Made by a program: the position numbers and the translations under genes
Notes under the pieces: model-generated
What the model saw: the letters and a program-made list of their open reading frames with translations, nothing else
The model's database searches: none
Told to the model about the DNA's origin: nothing
From: Enterobacter hormaechei subsp. xiangfangensis
GTDB taxonomy: Bacteria > Pseudomonadota > Gammaproteobacteria > Enterobacterales > Enterobacteriaceae
Direction: 5' to 3'
Length of the DNA: 64,000 bases
Assembly (NCBI RefSeq): GCF_001729785.1
Contig: NZ_CP017183.1
Span: 1-64,000 of the forward strand
Shown: positions 1 to 64,000 of the stretch, one piece after another
Layout of the letters: each line of letters begins with the position of its first letter
Numbering within the stretch: the stretch's first letter is position 1

Positions 1-339
1 TCTGTGCTCATTAAATTTTCCAATATGCGGCCTAAATCGCGAGGCACTCGCGTCAGGATCGTTTACACTTACCCGATTCCGGATCTTCCTGTGGATAAAT
101 CGGGAAGAATCTGTGAGAAACAGAAGATCTCTGGCTCAGTTTAGGCTATGATCCGCGGTCCCGATCGGGATCCAGCGATCCTGGTCGGGCATAAACACAA
201 CATCGTTCAGGCTGTATCAACGATAGCGTGTATAACCGCAGATAGCGGTTCGCACATCACCCTGATGGGGTCATGTCGATGTGCGCCAACAATCATGAAT
301 ATTCAATAGTTTTCTTTTATTGTTCGAGTGGAGTCCGCC
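1..339 (+). promoter_or_regulatory. dnaA upstream regulatory region
   Basis: This is the non-coding region before dnaA. A perfect DnaA box (TTATCCACA, on the minus strand) lies at 90-98. Seven GATC Dam sites lie in the first 180 bases (57, 82, 126, 150, 163, 169 and 177), five of them between 126 and 180. In E. coli the dnaA promoters are autorepressed by DnaA and silenced after replication by SeqA on hemimethylated GATC sites, and the motifs here fit that. I could not place the individual promoters P1 and P2 with confidence. rpmH, expected divergently upstream, is outside the window. Confidence 0.75.
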
Positions 340-1734
340 GTGTCACTTTCGCTTTGGCAGCAGTGTCTTGCCCGATTGCAGGATGAGTTACCAGCCACAG
401 AATTCAGTATGTGGATCCGCCCGTTGCAGGCGGAACTGAGCGATAACACGCTGGCTTTGTATGCGCCAAACCGTTTCGTGCTCGATTGGGTAAGGGATAA
501 ATACCTTAATAACATCAATGGACTGCTGAACGATTTCTGCGGGTCAGATGCCCCACAGCTGCGTTTTGAAGTGGGCACAAAGCCGGTCACCCAAACCGTT
601 CGTGAAGTTGTCAATGTGGCAGCCCCTGCACAGGCGGCGCCCGCTCCAGCGCCTCGCGTTGCACCGGCTCGTCAGGGGTGGGATAACGTTCCGGCCCCCG
701 CTGAGCCTACCTACCGCTCTAACGTTAACGTGAAACACACGTTCGATAACTTCGTTGAAGGTAAGTCGAACCAGCTGGCGCGCGCGGCGGCTCGCCAGGT
801 TGCCGATAACCCCGGTGGCGCTTACAACCCGCTGTTCCTGTATGGCGGCACGGGTCTCGGTAAAACGCACCTGTTGCATGCGGTGGGCAACGGCATTATG
901 GCGCGTAAGCCCAATGCCAAAGTAGTGTATATGCACTCCGAACGCTTCGTTCAGGACATGGTAAAAGCCCTGCAAAACAATGCGATCGAAGAGTTTAAAC
1001 GCTACTACCGTTCCGTTGATGCGCTGCTGATCGATGACATTCAGTTCTTTGCCAATAAAGAACGATCGCAGGAAGAGTTTTTCCATACCTTTAACGCCCT
1101 GCTGGAAGGCAATCAGCAGATCATTCTGACCTCGGATCGTTATCCAAAAGAGATCAACGGCGTTGAAGATCGTCTCAAATCCCGCTTCGGCTGGGGCCTG
1201 ACCGTGGCGATCGAGCCGCCGGAGCTGGAAACCCGCGTCGCGATCCTGATGAAAAAAGCCGACGAGAACGACATTCGCCTGCCGGGTGAAGTGGCGTTCT
1301 TTATTGCCAAGCGCCTGCGTTCCAACGTGCGTGAGCTGGAAGGGGCGCTGAACCGCGTTATCGCTAACGCCAACTTCACCGGTCGTGCGATCACCATCGA
1401 TTTTGTGCGTGAAGCGCTGCGCGATTTATTGGCTTTGCAGGAAAAACTGGTCACTATCGACAATATTCAGAAGACGGTGGCTGAGTACTACAAGATCAAA
1501 GTGGCAGATTTACTGTCTAAACGTCGTTCCCGCTCGGTGGCGCGTCCGCGTCAGATGGCGATGGCGCTGGCAAAAGAGCTAACCAACCACAGCCTGCCGG
1601 AAATCGGTGATGCGTTTGGTGGCCGTGACCATACGACCGTGCTGCACGCTTGTCGCAAGATCGAGCAGTTACGCGAAGAAAGCCACGACATAAAAGAAGA
1701 TTTTTCCAATTTAATCAGAACATTATCATCGTGA
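340..1734 (+). CDS. dnaA: Chromosomal replication initiator DnaA
   Basis: DnaA binds DnaA boxes at oriC, melts the origin and recruits DnaB helicase; it also regulates transcription. The protein is 464 aa and nearly identical to E. coli DnaA (467 aa). Domain I (about 1-85) is followed by an Ala/Pro-rich linker (about 90-130), the AAA+ domain with Walker [10 protein letters not shown] (169-177) and Walker B LLIDD (229-233), and the C-terminal DNA-binding domain with the signature [11 protein letters not shown] (428-438). I chose the GTG at 340, which gives MSLSLWQQC as in E. coli; the in-frame GTG at 328 would add four residues. dnaN follows after 4 bp, so the two are co-transcribed. Confidence 0.97.
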
Positions 1735-1738
1735 CGCT

Positions 1739-2839
1739 ATGAAATTTACCGTTGAACGTGAACATTTATTAAAACCGCTGCAACAGGTGAGTGGCCCATT
1801 AGGCGGCCGCCCTACGCTGCCTATTCTTGGAAACCTGCTGCTTCAGGTCGCGGACGGTACGCTGTCGCTGACCGGCACAGATCTGGAAATGGAAATGATC
1901 GCGCGCGTTACGCTGACTCAGCCGCACGACGCGGGCGCGACCACGGTTCCGGCACGTAAATTCTTTGATATTTGCCGTGGGCTGCCGGAAGGCGCTGAAA
2001 TCGCCGTGCAGCTGGAGGGCGACCGCATGCTGGTGCGCTCTGGCCGCAGCCGTTTCTCCCTCTCCACGCTGCCCGCTGCGGACTTCCCGAACCTGGATGA
2101 CTGGCAGAGCGAAGTTGAATTTACCCTGCCGCAGGCGACGATGAAGCGTCTGATTGAAGCCACGCAGTTCTCCATGGCGCATCAGGACGTTCGTTACTAC
2201 TTAAACGGCATGCTGTTCGAAACCGAAGGTGAAGAGCTGCGTACCGTGGCGACCGACGGTCACCGTCTGGCGGTCTGTTCCATGCCGATTGGCGATTCAC
2301 TGCCAAACCATTCGGTGATCGTACCGCGTAAAGGCGTAATTGAACTGATGCGCATGCTCGACGGCGGCGATACCCCACTGCGCGTGCAGATTGGCAGCAA
2401 CAATATTCGTGCCCACGTGGGCGATTTTGTCTTCACATCGAAGCTGGTAGACGGTCGTTTCCCGGATTATCGCCGCGTATTGCCGAAGAATCCGGACAAA
2501 ACGCTGGAGGCGGGTTGCGACATCCTCAAGCAGGCGTTTGCGCGTGCCGCTATTCTCTCGAACGAGAAATTCCGCGGCGTACGTCTGTACGTGAGTGAAA
2601 ACCAGATCAAAATCACCGCCAACAACCCGGAGCAGGAAGAGGCAGAAGAGATTCTGGACGTCACCTACGCCGGGGCTGAGATGGAAATCGGCTTCAACGT
2701 CAGCTACGTGCTGGATGTGCTGAATGCACTGAAATGCGAGAACGTTCGCATCCTGCTGACTGACTCCGTTTCGAGCGTACAGATTGAAGATGCCGCATCA
2801 CAGTCGGCTGCTTATGTTGTTATGCCAATGAGACTGTAA
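1739..2839 (+). CDS. dnaN: DNA polymerase III beta sliding clamp
   Basis: DnaN is the ring-shaped processivity clamp that tethers DNA polymerase III and other polymerases to DNA. The 366-aa length is the E. coli length and the protein is full length: it starts [16 protein letters not shown] and ends VVMPMRL, the conserved C-terminal part of the hydrophobic partner-binding cleft. The gene lies 4 bp after dnaA. Its stop codon overlaps the recF start in a TAATG junction, so translation of dnaN and recF is probably coupled. Confidence 0.97.
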
Positions 2840-3912
2840 TGTCGCTCACCCGTCTGTTGATCCGCGACTTTCGCAATATCGAAAGCGCGGATCTCGCTTT
2901 ATCCCCTGGCTTTAACTTCCTGGTTGGCGCGAACGGCAGCGGCAAAACCAGCGTGCTGGAAGCCATCTATACGCTCGGCCACGGCCGGGCGTTTCGCAGT
3001 TTGCAGATTGGTCGCGTGATTCGCCACGAGCAGGATTCTTTTGTTCTGCACGGGCGTTTGCAGGGAGAGGAGCGAGAGACCGCCATCGGCCTGACCAAAG
3101 ATAAGCAGGGTGACAGCAAGGTGCGCATCGACGGCACCGATGGCCACAAGGTGGCGGAGCTGGCGCTGCTGATGCCGATGCAGCTGATTACGCCCGAGGG
3201 GTTTACTTTACTCAACGGCGGCCCCAAATACAGAAGAGCGTTCCTCGACTGGGGATGCTTTCACAATGAAGCCGGTTTCTTTAACGCCTGGAGCAACCTG
3301 AAGCGTCTGCTTAAACAGCGTAACGCCGCATTGCGCCAGGTCACGCGCTACGCCCAGCTGCGTCCGTGGGACATGGAACTAATCCCTCTAGCGGAACAAA
3401 TCAGCCGCTGGCGTGCCGAATACAGCGCAGGTATCGCCGAAGACATGGCCGACACCTGCAAACAGTTTTTACCCGAGTTCTCTCTCACCTTCTCTTTCCA
3501 GCGTGGCTGGGAGAAAGAGACGGACTATGCCGAGGTGTTAGAGAGAAGCTTCGAGCGCGATCGCATGTTGACCTACACCGCGCACGGCCCGCACAAGGCG
3601 GATTTCCGCATTCGTGCCGACGGTGCGCCGGTGGAAGACACGCTGTCGCGCGGGCAGCTGAAGCTCCTGATGTGTGCGCTGCGCCTGGCGCAGGGGGAGT
3701 TCCTCACCCGCGAAAGTGGGCGACGCTGCCTGTACCTGATAGATGATTTTGCCTCGGAACTTGACGACGCGCGGCGCGGGCTGCTTGCCAGCCGCCTGAA
3801 AGCCACGCAGTCGCAGGTTTTCGTCAGCGCCATTAGCGCTGAACACGTTATGGACATGTCGGACGAAAATTCGAAGATGTTTACCGTGGAAAAGGGTAAA
3901 ATAACGGATTAA
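2839..3912 (+). CDS. recF: DNA replication and repair protein RecF
   Basis: RecF is an SMC/ABC-like ATPase that works with RecO and RecR to load RecA at single-strand gaps. The protein is 357 aa, the usual length. Walker A GANGSGKT is at residues 30-37. The ABC-type signature LSRGQLK lies near residue 269 and the Walker B region [11 protein letters not shown] near residue 301. The start overlaps the dnaN stop, and gyrB follows 28 bp downstream, which gives the classical dnaA-dnaN-recF-gyrB cluster. Confidence 0.96.
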
Positions 3913-3922
3913 CCCAAGTTGA

Positions 3923-6352
<2,430 letters not shown>

Positions 6353-6377
6353 TCGTCGCTTTACGACAACATAACTG

Positions 6378-6401
6378 GCCGCGCTTTAGCGCGGCTTTTT
6401 T
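6378..6401 (+). terminator. gyrB rho-independent terminator
   Basis: A GCCGCGC/GCGCGGC stem with a TTTA loop is followed by six Ts, 25 bp after the gyrB stop. The TAA stop of the convergent LysR gene (6386-6388) lies inside this hairpin. Confidence 0.92.
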
Positions 6402-7321
6402 ATGGACGCAGGAAACTCCAGCGACATCACTGCCGGTAAACGTTTGACCAGCATATCTATGGCAATTCTTACCCTTAGCGGCAGGTGTGGCGTCTGCTGC
6501 CAGACGGCATGAACGTCGAAGCGTACATCCGGGGCCTGCTTAAAGAGCGGGACAAGATTTCCCTGATGAATTTCTTTGATGACCATCCAGCAGGGTAACC
6601 ATGCAATACCGTGGCCGGCCAGCGCCGCGTCGCAGATCGCCTGCAAATCATCCATATTGAGGGATGAGCGGGGAATAAACGTGCGCGACGTGCCATCGTA
6701 ATCCATCAGCTGCCAGGGTAAGACTCTGCCCGCACGCGTGTAGTTAATGGCCGTATACTGGCGTAAATCATCAACGCTTTGCGGCTGGCCATTCTTAAGC
6801 AGATAATCCGGCGCGGCACACAGAACCATTCGGTGCACTCCCAGCCTTCTGGCGACCAGCACGGCGCTGTCAGCCAGGGTGCCATTGCGCACCGCCATAT
6901 CAAACCCTTCTTCCACAAGATCCACGATGCGGTCGCTAAAGGACATTTCAAGCTCAAGCCCGGGATGCTCCTGCGCCAGCTCTATTAGCAGCGGGGCGAT
7001 ACACTGGCGACCAAACAGCACCGGCATGGCAACACGCAGCCGACCGCTGACCTGATGTTTTCCGGTTTCAAGCTGCGATTCAGCGCCACGGATCTCTTCC
7101 AGCGCGCGCAGGCAGCGTTCATAAAAAAGCGCGCCGTTATCGGTCAGCCTCTGGCTGCGGGTGGTCCGATGAAACAGACGAACCCCCAGCCTCTCTTCAA
7201 GACGAGCAATGCTTTTTCCTACCGCCGAGCGCGACAAATGCAGACGGACGGCGGCCTGGGCAAAACTTCCTGCCTCAACGGAGGCAACGAAAACGGGAAT
7301 ATCTTTCAGCGTATCGGTCAT
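6386..7321 (-). CDS. LysR-family transcriptional regulator
   Basis: This 311-aa protein has an N-terminal winged helix-turn-helix (about 5-65: VFVASVEAGSFAQAAVRLHLSRSAVGKSIARLEERLG) and a LysR substrate-binding domain (about 90-295). It diverges from the dehydrogenase gene at 7435 across 113 bp, the usual arrangement for a LysR activator and its target, so I infer that it controls that gene. Its inducer is unknown. The 3' end runs into the gyrB terminator. E. coli has yidB here instead, so the pair looks like a lineage-specific replacement. Confidence 0.88.
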   Translation of the reverse strand: MTDTLKDIPVFVASVEAGSFAQAAVRLHLSRSAVGKSIARLEERLGVRLFHRTTRSQRLTDNGALFYERCLRALEEIRGAESQLETGKHQVSGRLRVAMPVLFGRQCIAPLLIELAQEHPGLELEMSFSDRIVDLVEEGFDMAVRNGTLADSAVLVARRLGVHRMVLCAAPDYLLKNGQPQSVDDLRQYTAINYTRAGRVLPWQLMDYDGTSRTFIPRSSLNMDDLQAICDAALAGHGIAWLPCWMVIKEIHQGNLVPLFKQAPDVRFDVHAVWQQTPHLPLRVRIAIDMLVKRLPAVMSLEFPASIKKPR

Positions 7322-7434
7322 GGATGAATTGTATCAATTTGGTCATCAATGAAGGGAAAACTTATCGCCACTGGTGACGCTGAGTCAACGGTAGACTGTC
7401 AGAACTGAAAATCATCTGATGACAGGAGAAAAAA

Positions 7435-8460
7435 ATGACAGCAACAATGCAACGCTGGTCAATGGATGCCCTTGGTCGTGAAAGCCTCAGGCTCATTCAG
7501 GAGCCTGTTCCACAGCCAGGCCCGGGAGAGGTCCGCGTACGGGTTAATGCCGTTGCGCTCAACTACCGGGATAAAATGGTGATTGAAGGCACGATGCCGA
7601 TTCCGCTTTCCTTCCCGTTTACCCCAGCATCTGACATGGCAGGCGTGGTGGACAGCATCGGTGAAGGCGTTACGCGTTTCAAACCCGGCGCACGCGTCAT
7701 CTCAACCTTCTTCCCGGAATGGATCGACGGCAAGCCGCAGGCAGACGCGCGCGATTTGCCCTATAAAACGTCCGGTGGATACTTCCAGGGCATGCTGGCC
7801 GAATATGTGATTGTGAGTGAAAACGCGCTGGTGGCGTCCCCGGAAAGCCTGGATGACGCTGAGGCCAGCACGCTTCCTTGCGCGGGGCTTACCGCATGGT
7901 TCGCGCTGGTGGAGCGCGGTCATTTACGCGCCGGGCAATCGGTGCTGGTACAAGGGACGGGCGGTGTGGCGCTATTCGCTTTGCAGATAGCAAAAGCGCA
8001 CGGCGCAGAGGTGTTTGTCTCCTCGGGAAGTGATGAAAAACTGGCGCGGGCCAAAAAGCTGGGGGCCAGCCAGGGCATCAACCGACTGAAAGGCGACTGG
8101 GCTGAAAATACGCTGGCACTGACGCAGGATCGCGGCATCGACCATATTATCGAAACCGTGGGTGGGGAGAACCTGAGACATTCCCTGCGCGCCGTTGCCG
8201 TTCATGGGCGGATATCGGTCATTGGCGTGCTGGCCGGGACAGAGATTACTCTCCCTGCAAGCGAGCTGTTGCTGAAATCTCCCGTCATTCAGGGGATTGG
8301 GGTTGGACACCGCCGGGCGCTGGAAGATTTCGTCCACGCCGTGGATGTGATGGAACTCAAGCCCGTGATTGAGCATCGCTACCGTTTTGACGAACTGGAA
8401 CAGGCGCTTGAGCATCTGGATCGCGGTGCGTTTGGCAAAATCGTTCTCACCCGCGAGTGA
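7435..8460 (+). CDS. Medium-chain (MDR) NAD(P)-dependent alcohol dehydrogenase
   Basis: The 341-aa protein belongs to the zinc-independent, quinone-oxidoreductase-like part of the MDR superfamily. The GroES-like N-terminal half carries NYRDKMVIEG and FTPASDMAGVV. A Rossmann domain follows with the nucleotide-binding stretch VQGTGGVALFALQIAK. I see no GHE motif or cluster of zinc-binding cysteines. The ATG follows a good AGGAG Shine-Dalgarno sequence. It is divergent from the LysR gene and probably under its control. The substrate cannot be read from the sequence. Confidence 0.88.
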   Translation: MTATMQRWSMDALGRESLRLIQEPVPQPGPGEVRVRVNAVALNYRDKMVIEGTMPIPLSFPFTPASDMAGVVDSIGEGVTRFKPGARVISTFFPEWIDGKPQADARDLPYKTSGGYFQGMLAEYVIVSENALVASPESLDDAEASTLPCAGLTAWFALVERGHLRAGQSVLVQGTGGVALFALQIAKAHGAEVFVSSGSDEKLARAKKLGASQGINRLKGDWAENTLALTQDRGIDHIIETVGGENLRHSLRAVAVHGRISVIGVLAGTEITLPASELLLKSPVIQGIGVGHRRALEDFVHAVDVMELKPVIEHRYRFDELEQALEHLDRGAFGKIVLTRE

Positions 8461-8468
8461 GTTCTTGT

Positions 8469-8567
8469 TCCCGGGATAAATATAAAAGGGGCTTTTTGTT
8501 GCGCAAGGTAGCTCTATTTTTGTGTGCTTAATCGCGTTAGCATGAGGTAGCACTCATTTATCCCGGG
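8469..8567 (+). promoter_or_regulatory. yidA leader with long-range inverted repeat
   Basis: TCCCGGGATAAAT at 8469-8481 and ATTTATCCCGGG at 8556-8567 are complementary over 12 bp and are separated by 74 bases. The 3' copy includes the GGGG that serves as Shine-Dalgarno for yidA (ATG at 8574), so the folded leader could hide the ribosome binding site. The promoter itself was not located. Confidence 0.45.
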
Positions 8568-8573
8568 GACCCC

Positions 8574-9386
8574 ATGGCCATCAAACTCATTGCAATCGAT
8601 ATGGACGGCACGCTGCTGCTGCCAGACCACACTATCTCTCCTGCCGTTAAAAATGCGATCGCCGCCGCACGCGAAAAAGGCGTGAACGTGGTGCTCACCA
8701 CCGGACGCCCGTATGCCGGGGTGCACAGTTACCTGAAAGAGCTGCACATGAACCAGCCTGGCGATTACTGCATCACCTATAACGGCGCGCTGGTGCAAAA
8801 GGCAGCCGATGGCAGCACGGTGGCGCAAACTGCACTGAGCTATGATGACTACCGTTTCCTGGAAAAACTCTCCCGCGACGTGGGCTCTCACTTCCACGCG
8901 CTAGATCGCAATACGCTTTACACCGCCAACCGCGATATCAGCTACTACACGGTGCACGAGTCCTACGTTGCAACCATTCCACTGGTGTTCTGTGAAGCGG
9001 AGAAAATGGATCCGGCGACACAGTTCCTGAAAGTGATGATGATTGATGAACCTGCGGTTCTCGACAAAGCCATTTCACGCATTCCGGCTAAGGTAAAAGA
9101 GAAATACACCGTACTGAAAAGTGCGCCGTACTTCCTCGAAATCCTCGATAAACGCGTCAATAAAGGCACGGGCGTCAAATCGCTTGCCGATGCGCTGGGC
9201 ATCAAGCCTGAGGAGATCATGGCGCTGGGCGACCAGGAAAACGATATTGCGATGATCGAATATGCAGGCATGGGCGTGGCGATGGATAACGCCATCCCGT
9301 CGGTAAAAGAAGTGGCGAACTTCGTGACCAAATCTAACCTGGAAGACGGCGTTGCCTGGGCGATCGAGAAATTTGTCCTCTCCTAG
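8574..9386 (+). CDS. yidA: HAD-family sugar phosphatase YidA
   Basis: YidA is a cytoplasmic Cof-type HAD hydrolase, known from E. coli to dephosphorylate sugar phosphates. The 270-aa length equals that of E. coli YidA. HAD motif I is DMDGTLL (residues 9-15), motif II is TTGR near 43, and motif III/IV is MALGDQENDIAMI near 215-227. The C2-type cap lies between motifs II and III. The gene stands alone with its own terminator. E. coli yidX, which normally follows, is missing here. Confidence 0.95.
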   Translation: MAIKLIAIDMDGTLLLPDHTISPAVKNAIAAAREKGVNVVLTTGRPYAGVHSYLKELHMNQPGDYCITYNGALVQKAADGSTVAQTALSYDDYRFLEKLSRDVGSHFHALDRNTLYTANRDISYYTVHESYVATIPLVFCEAEKMDPATQFLKVMMIDEPAVLDKAISRIPAKVKEKYTVLKSAPYFLEILDKRVNKGTGVKSLADALGIKPEEIMALGDQENDIAMIEYAGMGVAMDNAIPSVKEVANFVTKSNLEDGVAWAIEKFVLS

Positions 9387-9405
9387 CAGCTGTCTGTAAT
9401 CATCA

Positions 9406-9433
9406 GCCTCGGTTATCTACCGGGGCTTTTTTT
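9406..9433 (+). terminator. yidA terminator
   Basis: A GCCTCGGT/ACCGGGGC stem (one G-T pair) with a five-base loop is followed by seven Ts, 19 bp after the yidA stop. Confidence 0.9.
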
Positions 9434-9472
9434 GGCCCTGAATTTATCGAATTGTTCTTTTTGTGATCTGGA

Positions 9473-9503
9473 TTGTAGTACAACATTAACTGATTGTACT
9501 ACA
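9473..9503 (+). promoter_or_regulatory. Paired DgoR operator upstream of dgo operon
   Basis: Two near-identical 11-bp palindromes, TTGTAGTACAA (9473-9483) and TTGTACTACAT (9494-9504), have centres 21 bp apart, about two helical turns, so they sit on the same DNA face. They lie 110-140 bp upstream of dgoR. FadR-type GntR regulators typically bind such short palindromes, and DgoR is known to repress its own operon from inverted repeats in this position in E. coli. Confidence 0.75.
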
Positions 9504-9612
9504 TTGTCACCACGGCAAAGACGAAAGGCCTCACGTTTGTACTGCAAAAGTGAGGCGAAATTCAGCGGTCGCGGTAAAGTAGTGATGGACTTACAGAGCA
9601 CAAGGACTCTCC

Positions 9613-10302
9613 ATGACACTCAATAAAACCGATCGCATTGTCATCACGCTGGGCACTCAGATTGTGGGTGGCAAATACGTTCCCGGTTCGCCGCTGCCAG
9701 CAGAGGCGGAACTGTGCGAGGAGTTTGAAACCTCGCGCAACATCATCCGGGAAGTGTTCCGCTCGCTGATGGCGAAGCGGCTGATTGAAATGAAGCGCTA
9801 TCGCGGCGCGTTTGTGGCGCCGCGTAACCAGTGGAACTACCTCGATACCGATGTTCTGCAATGGGTACTGGAAAACGACTACGACCCACGGCTTATCGGC
9901 GCGATGAGCGAAGTCCGAAATCTGGTGGAACCGGCCATTGCCCGCTGGGCGGCTGAGCGCGCAACGTCAGGTGACCTGGCACAGATTGAGTCGGCTTTAA
10001 ACGACATGATCGCCAATAACCAGAATCGGGAGGCGTTCAACGAGGCGGACATTCGCTACCACGAGGCGGTATTGCAGTCGGTGCATAACCCGGTGTTACA
10101 GCAGCTTAGCGTGGCGATCAGCTCGCTACAGCGAGCAGTATTTGAACGTACCTGGATGGGTGATGAGGCCAACATGCCGAAAACGCTTCAGGAACATAAA
10201 GCGCTGTTCGATGCGATACGGCATCAGGACGGCGATGCGGCAGAGCAGGCGGCGCTGACCATGATCGCCAGCTCGACACGAAGGTTGAAGGAAATCACAT
10301 GA
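9613..10302 (+). CDS. dgoR: D-galactonate-responsive repressor DgoR (GntR/FadR family)
   Basis: DgoR represses the dgo operon and is released by D-galactonate. The 229-aa protein is almost identical to E. coli DgoR. The N-terminal winged HTH (about 10-75) includes SPLPAEAELCEEF and SRNIIREVFRSLMAKRLIE. The C-terminal all-helical FCD domain (about 90-215) carries the metal/ligand residues of the FadR C-domain family. It is the first gene of the operon; its stop overlaps the dgoK start by 4 bp (ATGA). Confidence 0.96.
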   Translation: MTLNKTDRIVITLGTQIVGGKYVPGSPLPAEAELCEEFETSRNIIREVFRSLMAKRLIEMKRYRGAFVAPRNQWNYLDTDVLQWVLENDYDPRLIGAMSEVRNLVEPAIARWAAERATSGDLAQIESALNDMIANNQNREAFNEADIRYHEAVLQSVHNPVLQQLSVAISSLQRAVFERTWMGDEANMPKTLQEHKALFDAIRHQDGDAAEQAALTMIASSTRRLKEIT

Positions 10303-11177
10303 CATCACGCTACATCGCAATTGACTGGGGATCGACCAATCTGCGCGCCTGGCTCTACCAGGGTGAGCAGTGCCTGGAAAGCAGGCAATCAGAAGCAGGT
10401 GTGACGCGCCTGAACGGTAAATCCCCAGCAGCGGTGTTAGCAGAGGTGACACAAAACTGGCGCGACGGTACTACGCCAGTGGTGATGGCCGGAATGGTCG
10501 GCAGTAACGTAGGCTGGAAGGTTGCGCCTTATCTGTCGGTTCCGGTGCATTTCACTGCCGTTGGCGAGCAGTTAACGTCCGTTGGCGACAATGTCTGGAT
10601 TATCCCCGGTTTATGCGTCTCTCGCGACGATAACCATAACGTGATGCGCGGTGAAGAGACGCAACTGCTCGGGGCGCGCACGCTTTCTCCTTCTTCTGTC
10701 TACGTCATGCCCGGGACGCACTGCAAATGGGTCCAGGCGGATGCTGAGCAAATTCATGACTTTCGCACCGTAATGACCGGCGAATTGCACCACTTGCTGC
10801 TTAAGCACTCGCTGGTGGGGGCCGGTTTGCCGGAGCAGACCCCTTCGCCGGAAGCGTTTGCCGCCGGGCTGGAGCGCGGGATCGCATCCCCTGCCGTTTT
10901 GCCGCAACTTTTTGAGGTTCGCGCCTCGCACGTGCTGGGAAATCTTCCGCGCGAACAGGTCAGCGAATTTCTGTCCGGCCTGCTGATTGGCGCAGAGGTC
11001 GCCACCCTGAGCGACGCGTTCGCCGGGCAGCAGGCCATCACGCTCGTCGCGGGTTCATCGCTGACGTCTCGTTACCGCCAGGCGTTCCACGCTATCGGAC
11101 GGGATGTTGCTGCGGTGGAAGGCGACACGGCATTTCAGGCAGGCATAAGGAGCATCGCTCATGCAGTGGCAAACTGA
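10299..11177 (+). CDS. dgoK: 2-dehydro-3-deoxygalactonokinase DgoK
   Basis: DgoK phosphorylates 2-dehydro-3-deoxy-D-galactonate (KDGal) with ATP, the second step of galactonate breakdown. The 292-aa protein is in the ASKHA-fold DgoK family: an N-terminal phosphate-binding strand IAIDWGSTNLRAW, then VMPGTHCKWV, and a C-terminal LVAGSSLTSRY adenosine motif. The gene overlaps dgoR by 4 bp and dgoA by 17 bp, so translation is likely coupled. Confidence 0.95.
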   Translation: MTSRYIAIDWGSTNLRAWLYQGEQCLESRQSEAGVTRLNGKSPAAVLAEVTQNWRDGTTPVVMAGMVGSNVGWKVAPYLSVPVHFTAVGEQLTSVGDNVWIIPGLCVSRDDNHNVMRGEETQLLGARTLSPSSVYVMPGTHCKWVQADAEQIHDFRTVMTGELHHLLLKHSLVGAGLPEQTPSPEAFAAGLERGIASPAVLPQLFEVRASHVLGNLPREQVSEFLSGLLIGAEVATLSDAFAGQQAITLVAGSSLTSRYRQAFHAIGRDVAAVEGDTAFQAGIRSIAHAVAN

Positions 11178-11778
11178 ACTTCCCCTGATCGCGATTTTGC
11201 GCGGTATCACGCCCGGTGAGGCCTTAGCGCACGTTGGCGCGGTGATCGACGCCGGGTTCGACGCGGTGGAAATCCCGCTCAACTCCCCGGAGTGGGAAAA
11301 AAGCATTCCGGCAATTGTGAAGGCGTTTGGTGATAAGGCGCTGATTGGCGCTGGCACCGTATTACAGCCGGAGCAGGTGGATGAACTGGCGAAGATGGGC
11401 TGCAAGCTTATTGTCACACCGAATATGAACCCCGAGGTGATCCGCCGGGCGGTGGAGTACGGCATGACCGTTTGCCCGGGTTGCGCCACGGCTACAGAAG
11501 CCTTTGCCGCCCTCGATGCAGGCGCACAGTCTCTCAAAATTTTCCCGTCGTCGGCCTTTGGTCCGGATTACATCAAAGCGCTGAAAGCGGTCTTACCCGC
11601 CAGCGTGCCGGTCTTTGCCGTGGGCGGCGTCACGCCGGAAAACCTGGTGCAGTGGATAAAAGCGGGCTGTGTGGGCGCCGGGCTGGGCAGCGATCTCTAT
11701 CGTGCCGGACAGCCCGTTGAGCGTACCGCACAGCAGGCGGCAGCATTTGTGAAAGCGTATCGAGAGGCAGTGCAATGA
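11161..11778 (+). CDS. dgoA: 2-dehydro-3-deoxy-6-phosphogalactonate aldolase DgoA
   Basis: DgoA splits KDGal-6-phosphate into pyruvate and glyceraldehyde-3-phosphate. The 205-aa protein is a class I aldolase of the KDPG/KHG type. The Schiff-base lysine is K126 in LKIFPSS; the acid/base glutamate lies in VEIPLNS near residue 37, and the phosphate site is in the C-terminal [11 protein letters not shown]. Start choice: ATG at 11161, inside the dgoK 3' end, as in E. coli. The stop overlaps the dgoD start by 4 bp. Confidence 0.95.
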
Positions 11779-12923
11779 AAATAACCAAACTCACCACGTA
11801 CCGTTTACCCCCGCGTTGGATGTTCCTGAAAATCGAAACCGACGAAGGCGTGGTTGGCTGGGGCGAGCCGGTGATTGAAGGCCGTGCGCGCACCGTTGAA
11901 GCCGCGGTTCACGAGCTGGGCGAATACCTGATTGGCCAGGATCCGGCGCGCATCAACGACCTGTGGCAGGTCATGTACCGGGCGGGATTTTACCGTGGCG
12001 GTCCGATCCTGATGAGCGCCATCGCCGGTATTGATCAGGCGCTGTGGGATATCAAAGGCAAAGTGCTGAATGCCCCGGTCTGGCAATTAATGGGCGGCCT
12101 GGTGCGCGACAAAATCAAAGCCTACAGCTGGGTGGGCGGTGACCGCCCTGCGGAAGTGATCGACGGTATCCGGCAACTGCGCAACATCGGTTTTGACACC
12201 TTCAAACTCAACGGCTGCGAAGAGATGGGCGTTATCGACAACTCGCGCGCGGTAGACCGGGCGGTGAATACCGTGGCGCAAATCCGCGAGGCTTTCGGCA
12301 ACGAGATTGAGTTTGGCCTGGATTTCCACGGCCGCGTTAGCGCGCCAATGGCCAAAGTGCTGATTAAAGAGCTGGAGCCGTATCGCCCGCTGTTTATCGA
12401 AGAGCCGGTGCTGGCCGAGCAGGCGGAATACTATCCAAAACTGGCTGAACAGACCCATATTCCTATCGCCGCGGGTGAGCGTATGTTCTCGCGCTTCGAG
12501 TTCAAACGCGTGCTGGAAGCGGGCGGCATTGCGATCCTGCAACCGGACCTCTCCCACGCGGGTGGCATCACCGAATGCTACAAAATTGCCGGAATGGCAG
12601 AAGCCTACGATGTGGCGCTGGCCCCGCACTGTCCGCTTGGGCCAATTGCGCTGGCGGCCTGCCTGCACGTCGACTTCGTCTCGCGCAATGCGGTGTTCCA
12701 GGAACAAAGCATGGGCATTCACTATAACAAGGGCGCGGAGCTGCTCGACTTTGTGAAAAACAAGGAAGACTTCAGCATGGAAGGCGGTTTCTTTAAACCG
12801 TTAACGAAGCCGGGCCTTGGCGTGGAGATCGACGAAGCCAAAGTCATTGAGCTGAGTAAAAGTGCGCCGGACTGGCGTAACCCACTGTGGCGTCATGAAG
12901 ACGGTTCCGTAGCCGAGTGGTAA
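11775..12923 (+). CDS. dgoD: D-galactonate dehydratase DgoD
   Basis: DgoD converts D-galactonate to KDGal, the first step of the pathway. The 382-aa protein has the E. coli length and belongs to the enolase superfamily, mandelate-racemase subgroup. The two catalytic histidines are H185 (GLDFHGR) and H285 (LAPHCPLG). The magnesium ligands are in the expected barrel strands (D183, then LFIEEPV and AAGERMFSR). An ERIC element separates dgoD from dgoT. Confidence 0.96.
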
Positions 12924-12924
12924 A

Positions 12925-13047
12925 TGCGCGTCATACTTCGCGCTGGTGATGCGTTGGCTGCGTTTTCTTACCCCGGTCACATACTTTTGTATGCTCCCGG
13001 GGATGCGAAAACTTGCCGCCTTCCCCCAGCACAAATTATTTAGCGCA
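12925..13047. repeat. ERIC element between dgoD and dgoT
   Basis: This 123-bp imperfect palindrome has the ERIC hallmarks: terminal inverted repeats (TGCGCG...TAGCGCA), the flanking TTGGCTGCG and CTTGCCGCCTTCC blocks, and the central inverted core resembling the ERIC primer sites (TACCCCGGTCACATACTT, then GTATGCTCCCGGGGAT). It begins one base after the dgoD stop codon. The operon is transcribed through it, so it lies in the dgo mRNA as a long hairpin. Confidence 0.85.
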
Positions 13048-13148
13048 TTCCGTTTACGTTTTTAATTAAAAAAAACAAATACACCCTCTGTAAACTACAG
13101 GGCATGGTGAGCGGCTTCGCTATGCCCAAAATCTGGAGACAGATTGCG

Positions 13149-14441
13149 ATGGATATTCCAGTTACTGCTGCAAAAACCGGGCGTCGTCGTTACCTGACGC
13201 TTATCATGATCTTTATTACCGTGGTCATCTGTTATGTCGACCGCGCCAACCTTGCCGTGGCATCGGCTCATATTCAGGAAGAGTTTGGCATCACCAAAGC
13301 GGAAATGGGCTACGTCTTCTCGGCGTTTGCCTGGCTGTATACGCTCTGCCAGATCCCGGGCGGCTGGTTCCTTGACCGCGTGGGGTCGCGTCTGACCTAC
13401 TTTATCGCTATTTTTGGCTGGTCCGTGGCGACCCTGTTCCAGGGCTTCGCCACCGGGCTGATGTCACTGATTGGCCTGCGCGCCATCACCGGGGTGTTTG
13501 AAGCGCCCGCGTTTCCGACCAACAACCGCATGGTGACCAGCTGGTTCCCGGAACACGAACGCGCTTCCGCTGTTGGTTTTTACACCTCCGGGCAGTTTGT
13601 TGGCCTGGCATTTCTGACGCCGCTGTTAATCTGGATCCAGGAGCTACTGAGCTGGCACTGGGTGTTCATCGTCACCGGCGGGATCGGCATTATCTGGTCG
13701 TTAATCTGGTTTAAGGTCTATCAGCCGCCGCGCCTGACCAAAAGCATCACCAAAGCCGAACTGGACTACATCCGCGACGGCGGTGGCCTGGTGGACGGCG
13801 ATGCGCCCGTGAAAAAAGAGGCGCGCCAGCCGCTGACCAGAGCGGACTGGAAGCTGGTCTTCCACCGTAAGCTGGTGGGCGTTTATCTGGGTCAGTTCGC
13901 GGTGACTTCCACGCTGTGGTTCTTCCTCACCTGGTTCCCGAACTATCTGACCCAGGAAAAAGGGATTACCGCGCTGAAGGCGGGCTTTATGACTACCGTA
14001 CCCTTCCTTGCGGCGTTTTTCGGCGTCCTGCTCTCGGGCTGGCTGGCGGACAAACTGGTGAAAAAAGGCTTCTCACTGGGCGTTGCGCGTAAAACGCCTA
14101 TTATCTGCGGCCTACTGATCTCTACCTGCATCATGGGAGCGAACTACACCAACGATCCGGTGTGGATCATGACCTTGATGGCGGTAGCGTTCTTCGGGAA
14201 CGGTTTTGCCTCCATCACCTGGTCGCTGGTGTCGTCGCTGGCGCCGATGCGTCTGATTGGCCTGACCGGCGGCGTGTTTAACTTCGTTGGCGGCCTGGGC
14301 GGGATCACCGTGCCGCTGGTCATCGGTTACCTGGCGCAGGACTACGGCTTTGGTCCGGCGCTGGTGTATATCTCTGCCGTGGCGCTGATCGGGGCGCTCT
14401 CCTATATCCTGCTGGTCGGCGACGTGAAACGAGTAGGCTAA
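13149..14441 (+). CDS. dgoT: D-galactonate transporter DgoT (MFS, ACS family)
   Basis: DgoT is a proton-coupled inner-membrane importer of D-galactonate. The 430-aa protein has the E. coli length and about 12 predicted membrane helices. It carries the anion:cation symporter features [11 protein letters not shown] after helix 1 and [10 protein letters not shown] between helices 2 and 3. I chose the ATG at 13149 (MDIPVTAAK as in E. coli), which follows GGAGAC, rather than the upstream in-frame start at 13104. It is the last gene of the dgo operon, 225 bp after dgoD because of the ERIC insertion. Confidence 0.95.
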
Positions 14442-14457
14442 TCCCTTCGGATGTTTT

Positions 14458-14489
14458 ACCCTGATGCGATAACCGCGCATCAGGGTATT
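14458..14489 (+). terminator. dgoT terminator hairpin overlapping the yidR ribosome binding site
   Basis: An 11-bp stem ACCCTGATGCG/CGCATCAGGGT with a 7-base loop lies 16 bp after the dgoT stop and is followed by ATTTT. Its 3' arm contains AGGG, the only Shine-Dalgarno candidate for yidR (ATG at 14493). It could both end dgo transcripts and mask yidR translation on read-through RNA. Confidence 0.65.
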
Positions 14490-14492
14490 TTC

Positions 14493-15722
14493 ATGAAACA
14501 AATCACCTTCGCTTCCCGCAACCACCAGCTCACCAACATCAACACCTGGACGCCAGACAGCCAGTGGCTTGTCTATGATGTCCGCCCGTCCGGCGCGTCG
14601 TTTACCGGTGAAACCATTGAGCGGGTCAATGTTAGTACGGGCGAGGTTGAGGCGATCTACCGTGCGACTGACGGCGCGCATGTTGGCGTGGTAACCGTTC
14701 ATCCGGCGCAGGACAAATATGTTTTTATCCACGGCCCGAAAAACCCGGATGCAGACTGGCAGTATGATTTTCACCATCGTCAGGGGGTGATTGCGCACAA
14801 TGGTCAGGTGAGCAATCTTGATGCGATGGATATCACCGCGCCTTACACGGCAGGTGCGCTGCGTGGCGGCACCCACGTTCACGTTTTTAGCCCGAACGGG
14901 CAGTTCGTCAGCTTTACCTATAACGACCATGTGCTGCACGCGCGCGATCCGCAGCTGGATTTGCGTAACGTCGGGGTGGCGGCGCCTTGTGGTCCGGTAA
15001 ACCCACAGGGGAACCATCCGCGGGAATATGCCGGAACCTTCTGGAGCGTACTGGTAAGCCGGACAACGCCGAACCCGAAACCGGGCAGCGATGAGATCAA
15101 CCGCGCCTATGAAGAGGGCTGGGTGGGCAACGACAGGCTGGCGTTTATCGGCGATACGGTGTCTGCGAAAGGCGAGAAAGTGCCCGAACTGTTTATTGTC
15201 GATCTTCCCAAAGACGAGCAGGGCTGGAAACGAGCGGGCGATGCGCCGTTGCAGGGAACGCCGGATACAATGCCCGCGCCGCCTGCGGGCGTCATGCAAC
15301 GCCGCCTTACCTTCACCCATCAGAAGGCGTATCCGGGGCTGGTGAACGTGCCGCGCCACTGGGTGCGCAGCAATCCACAGGGGACGCAGGTCGCGTTTTT
15401 AATGCGGGACGATAACGGCGTTGTGCAGCTGTGGCTTATCTCCCCTGAGGGCGGCGAGCCGCGCCAGCTGACCCACACTGAGCGTGATATTCAGTCGGCT
15501 TTTAACTGGCATCCTTCTGGCCGCGCACTTGGGTTTGTGCTCGAAAGCCGCATTGCCTGCTGCGATGCGCAGACCGGTGAGGTGACGTTTTTGACCTTCG
15601 ATCATGGCAATCCGCCGTCTGCTGACGCTGTGGTGTTTTCCCCGGACGGACGATTTATTACATGGATGGAAGAGAAGGACGGCTTCCGCCAGCTGTGGCT
15701 AACGGAAACCGCACAGAATTAG
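14493..15722 (+). CDS. yidR: YidR, beta-propeller protein of the DUF3748 family
   Basis: The function is unknown. The 409-aa protein matches E. coli YidR along its length. It has TolB/WD40-like blade repeats: WTPDSQWLVYDVRPSG, HVFSPNGQFVSFTYND, FNWHPSGRALGFVLES and FSPDGRFITWMEE. I start it at 14493 (MKQITFASRNH), as in E. coli; the in-frame ATG at 14451 precedes a terminator hairpin and is unlikely. There is no signal peptide. Its stop overlaps the stop of the convergent yidQ. Confidence 0.9.
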   Translation: MKQITFASRNHQLTNINTWTPDSQWLVYDVRPSGASFTGETIERVNVSTGEVEAIYRATDGAHVGVVTVHPAQDKYVFIHGPKNPDADWQYDFHHRQGVIAHNGQVSNLDAMDITAPYTAGALRGGTHVHVFSPNGQFVSFTYNDHVLHARDPQLDLRNVGVAAPCGPVNPQGNHPREYAGTFWSVLVSRTTPNPKPGSDEINRAYEEGWVGNDRLAFIGDTVSAKGEKVPELFIVDLPKDEQGWKRAGDAPLQGTPDTMPAPPAGVMQRRLTFTHQKAYPGLVNVPRHWVRSNPQGTQVAFLMRDDNGVVQLWLISPEGGEPRQLTHTERDIQSAFNWHPSGRALGFVLESRIACCDAQTGEVTFLTFDHGNPPSADAVVFSPDGRFITWMEEKDGFRQLWLTETAQN

Positions 15723-16051
15723 CGTGGAGGCATCGCTGCGGGCGGGATGACGGAGTTGGTTGCCAGCGTCTCCTGCTCGCTTTTCTCAACGCGCGAACGC
15801 ACTGAGCTGTCGGTGCGGAACATATCCCACGGCAGCAAAAGCGTATCGGCAACCGCCGTAAACGGCATATCAAGAATCGCCAGAGATTTGGTACCCCAGT
15901 TTGTCTCATCATCAGAGATCATTGCGGCACTGGCGCGCGTCCCCGGATATGTTCCTTCTTTACCGCCGGTGTGCGACATCACGCTCGAACACCCGCAAAG
16001 TAAAACAACCCCGCTGAACGTCGCCAGCTTAATCAGAACATTTCTCATCAT
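15719..16051 (-). CDS. yidQ: YidQ, small lipoprotein (DUF1375 family)
   Basis: This is a 110-aa lipoprotein of unknown function, very similar to E. coli YidQ. It has an N-terminal hydrophobic segment and the lipobox LLCGC with Cys21; serine at +2 suggests outer-membrane sorting. The body includes HTGGKEGTYPGTRA and ILDMPFTAVADTLLLPWD. Three start codons lie in a row (GTG, ATG, ATG); I chose the ATG at 16051, which gives the E. coli length. It is convergent with yidR, with overlapping stop codons. Confidence 0.88.
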   Translation of the reverse strand: MMRNVLIKLATFSGVVLLCGCSSVMSHTGGKEGTYPGTRASAAMISDDETNWGTKSLAILDMPFTAVADTLLLPWDMFRTDSSVRSRVEKSEQETLATNSVIPPAAMPPR

Positions 16052-16231
16052 CACTCAGTCATCATTAGTAGCACGGCATTGACCTGCAACTCAGGGTTAT
16101 AGCGAGGCGCGTCCAAAATGGATAGCTCCAAACTCCCGCACTGTGGTCGCCATCGCAATTTAACCCTTTGTGCTGTGCCCCTGAGTCTATGCGACAACCA
16201 GCAAAGTGCAAAAAAATCTCACATCAACAGG

Positions 16232-16259
16232 CTTGAAAAGGCCGTATCCATACCCATTT
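16232..16259 (+). promoter_or_regulatory. Sigma-32 heat-shock promoter of ibpAB
   Basis: CTTGAAA (16232-16238) and CCCATTT (16253-16259) are separated by 14 bp and match the sigma-32 consensus. Transcription would start near 16267, which leaves a leader of about 100 nt before ibpA. The rest of 16052-16231 shows no gene. Confidence 0.85.
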
Positions 16260-16266
16260 TAAGAAT

Positions 16267-16366
16267 GTAACCCGATAACGGACACGCCTGATGGGTGTTC
16301 GGGGAAGCAGAAGCCTGTCCATGGTGGAAGGCTACATTTTCTCGCTGATTTCAGGAGCATTTATCT
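16267..16366 (+). promoter_or_regulatory. ROSE-type RNA thermometer in the ibpA leader
   Basis: The leader ends in a hairpin where CTCGCT (16341-16346) pairs with the Shine-Dalgarno AGGAG (16353-16357) with one bulged G. This is the hallmark of ROSE thermometers, which melt at heat-shock temperature to allow ibpA translation. An upstream hairpin (GCCTGATGGGT region, 16287-16320) would form the rest of the element. Confidence 0.8.
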
Positions 16367-16777
16367 ATGCGTAATTTCGATCTCTCTCCGCTATACCGTT
16401 CTGCCATTGGTTTTGATCGTCTGTTCAACCACTTAGAAAACAACCAGAGCCAGAGCAACGGCTATCCTCCATACAACGTTGAACTGGTTGACGAAAACCA
16501 CTATCGCATTGCGATTGCTGTTGCCGGTTTCGCAGAGAGCGAACTGGAGATCACCGCGCAGGACAATCTGCTGGTGGTGAAAGGCTCCCATGCGGGCGAG
16601 CAGAAAGAACGAACCTACCTCTACCAGGGTATCGCAGAGCGTAACTTTGAACGCAAGTTCCAGCTGGCTGAGAACATCCACGTCAAGGGCGCGAACCTGG
16701 TGAACGGCCTGCTGTTTATCGAACTGGAACGTGTGATTCCGGAAGAGAAAAAACCGCGTCGTATCGAAATCAATTAA
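16367..16777 (+). CDS. ibpA: Small heat-shock protein IbpA
   Basis: IbpA binds aggregating proteins in the cytoplasm and hands them to DnaK/ClpB. The 136-aa protein has the N-terminal [20 protein letters not shown], an alpha-crystallin domain (about 35-125) with the conserved GVLxxEL-like strand [15 protein letters not shown], and a short C-terminal tail with the I-x-I anchor (RRIEIN). It is co-transcribed with ibpB 136 bp downstream from a sigma-32 promoter and is translationally controlled by the ROSE element. Confidence 0.96.
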
Positions 16778-16869
16778 TTAAGCGGGTCGCGGCTGCGGCC
16801 CACCTGAAATTGCTTGCCGTAAAGGGAGCATATGCGAATCCGCAAGGGTTTGCAGGTACAACTGTGCAC

Positions 16870-16913
16870 AAAATTAAACTGTGCCGAACTCGCTTCTCAG
16901 AAGGAGATTTAGT
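16870..16913 (+). promoter_or_regulatory. ROSE-like thermometer before ibpB
   Basis: CTCGCT (16889-16894) can pair with the ibpB Shine-Dalgarno AGGAG (16902-16906) with the same bulged G and a 7-base loop. The arrangement mirrors the ibpA element, so ibpB is probably temperature-gated separately. Confidence 0.65.
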
Positions 16914-17342
16914 ATGCGTAACTATGATTTTTCCCCCCTGCTGCGTCAGTGGATCGGTTTTGACAAACTGGCTAACGCGCTGCAAAGCGCAACCGAACAG
17001 CAGACCTTTCCGCCGTACAACATCGAAAAAAGCGATGATAACCACTACCGCATCACGCTTGCGCTGGCCGGGTTCCGCCAGGAAGATCTCGACATCCAGC
17101 TTGAGGGTGCGCGCCTGACCGTGAAAGGGTCACCGGAAAAACCAGACACCGAGACCAAATGGCTGCATCAGGGGCTTGTCACTCAGCCGTTTAGCCTGAG
17201 CTTTACCCTGGCAGACCATATGGAAGTTTCTGGCGCGACGTTCACTAACGGGCTGCTGAACATTGACCTCACCCGTAACGTGCCGGAAGCCATTGCGCCT
17301 CAACGCATCGCCATTAGCGAACGCCCGGCGTTGAATAGCTAA
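16914..17342 (+). CDS. ibpB: Small heat-shock protein IbpB
   Basis: IbpB is the partner of IbpA; it keeps aggregated proteins loose so that DnaK/ClpB can rescue them. The 142-aa protein is the E. coli length, with [20 protein letters not shown] at the start, an alpha-crystallin domain (about 33-125) including [14 protein letters not shown], and the C-terminal anchor QRIAI. I chose the ATG at 16914, preceded by AAGGAGA, over the in-frame start at 16881. It is the second gene of the ibpAB operon. Confidence 0.95.
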
Positions 17343-19907
<2,565 letters not shown>

Positions 19908-20129
19908 CAGTAGACCTCTCTGCGCACATCATGGCGTGGAATACGTCTTAACTTGTCCATGTTTAGTTTAAAAAGTAGACCTGATTGGTCAAATTAAAAC
20001 CATGAATGCGATCACGAATCGCAGCGGCACGCCATGTTCCCGCATCAGTAACTTCTTATGCTCACCTCAGGCCAGTAAAAAACCATAAAGGCCTCTATCC
20101 CCTACAGGTTGTTTCATGAGGATTTAAAA

Positions 20130-23071
<2,942 letters not shown>

Positions 23072-23078
23072 TCTTTCT

Positions 23079-23102
23079 GACCGGCATCGCCTGATGCCGG
23101 TC
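23079..23102 (+). terminator. glvA terminator hairpin
   Basis: A perfect 10-bp stem GACCGGCATC/GATGCCGGTC with a GCCT loop follows 7 bp after the glvA stop. The T-tract is weak (TCCTTGTCC). Confidence 0.6.
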
Positions 23103-23163
23103 TCCTTGTCCTGGCTGAATTACGCTATGCTGAAGCCTGCATGCAGCACGACAAGGAACTTTC

Positions 23164-23511
23164 ATGAACATTTCCCGCCTCGGTGAAGCACCGGACTACC
23201 GCTTCTCACTGGCTAACGAACGCACGTTCTTAGCGTGGATCCGCACCGCCCTGGGCTTTCTGGCCGCAGGCGTCGGCCTTGATCAGCTCGCCCCCGATTT
23301 TGCCACCCCGTTGATTCGCGAAGTGCTGGCCCTGCTACTGTGCCTGATTGCCGGCGTGCTGGCGATTTATGGCTATCTGCGCTGGCTGAGAAATGAAAAG
23401 GCGATGCGTCTGAAGCAGGATCTCCCCTACACGCGCGGCTTGCTCATTATCAGTACGATTTTGCTGATGGTTGCGGGCGTAGTGATGTTACTGGTGCTGT
23501 ATGCCGGATAG
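23164..23511 (+). CDS. yidH: YidH, DUF202 inner-membrane protein
   Basis: This 115-aa protein has about three membrane helices (residues 25-45, 55-75 and 92-112) after the DUF202 motif LANERTFLAWIRTALGF. Function is unknown. It matches E. coli YidH in length and neighbours. It overlaps yidG by 11 bp. Confidence 0.92.
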   Translation: MNISRLGEAPDYRFSLANERTFLAWIRTALGFLAAGVGLDQLAPDFATPLIREVLALLLCLIAGVLAIYGYLRWLRNEKAMRLKQDLPYTRGLLIISTILLMVAGVVMLLVLYAG

Positions 23512-23848
23512 CCGCAAAGCGCGGCGGGAAGCGGACCCCGGCCTTCAGCCAGAGCGAACCTCGCTGGCCTGGCTGCGCACGCTGCTGGGGTATGGCGCGC
23601 TGATCGCTCTTGCCATTAAGCACAACTGGCACCGCACGGGGGCGCCATTCTGGATCTCCATTGTTGTGCTGGCGCTGGTAGCCATCATTTTATGGCGCTA
23701 CACCCGCAGCCGTAACCTGATGGACGTGTCGCAGAACGACTTTGCGCAGCCGAAAGCGGTGCGGGATAAGTTCCTCATCGCCCTGGCCGTGCTGTCGTTG
23801 TCACTGCTGTTTGCGGTAACCCACATTCAACAAATTTTGCACCTGTAG
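23501..23848 (+). CDS. yidG: YidG, DUF202-like inner-membrane protein
   Basis: The 115-aa protein begins with the DUF202-type motif LQPERTSLAWLRTLLGYGAL and has about three helices. It is the natural partner of YidH, with which it overlaps, and presumably forms a complex with it. Function is unknown. The stop lies next to a REP element. Confidence 0.9.
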   Translation: MPDSRKARREADPGLQPERTSLAWLRTLLGYGALIALAIKHNWHRTGAPFWISIVVLALVAIILWRYTRSRNLMDVSQNDFAQPKAVRDKFLIALAVLSLSLLFAVTHIQQILHL

Positions 23849-23849
23849 G

Positions 23850-23877
23850 CCGGGTAAGGCGCAGCCGCCACCCGGCA
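23850..23877. repeat. REP element
   Basis: GCCGGGTAAGGCGCAGCCGCCACCCGGC is a palindromic REP unit of the enterobacterial type, lying between the convergent yidG and dsdA genes. Confidence 0.85.
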
Positions 23878-23880
23878 TAA

Positions 23881-25167
23881 TTACTTCCCTTTCGCTAAAT
23901 ATTTCGCCATCTCGTCTTCCGGCACCATGCCGCCGCCGGTCGCCCACACCAGGTGGGTAACGTTCTCATCGGCATCGACGCGCAGCGGCCCGGCCATCCC
24001 CGCCAGCGCCGACGGCTCCAGGCGAATCCTTTCCTCCTGCGCCAGCCAGCCGAGCATGTCGTACATGCTTTGATCGGAGAGGGTATAGAACCCGTCGAGC
24101 AGGCGCTCCATCGCGCGGCCCACGAAGCCGGAGGCACGTCCTACCGCCAGTCCGTCCGCCGCCGTCACGTTATCAATACCCAGGTCCTGCACGGCGATTT
24201 CATCGTGCAGCCCGGTATAAACGCCCAGCAGCATGCACGGTGAGTGCGTTGGCTCCGCAAAGAAGCAGTGGACGTTATCGCCAAAGGCCAGCTTCAGGCC
24301 AAAAGCCACGCCGCCGGGGCCGCCGCCGACGCCGCACGGCAGATAGACGTACAGAGGATGATCGGCATCCACCACGCGGCCCTGTTCGATAAACTGCGCC
24401 TTCAGGCGCTCGCCAGCAACCGCATAGCCCAGGAACAGCGTGCGTGAATTCTCATCGTCAATAAAGAAGCAGTTCGGATCGCTTTCCGCCGCTTTGCGTC
24501 CCTGCTCCACCGCCACGCCGTAATCCTGCTCATATTCAACGACGATCACGCCGTGGCTGCGCAGTTTGGCTTTCTTCCACTCGCGGGCGTCGGCGGACAT
24601 ATGCACGGTCACCTTAAAGCCAATGCGTGCGCTCATAATGCCGATGGACATCCCCAGGTTGCCGGTTGAGCCCACCGCGATGCTGTACTGGCTGAAGAAG
24701 TCCTTAAAGCGCGGCTCCAGCAGAACGCTGTAGTCGTCTTCAACGCTCAGCAACCCGGCTTCCAGCGCCAGTTTCTCCGCATGGGTCAGCACCTCATAGA
24801 TGCCGCCGCGCGCTTTGATCGAGCCGGAAATCGGCAGATGGCTGTCTTTTTTCAGCAGCAGCGTGCCTGTAACAGGCTTCGCAGATTCTTTCTCCAGCCG
24901 CGCCTGCATCGCCGGGATCGCGACCAGGTCGGATTCGATAATCCCGCCCGTTGCCGCCGTTTCCGGGAACGCTTTCGCCAGATACGGCGCGAAGCGTTTC
25001 AGGCGCGCGTGCGCGTCGTCTACGTCGGCTTTCGTCAGCCCGACATACGGCAATCCTTCCGCCAGCGTCGTGGTGCGCGGGTTAAGCCAGGTGGTTTCTT
25101 TCAGGGCAATCAGATCCTCAACCAGAGGAAACTGTGCGGTTAAAGTAGTGATAGTTGCGTTTTCCAT
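23881..25167 (-). CDS. dsdA: D-serine dehydratase DsdA
   Basis: DsdA is a PLP enzyme that converts toxic D-serine to pyruvate and ammonia. The PLP lysine is K118 in SGSIKARGG; the glycine-rich phosphate loop [13 protein letters not shown] and the C-terminal WATGGGMVP are present. The protein is 428 aa against 442 in E. coli: 14 residues are missing between AGPLRV and THLVWATGG, a surface stretch just before the C-terminal strand. Start MENATITT matches E. coli. It lies 17 bp after dsdX in the same operon. Confidence 0.94.
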
Positions 25168-25184
25168 AATACGTCTCTTCGCGC

Positions 25185-26522
25185 TCAGATAATGAAAGAA
25201 AGCAGGAATGTGCCGCCAAGTGCAAGCACCGAGGCGATAAACGTCGCCGTCGTATAGTATTTGAAGGTCTCATTCAGGGTCGCGCCGCAATACTGCTTCA
25301 CCAGCCAGAAGAGAGAGTCGGTCACGATCGTGCAGCCAATAGCGCCGGACCCGATGGCAATGGTGATGATCTCCGGGCTTACGTTCGGGTAGAGCGGCAG
25401 CATCGGCGCCACTATCGCCGTGGCACCCATCATCGCTACCGTTGCCGAACCCACGGCGGCGTGCAGCACCAGTGCCACCAGCCAGGCTAGAAGGATAGGG
25501 TGCATATGCAGGTTCGAGAGAATATGCGCCAGCGTCTCCGCCAGACCACTGGTTTTAAGGATGGCGTTGAACGCCCCGCCCGCACCGATAATCAGCAAAA
25601 TGTTGGCGATAGAGCCAAAGCCGTGCTCCGTATGGGTCAGCATTGCGCCCATGCCCATGTGCTGGCGGATCCCCAGCAGGTAATAGGCGACAAACACGGC
25701 GATAAACATCGCGGTGATGGGGTTGCCGATAAACTCCAGCAGGGTATACAGCGAGCCTTCTTTCGCCATGTTCAGCTCGGCAATGGTTTTCACCAGCATC
25801 AGGGCAATCGGCAGCAGCACGGTGAACAGCGTGGCGCCCAGCGACGGCAGAGTGTGCTCTTCCCGCACCTTCAGGTCTGAAAATTCCGCCGGAACCGGCT
25901 TATAGGGCAGACGGTTGCCGAGCAGCTTCAGGAACAGCGGGCCACCAACCAGAGACGCCATCAGGCCCACCACCAGACCGTAGACAATCACCGTCCCGAC
26001 GTCCGCCCCTAATTTGTTGGTGACAAATAGTGCGGCCGGATGCGGAGGCACCACGCAGTGCACTGCCATTAGTGCGGTACAGAGCGGAATGGCCAGCTTG
26101 AGCAGCGACGTGTTGGTCTTTTTGGCGATGGAAAACGCCAGCGGGATCAGCAGTACCACGCCCACTTCAACAAACAGCGTAATGCCGCAGATCAGGCCGA
26201 CCAGGACCATAATCACGTCCGCCGACAGCCAGCGGCAGCGCTGCAACGTAATCCCGATGCGCTCTGCCGCGCCGGAGACTTCCATCATTTTGCCGAGAAT
26301 AGTGCCAAGACCGATAACCGCCGCCAGGAAGCCCAGCGTACCGCCAATCCCGCTCTCAATGGCGTTAACCATATCCAGCGGGCTCATCCCCATCATCGCG
26401 CCAACGAAAAAGCTTGCCAGCAGCAGCGCGAGGAACGGGTGAAACTTCAGTTTTACGATGGTTAAAACAATCAACACGATGCTGACAAGCAGCGTTGCCA
26501 CAACCCAGACCTGAGATCCCAT
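25185..26522 (-). CDS. dsdX: D-serine transporter DsdX
   Basis: DsdX is an inner-membrane permease of the Gnt/DsdX family that imports D-serine. The 445-aa protein has the E. coli length and about 12 helices, with conserved stretches [14 protein letters not shown] and [21 protein letters not shown]. It is the first gene of dsdXA and is divergent from dsdC across about 200 bp. Confidence 0.95.
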
Positions 26523-26726
26523 ATCTCACCTCACCCTTATGTCATCTGGGGGTATTGGACGAAAAAACGGCGTGGGCTGACAAACGATATAAATTGGCGT
26601 TCAGATGAGCCAGATTGGATCAACTGAGTGACTGGACTCTAAAAGGCGCACTTATTTTGCCGTTGGTTCACATAAATTCATTCTTGAGCGGTATGCTAAA
26701 CGCAGAAATTACGTGTGGGAATTGTG

Positions 26727-27653
26727 ATGACCGATGCGAATGAAGGCAGAAACCGGCTGTTAAACGGCTGGCAGCTGTCGAAAATGTACACCTTTGAAGT
26801 GGCTGCCCGGCATGAGTCCTTCGCCCTGGCGGCGGCGGAGCTGTCGCTCAGCCCCAGCGCGGTGAGCCACCGCATTAACCTGCTGGAAGAGGAGCTGGGC
26901 ATTCAGCTGTTTGTCCGCTCACACCGTAAAGTGGAGCTGACGCAGGAAGGCAAGCGCGTTTACTGGACGCTGAAATCGTCCCTCGACACCCTGAATCAGG
27001 AGATCCTGGACATTAAAAACCAGGCGCTGTCAGGTACGCTAACGGTGTACTCCCGGCCGTCGATCGCCCAGTGCTGGCTGGTGCCGATGCTGGGGGATTT
27101 TACCCGCCGCTACCCGTCGATTTCACTTACTATTCTGACTGGTAATGATTACGTCAACATGCAGCGAACCGGCATCGATCTGGCGCTCTATTTCGACGAT
27201 ACGCCGCCAAACCACCTTTCTCATCACTTTTTGATGGATGAAGAGATTTTGCCCGTCTGCTCGCCGGCGTATGCCCGGGAGCATGAACTGCTGAAAAACC
27301 CCCATAACCTCAGCCACTGCACGTTACTGCACGACCGTCAGGCCTGGAGCAATGATTCCGGTACGGATGAGTGGCTGAGCTGGGCGCAGCATTACGCGGT
27401 GAATATGCCGTTATCATCGGGTATTGGCTTCGATCGTTCTGATTTAGCCATTATCGCGGCCATGAGTAATGTCGGGGTGGCGATGGGGAGAAAGCGGCTG
27501 GTGCAAAAACGTCTCGAACGGGGGGAGTTGATCGCACCCTTTGATGGGGAAACCCTCAAGTGCCATCAGCATTATTACGTCTCAACGCTTCCCGGCCGTC
27601 AGTGGCCGAAAATTGACGCCTTTATCGGCTGGCTAAGAGAGCTGGCGGGTTGA
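26727..27653 (+). CDS. dsdC: D-serine-responsive activator DsdC (LysR family)
   Basis: DsdC activates dsdXA in the presence of D-serine. The 308-aa protein has an N-terminal HTH (about 15-75, with SFALAAAELSLSPSAVSHRI) and a LysR ligand-binding domain with the conserved WSNDSGTDEW and GIGFDRSDLAI. I chose the ATG at 26727, which gives the same spacing to RNRLLNGWQL as in E. coli; in-frame GTGs lie at 26715 and 26724. Divergent from dsdX. Confidence 0.94.
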   Translation: MTDANEGRNRLLNGWQLSKMYTFEVAARHESFALAAAELSLSPSAVSHRINLLEEELGIQLFVRSHRKVELTQEGKRVYWTLKSSLDTLNQEILDIKNQALSGTLTVYSRPSIAQCWLVPMLGDFTRRYPSISLTILTGNDYVNMQRTGIDLALYFDDTPPNHLSHHFLMDEEILPVCSPAYAREHELLKNPHNLSHCTLLHDRQAWSNDSGTDEWLSWAQHYAVNMPLSSGIGFDRSDLAIIAAMSNVGVAMGRKRLVQKRLERGELIAPFDGETLKCHQHYYVSTLPGRQWPKIDAFIGWLRELAG

Positions 27654-27737
27654 AGAATTATTACGCTTTCGCTCTACACCAAATGTGAAAAAGCGTGCTA
27701 AATACAGGTAATGCTTTTGATTTTTCCAGGGTAAACC

Positions 27738-28850
27738 GTGTTAAAGCCTTTTATTGCCACTGCGATCTTACTCTCTTCCGGCTGGGCGACTGCCGCTGAG
27801 CCGCCGCTGACGGCTGCCCGTTACGCGCAGATGCTGGGCGTCGGGATGGATGTGGACTGGGCACGCACCGAGCGCGGCATACGCGAATTCGACCCGCTGG
27901 TGGTCCGTGATTTTCAGGCGAAAGGCATACACCATGTCCGTATTCGGGTGGCGGGCGAACCGACGGAAGCGCGGCTGATTCACCTGCGTAAGCTGGTGGA
28001 GGCATGCGAGCAATACGGCGTCATCCCCATCATCGCTTATCAGGCCGATGAATATAAAAACGACCCGAAAGCGGATACCGAAAAAGAGGTGATTAACTGG
28101 TGGATTGCCGTGGCGCACTATTTTGGTCAGCGCTCGCCGTTGCTAGGCTTTGACCTGATCTACGAACCGGCGGACAAGCTCAACCACAACGTTGCTTCGC
28201 TCAACCGGGTGTATGAGAAAGCGATCAAAGACATTCACGCCATTGATGCCAGCCGCATGATTTTTATCGCCCCTCGTCTGCGCGCCGCGCCGGAGGATTT
28301 ATCCACCCTGAAGCTGCCCGCGCACAGCCAGAATTACCTGCTGGCGGAGTGGCATATTTTCCCCTGGGGGCCGCTGAAAACGAACGGTAAATACCCGTGG
28401 ACGTCCGGAACTGCGGCTGAGAAAGCGGCTATCCGTAACCGAATCAACGCCGCGCTGCACTGGCAACAAAAAACCGGGCATGTGAGCTGGGTTGGCGGCT
28501 GGGGAGTGGGCGAATCGAAAAGCCTGACGCCAACCGCCTCGCAGATGGCGTTTGCCACGTTTATGGCGTGCGAGCTGCAACATGCCAACATCCCGTATGC
28601 GATAAACGCCGATGTTCAGTTTTATGACGGGGAAGAGGGGGCGTGGCGGCCTGCCCCAGAGCGGCTATTGCAGGCGATGATTGCGCCCGTCTGTGAAAAG
28701 CCCGGCGAGAAGCCGGGCCATCATGCGGTTAAACCGGCTGTTCGTGATGCGAGACACGCGACGCCAGCGGCAGCCAGCACAGCAAAATCAGCAGCCCCAT
28801 CAGGGTCATCAGCAAGCCTAAACTCGCCTGCCCGGTCTGCGGCATCATAG
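27738..28850 (+). CDS. Secreted GH5 (cellulase-family) like protein with an antisense-overlapping tail
   Basis: The 370-aa protein has a signal peptide (about 1-20, ending ATAA) and a (beta/alpha)8-type GH5 domain (about 30-315). The strand-4 motif is FDLIYEP with E143 as the possible acid/base, but the normally preceding Asn is Tyr. The strand-7 nucleophile position reads WVGGW (251-255) with no glutamate, so activity is doubtful. The last ~50 residues (after MIAPVCEK) are Ala/Ser/Pro-rich. They are encoded by DNA that holds the emrD terminator and the antisense of the emrD 3' end, so the tail may be an extension gained by read-through. Confidence 0.7.
   Translation: MLKPFIATAILLSSGWATAAEPPLTAARYAQMLGVGMDVDWARTERGIREFDPLVVRDFQAKGIHHVRIRVAGEPTEARLIHLRKLVEACEQYGVIPIIAYQADEYKNDPKADTEKEVINWWIAVAHYFGQRSPLLGFDLIYEPADKLNHNVASLNRVYEKAIKDIHAIDASRMIFIAPRLRAAPEDLSTLKLPAHSQNYLLAEWHIFPWGPLKTNGKYPWTSGTAAEKAAIRNRINAALHWQQKTGHVSWVGGWGVGESKSLTPTASQMAFATFMACELQHANIPYAINADVQFYDGEEGAWRPAPERLLQAMIAPVCEKPGEKPGHHAVKPAVRDARHATPAAASTAKSAAPSGSSASLNSPARSAAS
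28695..28718 (-). terminator. emrD terminator, inside the GH5 reading frame
   Basis: Read on the minus strand, GCCCGGC-TTCTC-GCCGGGC is followed by TTTTC, 10 bp after the emrD stop. On the plus strand it encodes EKPGEKPG in the GH5-like protein. Confidence 0.8.
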
Positions 28851-29913
28851 CCGAAAGCCAGGCCAGCGCGCCGGAACCGATGTTCTGCAAACCGCCCACC
28901 AGCGCGCCTGCCGTGCCTGCGAGGAACGGGAACGGCTCCATCGCGCCGCTGGTGGCGAGGGGAAACAGCATGCCCGCGCCGAAGAAGAACAGCGCTGCCG
29001 GGATGAGCAACGTCCAGACCGACATCACGTCAAACAGCCCCGGGATCCACATCATCAGCCCGGCCAGCAGACAGCTGATCACCGACTGCCACATCAGGGT
29101 GGAGAAACGCTTGTTCGGACGTCCGGCGAACCATGCGCCGAAGAACGCCGCCGGGATCGGCAGAATAAACAGAATACTCACCACCATACTGCTCAGGCCA
29201 AGGCCCGCGCCCAGCAGCACGCCGGAACAGGCTTCAAACACCGCAATGCCCGCCAGGCCGCCGATTAGCATCAACAGATAACAGGTAAAGGATCCATTAC
29301 CGAACAGCGTTTTGTAGCTGGCGATGAGCTTCGTGCGCGGCGCGTCTTTTGGGCGGGTTTCCGGCATCCAGCGCCCCATGCTGAAGGTGACAATAATGCA
29401 CAGCACCAGCAGGAAGGCATAACAGGCGCGCCAGGACCAGACGGTGTCCAGCAGACCCCCAATCAGCGGGGCCAGCAGCGGGCTGACCAGAATACCCATA
29501 TTTAACAGACTGTTGGCGTGGCGAAGCTGTGTGCCCTGGTACATATCACGCGGCAGGGTACGCGCCATAACCCCGCCGACGCCGGTGCCCACACCCTGAA
29601 GGGCGCTGGCGGCAATCAGGACGGTCAGGCTGTGAGTGGTAATGGCGATCATCGTCGCTACCATGAAAATGCTCATGCCCACCAGAATGACCGGACGACG
29701 CCCGACGCGATCGGACAGGGGACCATAAACCAGCTGTGAAACGCCATAGGTTAGCAGATAGGCTGCCATCACGCTCTGGACTGCACCTTCGCGGACGCTC
29801 AGATCTTTTGCCATATCGGCAATCGCCGGAATGTAGATGGTTTGCGCCATCTGCCCGACGGCCACCAGTAACACCAGCATCAACAATAAGTTCACGTTCC
29901 GTTGCTTTTTCAT
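28729..29913 (-). CDS. emrD: Multidrug efflux MFS transporter EmrD
   Basis: EmrD is a 12-helix inner-membrane drug:proton antiporter (DHA1 family) known from E. coli to expel uncouplers and other amphipathic compounds. The 394-aa protein has the E. coli length, with motif A YGPLSDRVGRRP between helices 2 and 3 and the conserved MEPFPFLAGTAGALVGGLQN. I start it at 29913 (MKKQRNVNLL); an in-frame start seven codons earlier exists. Its 3' end is overlapped in antisense by the GH5-like gene for 122 bp. Confidence 0.95.
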   Translation of the reverse strand: MKKQRNVNLLLMLVLLVAVGQMAQTIYIPAIADMAKDLSVREGAVQSVMAAYLLTYGVSQLVYGPLSDRVGRRPVILVGMSIFMVATMIAITTHSLTVLIAASALQGVGTGVGGVMARTLPRDMYQGTQLRHANSLLNMGILVSPLLAPLIGGLLDTVWSWRACYAFLLVLCIIVTFSMGRWMPETRPKDAPRTKLIASYKTLFGNGSFTCYLLMLIGGLAGIAVFEACSGVLLGAGLGLSSMVVSILFILPIPAAFFGAWFAGRPNKRFSTLMWQSVISCLLAGLMMWIPGLFDVMSVWTLLIPAALFFFGAGMLFPLATSGAMEPFPFLAGTAGALVGGLQNIGSGALAWLSAMMPQTGQASLGLLMTLMGLLILLCWLPLASRVSHHEQPV

Positions 29914-30088
29914 GTCGCTGAATACTTTTGCCAAAAGAGATAAATGAAGAATAAGTGACTATGCATTCCCATAAATGCGCGAGGAATCTACCACAGAGAG
30001 ATGACAATTTAAGCATTACTGTGATGAATGACAGAAGACGTGAAGGCAGGATTTGTAAACAAGATCGGCAACTAATGTTGCCAGTGAA

Positions 30089-30922
30089 TTACGCCAGGCG
30101 CAGCAGGATCGCACCGGCAGCAATTCCCAGTGCCGCCGCGATGCGCAGGCCGGCAACCTTCTCTTTTAAAAGCACAAATGCGATTAATGCGCCGAAGAGA
30201 ATAGAGGTTTCACGTAGTGCGGCGACCACAGCCAGCGGTGCCTGGGTCATCGCCCAGAGTGCCAGACCGTAAGATCCCATCGTCCCGACGCCGCCGAGCA
30301 GCCCTTTTTTCCAGTGCAGGCGCAGATAGCTGGACGCTTCGCGACGCCGCGCCACCATTGCCCAGCTCAGCAGACAGAAACCGTTCATGAAGAAGGTCCA
30401 GAGCGTGTAGCCCAGCGCAGTGTCCGAGAGTCGCACACCGGTGCCGTCCACCAGGGTATACCCGGCGATAAAACAGGCGTTCAGCAGCGCCAGCCAGATC
30501 CCCTTGCGTGACTGCATGCGGCCGTTCATCGCCATCGCCAGAATCGACAGACAAATGACCCCGATGCCGGACCACGCAAGCCAGGAGAGATGATCCCCGA
30601 GCACCATTACGCTGATCAGCGCCACCAGCAGAGGGGCCGTCCCGCGCATAAGGGGGTAGGTCTGGCTCATGTCGGAGACCTGATAAGTTTTTGCCACCAG
30701 TACCGTATACACCACCTGTAACGCACAGGAGACGAACAAATATGGCCAGCTTGCGGCAGTTGGCTGAGGAGAGAAGGGCAGTAAAATCAGGGCAATAAGC
30801 GCGGCTGAACCGCTGACCCCGATCGCCGAGTAGAGTTTATCCGTTCCGGCTTTAACGATGGCGTTCCAGCTGGCATGCAGCAGTGCGGCGAACAGTAAAA
30901 TGCAGAAAACGGTGATGGTCAT
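30089..30922 (-). CDS. EamA-family (DMT) transporter
   Basis: The 277-aa inner-membrane protein has ten predicted helices in two five-helix halves, typical of the EamA/DMT family (first half about 1-130, second about 140-277). Conserved LHASWNAIVK opens helix 1. Substrate unknown; such proteins often export metabolites. It has no strong Shine-Dalgarno. It stands alone between emrD and the GNAT gene, on the same strand as both. Confidence 0.85.
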   Translation of the reverse strand: MTITVFCILLFAALLHASWNAIVKAGTDKLYSAIGVSGSAALIALILLPFSPQPTAASWPYLFVSCALQVVYTVLVAKTYQVSDMSQTYPLMRGTAPLLVALISVMVLGDHLSWLAWSGIGVICLSILAMAMNGRMQSRKGIWLALLNACFIAGYTLVDGTGVRLSDTALGYTLWTFFMNGFCLLSWAMVARRREASSYLRLHWKKGLLGGVGTMGSYGLALWAMTQAPLAVVAALRETSILFGALIAFVLLKEKVAGLRIAAALGIAAGAILLRLA

Positions 30923-30984
30923 GGCGTATCGGTTGGGGAAATGTCATCCAACTGTAACATTCACCCGTCGATGCTGCCAGCCGC

Positions 30985-31431
30985 TTACACTGCGCAAAAA
31001 AGGCGGTGCGTCACCCGGGGTTCGTCTGACACCAGCCTGAAGCCCGCCCGATGGTAAAATCCGTACGCGGTTTCCGGCGCATGGGTATTAAGAAAATCAA
31101 ACCAGATGCTGGCATCCGCCATCACCACGGTCAAAAGTTGTTTGCCAATGCCCTGCCCACGGCACTTTTCGCTGACGTAGAGATGACGAATACGTCCGGC
31201 GCGCGGCTGCTGGCTGAACGGATCGCGGTTGAGGCCGCACACGCCCACCAGCCTGCCGTTAAGAAACGCCCCCAGCAGCTTTTCACCCGGCGCGTTAAAG
31301 CGGTTTTCACCCCGCTGCCAGTTCTCTTCCAGCCTGCGCAGCATATTGAAATTCAACGCGATACTCTCCGCCTTCAGGGCGATATAGCCCGGTTCATCAG
31401 GCGTAACAGGCTCAATTAACAGACGCGACAT
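30985..31431 (-). CDS. GNAT-family N-acetyltransferase
   Basis: The 148-aa protein has the GNAT fold, with motif A RIRHLYVSEKCRGQGIGKQLL (about 79-100) including the acetyl-CoA pyrophosphate-binding Q/R-x-x-G-x-G/A, and the C-terminal YGFYHRAGFR. Substrate is not predictable. It lies directly downstream of the tisB terminator on the same strand. Confidence 0.85.
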   Translation of the reverse strand: MSRLLIEPVTPDEPGYIALKAESIALNFNMLRRLEENWQRGENRFNAPGEKLLGAFLNGRLVGVCGLNRDPFSQQPRAGRIRHLYVSEKCRGQGIGKQLLTVVMADASIWFDFLNTHAPETAYGFYHRAGFRLVSDEPRVTHRLFCAV

Positions 31432-31446
31432 AGCATTCCCTCGTTA

Positions 31447-31474
31447 TTAAAGAGGGGCGGTTGCCCGCCCCTCT
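31447..31474 (-). terminator. tisB terminator
   Basis: On the minus strand AGAGGGGCGG-GCAA-CCGCCCCTCT is followed by TTTAAT, 22 bp beyond the tisB stop. Confidence 0.88.
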
Positions 31475-31495
31475 CAGGTGCGACTTGAACCTGAA

Positions 31496-31585
31496 TCACT
31501 TAACGTATTTCAGGACAGCATCAAGCAGTTGCAATACAGCAACAATGAGTTTGAGGACAAGTATGACCATATCCACGACGCTCAT
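31496..31585 (-). CDS. tisB: SOS-induced membrane toxin TisB
   Basis: TisB is a 29-aa inner-membrane peptide toxin that dissipates proton motive force after DNA damage and promotes persister formation. The translation is MSVVDMVILVLKLIV..., ending QLLDAVLKYVK. It is one amphipathic helix and agrees with E. coli TisB at most positions, with conservative changes. The ATG follows AAAAGGAGACGCGT. The start and stop were read directly; the frame has 30 codons. It is made from a LexA-controlled promoter near 31775 and is blocked by the IstR antisense RNA. Confidence 0.93.
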   Translation of the reverse strand: MSVVDMVILVLKLIVAVLQLLDAVLKYVK

Positions 31586-31656
31586 ACGCGTCTCCTTTTG
31601 GTTAAAAGGAGCACGATGCTGGCGTACCTTTCCGCCGCCTGTGGCCAGCACCTGGA

Positions 31657-31674
31657 TTGACGTAACACAGTGTG
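31657..31674 (-). promoter_or_regulatory. IstR target (standby site) in tisB mRNA
   Basis: The tisB transcript contains the exact complement of TTGACGTAACACAGTGTG, the first 18 nt of IstR-1 after its initial G (31902-31919). In E. coli IstR pairs here, about 100 nt upstream of tisB, to block ribosome standby and allow RNase III cleavage. The site is about 70-90 nt before the tisB start. Confidence 0.88.
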
Positions 31675-31773
31675 CTCACTTCAGGGGTTAAGGCACTGAC
31701 GGCACCACCCGTTTCAGCCAGGACTTCGTTGCGCCGGTAAACTGCGGCCCCCTCGCTCACTGCGAACACCCTC

Positions 31774-31803
31774 AGTATAGATAAATACTGTATGCATGAA
31801 CAG
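31774..31803 (-). promoter_or_regulatory. LexA-controlled tisB promoter
   Basis: A LexA box CTGTATGCATGAACAG (31788-31803) matches CTGT-N8-ACAG exactly. On the minus strand it overlaps the -35 hexamer TGTTCA and the spacer, 17 bp before the -10 hexamer TATACT (31774-31779). The tisB transcript would begin near 31767. Confidence 0.85.
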
Positions 31804-31865
31804 TATTTTATGGACAAATTTTGGAAGGCGATCCATACTCAAAAACGTCAAAATCCGTGCCGGAA

Positions 31866-31894
31866 TTGCGCGTTCGTCTTCGATCGCGTATACT
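31866..31894 (+). promoter_or_regulatory. Constitutive istR-1 promoter
   Basis: TTGCGC (31866-31871) and TATACT (31889-31894) are 17 bp apart, placing the start at G31901, the first base of the predicted IstR-1 RNA. It diverges from tisB. Confidence 0.75.
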
Positions 31895-31900
31895 TTTCGC

Positions 31901-31977
31901 GTTGACGTAACACAGTGTGTTCTGCGGCGACCAACCGCAAAACCCTGATAAAAACCTCGCTTAGGCGGGGTTTTTTG
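31901..31977 (+). ncRNA. istR: IstR-1 antisense small RNA
   Basis: This ~77-nt RNA starts GTTGACGTAACACAGTGTG, like E. coli IstR-1, and is perfectly complementary over 18 nt to the tisB mRNA leader. It ends with a rho-independent terminator AACCTCGC-TTAG-GCGGGGTT plus Ts (31953-31977). It inhibits tisB translation until SOS induction makes tisB mRNA exceed it. A longer LexA-dependent form, IstR-2, is known in E. coli and may also start upstream here. Confidence 0.9.
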
Positions 31978-32305
31978 TTTTCTGGACTGCCCATAAAAAG
32001 ACTGCTGTAAAAGCGAGGTTTCTGCTATTTAGCTTCGTTGTGAACGGGATAGCATCGCTTATGCAACTTTCTTTATAGAGATAGGTATTAGACTCATTTT
32101 GCAATGATTAAACTAAAAATGTGTGAACTAATAAAAACCGCTAATGCCCTTCAAGTAATTAAGTTGTTTCGTATATAACCTTAATAAATAAAATCGTACT
32201 GACTTATTTTTTATGTGAATGTTTATGTAAAGCAATTTTACTGGTTTGAATTTCTGGACTTTTCAATGTATATTTCTATAGCCACAATCATTGTGTGTAT
32301 ACATT
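31978..32305. other. AT-rich intergenic region before the Hcp cassette
   Basis: These 328 bases are much more AT-rich than the flanking core genes and hold no convincing gene. They must contain the promoter of the cassette at 32306; candidate A/T-rich -10 elements are too many to choose from. No integrase site, direct repeat or insertion sequence is evident. The sequence begins directly after the istR terminator, which marks the left edge of the accessory segment. Confidence 0.6.
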
Positions 32306-33019
32306 ATGCAAGCATCTGATTATTTAAAGATGAAGTTCCAGAGTGACAGGCAGTTGGCTATTTATGGACAGCAAGGTGTTGCAGGAACATGGCGAGCATT
32401 AAAGGGGATTGGCTCTGATATTTACTCAGGAATTGAGTGTGTAAGTTGGTACTCATCATGCTTAATCCCCAGCTATCACGATGTGTGTGACGAGCTTCTC
32501 TCCGAAGAAAAGAGAATGTACCTCTCAATCCTCTCGCTTTACCGTTATCGCGATGTAATAGCACACATGCTCTATCTTTATTTTGAACATGTTATTTCCG
32601 ATTCAGAAAACGGGAATGAACACAATCGCGTTCGCAAGATAGATTCAAAAGTAACAGGGCTTGTTAATAACATACCGACCAGCAAGGCCGCGCGTTTAGC
32701 AATAGCATGGGGTCTGGCCAAATCCCTGTCCGAATCAGGCCTGCTGTCTGAAATCGTCGTCGAACGGCTTGCACGCCGCGTACCTAACGTTGTCATGGCG
32801 CTTCAATTGATTGGAACGGAACAGAAGTGCGCTCTTGCTGCTCGCCGCCTGAAAACATTGGACCCTAAGTATTACGCCACCCTCTATGCCGCACAACTGG
32901 AGATGCTTTACTACTTTTTTGAGCCTTTCCTGTCTGAACTCATTAAGAAGGTGCAGTTGGGATTCTATAAGGATTTCGATGCAATTTATAAAGACTTAAA
33001 GAGCACGGAGCATGTTTAA
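32306..33019 (+). CDS. Unrecognised 237-aa protein, candidate T6SS effector
   Basis: I do not recognise this family. The protein is largely helical, with amphipathic or hydrophobic stretches around residues 65-95 (YLSILSLYRYRDVIAHMLYL), 125-145 (ARLAIAWGLAKSL) and 195-215 (YYATLYAAQLEMLYYFFEPF). It has no signal peptide and a basic middle part. Its gene overlaps that of a two-helix membrane protein by 8 bp and is followed by an orphan hcp. That layout resembles effector-immunity pairs delivered by Hcp, such as pore-forming Ssp6 of Serratia; this is inference only. Start ATG at 32306 chosen; no good Shine-Dalgarno is visible. Base composition is AT-rich. Confidence 0.7.
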   Translation: MQASDYLKMKFQSDRQLAIYGQQGVAGTWRALKGIGSDIYSGIECVSWYSSCLIPSYHDVCDELLSEEKRMYLSILSLYRYRDVIAHMLYLYFEHVISDSENGNEHNRVRKIDSKVTGLVNNIPTSKAARLAIAWGLAKSLSESGLLSEIVVERLARRVPNVVMALQLIGTEQKCALAARRLKTLDPKYYATLYAAQLEMLYYFFEPFLSELIKKVQLGFYKDFDAIYKDLKSTEHV

Positions 33020-33194
33020 GAGTCTGTTATCAATTCTATTCACGGATATTTTATTCCCTGTTTATATTTTTGCGTGCGCCTCTTTGTTTCTGTGGTTAGT
33101 GCCTGACCACTGGGTATTACTAACATTCATTTCTATCATTGTATTTATTATTGTACATCCGATAATTTTCGGCCACTTTGATAAGTACGATTAA
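33012..33194 (+). CDS. Small two-helix membrane protein, candidate immunity protein
   Basis: The 60-aa protein is mostly two hydrophobic helices (about 4-30: LLSILFTDILFPVYIFACAS..., and 34-52: VLLTFISIIVFIIVHPIIFG) with a short charged tail FDKYD. The ATG lies within the last codons of the upstream gene (8-bp overlap), with GGAG just before it, so translation is coupled. A membrane protein so tightly coupled to a putative membrane-active effector would suit an immunity role. That function is inferred from position only. Confidence 0.65.
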   Translation: MFKSLLSILFTDILFPVYIFACASLFLWLVPDHWVLLTFISIIVFIIVHPIIFGHFDKYD

Positions 33195-33217
33195 ATCATA
33201 TAAAAAGGATTTTTTTT

Positions 33218-33697
33218 ATGTCAAACCCAGCTTATTTGTTTTTAACAGATGAAAATGGTTCTCCCATGGTTGGCTCTTGCCTTGTGTCAGGGCGTGAAGG
33301 TGCAATTGAACTCAAATCGTTCACTCATAATGTCAATATCCCAGTCGACGGAAATACCGGGAAATTAACGGGCACGCGCATACACATGCCCGTCATGTTT
33401 CAGAAGGAATTTGATCGTGTAACCCCGATTTTATTTCGGGCGCTGAGTACGGGAAGAATGCTCAAGTCAGCCACTATTAAGATGTTTCAGATTAATGAGG
33501 CGGGTTTAGAACAGGAATATTTTAATATCCTTCTGGAGAATGTGAAAATAACCTCAATCACACCAGACCTGTATCCCGGCGCAAACACCGGAACACACCT
33601 TGAAACGGTTGTTATACGCTACGAGAAAATCACCTGGAAGCATTGTGACGGCAATGCCATCTATAGTGATGCCTGGAATGAGCGAGCAACGTACTGA
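33218..33697 (+). CDS. Orphan Hcp (T6SS tube protein, TssD)
   Basis: Hcp hexamers form the inner tube of the type VI secretion system and can carry small effectors in their lumen. The 159-aa protein is a full-length Hcp: it starts with YLFLTDENGSPMVGS, has the conserved TGKLTGTRIHMPV and EYFNILLENVKITSI, and ends with the family signature YEKITWKH.DGN.IYSDAWNERATY. No other T6SS core gene lies in the window, so it is an orphan hcp that would depend on an apparatus encoded elsewhere. AAAAAGGA precedes the start by about 11 bases. Confidence 0.93.
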   Translation: MSNPAYLFLTDENGSPMVGSCLVSGREGAIELKSFTHNVNIPVDGNTGKLTGTRIHMPVMFQKEFDRVTPILFRALSTGRMLKSATIKMFQINEAGLEQEYFNILLENVKITSITPDLYPGANTGTHLETVVIRYEKITWKHCDGNAIYSDAWNERATY

Positions 33698-33804
33698 AAC
33701 GTGATCCCTGACGCATTTTTGCGCAGATGAAAATATTTCCATTGTCACGCCCGAAAACCTGTGTTTGTATAAATTCAATCAATGATTCCAAACACAGGTC
33801 CCCA

Positions 33805-33903
33805 ATGACTTCATCCATCTTCACTTCGACCCTACTAAAAACTGCGCAACCTGCCGCAGTGGTCGTCGTGCGTGTGGTGGTGGTCGTCGGCAATGCGCCG
33901 TAG
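33805..33903 (+). CDS. ivbL: ilvB operon leader peptide IvbL
   Basis: This 32-aa leader peptide is the sensor of the ilvBN attenuator. It is rich in valine codons: the end reads AAVVVVRVVVVVGNAP, with nine valines. Ribosome stalling when valyl- or leucyl-tRNA is scarce prevents the downstream terminator from forming. It agrees with E. coli IvbL in length and in its C-terminal half. It is followed 23 bp later by the attenuator hairpin. Confidence 0.95.
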   Translation: MTSSIFTSTLLKTAQPAAVVVVRVVVVVGNAP

Positions 33904-33926
33904 GGACTGGATCAACACACGAATCC

Positions 33927-33961
33927 AAAACCCCGCCGGCGCAAACCGGGCGGGGTTTTTC
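33927..33961 (+). terminator. ilvBN transcription attenuator
   Basis: A strong GC stem AAAACCCCGCC/GGGCGGGGTTTT followed by Ts lies after ivbL. It is the terminator arm of the attenuator and stops transcription when branched-chain aminoacyl-tRNAs are plentiful. Confidence 0.9.
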
Positions 33962-33980
33962 GTTTAGGACCCCTCCCGGA

Positions 33981-34103
33981 TACGCTAAGTAGTTCGGGTT
34001 GCAGGAAGGCGGCAAGTGAGCGAATCCCCAGGAGCGTACATAGGTACGTGACTGGGGTGAGGGAACGCAGCCAACGCATTTGCAACCTGAACTACGACGC
34101 GTA
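33981..34103. repeat. ERIC element in the ilvB leader
   Basis: A 123-bp ERIC: terminal inverted repeats TACGCTAAGTAGTTCGGGTT and AACCTGAACTACGACGCGTA, with the central core GTGAGCGAATCCCCAGGAGC and GTGACTGGGGTGAG, which closely match the classic ERIC primer sites. It sits between the attenuator and ilvB. Removing it would leave about 106 bp between ivbL and ilvB. It is transcribed in the ilvBN mRNA, 29 bp before the ilvB start. Confidence 0.93.
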
Positions 34104-34132
34104 AAGCTGGCTCAGAAGAAAAGGACTGGAGC

Positions 34133-35821
34133 ATGGCAAGTTCGGGCACAACATCCACCAAGACGCGTTTTACAGGCGCGCAGCTGATTGTTCATTTACT
34201 GGAACGACAGGGCATCACCACCGTTGCGGGCATCCCGGGTGGGACCGTACTGCCGCTGTATGATGCGTTAAGCCAAAGCACACAGATCCGCCACGTGCTG
34301 GCGCGCCACGAGCAGGGCGCAGGCTTTATCGCCCAGGGCATGGCGCGTACCCAGGGTAAACCAGCGGTCTGTATGGCCTGTAGCGGGCCGGGCGCCACTA
34401 ACCTGGTGACCGCCATCGCCGACGCGCGTCTCGACTCCATTCCGCTGATCTGCATTACCGGCCAGGTGCCGTCCTCGATGATCGGCACCGATGCGTTCCA
34501 GGAAGTCGATACCTACGGCATCTCTATCCCCATCACCAAACATAACTATTTAGTTCGCGATATCAGCGAGCTGCCTCAGGTTATCAGCGATGCGTTCCGC
34601 ATCGCGCAGTCTGGCCGCCCGGGCCCGGTGTGGATAGACATTCCTAAGGATGTCCAGACCGCAGAGATCGAGATCGACATTCTGCCGGAGCCGGGCGAGC
34701 GTGCCCCCGCGCCGGAGTTCAGCGCTGAGAGCGTGCGCGATGCGGCGGCAATGATCAACGCCGCCAAACGCCCGGTGCTGTATCTGGGCGGCGGGGCGAT
34801 CAACGCAGCGGATGAAATCCGCCAGTTTGCGGAAAAAGCCAACCTGCCGACCACCATGACCCTGATGGCGCTGGGTATGCTGCCCAAAGCGCATCCATTG
34901 TCTTTAGGGATGCTGGGCATGCACGGCGCGCGCAGCACCAATTACATCCTGCAAGAGGCGGATTTGCTTATAGTTATGGGGGCGCGTTTTGATGACCGGG
35001 CGATTGGCAAAACCGAGCAGTTCTGCCCGAACGCCAAAATCATTCACGTGGATATCGACCGCGCCGAGCTGGGTAAAATCAAGCAGCCGCACGTGGCGAT
35101 CCAGGGCGACGTGGCCGAGGTGCTGGCGCAGCTGATCCCGCAGACGGTGGCAACCGACCGCGCCGACTGGCGCCAGCTGGTGGCCGATCTGCAACGCGAG
35201 TTCCCGGGCGCTATCCCAACCGAGGGCGACCCGCTGAGCCACTATGGTCTTATCAACGCTGTTGCCGCCTGCGTGGATGACAGCGCGATTATCACCACCG
35301 ACGTCGGCCAGCATCAGATGTGGACTGCCCAGGCGTATCCGCTGAACCGCCCGCGCCAGTGGCTGACCTCCGGCGGCCTTGGCACCATGGGCTTCGGCCT
35401 GCCAGCAGCGGTTGGCGCGGCGCTCGCCAACCCGGACCGTAAGGTGATCTGCTTCTCCGGTGACGGCAGCCTGATGATGAATATTCAGGAGATGGCGACG
35501 GCGGCCGAAAACCAGTTAGACGTCAAAATCATTCTGATGAACAACGAGGCGCTGGGTCTGGTACACCAGCAGCAGAGCCTGTTCTATAAGCAGGGCGTGT
35601 TTGCGGCGACCTATCCGGGGATGATCAACTTCATGCAGATTGCCGCTGGTTTTGGCCTGCACACCTGCGATCTGAACGCCGAAGAAGATGCCCACGCGGC
35701 GTTGCAGGATGCGATTTCTCGCCCTGGCCCGGCGTTGATCCACGTGCGTATCGACCCTGAACAAAAAGTGTATCCGATGGTGCCGCCGGGTGCGGCAAAT
35801 ACTGAGATGGTGGGAGAATAA
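34133..35821 (+). CDS. ilvB: Acetolactate synthase I, catalytic subunit IlvB
   Basis: IlvB condenses pyruvate with pyruvate or 2-ketobutyrate, the first common step to valine, leucine and isoleucine. It needs thiamine diphosphate, Mg2+ and FAD. The 562-aa protein has the E. coli length. The catalytic glutamate is in RHEQGAGF, the ThDP-binding motif is GDGSLMMNIQEMATAAENQ...NN, and the FAD-binding middle domain is present. The gene is controlled by ivbL attenuation and is coupled to ilvN 3 bp downstream. Confidence 0.96.
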   Translation: MASSGTTSTKTRFTGAQLIVHLLERQGITTVAGIPGGTVLPLYDALSQSTQIRHVLARHEQGAGFIAQGMARTQGKPAVCMACSGPGATNLVTAIADARLDSIPLICITGQVPSSMIGTDAFQEVDTYGISIPITKHNYLVRDISELPQVISDAFRIAQSGRPGPVWIDIPKDVQTAEIEIDILPEPGERAPAPEFSAESVRDAAAMINAAKRPVLYLGGGAINAADEIRQFAEKANLPTTMTLMALGMLPKAHPLSLGMLGMHGARSTNYILQEADLLIVMGARFDDRAIGKTEQFCPNAKIIHVDIDRAELGKIKQPHVAIQGDVAEVLAQLIPQTVATDRADWRQLVADLQREFPGAIPTEGDPLSHYGLINAVAACVDDSAIITTDVGQHQMWTAQAYPLNRPRQWLTSGGLGTMGFGLPAAVGAALANPDRKVICFSGDGSLMMNIQEMATAAENQLDVKIILMNNEALGLVHQQQSLFYKQGVFAATYPGMINFMQIAAGFGLHTCDLNAEEDAHAALQDAISRPGPALIHVRIDPEQKVYPMVPPGAANTEMVGE

Positions 35822-35824
35822 GCC

Positions 35825-36112
35825 ATGCAGAAACAACATGATAACGTCATTCTGGAACTCACCGTCCGCAACCACCCTGGCGTCATGACCCACGTCTGCG
35901 GGCTGTTTGCCCGCCGGGCATTTAACGTGGAAGGCATTCTCTGCCTGCCGATTCAGGGCAGCGAGCACAGCCGCATCTGGCTACTGGTCAACGACGACCA
36001 GCGTCTGGAGCAGATGATAGCGCAGATCGACAAGCTGGAAGACGTCACCAACGTGGCGCGCAACCAGTCCGATCCCACCATGTTTAACAAAATTGCGGTG
36101 TTCTTCGAATAG
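35825..36112 (+). CDS. ilvN: Acetolactate synthase I, regulatory subunit IlvN
   Basis: IlvN is the ACT-domain subunit that gives valine feedback inhibition of IlvB. The 95-aa protein (E. coli 96) carries the ACT motif [25 protein letters not shown] near residues 13-37. It follows ilvB by 3 bp. Confidence 0.95.
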
Positions 36113-36145
36113 ATCGCTTAAGGTAAGCGTCTTTCGCTCTTGTAG

Positions 36146-36171
36146 GCCGGATAAGCGCAGCGCCATCCGGC
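36146..36171. repeat. REP element between ilvN and uhpA
   Basis: GCCGGATAAGCGCAGCGCCATCCGGC is a palindromic REP unit followed by five Ts, so it can also act as the ilvN terminator. It lies within 25 bp of the uhpA start. Confidence 0.85.
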
Positions 36172-36194
36172 TTTTTCAGACCGCAGGAACACAC

Positions 36195-36788
36195 ATGACC
36201 ACCATCGCCCTTATTGACGACCACCTTATCGTCCGCTCTGGCTTTGCCCAGCTTCTCAACCTCGAACCGGATTTCCAGGTCGTGGCCGAGTTTGGCTCCG
36301 GTCGCGAGGCGCTGGCGGGCCTGCCGGGGCGCGGGGTGCAGGTCTGTATCTGCGATATCTCAATGCCGGATCTCTCCGGGCTTGAGCTGTTAAGCCAGCT
36401 GCCGAAAGGAATGGCGACCATTATGCTCTCGGTCCACGACAGCCCGGCGCTGGTCGAGCAGGCGCTCAACGCGGGGGCGCGCGGGTTCCTCTCAAAACGC
36501 TGTAGCCCGGATGAGCTGATCGCCGCCGTGCGCACCGTCTCCACCGGCGGCTGCTACCTGACGCCGGATATCGCCATCAAGCTGGCGGCGGGACGGCAGG
36601 ATCCACTCACCAGACGCGAGCGTCAGGTGGCAGAGAAACTTGCCCAGGGCATGTCGGTGAAAGAGATTGCCGTAGAGCTGGGATTGTCGCCAAAGACCGT
36701 TCACGTTCATCGCGCCAACCTGATGGAAAAACTCAACGTCAGTAACGATGTCGAGCTGGCGCGCCGTATGTTTGACAGCTGGCAATGA
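36195..36788 (+). CDS. uhpA: Response regulator UhpA
   Basis: UhpA activates uhpT when external glucose-6-phosphate is sensed by UhpC and signalled through UhpB. The 197-aa protein has a receiver domain with phosphoacceptor D54 (CDISMPD) and acidic pocket D8-D9, then a NarL/LuxR HTH (about 135-195: [35 protein letters not shown]). I chose the ATG at 36195 after CAGGAAC, as in E. coli; the longer frame runs through the REP element. It overlaps uhpB by 4 bp. Confidence 0.96.
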
Positions 36789-38290
36789 ACTCCCTTTTTT
36801 CGCGGCTGATCGCCGTTGTCGCCAGCTTTTTTATCTTCTCCGCCGCGTGGTTCTGCCTGTGGAGTATCAGCCTGCATCTGGTGGAACGCCCGGAGCTGGC
36901 GGTGCTGCTGTTCCCCTTTGGCCTGCGTCTGGGGCTGATGCTGCAATGCCCGCGCGGCTACTGGCCGGTGCTGCTGGGCGCAGAGTGGCTGATGCTGATC
37001 TGGCTGGCGCAGGAAGTGGCGCTGGCGCATCTGCCGTTATTGATAACCGGAAGCCTGCTCACGCTTATCCCGGTCGCCCTGATTTCCCGCTACCGTCACC
37101 AGCGCGACTGGCGCACGCTGCTGCGTCAGGGGGCGGCGCTAATTGCCGCCGCGCTGTTGCAGTCTCTGCCGTGGGTGGGTGAAAAGGAGGTGCTTAACGC
37201 CCTGCTGCTGACCCTTACCGGCGGCCTGACGCTGGCCCCGACCTGCCTTGTGATCTGGCATTATCTTACAAGCACTGTCTGGCAGCCGCTCGGCCCGGCG
37301 CTGGTCTCCCAGCCGGTGAACTGGCGTGCCCGGCATCTCATCTGGTATCTGCTGCTGTTTGTGGTGAGCCTGTGGCTCCAGCTTGGTCTCCCCGCTGAAT
37401 TATCACGCTTCACGCCGTTTTGTCTGGCGCTGCCGATCATCGCCCTTGCCTGGCACTACGGCTGGCAGGGCGCATTGATCGCCACGCTGATGAACGCCAT
37501 CGCGCTGATTGCCAGCCAGACCTGGCACGATCATCCGGTAGATTTACTGCTTTCCCTGCTGGCCCAGAGCCTGACCGGGCTGCTGCTCGGCGCGGGCATA
37601 CAGCGCCTGCGCGAGCTGAACCAGTCCCTGCAAAACGAGCTGGCGCGCAACCGCCGTCTGGCGGAGCGTCTGCTGGAGACGGAAGAGAGCGTGCGGCAAG
37701 AGGTTGCCCGCGAGCTGCACGACGACATCGGCCAGACCATCACCGCCATCCGTACCCAGGCGGGCATTGTTCAGCGCCTGGCGGCAGAAAACGCGGGCGT
37801 GAAGCAGGGCGGGGCGCATATCGAACAGCTTTCGCTGGGCGTCTATGATTCCGTTCGTCGCCTGTTAGGGCGGCTGCGCCCGCGCCAGCTTGACGATCTC
37901 TCCCTGGAGCAGGCGGTACGCTCTCTGATGCGCGAGATGGAGCTGGAAAGCCGCGGCATTGTCAGCCATCTCGACTGGCGCATTAGCGAACCTGCGCTGA
38001 GCGAAGGCCAGCGCGTAACCCTGTTCCGTGTCTGTCAGGAGGGGCTGAACAATATCGTCAAACATGCCAGTGCCAGCGCGGTCACGATCCAGGGCTGGCA
38101 GCAGGACGAGCGCCTGATGCTGGTGATTGAAGACGACGGCTGCGGCCTGCCGCCGGGCTCCGGGCAGCAGGGCTTTGGCCTGGCGGGCATGCGCGAGCGC
38201 GTAAAGGCGCTTGGCGGCACGCTGAGCCTCTCCTGCACCCACGGGACGCGCGTCAGCGTCAGTTTGCCGTTAAGGACGCATCATGTTTAA
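36785..38290 (+). CDS. uhpB: Sensor histidine kinase UhpB
   Basis: UhpB is an inner-membrane kinase that phosphorylates UhpA under the control of UhpC. The 501-aa protein has about eight N-terminal helices (a MASE1-like region, 1-275), a HisKA_3 dimerisation domain with H312 in [11 protein letters not shown], and a C-terminal HATPase with GLNNIVKHA and IEDDGCGLP...[11 protein letters not shown]. It overlaps uhpA by 4 bp and uhpC by 8 bp. Confidence 0.95.
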
Positions 38291-39593
38291 AACCCCCGCC
38301 AGCGCCGCCCCGCTAAGCAACAAAGCGGAAATCGACTCCCGCTACCGCTACTGGCGTCGCCATATCCTGATTACCATCTGGCTCGGCTACGCGCTGTTCT
38401 ACTTTACCCGCAAAAGCTTCAACGCCGCCGCGCCTGAGATCCTCGCGAGCGGCGTGATGACCCGCACCGATATCGGCCTGCTGGCGACGCTGTTTTACAT
38501 CACCTACGGCCTGTCGAAGTTCTTCTCCGGCATCGTCAGCGATCGCTCCAACGCGCGTTATTTTATGGGCGTCGGGCTGATCGCCACCGGCGTGGTGAAT
38601 ATTCTGTTTGGCTTCTCCACCTCGCTCTGGGCCTTCGCCCTGCTGTGGGCGCTGAACGCCTTTTTCCAGGGCTGGGGCGCGCCGGTCTGCGCCCGCCTGC
38701 TGACCGCCTGGTACTCACGCAACGAGCGTGGCGGCTGGTGGGCGATATGGAACACCGCGCATAACGTCGGCGGGGCGCTGATCCCGATGGTGGTGGGTGC
38801 CGCGGCGCTGCACTACGGCTGGCGCGCGGGGATGATGATAGCCGGTGGCCTCGCGATTGTCGCCGGGCTGTTCCTCTGCTGGCGCCTGCGCGACAGGCCG
38901 CAGACCGTCGGCCTTCCACCGGTGGGCGACTGGCGGCACGACGAAATGGAGATCGCCCAGCAGCAGGAAGGGGCCGGGCTGTCCCGCCAGGAGATCCTCA
39001 CCAAATACGTGCTGAAAAACCCCTACATCTGGCTGCTGTCGCTCTGCTACGTGCTGGTCTACGTGGTGCGCGCGGCCATTAACGACTGGGGCAATCTGTA
39101 CATGTCCGAGACGCTCGGCGTGGATCTGGTGACCGCCAACTCGGCGGTGACCATGTTTGAACTGGGCGGGTTTATCGGCGCGCTGGTGGCGGGCTGGGGC
39201 TCGGACAAGCTGTTCAACGGCAACCGCGGCCCGATGAACCTGATTTTTGCCGCCGGGATCTTGCTCTCCGTCGGCTCACTATGGTTGATGCCGTTCGCCA
39301 GCTACGTGATGCAGGCGGCGTGCTTCTTCACCATCGGATTTTTCGTCTTTGGCCCGCAGATGCTGATCGGCATGGCGGCGGCGGAGTGTTCCCACAAAGA
39401 GGCGGCCGGCGCGGCGACGGGCTTTGTCGGGCTGTTTGCCTATCTTGGCGCATCGCTCTCCGGCTGGCCGCTGGCGCGGGTGATCGACATCTGGCACTGG
39501 AGCGGGTTCTTCGCGGTGATCGCCATCGCGGCGGGCATCTCCGCCCTGCTTTTACTGCCGTTTTTGCACGCGCAGGCGCCGCGCGAAGCGTGA
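38283..39593 (+). CDS. uhpC: Glucose-6-phosphate sensor UhpC (MFS fold)
   Basis: UhpC resembles the transporter UhpT but serves as the receptor for external glucose-6-phosphate and activates UhpB. The 436-aa protein has about 12 helices, with the organophosphate:phosphate antiporter signature [15 protein letters not shown] and [13 protein letters not shown]. It is the third gene of uhpABC. Confidence 0.94.
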
Positions 39594-39620
39594 CGCGCCT
39601 CACCTTTTGCTGCCGAGACG

Positions 39621-39693
39621 CGCAAAACTAAGAAATTTTCCCGGTTTTACCTGGACGCTGTCTCAGGCATCTCTCCCGGCTGGTTTTTACAAT
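39621..39693 (+). promoter_or_regulatory. uhpT promoter with inverted UhpA sites
   Basis: CGCAAAACTAAGAAA (39621-39635) and, on the other strand, GGTAAAACCGGGAAA (39637-39651) form an inverted pair resembling the UhpA-binding consensus GGCAAAACNNNGAAA as I recall it. A -10-like TACAAT lies at 39688-39693, and AGGAG precedes uhpT. Confidence 0.65.
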
Positions 39694-39725
39694 GCTGCAA
39701 AAATCAGCTCAGGAGTAAACCAACC

Positions 39726-41117
39726 ATGCTGGCCTTCTTAAACCAGGTGCGCAAGCCGACCCTGGATCTGCCGCTCGACGTGCGGCGCAAGATGTGGTTC
39801 AAACCGTTCATGCAGTCTTATCTGGTGGTCTTCATCGGCTACCTGACCATGTATCTGATCCGCAAAAACTTTAACATCGCGCAGAACGACATGATCTCGA
39901 CCTACGGGCTGAGCATGACCCAACTGGGGATGATTGGCCTGGGCTTTTCCATCACCTACGGCGTGGGGAAAACGGTTGTGTCCTACTACGCGGACGGCAA
40001 AAACACCAAGCAGTTCCTGCCGTTTATGCTGATCCTCTCCGCTATCTGTATGCTCGGCTTCAGCGCCAGCATGGGCGCGGGCTCCGTCAGCCTGTTCCTG
40101 ATGATCGCCTTCTACGCCCTGAGCGGTTTTTTCCAGAGTACCGGCGGGTCGTGCAGCTACTCCACCATTACCAAATGGACCCCACGCCGCAAGCGTGGTT
40201 CCTACCTCGGCATGTGGAACATCTCCCACAACCTCGGCGGAGCGGGCGCGGCTGGCGTGGCGCTGTTTGGCGCAAACTACCTGTTCGACGGCCATGTGAT
40301 CGGCATGTTTATCTTCCCGTCGATTATCGCCCTGATCGTCGGCTTTATCGGCCTTCGCTACGGCAGCGACTCCCCGGAATCATACGGCCTCGGCAAAGCC
40401 GAAGAGCTGTTCGGCGAGGAGATCAGCGAAGAGGACAAAGAGACCGAAGAGAACGAGATGACCAAATGGCAGATCTTTGTTGAGTACGTGCTGAAAAACA
40501 AAGTGATTTGGCTGCTCTGCTTCTCAAACATCTTCCTCTACGTGGTGCGTATCGGCATTGACCAGTGGTCAACCGTGTATGCTTTCCAGGAGCTGAAGCT
40601 TTCTAAAGAGGTGGCGATTCAGGGCTTCACCCTGTTCGAAGTGGGCGCGCTGGTCGGCACGCTGCTGTGGGGCTGGCTCTCCGACCTCGCCAACGGCCGT
40701 CGCGCGCTGGTGGCCTGCATCGCGCTGGCGCTGATTATCGCCACGCTCGGCGTTTACCAGCACGCCAGCAACCAGTACGTTTATCTGGCGTCCCTGTTCG
40801 CGCTCGGCTTCCTGGTGTTTGGCCCTCAGCTGCTGATTGGCGTGGCGGCCGTAGGGTTCGTGCCGAAAAAAGCGATCGGCGCCGCCGATGGGATTAAAGG
40901 CACCTTCGCCTACCTGATCGGCGACAGCTTCGCCAAGCTGGGCCTGGGGATGATCGCCGACGGCACGCCGATTTTCGGCCTCACCGGCTGGGCGGGCACC
41001 TTCGCGGCGCTGGATGCGGCAGCGATCGGCTGTATCGTCCTGATGGCGATGGTCGCGGTGCTGGAAGAACGTAAAATTCGCCGTGAGAATCGTGCGCAGA
41101 AATTAAAAGTAGCCTGA
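39726..41117 (+). CDS. uhpT: Hexose-6-phosphate:phosphate antiporter UhpT
   Basis: UhpT imports glucose-6-phosphate and other hexose phosphates in exchange for phosphate; it is also the main entry route for fosfomycin. The 463-aa protein equals the E. coli length, with about 12 helices. The antiporter motifs include [15 protein letters not shown] near residue 45 and [13 protein letters not shown]. The frame is intact, so fosfomycin uptake by this route should be functional. It is transcribed from its own UhpA-dependent promoter. Confidence 0.96.
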
Positions 41118-41136
41118 GTGTGCAGGTAACTTCTTT

Positions 41137-41163
41137 GCCCGGTGTGTGATGCCGGGCTTTTTT
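41137..41163 (+). terminator. uhpT terminator
   Basis: GCCCGG-TGTGTGATG-CCGGGC followed by six Ts, 20 bp after the uhpT stop. Confidence 0.88.
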
Positions 41164-41278
41164 ATTTGCACGCCACACCTTTACCCCGCTTTACACACTC
41201 ACCCTTCTCCATGCTCTACAGTGTTTTTGCTGCCGCCTTTCGTGCAGCCTTAGCCCCTTTTGCTAACGGAGAGCTTGC

Positions 41279-42283
41279 ATGTTAACCCGACGATTGTCCT
41301 GCCTGGCGCTGCTGATGGCGCTGGCCTCCCCCGCAATGGCCGCGAATGCACCTACCTACGGCGAGAAGCTGGAAGGTTTTGACTACGGCTGGCCGGTAAA
41401 ACACTTTACCTTTACCTCGCAGAACCAGCCTCTGGATATGGCTTACCTGGACGTGAAGCCGGAAAAACCCAACGGCCGCACCGTGGTGCTGATGCACGGC
41501 AAAAACTTCTGCGCCGGTACCTGGGACGGCACGATCCGCGCGCTTTCAGCCAGCGGGTATCGCGTGATCGCACCCGACCAGATCGGCTTCTGCAAATCCA
41601 CCAAGCCGGAGCATTATCAGTACACCTTCCAGCAGCTGGCGGATAACACCCACGCGCTGCTGAAAACGCTGGGCGTCGATCGCGTCACGGTCATCGGCCA
41701 TTCGACCGGCGGCATGCTGGCGACCCGCTACGCGCTGATGTGGCCGCAGCAGGTGGAACAGCTGGTGATGGTGAACCCAATAGGGCTTGAAGACTGGAAA
41801 GCGCGCGGCGTGCCGCATATTACGGTCGACCAGTGGTACCAGCGTGAGCTGAAGGTCAGTGCCGACGGCATTCGTCAGTACGAGAAAAACACCTACTACG
41901 CCGGGGAGTGGAAGCCGGAGTACGAGCGCTGGGTCACCATGCTTGCCGGGTTAAACAACGGGCCAGGCAAAGCGCGCGTGGCGTGGAACTCGGTGCTGCT
42001 CTACGACATGATTTATACCCAGCCGGTCGTCTATGAATTTAACGAGCTGAAGATGCCGGTATTATTGATGATCGGCACGAAGGACAACACCGCCATCGGG
42101 AAAGATCTCGCCCCGCCTGAGATCCGCAAAACGCTCGGCAACTATGCGGTGCTGGGAAAGGAGACGGCGAAGCGCATCCCGCACGCTACGCTGGTGGAAT
42201 TTAACGACATGGGCCACGCGCCGCAGATGCAGGATCCTGAGCGCTTCCACGAGGCGCTGCTTAAGGGGCTTCAGGCCCGCTGA
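41279..42283 (+). CDS. Exported alpha/beta hydrolase
   Basis: The 334-aa protein has a signal peptide (about 1-21, cleaved after AMA) and an alpha/beta-hydrolase fold. The nucleophile elbow is GHSTGG (Ser near 143), the oxyanion motif is LMHGKNF, the acid is probably Asp in IGTKDNT and the base His in MGHAPQ. It is likely a periplasmic esterase or similar enzyme; the substrate is unknown. GGAGAG precedes the start. Its 3' end overlaps the convergent LysR gene by 13 bp. E. coli has adeQ (yicO) in this interval. Confidence 0.87.
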   Translation: MLTRRLSCLALLMALASPAMAANAPTYGEKLEGFDYGWPVKHFTFTSQNQPLDMAYLDVKPEKPNGRTVVLMHGKNFCAGTWDGTIRALSASGYRVIAPDQIGFCKSTKPEHYQYTFQQLADNTHALLKTLGVDRVTVIGHSTGGMLATRYALMWPQQVEQLVMVNPIGLEDWKARGVPHITVDQWYQRELKVSADGIRQYEKNTYYAGEWKPEYERWVTMLAGLNNGPGKARVAWNSVLLYDMIYTQPVVYEFNELKMPVLLMIGTKDNTAIGKDLAPPEIRKTLGNYAVLGKETAKRIPHATLVEFNDMGHAPQMQDPERFHEALLKGLQAR

Positions 42284-43173
42284 CTGGTTTGCAGCAACAG
42301 CCCGCGCAGCCACGCCTGCGCGGGATTGCGGTGCGTTCTGCCGTGCCAGGCCATGCTCTTGGTAAAGCCTGGCACTGGAACTGGCGTCTCGCAGATGAAC
42401 ATCCCCGTCTGATTTTCCGCGATGCGTGACGGCACGACGGCAATCATATCGCTGAGGGCCAGCACGTCCGGCAGAACCAAAAAGTGGCTCACCGAGAGCC
42501 CCACGTGCCGCGTCCGGCCAATTTTCTCCAGCGCGCTATCGGTTACCCCGCGAAAGCCGTCTCCCTCGTAAGAGATCAGCACATGCTCAAGGGCGCAAAA
42601 TCGGTCTAACGTCATTGGCTCTCCGGCGTTTGGATGATCGGCGCGCATCATGCATACGTACCGTTCATCATAAAGCGCACGGCTGTGAAGCTCATCGGGC
42701 GTGGTGTGGGGGGTGATAAGCGCTACGTCAATAGCGCCCTGCTCAAGCTGGCTGACAAGGCTACCGGGGGTAACGGGCACCACGCGCACGCGTATGCCAG
42801 GCGCCTGTGTTTTAAGGGCGGCGATAAACGGCACAACAACCGCCCGAAGTGCATAATCCGTAGCGGCAAGAGTGAAGGTGAGGCGAGCGGTATTTGGGTC
42901 AAAGGCAACGGGCTGAAGCAGCACGTCGATATCCGCGAGAATGCGCTTCACCGGAGCGGCCAGCGCTTCCGCGCGCGTGGTTGGCACCATGCCGTGCGGG
43001 GCGCGGATAAAGAGCGGATCGTCGAAGTAGTCCCGCAGGCGGTTGAGCATGCCGCTCACGGCGGGCTGGGTCAGAGCAAGACGCGCCGCCGCGCGGGTGA
43101 CGCTGCGTTCATCCAGCAGAGCGTCAAGCGTTTTCAGCAGGTTTAGATCCAGCGTGCGCAGATCCGCTTTCAT
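42271..43173 (-). CDS. LysR-family regulator
   Basis: The 300-aa protein has a NodD/NahR-like N-terminal HTH (DLNLLKTLDALLDERSVTRAAARLALTQPAVSGMLNRLRDYFDDPLF, about 8-53) and a LysR effector domain (about 95-290). It is convergent with the hydrolase and divergent from yicN. Which of them it controls is not evident; the hydrolase is the more likely accessory partner. Confidence 0.87.
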   Translation of the reverse strand: MKADLRTLDLNLLKTLDALLDERSVTRAAARLALTQPAVSGMLNRLRDYFDDPLFIRAPHGMVPTTRAEALAAPVKRILADIDVLLQPVAFDPNTARLTFTLAATDYALRAVVVPFIAALKTQAPGIRVRVVPVTPGSLVSQLEQGAIDVALITPHTTPDELHSRALYDERYVCMMRADHPNAGEPMTLDRFCALEHVLISYEGDGFRGVTDSALEKIGRTRHVGLSVSHFLVLPDVLALSDMIAVVPSRIAENQTGMFICETPVPVPGFTKSMAWHGRTHRNPAQAWLRGLLLQTSQRA

Positions 43174-43272
43174 GATGTTTTGCTACCTCTTTTCCGTTCA
43201 CTATTATGGCGCTGCCCGCTGTCGACGCGTTGCGTTTCCCGCTATGATGGGCGGCTAGTCTAAGGAGAACGC

Positions 43273-43725
43273 ATGGTCTGGATAATGCTGGCAACGCTTG
43301 CCGTGGTGTTTGTAGTTGGGTTTCGTGTCCTGACCTCGGATTCCCGCCGCGCCATCAAACGCTTGAGCGAACGGCTGGGTATCACCCCGATGCCGGTAGA
43401 ATCGATGATCGACCAGTTCGGTAAAACGCCGGGCAATGAGTTTATCCGCTACCTTGAGCGCCCAGACGAAGCGCACCTGCAAAACGCCGCCCAGGTCCTG
43501 CTTATCTGGCAGGTCTGCATCGTCGACGGGAGCGAAGAGAATCTGCATACCTGGCACCGCATGCTGCGTAAAGCCCGCCTGGCCGCACCGATCACCGATG
43601 CGCAAATCCGCCTCGCGCTCGGCTTCATGCGCGAGATAGAGCCCGATCCGCAGGAGCTTGACGCCTTCCAGCTGCGCTATAACCAGCTTTTCCTCCCGGA
43701 AGAGGGCGTGTTTTATCTGCACTGA
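43273..43725 (+). CDS. yicN: YicN, DUF1198 family protein
   Basis: The 150-aa protein has one N-terminal membrane helix (about 2-20: WIMLATLAVVFVVGFRVL) followed by a cytoplasmic helical domain. It matches E. coli YicN in length and sequence, including NAAQVLLIWQ and ITDAQIRLALGFMRE. Function unknown. TAAGGAGA precedes the start. A small palindrome ATCACG-AAA-CGTGAT (43728-43742) lies just after the stop. Confidence 0.9.
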   Translation: MVWIMLATLAVVFVVGFRVLTSDSRRAIKRLSERLGITPMPVESMIDQFGKTPGNEFIRYLERPDEAHLQNAAQVLLIWQVCIVDGSEENLHTWHRMLRKARLAAPITDAQIRLALGFMREIEPDPQELDAFQLRYNQLFLPEEGVFYLH

Positions 43726-43822
43726 TATCACGAAACGTGATGAAGAGTATAAAGCATCGTCATTAGATTTATATCTGCCGCAGGCGCACCATCACTTCAT
43801 CCACTCGCTGATGAGGTGAACC

Positions 43823-44350
43823 ATGAAACAATCCGCCATTATCTGGCCAAACGACTACCTGCCAGGCACAACCGATAACTTTGCATCCAACGAAATCATC
43901 GTCGCCGGGCTGAGCGCAAAAGAGATTTGGGCGCAGCTTAACGACACTACCCTGTGGCCGAACTACTACAGCAACGCCGAAGATATTCGTTTTCACGACG
44001 GCAGCGGTCCGGAACTGAGCGCCAACGCCCGCTTCCGCTTTACGACCTTTGGCTTCCCGGTTGAGGCGCAGGTCACGGAGTATGTTCTGCCCGTTGACGG
44101 CGAAGCCGCACGGATCGCCTGGCACGGCTGGGTGGAGGGCGATGCCAGCTCGCGTCTGGATGTGATCCACGCCTGGCTGTTTGAAGACTTGCCGGGAAAC
44201 CGCGTCCGTATTCTGACTCAGGAGTCGCAGAAAGGCGTTCCTGCACAGGAACTTGCTCGCACCGTGCCGAATCCGATGATCAACGGGCACCAGGAGTGGA
44301 TCGTTGGGCTGGCGAATGCAGCGATGCAAGAAAAGTTGTCGAAACGTTAA
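43823..44350 (+). CDS. SRPBCC-family (START-like) protein
   Basis: The 175-aa cytoplasmic protein shows the SRPBCC/polyketide-cyclase pattern: an N-terminal NEIIVAGLSAKEIWAQLND.TLWPNYY, a middle beta-sheet region, and a C-terminal helix NGHQEWIVGLANAAMQEKL. Such proteins bind hydrophobic ligands; the ligand is unknown. GAGGTGA precedes the start. It separates yicN from nepI and is not part of the E. coli arrangement. Confidence 0.75.
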   Translation: MKQSAIIWPNDYLPGTTDNFASNEIIVAGLSAKEIWAQLNDTTLWPNYYSNAEDIRFHDGSGPELSANARFRFTTFGFPVEAQVTEYVLPVDGEAARIAWHGWVEGDASSRLDVIHAWLFEDLPGNRVRILTQESQKGVPAQELARTVPNPMINGHQEWIVGLANAAMQEKLSKR

Positions 44351-44415
44351 ATTCGTCACACTTTTGATGATAAACTGCGCGACTTTTCCGCACGTTTTTA
44401 TCTTCAGGTGATGCC

Positions 44416-45606
44416 ATGACAGAACATATCCAGCCCACAACCAGACCGCAGACCAAAGAGGTGTCGCGCCCCAACTGGTCGGCGGTTTTCTCCGTGGCGT
44501 TCTGCGTCGCCTGCCTGATTACCGTTGAGTTTCTACCGGTGAGCCTGCTGACGCCGATGGCGCAGGATCTGGGCATTTCCGAGGGCGTGGCGGGGCAGTC
44601 CGTTACCGTCACCGCGTTTGTGGCGATGTTCGCCAGCCTGTTTATCACTCAGGCGATCGGCACCATCGACCGTCGCAAGGTGGTTATTCTGTTCAGCATG
44701 CTGCTGACGCTCTCCTGCCTGCTGGTCTCTTTCGCTGAAAGCTTCACCCTGCTGCTGCTCGGCCGTGCCTGCCTGGGGCTGGGATTAGGCGGCTTCTGGG
44801 CGATGTCCGCCTCGCTGACCATGCGCCTGGTGCCCGCGCGGACGGTGCCAAAAGCGCTTTCCGTTATCTTCGGTGCGGTCTCTATCGCGCTGGTGATTGC
44901 CGCGCCGCTGGGCAGCTTCCTCGGCGGGATTATTGGCTGGCGTAACGTCTTTAACGCGGCGGCAGTGATGGGCGTGCTGTGCATTATCTGGGTGTGGAAG
45001 GCGCTGCCGTCCCTGCCGGGTGAGGCGGCGCACCACAAACAGAACATGTTCGCGCTGCTGAAACGTCCGGGCGTGCTGGCGGGGATGACCGCCATCTTCA
45101 TGGCCTTTGCCGGGCAGTTTGCCTTCTTTACCTATATTCGCCCGGTGTATATGACCATGGCGGGCTTTGACGTGGACGGCCTGACGCTGGTGCTCCTGAG
45201 CTTCGGTATCGCCAGCTTTGTCGGCACCTCACTGTCGTCTCAGTTCCTGAAGCGCTCCCTGAAGGTGGCGCTGGCGGGTGCCCCGCTGGTGCTGGCGATC
45301 AGCGCCGCGGTGCTGGTGTTGTGGGGTAGCGATAAGTGGGTGGCTTCGGCGATCGCGATTATCTGGGGCTTTGCCTTTGCGCTGGTGCCGGTGGGCTGGT
45401 CGACGTGGATCACCCGCTCGCTTGCCGATCAGGCGGAAAAAGCCGGGTCGATTCAGGTAGCGGTGATCCAGCTGGCGAACACCTGCGGCGCGGCGGTGGG
45501 CGGCGTAGCGCTCGACCATCTGGGGCTGACGTCACCGCTGGTGATTTCCGGCACGCTGATGCTGCTGACGGCGCTGCTGGTGGCGGGGAAGGTTAAGGCG
45601 AAGTAG
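44416..45606 (+). CDS. nepI: Purine ribonucleoside efflux pump NepI
   Basis: NepI is an MFS (DHA1) proton antiporter that exports purine ribonucleosides such as inosine. The 396-aa protein equals the E. coli length and has 12 helices; [21 protein letters not shown] opens the first half and [23 protein letters not shown] lies near residues 325-350. The first ~15 residues differ from E. coli, but the ATG at 44416 follows AGGTGA. Confidence 0.94.
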
Positions 45607-45607
45607 T

Positions 45608-45650
45608 GCTTTTCTCCCTCTCCCGTGGGAGAGGGTTGGGGTGAGGGCAT
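45608..45650. repeat. REP-like inverted repeat (CCCTCTCCC family)
   Basis: CCCTCTCCC-GT-GGGAGAGGG followed by TTGGGGTGAGGGC, in the opposite orientation to the copy at 46619. The two copies flank yicL. Confidence 0.65.
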
Positions 45651-45654
45651 CAGG

Positions 45655-46560
45655 CTACGCCGATGCCTTAACCCTTCTGCGTGAATCCATCGAAATCAAC
45701 ACCACCGACGACACAATCAACAGCGTCCCCAGCCAGTCCGGCAGGGTGAATGCCACCCCCAGCAACACCACCGACAGCAGCGCGCTGCTCAGCGGTTCGG
45801 CGCAGCTCAGAATGCTCGCTTTCGGCCCGCCGATCATCTGTGCGCCTTTCAGATACAGGCTGAACGTCAGCGCGGTGCCAATCACCACCAGGTAGAAAAA
45901 CGCCAGCAGCAGGCCGCCGTCGATCACGAAGGTGGTGCCGCGTCCGGCGTAGAACGGCGTCAGCATTAATCCCGCAATCAACATACTCCAGCCGACAATC
46001 GGCAGCGTGCCGTAGCGGGCAATCAGCGTCGATGGATAGGTGGTGTAAAACGCCGCAGCAAACGCTGAGGCGATACCGAAGAACAGCGCGGCAGGCGAGA
46101 TGGAGAGCGACGTCGGGTCGCCGTGGGTGACCAGCAGGAAGGTACCCACAAGCGACGTGAAAATCGCGGATAAGACAAATATGCCGGGACGCGTTTTCCG
46201 CGCCAGCGCAAACCATGCCACGATAATGGTCGGCGACAGAAACTGGAGCACGGTGGCCGTCGCAGCGTTGGATTTTTCAATCGTCAGCAGGAAGGTGAGC
46301 TGCACGGTGAGCGCGCCAACCAGCGAGAAAAACAGCAGGCTGAGGGCGTCTTTGCGGTTTTTGATGACCGAGAAAATCTTGTCGCCGTGAACGAAGGAGA
46401 GCGTCAACAGGATCACGCCGGTAAACAGCAGACGAACCATGGTCAGGTAAGGCGAAGAAATGTGGCTTTTCTCCATGATGTACTGCGCGCAAACCCCGGA
46501 ACTGCCCCATAAAACGGCGGCGATCAGGACGTTGAGCATCCCTTTGCGTGTGGAACCCAT
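45655..46560 (-). CDS. yicL: YicL, EamA-family transporter
   Basis: The 301-aa inner-membrane protein has ten helices in two EamA halves and is highly similar to E. coli YicL ([27 protein letters not shown] at the start). The substrate is unknown. I chose the ATG at 46560, preceded by AGGGGAGAAC, over an in-frame start 24 codons upstream. It lies between two oppositely oriented REP-like repeats. Confidence 0.92.
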
Positions 46561-46618
46561 GTTCTCCCCTGTTATGTTGTCGTTAATTCGGTCAACAGCA
46601 TAGCATGGTTGTGTGCGG

Positions 46619-46659
46619 CCTGATGCCCTCACCCCGGCCCTCTCCCACGGGGAGAGGGA
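46619..46659. repeat. REP-like inverted repeat (CCCTCTCCC family)
   Basis: GCCTGATGCCCTCACCCC followed by GGCCCTCTCCC-AC-GGGGAGAGGG; a third copy of the repeat also seen at 17355 and 45608. Confidence 0.65.
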
Positions 46660-46669
46660 GCGAACACTA

Positions 46670-46695
46670 AAAACGGCAACTTTCGTTGCCGTTTT
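46670..46695. terminator. Terminator after the beta-glucoside operon
   Basis: A perfect AAAACGGCAAC/GTTGCCGTTTT stem with a TTTC loop lies 10 bp beyond the porin stop. A- and T-tracts suit both directions; in position it ends the minus-strand operon. Confidence 0.85.
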
Positions 46696-46704
46696 GCTTT
46701 TACT

Positions 46705-48084
46705 TTAGAACCACGCCTCCCACATCGCGCCGACGTTGAAGTCGTCCAGCGTCTCATCTTTGGTGTTGTTCACGCGCGCGGTGCGTTCGTTATCCACCTT
46801 GCCGCCGGTCACGTAGAAGCGCAGCATCGGGCGGAACTCCGGCCCCATGGCGATAGACATGTTCTGCGACAGGGTCAGCTTCCAGCCCTTGTTGTCGCCG
46901 CCGTTGTCGTAATCCACGTGCTGCCAGCCCGCTTCCAGCCAGGTGGAGTGAACGTCGTTCCACCAGTGCATCGGGCGCACGATGGCATTGTAGTTCTTGC
47001 GGTTGTCGGTCTTATCGCGGCTATTGTCGTAATCGTGGAAGGCGAGGATGTACTCCACCTGCGTCGCCTGGGTGAATTTGTACAGCCCTTCGAAGCTGGC
47101 GTAGACCGTGGTCAGGTCTTCGGTTTTATTGAACACGCTGTTGTCCGAATTATCGGAGTAGCGGGCGATCACCTTGTTCACGCCGCTGTCGTTGGTGTGG
47201 CTCAGCACCACGCCGCCCTGCCAGGCGTTAAGACGCTCGTCGCTCTCTACCGCTTTTGAATCAAAGCCGTAGTTGGCGTACAGCTCCAGATCCAGCGGAC
47301 CGAGCTTCATGCCGTGGATTTTAGAGGTGGCCGCGTAGTTACCTTTGTCGCCCGTGCCGGACCCGCCGGTACAGGTGATGCGTGACGGGTTCGCTTCGTC
47401 TTCCATCACTTCCGGGCTACAGGATTCCACTGCCGCCACGGCAGCGACGTCAAACTGCACGCCGCCGATATCGAAGTTCTTCACCCCGGCGCCCTGACCG
47501 TCGTGGTTCATCCAGAAGTAATCGTTGATGCCCTGCTGCGGACGCTGGTGGAAGTCGCGACCCGCCCAGAAGTAGGCGTTCGGGTTGGAGGCCATAATGT
47601 TGGTCACGCCGGCGTAGGCTTTCTTGAGGTTAACTTCGTCGCCCCAGTGGTCGATCATCACGTTGATGTCCCAGATGGCGCCGTTTTCGCCCTTGAAGGC
47701 TTTAGAGAGCTGGAACTCGCCACCGTTGCCTTCGTTACCCAGACGACCAATGGCGGACGCGCCGTTGTAGGAGCCGTCCACCGCCACGTATTTCTGATCG
47801 GCAGCCTGGAAGTGCGCGCCGTAGCGGGCGTAGCCGGTAAATTTAACCCCGAACGGAATCGCCATATCCGGAGATTGCGCCGCGCTCTGCGGCTCGGTCA
47901 CCACGTCCGCTTTTTTCGCGACCGCCGCATCCATTTTAGCCTGACGCTCGGCCAGGGCTTTATCCACCGCTTTCGCCACAATGGCGTCGATTTGCTCCTG
48001 CGTGAATTCCTGAGCGAGGACGGAAATTGGGCAAAGCGCGGCGATAACCGCCATGGTTAATGGAAGTTTTTTAATCGTATTCAT
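46705..48084 (-). CDS. LamB/ScrY/BglH-type carbohydrate porin
   Basis: This 459-aa outer-membrane protein has a signal peptide (about 1-24, ending VLAQ), a charged periplasmic coiled-coil segment (about 28-62) as in ScrY and BglH, and a maltoporin-like 18-strand barrel, ending in the aromatic GAMWEAWF. It probably lets beta-glucosides cross the outer membrane. It is the last gene of the PTS operon, 138 bp after the IIA gene, so it could also have its own promoter. Confidence 0.88.
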   Translation of the reverse strand: MNTIKKLPLTMAVIAALCPISVLAQEFTQEQIDAIVAKAVDKALAERQAKMDAAVAKKADVVTEPQSAAQSPDMAIPFGVKFTGYARYGAHFQAADQKYVAVDGSYNGASAIGRLGNEGNGGEFQLSKAFKGENGAIWDINVMIDHWGDEVNLKKAYAGVTNIMASNPNAYFWAGRDFHQRPQQGINDYFWMNHDGQGAGVKNFDIGGVQFDVAAVAAVESCSPEVMEDEANPSRITCTGGSGTGDKGNYAATSKIHGMKLGPLDLELYANYGFDSKAVESDERLNAWQGGVVLSHTNDSGVNKVIARYSDNSDNSVFNKTEDLTTVYASFEGLYKFTQATQVEYILAFHDYDNSRDKTDNRKNYNAIVRPMHWWNDVHSTWLEAGWQHVDYDNGGDNKGWKLTLSQNMSIAMGPEFRPMLRFYVTGGKVDNERTARVNNTKDETLDDFNVGAMWEAWF

Positions 48085-48222
48085 GGTTATCTCAATATAG
48101 TTTAATTTTATTCAGACAATAACCATCCCGCTCCGATCTGACAGAATATGTCGCTATCATCAGAACAAGTGGATTTCTAGTTTTAGGTACAGAGGTATTA
48201 CATTAAATTATTTCGCCATAGA

Positions 48223-48525
48223 CTATCTCTGATATAAATGAATAATCTCTTCAGATAATTCACGCGCTAATAGCGAATTCATTAAATGATCCTGCGCGTG
48301 CACCATAATTAATGTCATCGGCTGGCGGGCTTCGCCCGCGTCCTGCTCAATCAGTTTGGTCTGCATCTTGTGCGCCTGGCGCGCGTAGCCGTCGGCTTCG
48401 CGCAGCAGGCTTTTGGCCTCGTCAAGGTTGCCCTGGCGCGCCGCGTGCAGGGCTTCAAAGCACAGGCTGCGGGACTGCCCGGCGTTGACGATAATTTCCA
48501 TTACGGCTTCTTCTAGTGCGATCAT
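48223..48525 (-). CDS. PTS lactose/cellobiose-family IIA component
   Basis: The 100-aa cytoplasmic protein takes a phosphate from HPr and passes it to the IIB component. The phosphorylated histidine is in MVHAQDHLM near residue 77. The helical pattern and length fit ChbA/CelC. It starts 5 bp after the GH1 stop, within the operon. Confidence 0.9.
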   Translation of the reverse strand: MIALEEAVMEIIVNAGQSRSLCFEALHAARQGNLDEAKSLLREADGYARQAHKMQTKLIEQDAGEARQPMTLIMVHAQDHLMNSLLARELSEEIIHLYQR

Positions 48526-48530
48526 TATCT

Positions 48531-49907
48531 TTACTCTTTATCAAAACTATTATTTAAGGCGGTGGCGGCAAACCACTCTCCGCTTTTTTTAATGGTGCGC
48601 TGCTGCGTCTCTACATCGAGCTGAATAAAACCGTAGCGGTTTTTATACGCATTACACCACGACCAGTTATCAATAAACGTCCACATATGGTAGCCAAGGC
48701 AATTGCAGCCTTCGCTAATACCTTTGTGCAGCCACGATAAATGCTCAGAAATAAAATCAATGCGGTATTGATCGTTAATCTGGCCGTTTTCAATAAAGCG
48801 CTGCTCATTTTCGACACCCATGCCGTTTTCCGAAATAAAGCAGCGGGGGTTGCCGTAATGGTCGCGCAGGTTAACCAGAATATCGTAAATACCCGGCGCG
48901 TAGATTTCCCAGCCGCGGTACGGATTCATCTTGCGGCCCGGCATCTCGTAATTATCAAAGAACCACTCCGGCATAAACGGCGCCTGCGGGTTCACCGCGC
49001 TGTCGCGACACTTCACGCGACGCGGCTGATAGTAGTTAATGCCGAGCAGGTCGATTTTCCCTTCCGCAATCAGGAAGCCGTCTTCCGGCTTGCAGGCGGG
49101 CAGCTGATCGTAAGATTTCAGCAATGCCACCAGGTCGGCCGGATACTCCCCGCGCAGCACCGGGTCGAGGAAGCTACGGTTAAACATTAAATCCGCAATG
49201 TGCGCTGCCTTCACGTCTGCCGGGTTCCGGGAGCGCGGGTAAGACGGCGTCAGGTTCAGCACGATGCCGATCTCACCCGCGTAGTGCCCGGCGCGGTAGG
49301 CCTGAACCGCCTTCGCATGGGCCAGCACCGTGTGATACGCCACGGTGGCCGCCCGACGAAAATCCACCACGTTCGGATAGTGGAAGTCGTACAGATAACC
49401 GCCTTCCACCGGAACAATCGGCTCGTTGAAGGTAAACCAGTGCAGCACGCGGTCCCCGAACAGCTCGAAGCATATCTGCGCATAGCGGGCGTAAGCGTCC
49501 ACTACGTCACGGTTTTCCCAGCCGCCAATTTCCTGCATCGCCATCGGCATGTCGAAATGGAACAGGGTGATAAACGGCGTGATGCCCTGTTCATTCAGCT
49601 CATCAATAACCTGATTGTAAAAATCGACCGCGTCCGGGTTCACTTCACCGATGCCGTCGGGGATCAGGCGCGCCCAGCTAATCGAGGTACGAAAGCTGTT
49701 GTGGTTCAGCTGTTTTAACAGCTGAATGTCCGTTTTCCAGTGCTGATAAAACGTGGAGGTGTGCTGCGGCCCCACGCCGTTGTGAAAACGGTTCGGCTCG
49801 CGGGCAAACCAGTAGTCCCACGTGGTTTCACCCTCTCGTGTCCCTTCCGTCTGGAGAGCGGAGCTTGCGCTGCCCCACCAGAAGTTATCGGGAAATGCGT
49901 ATTTCAT
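48531..49907 (-). CDS. 6-phospho-beta-glucosidase (GH1)
   Basis: The 458-aa cytoplasmic enzyme hydrolyses 6-phospho-beta-glucosides imported by the adjacent PTS. It has the GH1 N-terminal signature FPDNFWWGSASSALQTEG, the acid/base glutamate in TFNEP (near 172) and the nucleophile in ISENG (near 360). AGAGGAAGG precedes the start. It lies between the IIC and IIA genes. Confidence 0.93.
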   Translation of the reverse strand: MKYAFPDNFWWGSASSALQTEGTREGETTWDYWFAREPNRFHNGVGPQHTSTFYQHWKTDIQLLKQLNHNSFRTSISWARLIPDGIGEVNPDAVDFYNQVIDELNEQGITPFITLFHFDMPMAMQEIGGWENRDVVDAYARYAQICFELFGDRVLHWFTFNEPIVPVEGGYLYDFHYPNVVDFRRAATVAYHTVLAHAKAVQAYRAGHYAGEIGIVLNLTPSYPRSRNPADVKAAHIADLMFNRSFLDPVLRGEYPADLVALLKSYDQLPACKPEDGFLIAEGKIDLLGINYYQPRRVKCRDSAVNPQAPFMPEWFFDNYEMPGRKMNPYRGWEIYAPGIYDILVNLRDHYGNPRCFISENGMGVENEQRFIENGQINDQYRIDFISEHLSWLHKGISEGCNCLGYHMWTFIDNWSWCNAYKNRYGFIQLDVETQQRTIKKSGEWFAATALNNSFDKE

Positions 49908-49924
49908 GACCCTTCCTCTTTGAC

Positions 49925-51253
49925 TTAATTGCTTGTGGCTTCAGCGGCACCCACGGTTGCAGCCTGGGCTTTCTGCTCTTCGTTTTTAATCAGCGTACGC
50001 TCATAGGCGCGCAGGAACGGCAGGTACATCAGCGCCGACATCACCATGCAGACGAGGCACATCACCACCGGGCTCAGCGCCCAGTTCGCCGCCCACGAGG
50101 CGCCAATCGGCGCGGGCGTGGTCCACGGGGTCAACGAAACCACCTGAGCCAGCCAGCCGAGTTTAGTTGCGCCGTACGCCAGGCAGGCGTTGACCAGCGG
50201 AACGAACACGAACGGGATAAACAGCATCGGGTTCATGATGATCGGCGCGCCGAACAGAATCGGTTCGTTGATGTTAAAGAAGCTTGGCACAACGCCCATT
50301 TTGCCGATGGTGCGCAGATGGGTAACGCGGCTACGCAGCAGGAGGAACGCCAGCGGCAGGGTCGAGCCTACGCCGCCAATCAGCAGGTAGTGATCCCAGA
50401 AACCTTGCAGATAAACGTGCGGCAGCGCCGCGCCCGCCGCCAGTGCCGCCTGGTTTGCAGAGAGGTTCGCCATCCAGAACGGGTTCATGATGCCGGTGAC
50501 AATCAGCGACCCGTGGATACCCGCGAACCAGAAGATCTGGCACAGCAGCACGGAGAGCAGAATCGCGGGCAGGGAGTCAGACGCCGAGACCAGCGGCTCC
50601 AGCAGGTGCATGATCGCCTGCGGGATAATCATGCCGGTCTGCGCTTCAATGAACAGGTTCAGCGGGTGCAGCGTCCCGATCACCACCATCACCGGGATCA
50701 GGATCTCAAACGAACGCGCCACGCCGGTCGGCACCTCTTTCGGCAGGCGGATGGTGACGTTGTTCTGCTTCAGCCACGCGTACACGCGGGTGGAGTAGAT
50801 CGCGGTGATAAGCGCAGTGAAGATCCCCTGGCCGGAGAGATACTGGGTCGAAATTTTGCCATCGGCATAGGGTGCTGCGACCAGCAGGAAGGCCATAAAG
50901 GCCAGCAGGCCGGACATCACCGGATCGAGGTTAAACTGACGCCCCAGGCTCGCCCCAATCCCCACCGAGATGAAGAAGGTCATCACGCCCATGCTGAGGT
51001 TAAAGGGCAGCATCAGCTGTTCGCGGTAGGTCTCGGAGAAATCCAGCCAGCCGCGGGCGAAGCTGTTGGTGGTATCCGCCGAAAACGGCGGGAAGATAAA
51101 CACCAGCATAAACGAGCCGATGATCATAAACGGCAGCGCGGCGGTAAAGCCGTCGCGGATGGCAATCACATACTTTTGCTGACCCAGCTTCGCGGCCAGC
51201 GGGGTAATTGATTGCTCAATGACCGCGACCATAGATTGATATAACGAACTCAT
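49925..51253 (-). CDS. PTS cellobiose/lactose-family IIC permease
   Basis: This 442-aa inner-membrane permease has about ten helices. It has the lactose/cellobiose IIC features AIRDGFTAALPFMIIGSFML near residue 30, WFAGIHGSLIVTGIMNPFW near 245, and FNINEPILFGAPIIMNP near 325, which contains the conserved substrate-binding NEP. It forms the transporter with the separate IIB and IIA proteins. Confidence 0.93.
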   Translation of the reverse strand: MSSLYQSMVAVIEQSITPLAAKLGQQKYVIAIRDGFTAALPFMIIGSFMLVFIFPPFSADTTNSFARGWLDFSETYREQLMLPFNLSMGVMTFFISVGIGASLGRQFNLDPVMSGLLAFMAFLLVAAPYADGKISTQYLSGQGIFTALITAIYSTRVYAWLKQNNVTIRLPKEVPTGVARSFEILIPVMVVIGTLHPLNLFIEAQTGMIIPQAIMHLLEPLVSASDSLPAILLSVLLCQIFWFAGIHGSLIVTGIMNPFWMANLSANQAALAAGAALPHVYLQGFWDHYLLIGGVGSTLPLAFLLLRSRVTHLRTIGKMGVVPSFFNINEPILFGAPIIMNPMLFIPFVFVPLVNACLAYGATKLGWLAQVVSLTPWTTPAPIGASWAANWALSPVVMCLVCMVMSALMYLPFLRAYERTLIKNEEQKAQAATVGAAEATSN

Positions 51254-51264
51254 GTGAACACCTT

Positions 51265-51579
51265 TTAGTGTGCCGCTTCGATAAGCGACAGAGCATAGTC
51301 CAGTACTTTATCGCCACGCTGCATGCCGTAATCCATCATGTCGATGGGCTGCACCGGAATGCCTTGCGTCGCTGCCTTGTCTGAGAGTGTCTTTAACATG
51401 TATTTCACTTGCGGTCCGAGAAGCACCACCTGATAGTGCGGAAACTGCGTATCAAATTCGGATACGCCATACGCATCTATCTTCACGGGTAAGCCCCGTT
51501 CTTTTGCTACATCGATCATTTTGCTGACCAGCAGGCTGGTGGACATCCCGGCAGAGCAGCACAGCATAATCTTGAACAT
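51265..51579 (-). CDS. PTS cellobiose/lactose-family IIB component
   Basis: This 104-aa cytoplasmic protein transfers the phosphate to the incoming sugar. The phosphocysteine is in the P-loop CCSAGMSTSLL (residues 7-17); LLGPQVKYML is also typical of ChbB/CelA. I chose the ATG at 51579, with GAGGAT about 8 bases upstream. It is the first gene of the operon, divergent from the LacI gene. Confidence 0.92.
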   Translation of the reverse strand: MFKIMLCCSAGMSTSLLVSKMIDVAKERGLPVKIDAYGVSEFDTQFPHYQVVLLGPQVKYMLKTLSDKAATQGIPVQPIDMMDYGMQRGDKVLDYALSLIEAAH

Positions 51580-51634
51580 CGACAACCATCCTCAAAATGT
51601 AAAAAGTTATTGCGAGGATGATTGGACATGATAC

Positions 51635-51648
51635 GGAAACCGGTTTCC
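51635..51648 (-). promoter_or_regulatory. LacI-family operator, PTS side
   Basis: GGAAACCGGTTTCC is a perfect 14-bp palindrome of the LacI/GalR type, 56 bp upstream of the IIB start. Confidence 0.75.
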
Positions 51649-51753
51649 ATTTATAAAAGACAGAAGTGTGACAACCATCAAGATCCATTACTTATGAGGC
51701 TAATTAACCGGATGTGGGTCACATAATTTGGCTGTTTTGGCATCAAATTGAGT

Positions 51754-51774
51754 GGAAACGGAAAATCGGTTTCC
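51754..51774 (+). promoter_or_regulatory. LacI-family operator, regulator side
   Basis: GGAAAC (51754-51759) and GGAAAATCGGTTTCC (51760-51774) form a second, less perfect site with the same half-sites. It is about 120 bp from the first, so looping or autoregulation is possible. Confidence 0.55.
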
Positions 51775-51872
51775 ATGGAAAACGGAAACGGATATACTCC
51801 GTTCTGGCTATAATGTGAGCCGTAGCGGTGATGGAAATTACAGACGCCAGTTGCGTCTGACAGGGGAGAGAG

Positions 51873-52823
51873 ATGTCTACAATCAACGATGTATCGCGTC
51901 TGGCCGGGGTGTCCAAAGCCACGGTATCACGGGTGTTGAGCGGGTCGCGTGGCGTTAAAGAAGCCAGCCGCCAGGCTGTTCTGAAAGCGGTGGACGAGCT
52001 GAACTATCGTCCCAATGTGATCGCCCAGTCGCTGCTCAGCCAGTCGACGGGCTGCATTGGGGTGATTTGCGCGCAGGAAAACATTAACCAGACCACCGGT
52101 TACCTGTACGCGCTGGAAAAACACCTCAGCCAGCATCAAAAACATCTGCTGCTGCGTTTCGCACACACGAAAACAGAAGTGATGAACGCCCTTGAAGAAC
52201 TCTCCTGCGGCTTATGTGATGACATTCTGGTGATTGGCGCGCGTTTCCCGCTGGACGTGGACATGGACAACGTGATTCTGGTCGACTGTATGGAAGCCGA
52301 TAACGCCAACAGCATTCAGTTCGATCACGCGTTCGCGGCTGAAACGGCCTGCAACTATCTCACCAGCCAGGGGCGTCGCCAGATAGCGCTCATCCACCCG
52401 CACGGCAGCGGCTTTGCCGATCAGGTGCTGTTGGGTTACAAACATGCGCTGGAGAAAAACTTCCTGCCCTTTAATCGCAACCTCGTGTATATGGACGCAA
52501 CTTCATCGTCCGTTGCGCTTCAGGAATTACTCAACAACGCGTCCACGCTGAACTTCAACGCGCTGCTGGTGGCGGATGAGCAGGAAGCCCAGCGGGTGAT
52601 CCCGCAGTTACAGGCGTTTAATAAATCGGTACCGGAAGACATCATGGTCTTTAGCCTCGGCGGTTCGCTGCATCTGCCGGGTATCCCGGTGATCCCGGCC
52701 ATTGAGTATTCCATGGACGCCATGGCGGCGCGTATCGTGAGCTGGCTGACAGAGAAAACGCAGATGCTGGGGTCCTACGTGCTGCGCGGGGATTTAATTA
52801 TTCCAGATGTGCGGAAGCGTTAA
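51873..52823 (+). CDS. LacI-family repressor of the beta-glucoside operon
   Basis: The 316-aa protein has the N-terminal HTH TINDVSRLAGVSKATVSRVLSGSRGVKEASR (about 3-33), the hinge helix YRPNVIAQSLLSQSTGCIGV, and a periplasmic-binding-like effector domain. It diverges from the PTS operon, with two GGAAA...GGTTTCC operators between, so I infer that it represses it until the inducer appears. Closest in type to AscG/CasR-like regulators. Confidence 0.9.
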   Translation: MSTINDVSRLAGVSKATVSRVLSGSRGVKEASRQAVLKAVDELNYRPNVIAQSLLSQSTGCIGVICAQENINQTTGYLYALEKHLSQHQKHLLLRFAHTKTEVMNALEELSCGLCDDILVIGARFPLDVDMDNVILVDCMEADNANSIQFDHAFAAETACNYLTSQGRRQIALIHPHGSGFADQVLLGYKHALEKNFLPFNRNLVYMDATSSSVALQELLNNASTLNFNALLVADEQEAQRVIPQLQAFNKSVPEDIMVFSLGGSLHLPGIPVIPAIEYSMDAMAARIVSWLTEKTQMLGSYVLRGDLIIPDVRKR

Positions 52824-52836
52824 ACGTGTAATGTAG

Positions 52837-52862
52837 GCCGGGTAAGCGCAGCGCCACCCGGC
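52837..52862. repeat. REP element
   Basis: GCCGGGTAAGCGCAGCGCCACCCGGC, in the space between the convergent LacI gene and the next gene. Confidence 0.87.
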
Positions 52863-52871
52863 GCTCAACCC

Positions 52872-53168
52872 TCAGTAATCTTCCATACAATCCACCTGAC
52901 TTACTGCATCCCAGTAGGCGTCCAGGTTGTCACGCTTCACGGCGGTGATGGCGTTTTTGATCAGCAGCTGATTGGCCTCAGACGACAAAATCATCGCCTG
53001 CCAGGCTTTATCGCTCTGCTTTTTCTGCGGGGTACAGGTTTTCTTTACATCTTTCAGGACCTGCTGTTTTATCTGGGCCTCTTTCTCCGGAGCGCTCTTC
53101 TCCTGCGCGTGAACAAACGCAGCGAAAATCAGGCAAACGAGCAGGCAAACCAGGTGTGCAGATTTCAT
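52872..53168 (-). CDS. Small secreted protein, possibly YicS
   Basis: The 98-aa protein has a signal peptide (about 1-21, cleaved near VHA-Q), then a charged helical domain with two cysteines (CTPQKK and VDCMEDY) that could form a disulphide in the periplasm. The start at 53168 follows GGAGG. Its place between nepI and nlpA and its length agree with E. coli YicS, but I could not confirm the sequence match from memory. Function unknown. Confidence 0.75.
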   Translation of the reverse strand: MKSAHLVCLLVCLIFAAFVHAQEKSAPEKEAQIKQQVLKDVKKTCTPQKKQSDKAWQAMILSSEANQLLIKNAITAVKRDNLDAYWDAVSQVDCMEDY

Positions 53169-53305
53169 CGAAACCTCCGGTAAAGTCACAGGCTTTCTCT
53201 GAAATGTAGGGTTACTTTCAGCGCCGTGACCCCGGTCAAAAGTATGAATTTTCCCTGCTATGCAGTTGTGCGATAGTTAAACTGCACAAAAACAAGGAGA
53301 ACGCT

Positions 53306-53725
53306 ATGCATCTGATCACGACGGAGAACGTCACACCACAGGAAAAAGAAGAATTATTAACGGGGCTAAGAGCCTATAACGCGCAGTATTTAGATCTGGG
53401 GACGTTTAGTGGCGATATTGGCGTATATATGCGAGACGACAATGGCGTCATGCTGGGCGGGTTAATCGGCGTACGGAAAGGCGACTGGCTGAACATCGAC
53501 TATCTGTGGGTCAGCGACAGCGTGCGGGGAACGGGCGTGGGAAGCCAGCTTATCAAAACGGCTGAAGAGGAGGCCCGTCGCAAAGGCTGTCGTCACGCGC
53601 TGGTGGATACGGTCAGCTTCCAGGCGCGTCCGTTCTATGAAAAACAGGGTTATCAGGTGCAGATGTCCTTGCAGGATTACCCTTATCAGGGAATGCAGAG
53701 ACACTATCTGTCCAAAAATCTTTAA
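53306..53725 (+). CDS. GNAT-family N-acetyltransferase
   Basis: The 139-aa protein has a GNAT domain: acetyl-CoA motif [19 protein letters not shown] (about 75-93) and the C-terminal FYEKQGYQV. The substrate is unknown. AAGGAGAACGCT precedes the start. Its stop overlaps the convergent TetR gene by 4 bp. Confidence 0.87.
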
Positions 53726-54369
53726 CCGCCGATCCCGGTGCCTATCACGGCTAACACGTGGCGCACCACGATCTCCGGCGAGAGGGCGCTAAGCCTCTCG
53801 TCATTGCGCATGCGGGAGAACGGCACCAGCACCAGGCTCAGCAGCGTAGTGAACAGCAGTTCGGGGGCCAGCGCCGGATTCAGCTTTCCTTCCTGCTGCC
53901 AGCCTTTGATGGTTGCCAGCGTGGTGTGATATTTCTCATCGCCAAAGCGTGCCTGCAAATGGGTGCGCAGTACCGGCATCTCGCCAATCACCTCCTGCAT
54001 CCACAGCGGGGCAAACCAGCGATACTTTTCAGCCAGTTCGGCCAGCACCCTGACCATTTCCGTCAGGGCATCCACCGGCGAATCCCGGTTGTCGGCGAAA
54101 ATCGCCCCGATCCGCTCGCGTAACGGCAGGAAGCGCTCCTCAATCATCGCATCCAGCAACTGTTCTCTGGAGTTGAAGTAGTAGTGCAGCATGGCGGGCG
54201 TCACGCCTGCTTCGCGGGCAATAGCGTTCAACGACGTATTGGCGATCCCCTGGCGGGAAAAGAGATTCAGGGCGATATCCAGCAGCTGTTCACGGCTGGC
54301 GGTAACGCGCTTGCCGCCGCGTGGCCGACCGGGGCGGCGGGGTTCAGAATTGTCCTTTTGTGCTGACAT
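53722..54369 (-). CDS. TetR-family repressor
   Basis: This 215-aa protein has a basic N-terminal arm ([12 protein letters not shown]), the TetR HTH (about 24-70: [37 protein letters not shown]) and a C-terminal ligand-binding helical domain. It is divergent from a DHA2 efflux pump 93 bp away, so it presumably represses that pump and itself. I chose the ATG at 54369. Confidence 0.9.
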
Positions 54370-54410
54370 GGTCACCGTATCTCTTGATCTTATTCATCAC
54401 TTCCACAAAT

Positions 54411-54428
54411 ATTAATTATACGATTAAT
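54411..54428. promoter_or_regulatory. Candidate TetR operator
   Basis: ATTAAT-N6-ATTAAT is a symmetric 18-bp site in the short space between the TetR and efflux genes. The half-site is simple and AT-rich, so this is only a candidate. Confidence 0.4.
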
Positions 54429-54441
54429 TAATTTCAAGTGA

Positions 54442-55947
<1,506 letters not shown>

Positions 55948-55995
55948 GGTTAGCGGTTCTGCTTGCGCCTGGACTACCGTAGCCTGATGCCCATC

Positions 55996-56069
55996 GCCCG
56001 GTGGCGCTACGCTTACCGGGCCTACACTTCCCCCGTCACGTAGGCCGGGTAAGCGCAGCGCCACCCGGC
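55996..56069. repeat. Pair of inverted REP units (BIME)
   Basis: Two REP units face each other: 55996-56021 (minus orientation, GCCCGGTGGCGCTACGCTTA...) and 56044-56069 (plus orientation, GCCGGGTAAGCGCAGCGCC...), 22 bp apart. It lies between the efflux gene and nlpA. Confidence 0.87.
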
Positions 56070-56176
56070 AACAGGCCGCATATAACTTAACCGTCTTACT
56101 GATTCCTTTTCGTTTTTTAGCCTGCCGTCTCGTTGTCGATATAGTCTTCAAAACGTCTTTCAAAAGGAACTGTCTC

Positions 56177-56977
56177 GTGAAACTTCGAATGGGTGTGCTT
56201 CTCCTGACTGGCCTGCTGCTCGCGGGCTGTGACCAGGGCGGCAATGATGCCAGACACATTAAAGTCGGCGTAATCAATGGCGCTGAGCAGGACGTGGCGG
56301 AAGTCGCCAAAAAGGTGGCAAAGGAGAAATACGGTCTGGATGTTGAGCTGGTGGGCTTTAGCGGCTCGCTGCTACCCAACGATGCCACCAACCAGGGCGA
56401 ACTGGACGCCAACGTCTTCCAGCATCGCCCTTTCCTTGCAGAAGATAACAAGGCGCACAATTACAATCTGGTCGCCGTGGCCAATACCTTCGTCTTCCCG
56501 ATGGCGGGTTACTCCCGAAAGATTAAATCGGTGTCTGAGCTGAAGGACGGCGCAACCATTGCGATTCCAAACGATCCCACCAACCTTGGTCGCGCGCTGT
56601 TGCTGCTGCAAAAAGAGAAGCTGATTACCCTTAAACCGGATGTTGGCCTGCTGCCAACGGCGCTGGATATTACCGCGAACCCGAAAAACTTACAGATTAT
56701 GGAGCTGGAAGGGGCGCAGCTGCCGCGCGTGCTGGACGATCCGAAAGTGGATGTGGCCATCATCAGTACCACCTATCTCCAGCAAACGGGGCTGTCTCCG
56801 GTACACGACAGCGTCTTTATTGAAGACAAAAACTCACCCTATGTGAATATTGTGGTCACGCGTGAAGACAACAAAGACGCTGAAAACGTGAAGGAATTTA
56901 TCCAGTCCTATCAGTCGCCGGAAGTGGCGAAAGCGGCAGAGACCCTTTTTAACGGTGGCGCGGTGCCGGGCTGGTAA
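56177..56977 (+). CDS. nlpA: Inner-membrane lipoprotein NlpA (MetQ family)
   Basis: NlpA (lipoprotein-28) is a methionine-binding-type lipoprotein related to MetQ. The 266-aa protein has a signal ending in the lipobox LLAGC (Cys18) followed by Asp19, the inner-membrane retention signal. The mature part follows E. coli NlpA almost throughout, with HIKVGVINGAEQDVAEVAK and NQGELDANVFQHRPF. It shares a convergent terminator region with the EAL gene. Confidence 0.95.
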   Translation: MKLRMGVLLLTGLLLAGCDQGGNDARHIKVGVINGAEQDVAEVAKKVAKEKYGLDVELVGFSGSLLPNDATNQGELDANVFQHRPFLAEDNKAHNYNLVAVANTFVFPMAGYSRKIKSVSELKDGATIAIPNDPTNLGRALLLLQKEKLITLKPDVGLLPTALDITANPKNLQIMELEGAQLPRVLDDPKVDVAIISTTYLQQTGLSPVHDSVFIEDKNSPYVNIVVTREDNKDAENVKEFIQSYQSPEVAKAAETLFNGGAVPGW

Positions 56978-56984
56978 GCCCCGG

Positions 56985-57010
56985 TAAAAAGGCCAGCGCT
57001 CCGCTGGCCG
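56985..57010 (-). terminator. Terminator between nlpA and the EAL gene
   Basis: GGCCAGCG-GAG-CGCTGGCC with TTTTT on the minus strand, one base after the EAL gene stop. The hairpin also lies 13 bp after the nlpA stop. Confidence 0.8.
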
Positions 57011-57691
57011 TCAAAGCGTTACGCGGGCATCGGTTCGGCTTTCGGGCCACAGAAAACCCTGGCCAGACTGTGCGCCGGACGTGCGGGCGCGCGCCAGATC
57101 CCGCGAGTTTTCGATGCCTTCGATAAGAATTGATTGCGCGATACCTGTCCTGACCTCCTGCACAAACGGGGCAAGCGGCGCGCGCTCGCGCAGTGCTGAA
57201 CGGTCAATTTTTACCCCATCCAGCGGTAGCGCAAGCCGCGCGAACGCCTCAGCCAACTCCCGGGTTAAATCGTCCAGCCAGATTTGCCATCCCGCCTCTT
57301 TTAACCGAACAAGCGTGGCATGAAGATGACGTTGCTCAGCCTCGCTCAGCCGTGTGATGGTCAGGGGATCCTGAATTTCAATCGTTAACCGCTGCTGATG
57401 GCGTAACGCCAGCAACAACCGGATAGCGCGTTCGTCGAGAAGGTGCTCTGCCGGAAGGTTTAGCCAGTAACCGTCCCGGGCGGGTATCTGTAAGAGAGTG
57501 TTGGCCTGCCAGAAGAAGATTTGCAGCGCGCTGCGCGAGGGCAGCGAGGCAAACAGCACCTCAAGATTGACGTTACGGATCTCCACAAGCACTTCATGCG
57601 CGAACACCTGGCCCGAATGAAGATCGACAAGCGGCTGGAAGCGCAGCCCTGAGATACGTTGCAACAGGGGAGAGGGAAGAACGGTATACAT
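57011..57691 (-). CDS. Degenerate EAL-domain protein
   Basis: The 226-aa protein is a single EAL domain with no sensory part. The signature reads EVLVEI instead of EAL; ligands are partly kept (Asn in YWLNLP, Glu in IEIQDP, DD in WLDDL, Lys in VKIDRS, Glu in IEGIEN), but loop 6 (DDFGTGYSS in active enzymes) is replaced by DDLTRELAE. It may bind c-di-GMP or act through protein contacts rather than hydrolyse it. I chose the ATG at 57691. It lies next to fimbrial regulators, as EAL proteins often do. Confidence 0.8.
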   Translation of the reverse strand: MYTVLPSPLLQRISGLRFQPLVDLHSGQVFAHEVLVEIRNVNLEVLFASLPSRSALQIFFWQANTLLQIPARDGYWLNLPAEHLLDERAIRLLLALRHQQRLTIEIQDPLTITRLSEAEQRHLHATLVRLKEAGWQIWLDDLTRELAEAFARLALPLDGVKIDRSALRERAPLAPFVQEVRTGIAQSILIEGIENSRDLARARTSGAQSGQGFLWPESRTDARVTL

Positions 57692-57767
57692 GGAACAGCC
57701 TTCAGAAAATGAAAAAAAGGTTCCCGCGGACACGGGAACAAAAGGCAAACGACACACGGTCAAATTC

Positions 57768-58388
57768 TTAATTCAGGATCCAGCGAATGCTCTGGTAAAA
57801 CGAGGGGCCACGCACGGCTTTAAGCTTGTTCATGGCGTTGTTCTTATAAAAGTAAACCAGCCTGACGTTACACCCCAGCTGACGGGCGATTTGCTTGGTT
57901 TTGAGATTACAGGAATAGCCGCGCAATACGCTTGCCTCCTCGCTGGACAGCCTCGCCGGGGTGCGTAAGCGGGTCGTCATGCCTACGTTGTAACGGCCAG
58001 ACTCTTGCGGCGTCTGGCTCATCAGTATTTGCCACAGCGCTTTGATATCCCCCAGGGAGACTCTTTTGCTGATGACTCCATCAACATGTTTGAATTTCAA
58101 ATAGCCGGCGGATAACGAATAGATATAGATCTTCGCTGTCACTTGTTTCTGTTTAATACAGAGAATGTCGTCATTCGTCGTCACCCGGAAATGACGCGTA
58201 TTCAACGGATCATAAATGATGATATCAAAGAGTTGTTCACTCATAGCAAGTTCTTCGATATGGGTAAACCCATGGAAAATAACGTCGTGTTTTTCATCAG
58301 GCTCACGCTTTCCAAGCGATTGCAGGCCAATCATCGTGAATTCGCAGCTGTCAACAACGGCAACGTGAATTGTTTTTTTATTTTGCAT
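57768..58388 (-). CDS. LuxR-type regulator, FimW-like
   Basis: The 206-aa protein has an N-terminal receiver-like half (TIHVAVVDSCEFTMIGLQSL) and a C-terminal LuxR HTH (about 145-200: LSSEEASVLRGYSCNLKTKQIARQLGCNVRLVYFYKNNAMNKLK). A phosphoacceptor Asp is not obvious at the expected site. I chose the second ATG at 58388, seven bases after AGGAG; the ATG at 58394 is too close. It resembles FimW of Salmonella in type, which represses fimbriae; this is inference. The gene precedes the EAL gene on the same strand. Confidence 0.78.
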   Translation of the reverse strand: MQNKKTIHVAVVDSCEFTMIGLQSLGKREPDEKHDVIFHGFTHIEELAMSEQLFDIIIYDPLNTRHFRVTTNDDILCIKQKQVTAKIYIYSLSAGYLKFKHVDGVISKRVSLGDIKALWQILMSQTPQESGRYNVGMTTRLRTPARLSSEEASVLRGYSCNLKTKQIARQLGCNVRLVYFYKNNAMNKLKAVRGPSFYQSIRWILN

Positions 58389-58928
58389 TGGCATTCTCCT
58401 TTCGCTGAGTAAACAGTCCATATAAGAGAAAATGGCGGTTCGCACTCTCTTATTAAAAGAATAGCGAGCACTTTTTTAAATAACGCGATGCGATGGCATC
58501 AATGTAAGCCAATACAAACCGTCGAGTAAAGCTGATGCCAATTATTAGAGGAAGATAAAATTGAAAAAGGGTTTTAATGGTATATGCAATTGTTTTAATC
58601 TTCTAATAATATTCATGCCAGATTTTTATTCTGTAAATGAGCGGATAATAAGCATCGGGCGGTTAATTAATGGGGTTAATCCACCGATTTTTCAGTGGCT
58701 TAATGCTATTCCTGTAAGAAAAATTGTGATCGTGGCAGAGTTATCGACAAGGCTTTATCTGCAAGGGGAAACGGCGCGCAGAATAAAATAGAATTTTTTC
58801 TATGAATTTAATGTCCTTGTTCAGATTTTTAAGCCTGAGAAGGATAAAATCCTGGCGCGAAGAGGTTGTGAGTGGTGAGTACATAAACTATTATCATTTT
58901 CCTCCGGTCACGAGAATTTAGAAAAGAC
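58389..58928. other. AT-rich divergent region between two LuxR-type genes
   Basis: These 540 bases separate the divergent LuxR-type genes and are clearly AT-rich, as regulatory regions of fimbrial regulators often are. They should hold both promoters. One weak reading frame with a plausible ribosome site lies inside (58561-58791). I see no tRNA, terminator or clear palindrome. Confidence 0.6.
58561..58791 (+). pseudogene. Possible small gene or regulator remnant (76 codons)
   Basis: A TTG-started frame follows AGAGGAAG by six bases. The 76-aa product (starting MKKGFNGICNCF, ending TARRIK) has a hydrophobic start and no family I recognise; the part ...IPVRKIVIVAELSTRLYL resembles a receiver-type core strand. 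It may be a decayed relative of the neighbouring regulators or chance. The AT-rich context makes open frames common. Confidence 0.25.
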
Positions 58929-59594
58929 ATGAATAATACTGAACGTATCGTAAGGGTAATGGTGTTTTACAAAATAAATATATTTAAAGAGATAATATTC
59001 CGGGCGCTCCAGGATCTTTTACCCGATTACGTACTGAACATTACTCAGGTCGATTCCACAGAACAGGCGCTGGCGGCGGTGGCGGATAATAACGTGGATG
59101 TTTTCTTCACTGAATTTAATTATCTGCTTAATCATAAAGAGTGGAGTGCGGAGGTCAGCAGCCGTTTTACATCTTTATGTAAAACCCATCACGTCAGGCG
59201 TGTTCTGTTGGTGCCCGAGCTGCCTTACGGGCTGTTAAAAAAAGTTCTGGAGATGAAATTTGAATTAACCATCAGTCAGCAGGATGAATTGACTGAACTG
59301 AAAAAGGAATTACCCGCGTTGCTCATGGCGGACGGGCAAAAACCGTCGATCTCTTCGTGGCTCAGGCGGGTAATGCGGTCCGGCTCCCGGGCGCGCTCCA
59401 TCCTCTCGGCCAGAGAGTGGGAGGTGCTTCATCTTATTGTGGAAGGATTTTCAACGACGGAGATTGCCCGTCATCGAAACCGTTCGGTCAGTACTATTGC
59501 GACGCAGAAGCATAATGCGATGAAAAAGCTGAATCTTTCCAACCACAGCGAACTGATTAAGTATGTGCAGGCGGTTGGAAAGATGGAGGAATAG
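58929..59594 (+). CDS. LuxR-type (RcsB/FimZ-like) regulator
   Basis: The 221-aa protein has a receiver-like N-terminal half in which the expected phosphoacceptor region reads NNVDVFFTEFNYLL, with Glu in place of Asp, so it is probably a pseudo-receiver. The C-terminal HTH (about 155-210) is LSAREWEVLHLIVEGFSTTEIARHRNRSVSTIATQKHNAMKKLN, close to RcsB/FimZ. It is convergent with the fimbrial operon, six bases from the adhesin stop. It likely regulates those fimbriae. Confidence 0.82.
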   Translation: MNNTERIVRVMVFYKINIFKEIIFRALQDLLPDYVLNITQVDSTEQALAAVADNNVDVFFTEFNYLLNHKEWSAEVSSRFTSLCKTHHVRRVLLVPELPYGLLKKVLEMKFELTISQQDELTELKKELPALLMADGQKPSISSWLRRVMRSGSRARSILSAREWEVLHLIVEGFSTTEIARHRNRSVSTIATQKHNAMKKLNLSNHSELIKYVQAVGKMEE

Positions 59595-59600
59595 TCCACA

Positions 59601-60665
59601 TCAGGGGTAGATAATATTCAGCGTAGCCGATGTATTGATCTTACCCTGGCTCACCTGGGCGGGTGCCCACACGTAATAGTACGCCGCCATCGGAAGGGTG
59701 AAATGTTCGTCCAGCGCCGCGCCAGCCGCCACGCTGAAGATCATTGTGGCGTTGCCACGGCTGGTGGTCGAGGTAGAGAAGGTCACCGGCGTTTGCGGGG
59801 CGTCACGTTTTATCAGGCGGAGCCCCACGCCCTGCGCCGCGCTACTGCTGCTGTCGATCAGCACCGAGCTGTCGGTCGAAAGCAGCTGCGTGCTGGACAG
59901 AAACATCTCAATTGCCCGATCGGAATTGCCATTAACCCCGACGTTCTGACAGCTCATGTTCAGTGAAAAAGGCGTCAGCCCCGGCTGTGAGGATGCACTG
60001 AGCTGGGGAATGCCGAGCGTCGGCAGCGCCACGGTCAGCCCCGCATTATCAAAGGAACAGGTAGTCAGTTTTGGCGCGTATTTGATGATCATCGGCTGAC
60101 CAAACATATCGCGGTTGTCGTAAGGCCACTTGAACCCGCTGAATAACCACTGCGCTATCTTGATGACCTGATTGATTGGCCAGGTGATGATTTCCCAGAT
60201 AGATAACCCGCTCATGTCGCTGACGAACAGAACGTCGCTCATGTTCGCCGTATCCCCCGTCAGGGTGGTGCCGCTCTGGTTAACGAGGGTGAAGCGAACC
60301 GTAAACGGTGTATTCAGCTCAGACGCCGTATGGCTACCGCTGGCAGACAGGGTTTTATTGGCCGGGGGATTGGTGATCTCCGCCCGCACCATATACTTGT
60401 TGTTGCTGAATCCGAGGATGGTCGCGTATTTGCTGTCGGTCGAGAGGATCGGCGTGTAAGAAAATTCGCTATTACCCGTCGTACAGTTGAACGAGCCGCT
60501 GTACTGGGTGGTGAAGCTGCCGGTCCATGTGGGCGTGGCCGGGCTCAGCTTATCCGATAAATCAATGGTAATCGGTGTGCCATAAACGATGCTGCTGCCG
60601 GAGCAGGTGGCATAGCTCATCCCGCTAACGCTGGTGAGGAGCAGGAACATGAATGATCGTAACAT
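59601..60665 (-). CDS. Fimbrial tip adhesin
   Basis: This 354-aa protein has a signal peptide (about 1-19, SYA-T) and two domains. The N-terminal lectin-like domain (about 20-150) has a Cys pair. A hydrophobic linker follows (about 152-182, with LSIWEIITWPINQVIKIAQW), then a C-terminal pilin domain (about 190-354) with the donor-strand groove, ending AQVSQGKINTSATLNIIYP with the penultimate tyrosine of fimbrial subunits. It is the last gene of the operon, where tip adhesins usually lie. The receptor is unknown. Confidence 0.87.
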   Translation of the reverse strand: MLRSFMFLLLTSVSGMSYATCSGSSIVYGTPITIDLSDKLSPATPTWTGSFTTQYSGSFNCTTGNSEFSYTPILSTDSKYATILGFSNNKYMVRAEITNPPANKTLSASGSHTASELNTPFTVRFTLVNQSGTTLTGDTANMSDVLFVSDMSGLSIWEIITWPINQVIKIAQWLFSGFKWPYDNRDMFGQPMIIKYAPKLTTCSFDNAGLTVALPTLGIPQLSASSQPGLTPFSLNMSCQNVGVNGNSDRAIEMFLSSTQLLSTDSSVLIDSSSSAAQGVGLRLIKRDAPQTPVTFSTSTTSRGNATMIFSVAAGAALDEHFTLPMAAYYYVWAPAQVSQGKINTSATLNIIYP

Positions 60666-60680
60666 TTTGATAATCCGTAA

Positions 60681-63173
60681 TTAATGGCAAACCGATGAGG
60701 GGCTGTTCAGCCCCCAGGCCGGGGAGGAGATTTCGCACTTTCCGCCGCGGAGATGCACGTTGAGCGCGCGTGGCGGCTGTTCAGCACGGATATACAGTAC
60801 GCTGGCCTGTCCGACATACCCGACAGATTCACCATGTTCATCCAGCACTTCGGTGCCAAAGGGCAGCGGTTTGCCGTCGGCGCGCGTCGCATGAAGTACC
60901 CATGACTGGCGCTTGTCGGTTTCAAAGCGGATATAGCTCACCGCCCCGTCGTAAGGAGCCACGTTAGCCATATTGCCGATCACCTCCGCGCCAGCGCTGT
61001 TTTCCGTTTCAGTTAACGTAATGGCGTTTTTGCGATACGGGGTGGCGTAAGGCACCAGCGCCACGCCATCGCGGTTCGTCATAATGCTTTCATCGCCGTT
61101 CACCATCAGCCCCTCCGCCTTTGGCGCATCGACGATAGTCATGGTTGTGCCGGTTTCGTTTGAGGCGAGAACGTGCCACGGGTAGGCCACCAGGCTGCCG
61201 CGTCCGCTGAGCCCGGTCTGGCGGTAGTCGGAGGATTCGCTGTAAGAGCCACCGAGTGTCGCGAAGTTCGAACGGTACGCGGCGTTAACGCTTGCCGCAT
61301 TTTTCCCCCCCCGCGCATTACTGCCGGAGAGGGTGTAGCTCAGTCGGTTCGACGCCAGCGCGTTCCCGCTCATGCTGATATTGCTCTGCTCGTAATGCGA
61401 ATCGCTGGCCGTCAGGCTGGAGGTGATCCACGCATTATTATCAAACAGCGAGAACGGCAGGCTGAGGGAGAGGTAAAGGCGCGTCTCTTCTTCACTGTCC
61501 CTGTTCCGTACCCGGCTGGCCGACAGGGTATAGCTGGCGCGGCCGATGGCGTTGGAATAGCCCATCTGGTATTCGCGCGTGGTTTGCTGTGAGTTCCAGT
61601 AATCGCGCTGTGTGCCGGAGACAAACACCGTGCCCCAGTTATTGAGCAGGCGCTGATTAAGGTTAAGCGTAAAGGTATTCTTGGGCTGCGCCGCGCGCAT
61701 GGCGTCCCAGGTGCTTAGCGACATGTCGGGCGCAACGCCAAACCGATCTTCATAGTCGTCGTACTGCGCTCTCAGGCGCTGATACCCTTCGCGCGAATAG
61801 AGCGCGTCGCTGAAGCTGTAATAGCCTTTAGTGGAATAGCGATAGGCCGCCAGGGTGAAGTTGGTGGCGGTGGTATCGATAAATTTGCTGTACGACACGC
61901 GATAACTCTGACCGCTGCTGGTGCGATCCTGTAGGGTGGTTTTGGCGTGGGTGACATCAAACGAGACCGCGCCAAAGGGAAGGTTCCACCCGGTACCGAC
62001 AAGCCCGGCCTGGTAGTTATCGCTAATAATCGTCCCGGTATACCCGGTGATGAGGTTATTAAACCCGTAGCGCAGCGTGGCCTGCATGAATGCGGGTTCG
62101 GCATCGAGCGTGTTCTGATGCACTTTACCCGCCACCACGCTGTACTGACTCACCCCTTCTTTTAGCATCCCGGGTACGGCGGAAAACGGCACCGTGAAGG
62201 ACTGCTGTGAACCGTCCGCTTCACGCACCACCACCAGCAAATCGCCCGCGGAGCCGGTAGGCTGAATGCTGTCGAGGGTAAACTGGCCCGGCGGCACATT
62301 CTCCTGATAGATCACGTTGCCATTCTGGATAACTTTCACCAGGGCGTTCGTCCGTGCCACGCCGTGAACCACCGGTGAAAAACCCTGCTGTGAATTTGGG
62401 CGCATCTTCATGTCCGACGCCAGCGACACGCCGCGCACGCGCAGGGAATCAAACAGATCGCCAGGAATATAAAAGTCACCCAGCGTCAGGTTGGATTTCA
62501 GCGAGGCCAGGGGACGGCGCAGGTAGCGGGTATTATTCTGCCAGCTACTCTCTCCGCTGGCCGTTTTCCGCCAGGCGCTGCTGTCGCGAAACTGCCAGCC
62601 GAACAGGTTGGCGCCGGAATCCAGCCCGGCATAAAAATCATCATTTGTGTCTTTCGCAGCGCCTTTCGCGCGGGTGTTGTACCAGGTCGTGTTCCACGAG
62701 AGCATCAGCGCCGGTATCCCCTCGTCCCAGAACTGGGGGGCAATGTAACCTTCTTCAGTACGCAGCACGGCCGCCTGCGGAACGGTAAGCGCCAGACTCA
62801 GGGTGCTGGTATCGGTTTTGACTTCACCGCCCTGAACCAGATCGCGCAGCTGAACCTGCCCGTGCGCAATGGCGGGCGCAGGCACGGACGTGGTGTTGAT
62901 GCCAAGCGACCGGGCATCTTTCCAGGCAAGGCGGATGTCGTCACGCTGCTCGCCGTAGATGACGGTATAACGTCCCTTCCAGCTGCCGTTTACGTAGATA
63001 TCCATCTCCTGACTGCCGGCTGGCATGGCGTTGTTTTCGGAAAAGCGAGACAGATCGGACTCACCGGATGCGCCAGCAAGCAGGGAGGGATCAAACGAGA
63101 CGGCCCCTGATTTATGCGAAAGCAGAAGCGTGCAGACTGCCAGCAGACAGAGTCTGTTTTGTTTCATTTTCAT
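60681..63173 (-). CDS. Fimbrial outer-membrane usher
   Basis: This 830-aa protein is the outer-membrane assembly pore for the fimbriae (FimD/PapC family). It has a signal peptide (about 1-24), an N-terminal periplasmic chaperone-binding domain, the 24-strand barrel with plug, and C-terminal domains. Typical stretches include GDFYIPGDLFDSLRVRGVSLASDM, YQENVPPGQFTLDSI and TGLSGRGSL. The C-terminal Cys pair (KCEISS, SSVCH) is present. It lies 15 bp after the chaperone gene. Confidence 0.94.
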   Translation of the reverse strand: MKMKQNRLCLLAVCTLLLSHKSGAVSFDPSLLAGASGESDLSRFSENNAMPAGSQEMDIYVNGSWKGRYTVIYGEQRDDIRLAWKDARSLGINTTSVPAPAIAHGQVQLRDLVQGGEVKTDTSTLSLALTVPQAAVLRTEEGYIAPQFWDEGIPALMLSWNTTWYNTRAKGAAKDTNDDFYAGLDSGANLFGWQFRDSSAWRKTASGESSWQNNTRYLRRPLASLKSNLTLGDFYIPGDLFDSLRVRGVSLASDMKMRPNSQQGFSPVVHGVARTNALVKVIQNGNVIYQENVPPGQFTLDSIQPTGSAGDLLVVVREADGSQQSFTVPFSAVPGMLKEGVSQYSVVAGKVHQNTLDAEPAFMQATLRYGFNNLITGYTGTIISDNYQAGLVGTGWNLPFGAVSFDVTHAKTTLQDRTSSGQSYRVSYSKFIDTTATNFTLAAYRYSTKGYYSFSDALYSREGYQRLRAQYDDYEDRFGVAPDMSLSTWDAMRAAQPKNTFTLNLNQRLLNNWGTVFVSGTQRDYWNSQQTTREYQMGYSNAIGRASYTLSASRVRNRDSEEETRLYLSLSLPFSLFDNNAWITSSLTASDSHYEQSNISMSGNALASNRLSYTLSGSNARGGKNAASVNAAYRSNFATLGGSYSESSDYRQTGLSGRGSLVAYPWHVLASNETGTTMTIVDAPKAEGLMVNGDESIMTNRDGVALVPYATPYRKNAITLTETENSAGAEVIGNMANVAPYDGAVSYIRFETDKRQSWVLHATRADGKPLPFGTEVLDEHGESVGYVGQASVLYIRAEQPPRALNVHLRGGKCEISSPAWGLNSPSSVCH

Positions 63174-63188
63174 GGTGAGTCTTTCCGA

Positions 63189-63881
63189 TCACTGACTGGT
63201 GAAAGTCCGGGTTTTATACGCGCCAAGATCGTCCACATACATCAGCTGGAAGGTCTGTCCGCGCTTAACCGTATTTTTTGCGGCGACCGTCAGCTGCCCA
63301 AACGGGGAAACCATAGGGGACTCCTGGAGCAATTTCGTTTTACCCAGCGAAATATTGGCGACCGTAATATGGAACGGACTGTTATTTGTAATGCGAAAGC
63401 GATCGCCTTCGGCGGCGAGCGTCAGTTTCGCCACCGCGTCATCCAGCGTGCCTTTCAGCGCAGCGGGCCGGTAAAAAAGTTTGATACGGGATTTAATCGC
63501 CAGCTGAACGGTATTCTGATTTTGCAGATTTTCAGGTCTGGGCGGAATGTCGAGAACATTCAGGAAAAAGACGGATTCGCGATCCGCAGGCAAGCTGGAC
63601 GGCAGCTTTTTAATACGAAGCTGTTGGCCATTATGTTCGTTAACCTTTATTACTGGCGGCGACAGCAAAAACGGCACATTGGCTGTTTCCGGCGTGGAAT
63701 TAATATCACCGTCATCTATCCAGGATTGCACCAGAGCGGGCGCATCGCCCGTATTCATTAACTGGACGATCACCTCTTTGTTATTTTCAGGATAAAGGAC
63801 ACGGGTGCCATTAATGACAATATTGGCCCATGAGTGACCGGTGCTTAGCAGTAAGCCTGCCAGCAAAATTGCCTTGCGCAT
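63189..63881 (-). CDS. Periplasmic fimbrial chaperone
   Basis: This 230-aa protein has a signal peptide (about 1-19, SWA-N) and the two immunoglobulin-like domains of the FimC/PapD family. The subunit-binding Arg is in GTRVLYPENNKEV near residue 27, the G1 strand carries PPRPENLQNQNTVQLAIKSRIKLFYRP, and the second conserved Lys is in the same stretch. It protects subunits and delivers them to the usher. Confidence 0.94.
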   Translation of the reverse strand: MRKAILLAGLLLSTGHSWANIVINGTRVLYPENNKEVIVQLMNTGDAPALVQSWIDDGDINSTPETANVPFLLSPPVIKVNEHNGQQLRIKKLPSSLPADRESVFFLNVLDIPPRPENLQNQNTVQLAIKSRIKLFYRPAALKGTLDDAVAKLTLAAEGDRFRITNNSPFHITVANISLGKTKLLQESPMVSPFGQLTVAAKNTVKRGQTFQLMYVDDLGAYKTRTFTSQ

Positions 63882-63898
63882 GATTGCAACCTTAAATA

Positions 63899-63922
63899 CA
63901 GGCTCTGCGAAAACAGAGCCTG
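63899..63922 (-). terminator. Hairpin after the major fimbrial subunit gene
   Basis: CAGGCTCTG/CAGAGCCTG, a 9-bp perfect stem with a 6-base loop, lies 12 bp after the subunit stop on the minus strand. There is no T-tract. Such hairpins often give partial termination or mRNA stability so that the subunit exceeds the chaperone and usher. Confidence 0.65.
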
Positions 63923-63933
63923 AATAATCATTA

Positions 63934-64000
63934 TTACAGGTAGGAAATGGTATACGTTACGTTGGAGCTTAACTCGCCCACGGTGGCGGCAGCGGCGTTC
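63934..64000 (-). CDS. Major fimbrial subunit, C-terminal end (partial)
   Basis: The last 21 codons of a fimbrial subunit are visible on the minus strand: NAAAATVGELSSNVTYTISYL then TAA TAA. The penultimate aromatic and alternating pattern of the final beta strand are typical of FimA-type subunits. The rest of the gene lies outside the window. It would be the first gene of the operon. Confidence 0.85.
   Translation of the reverse strand, partial: NAAAATVGELSSNVTYTISYL

What the first reader, a model, noticed from the sequence alone, without database searches (positions are those of the whole stretch)
32306..33697. Orphan Hcp cassette with an unrecognised 237-aa protein and an overlapping two-helix membrane protein
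Seen: three plus-strand genes in AT-rich DNA between istR and ivbL, where E. coli has none. The first two overlap by 8 bp; the third is a full-length Hcp without any other T6SS gene. Known: Hcp can carry small effectors, and Serratia Ssp6 is a pore-forming, Hcp-dependent effector with a membrane immunity protein. Inferred: the 237-aa protein is a membrane-active T6SS effector, the 60-aa protein its immunity partner, and this Hcp its carrier. The order effector-immunity-Hcp, with Hcp last, is less usual than Hcp first.
Basis: partly seen in the sequence, partly recalled or inferred. Interest (0 to 1): 0.88.

Follow-up and report, generated by a model that had tools for sequence, protein, structure and literature searches.

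The report
Hcp-linked Ssp6-like toxin and immunity cassette
This is a compact three-gene weapon cassette, most likely a membrane-damaging toxin, its membrane-bound antidote and the tube protein that carries it into rival bacteria, inserted at a spot where related bacteria swap such genes; it is a new member of a known kind rather than a new principle.

Summary
In detail: three plus-strand genes (237-aa protein, 60-aa two-helix membrane protein overlapping it by 8 bp, Hcp) lie between istR and ivbL in low-GC DNA. The 237-aa family recurs in the order effector, small membrane protein, Hcp: an Hcp follows in 63 of 70 loci fetched in the window's genus and in 46 of 80 named loci. The three proteins co-diverge (r 0.82-0.90) under purifying selection, and the genome has a T6SS cluster. 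A distantly homologous protein (hhalign 97%; 40 shuffles at most 4%) follows tssC in two relatives, much as a paper places an Ssp6-like effector (PMC6889166). So: a divergent Ssp6-like, probably pore-forming T6SS effector, its immunity protein and a dedicated Hcp. 'Hcp last' is the rule here. Paired Cys52/Cys61 (93 of 95; the other two lack both) suggest a disulfide and action from the periplasm. The istR-ivbL site is a hotspot: empty, this cassette, HigBA, or Tle1-like lipase. A branch without Hcp occurs in P2-like prophages. Direct homology to Ssp6, secretion and pore formation were not testable.

The parts
32306..33019 (+). 237-aa putative T6SS effector, predicted all-helical, no hydrophobic N-terminal stretch, Cys52/Cys61 pair; subfamily phrog_26461 (unknown function)
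33012..33194 (+). 60-aa two-helix membrane protein, putative immunity protein, 8-bp overlap with the effector gene
33218..33697 (+). 159-aa Hcp (TssD) of the subclass that goes with this effector family
31977..33715 (.). inserted stretch between istR and the conserved DNA upstream of ivbL; about 40 bp stand here in relatives with an empty site
31846..31976 (+). istR antitoxin RNA, left border of the hotspot
31496..31585 (-). tisB-like toxin ORF (end of the 51-aa ORF), flank
   Evidence: name recalled from its sequence; gene order as in E. coli
33805..33903 (+). ivbL leader peptide, right flank
   Evidence: name recalled from its sequence; gene order as in E. coli

Best explanation
A mobile T6SS cassette. 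The Hcp (33218-33697) forms or joins the tube of the chromosomal T6SS, carries the 237-aa effector, and brings it into a neighbouring enterobacterium. In the victim's periplasm the effector probably forms a disulfide (Cys52-Cys61) and its helices insert into the inner membrane, most likely as an ion-conducting pore as shown for Ssp6. The 60-aa two-helix membrane protein, whose gene overlaps the effector gene, protects the producer. Shown by computation: gene structure, family, recurrent linkage, co-divergence, purifying selection, T6SS cluster in the genome, distant homology to a protein encoded directly after tssC in two relatives. Inferred: loading in this Hcp, periplasmic action, disulfide, pore, immunity.
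For: A same-strand Hcp within 700 bp downstream in 63 of 70 genus loci and a small membrane ORF in 67 of 70 (L196 and L288 are one place, the window's own locus is included). In 80 named loci: same-strand Hcp within 500 bp downstream in 46, any Hcp in 56, all 56 within 1 kb; small membrane ORF in 78. Two more such cassettes in the own genome with Hcps 59-60% identical to this one; the other three full ones are 44-49%. Of 34 Hcp loci inspected, 20 of the 21 that are 56% or more identical to this Hcp carry the family or its distant branch, 0 of the 13 at 55% or less do. Co-divergence over 73 cassettes: effector-Hcp r 0.90, effector-immunity 0.89, 0 of 2000 permutations each (not corrected for ancestry). 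T6SS cluster. TssK in 50 of 51 family-positive against 57 of 147 negative genomes. One family-like protein (L243) lies in a T6SS cluster beside Hcp, TssA-like and TssM-like genes. hhalign to the distant branch 97.0%, E 8.7e-11; reversed 0.1%; 40 shuffles at most 4.1%. That branch's profile matches a 221-aa protein, followed by a 70-aa two-helix ORF, directly after tssC in L347 and L350; the Ssp6 paper puts an Ssp6-like gene between tssC and hcp in E. cloacae EcWSU1 (PMC6889166, passages). A K. pneumoniae record has family member, small ORF, orphan tssD; that paper reports Ssp6-like genes with orphan hcp in some K. pneumoniae. By record title, 80 of 80 named loci are Enterobacterales, as reported for Ssp6. 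Cys pair.
Against: No hydrophobic stretch like a membrane helix in the 237-aa protein itself (best 19-residue mean 0.89; 95 members: median 1.34, range 0.75-1.92, 18 at 1.6 or more). Model confidence modest (pLDDT 67.7) and no PDB fold match at E 0.001. Ssp6 itself could not be compared, and the proteins after tssC match the window's subfamily only weakly when compared directly (68%, E 4.8e-5). 0 of 32 viral-contig members have an Hcp in the fetched flank, and 24 of 80 named loci have none. Within the genus there is no positive association with TssK: 39 of 43 family-positive genomes have a match, one of them (G200) only a short piece, while 18 of 18 negative ones have one. The Cys pair is absent from the distant branch, so it is not shown to be an Ssp6 trait. 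One Hcp of the subclass (L314) goes with other genes.
Confidence: 0.82

Rival explanations
1. Same T6SS cassette, but the effector is not a pore former: it harms the envelope from the periplasm in another way (enzyme or binder), and the membrane protein blocks it there.
For: No membrane-helix-like stretch in this member; no fold match; only a distant, indirect link to Ssp6.
Against: The partner is a small membrane protein in 78 of 80 and 67 of 70 loci, and the distant branch is found directly after tssC, near where an Ssp6-like gene is described.
Confidence: 0.2
2. Toxin and membrane antidote are a toxin-antitoxin or phage-exclusion module; the Hcp is a passenger.
For: 32 viral-contig members without Hcp, nine of them between portal and gpA genes of P2-like prophages, a known anti-phage hotspot; the istR-ivbL site also hosts HigBA.
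Against: Strong Hcp linkage and co-divergence; the same site hosts Tle1-like T6SS lipases; no PADLOC match; the conserved Cys pair would not be expected to oxidise in the cytoplasm (inference).
Confidence: 0.07
3. A decaying remnant: intact-looking genes that are no longer delivered.
For: The third own-genome cassette has its effector gene in two pieces; in 8 of 70 genus loci the longest effector piece is under 195 aa; four family-positive genomes have no TssK match.
Against: This copy is full length, with effector dN/dS 0.10-0.22 in 11 comparisons.
Confidence: 0.06

Closest known systems
Ssp6-Sip6 (Serratia marcescens T6SS, PMC6889166)
   Same: Small effector, overlapping downstream ORF with two membrane helices, Enterobacterales only, sometimes beside orphan hcp (paper passages)
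   Different: Ssp6 itself is not linked to T6SS genes; this subfamily is only distantly related to the protein found after tssC, has a Cys pair that branch lacks, and is mostly tied to one Hcp subclass; pore activity untested
Ssp4-Sip4 (PMC12669606)
   Same: T6SS pore former with inner-membrane immunity protein, within an insertion in an ilv gene cluster (passages)
   Different: Described as unrelated to Ssp6, with 13 helices and a sheet, and found beyond Enterobacterales; not compared by sequence here
PHROG family phrog_26461
   Same: The 237-aa protein matches over residues 1-232 (E 9.7e-39)
   Different: Family of unknown function; the viral-contig members seen here lack Hcp
Other orphan-Hcp cassettes (Tlde1; DUF1493 pair) in the same genome
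   Same: Effector and immunity candidates beside an orphan Hcp
   Different: Unrelated proteins, less similar Hcps; the two Tlde1 ones have Hcp first, the DUF1493 one has Hcp last

Membership tests
Ssp6 family | Sequence homology to Ssp6 | tested here: inconclusive
   Ssp6 sequence not in any collection reached; indirect chain only: A1 against seven distant-branch proteins (the two found after tssC included) 97.0%, E 8.7e-11; profile of the other five against those two E 1.9e-23 and 1.6e-22 with two targets; those two directly against A1 68%
Ssp6 family | Small ORF with two membrane helices directly downstream, overlapping | tested here: met
   8-bp overlap, two helices; Sip6 is 204 bp with 4-nt overlap
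Ssp6 family | Restricted to Enterobacterales | tested here: met
   80 of 80 loci shown, by record title, out of 142 found with one peptide pattern; 62 not seen
Ssp6 family | Genes linked to hcp or a T6SS cluster in part of the members | tested here: met
Ssp6 family | T6SS-dependent secretion, periplasmic toxicity, neutralisation by the immunity protein | not testable with these tools
   needs experiments
Ssp6 family | Cation-selective pores, depolarisation | not testable with these tools
   needs experiments
Ssp4 family | Sequence homology to Ssp4 | not tested
   no Ssp4 sequence at hand; reported distribution differs (paper passages)
Hcp / TssD (TIGR03344) | Match above the curated cut-off over the full length | tested here: met
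   124.7 bits, cut-off 58.9, residues 1-155 of 159
phrog_26461 | End-to-end profile match | tested here: met
   E 9.7e-39, residues 1-232, profile 1-229 of 233
Known anti-phage defence (PADLOC) | Any model match at E 0.1 | tested here: not met
   0 families for each of three proteins

The most novel reading that the evidence does not exclude
One toxin and two-helix antidote pair serves two vehicles: in chromosomal cassettes it is locked to its own co-evolving Hcp clade and activated by a disulfide in the victim's periplasm, while related branches without Hcp sit in the anti-phage hotspot of P2-like prophages, either borrowing the host's T6SS or guarding the lysogen against other phages.
Probability: 0.2. 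Interest if true: 0.62.

Novelty: new member of a known kind. Interest (0 to 1): 0.4.

Why it matters
It assigns a likely role to an unannotated, widespread enterobacterial family, gives a testable one-effector-family, one-Hcp-subclass pairing, marks the istR-ivbL gap as a place where T6SS weapons and toxin-antitoxin genes are exchanged, and points to prophage-borne relatives of what is probably a pore-forming effector family.

Tried and rejected
Pfam and NCBIfam gave no family above cut-off for the first two proteins; PADLOC none; no solved structure by profile up to E 1; no PDB fold match, best E 1.4. The viral fold library was never searched: each try met a busy machine. The phage collection gave no match to one viral-branch member. 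TssC or VgrG near the family was sought in 112 loci and not found. Loci about 10 kb from tssK proved not to be in the tssC-hcp gap. The window's own subfamily was not found after tssC in 30 loci; only the distant branch was, in two, and hcp itself lies beyond the fetched flank in those two. Colicin kinship was considered for plasmid pEAR4.3, where a two-helix ORF lies upstream on the other strand, but nothing tests it. Literature: 'Ssp6-like' occurs in one held paper. The listings showed no account of prophage-borne members or of the ivbL site; beyond PMC6889166 and PMC12669606 their hits were not opened, supplements were not available, and papers outside the held library were not seen, so this subfamily may already be among the 95 homologues of PMC6889166.

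Full report
Observation. GC falls to 31-51% there. The third is a full Hcp. Rfam finds istR at 31846-31976 and ivbL follows at about 33805. One E. coli record has nothing annotated between tisB and ivbL; a distant DNA search of 5,426 E. coli genomes found only a 78-bp flank match, in 10.

The genome. It is one contig of 4.66 Mb; the nearest named effector homologues, 92-93% identical, are in Enterobacter. It has a T6SS cluster: TssJ, TssK, TssL, TssM, TagF, TssA and TssC proteins, TssB, TssF, gp25-like, ImpE, ClpV-like, VgrG, FHA and PAAR proteins, the main Hcp and Tae4, with Tae4 between tssC and hcp. TssG was not identified. There are six full orphan-type Hcp genes, this one included, and a fragment. 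Three of the six stand in this kind of cassette; in the third the effector gene is in two pieces. The others stand beside Tlde1 (two) or DUF1493 (one) genes.

Family and linkage. In 198 genomes of the family sample, 51 have a relative of the 237-aa protein; in the genus 43 of 61, a few by weak matches only. I fetched 70 loci from the genus places listed (two are the same place, the window's is included): 63 have an Hcp on the same strand within 700 bp downstream, 67 a small membrane ORF; in 8 the longest effector piece is under 195 aa. Of 142 relatives in named genomes, found with one peptide pattern, the best 80 were returned: 46 have a same-strand Hcp within 500 bp downstream, 56 any Hcp, all within 1 kb, 78 a small membrane ORF; in some Brenneria, Pectobacterium and Lonsdalea loci the Hcp is convergent. 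Of 32 viral-contig loci none has Hcp and 26 show the small ORF; some loci are cut by contig ends.

Hcp subclass and co-divergence. In 20 genus genomes, Hcp genes were listed by identity to this one and 34 Hcp loci, the own genome's six included, were inspected. Of 21 that are 56% or more identical, 20 carry the family or its distant branch; L314 (58%) follows a different gene pair. Of 13 at 55% or less, none does. Over 73 distinct cassettes with all three proteins (93 found, 77 distinct, 4 without a clear small ORF), distances correlate at 0.90 (effector-Hcp), 0.89 (effector-immunity) and 0.82 (immunity-Hcp), 0 of 2000 permutations each; mean identities are 0.38, 0.26 and 0.67 for effector, immunity and Hcp. 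The permutations do not correct for shared ancestry. dN/dS against 11 relatives is 0.10-0.22 for the effector, 0.05-0.26 for the small protein, 0.04-0.21 for Hcp (a twelfth, L180, was saturated).

Link to Ssp6. Ssp6 itself was out of reach. Distant relatives in the genus (L229-L231, L233, L234) also have effector, membrane ORF, Hcp, and one family-like protein in another genus (L243) lies in a T6SS cluster next to Hcp with TssA-like and TssM-like genes. In L347 and L350, two of 30 tssC loci inspected, the gene directly after tssC encodes a 221-aa protein, followed by a 70-aa two-helix ORF overlapping it by 8 bp; hcp is beyond the flank fetched there, while in many of the other loci it follows within about 0.9 kb. 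The Ssp6 paper places an Ssp6-like gene between tssC and hcp in Enterobacter cloacae EcWSU1 and others beside orphan hcp in Klebsiella pneumoniae (PMC6889166, passages read). The 221-aa proteins match the distant-branch profile (E 1.9e-23 and 1.6e-22 with two targets); the distant branch with these two against A1 gives hhalign 97.0%, E 8.7e-11, 157 columns; reversed A1 gives 0.1%, 40 column shuffles at most 4.1%. The two alone against A1 are weak (68%). A K. pneumoniae record has family member, small ORF and tssD and belongs to the window's subfamily (E 1.5e-74). So the window's family is a divergent sister, probably of the Ssp6 kind.

Mechanism. AlphaFold2 gives an all-helical protein (pLDDT 65.2 and 67.7) with no PDB match. 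It has no strongly hydrophobic helix but some amphipathic stretches. Cys52 and Cys61 are both present in 93 of 95 aligned members and both absent in the two Photorhabdus ones, which suggests a disulfide. In Serratia, target-cell DsbA is required by the periplasmic effectors Ssp2 and Ssp4 (PMC5792426, passages; Ssp6 is not mentioned there). Hence the model: delivery by Hcp to the periplasm, oxidation there, membrane insertion. All steps of this paragraph after the Cys pair are inference.

T6SS presence. TssK is found in 50 of 51 family-positive genomes and 57 of 147 negative ones (Fisher p 1.3e-15); the exception is G062. The negatives include very small genomes (0.4-2 Mb), so this overstates the link. 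Within the genus 39 of 43 positives and 18 of 18 negatives have a TssK match, so there is no enrichment there; the four without are G203, G220, G226 and G251, and G200 has only a short piece.

The site. Of 30 genus loci with tisB-istR that were fetched (the 30 best matches), 8 are empty (40 bp), 7 hold this cassette, the window included, 13 hold a HigBA-like pair or its remains (both genes in 11, no HigB in L202, a 35-aa HigB piece in L210), and 2 something else (Pfam for one HigB and one HTH antitoxin). The two others carry an 802-aa or 801-aa Tle1-like protein (72% identical to each other; PF22137 and PF09994) with one to three lipoprotein-like DUF3304 genes, probably its immunity proteins (two of the four tested). 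So T6SS weapons and toxin-antitoxin genes alternate there. Ssp4 in Serratia also sits in an insertion in an ilv cluster (PMC12669606, passages), not necessarily the same one.

Prophage branch. On a 114-row tree the window protein lies in a supported set of 16 rows, 15 with Hcp; 20 of 31 viral rows fall in one supported set of 24 rows that has no Hcp row, the other 11 elsewhere; the Hcp label needs 13 changes against 38.3 shuffled. Among 32 viral loci, nine (L133, L135-L138, L140, L145, L150, L152) have a gpA-like gene on one side and a portal-like gene on the other, and three (L132, L134, L147) follow tail-fibre-assembly genes, with the sheath gene downstream on the same strand in two; the rest could not be placed. 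The gpA-portal interval is a hotspot of anti-phage systems in P2-like phages (PMC9122126, passages). The Cys pair is kept in the viral members aligned, which favours action outside the cytoplasm and so T6SS delivery, but exclusion is not ruled out.

Verdict. The kind is known. The subfamily's Hcp pairing, the Cys pair, the site hotspot and the prophage branch are details of which I saw no account in the listings named; the supplement of PMC6889166 could not be read.

Noticed in passing
L317, L318 (other genomes of the genus), between istR and ivbL: The same site carries a Tle1-like T6SS lipase with one (L317) or three (L318) lipoprotein-like DUF3304 genes, so it is an exchange site for T6SS effectors.
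   Followed up: partly
L200-L204, L206, L210, L211, L214, L217, L223, L225, L227, istR-ivbL site: A HigBA-like toxin-antitoxin pair occupies the site in 13 of 30 loci, with HigB missing or reduced in two.
   Followed up: partly
L133, L135-L138, L140, L145, L150, L152; L132, L134, L147: Family members without Hcp in P2-like prophages, in the gpA-portal hotspot or after tail-fibre-assembly genes.
   Followed up: partly
L164 (Erwinia amylovora pEAR4.3), L166 (Mixta plasmid): Small plasmids carry family members without an annotated Hcp; on pEAR4.3 a two-helix ORF lies upstream on the other strand.
   Followed up: partly
own genome about 1303.6-1305.2 kb (L044): Third cassette of this kind with the effector gene in two pieces but intact-looking small membrane ORF and Hcp.
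   Followed up: no
own genome about 1983-1987 kb and 2483-2484.5 kb: Further TssC copies, a TssB and a partial TssK, suggesting incomplete T6SS remnants.
   Followed up: no
L329, L330, L331, L333, L336, L337, L343, L344, directly after tssC: Small ORFs of 71-77 aa with one or two hydrophobic helices and no family effector beside them, perhaps orphan immunity genes.
   Followed up: no
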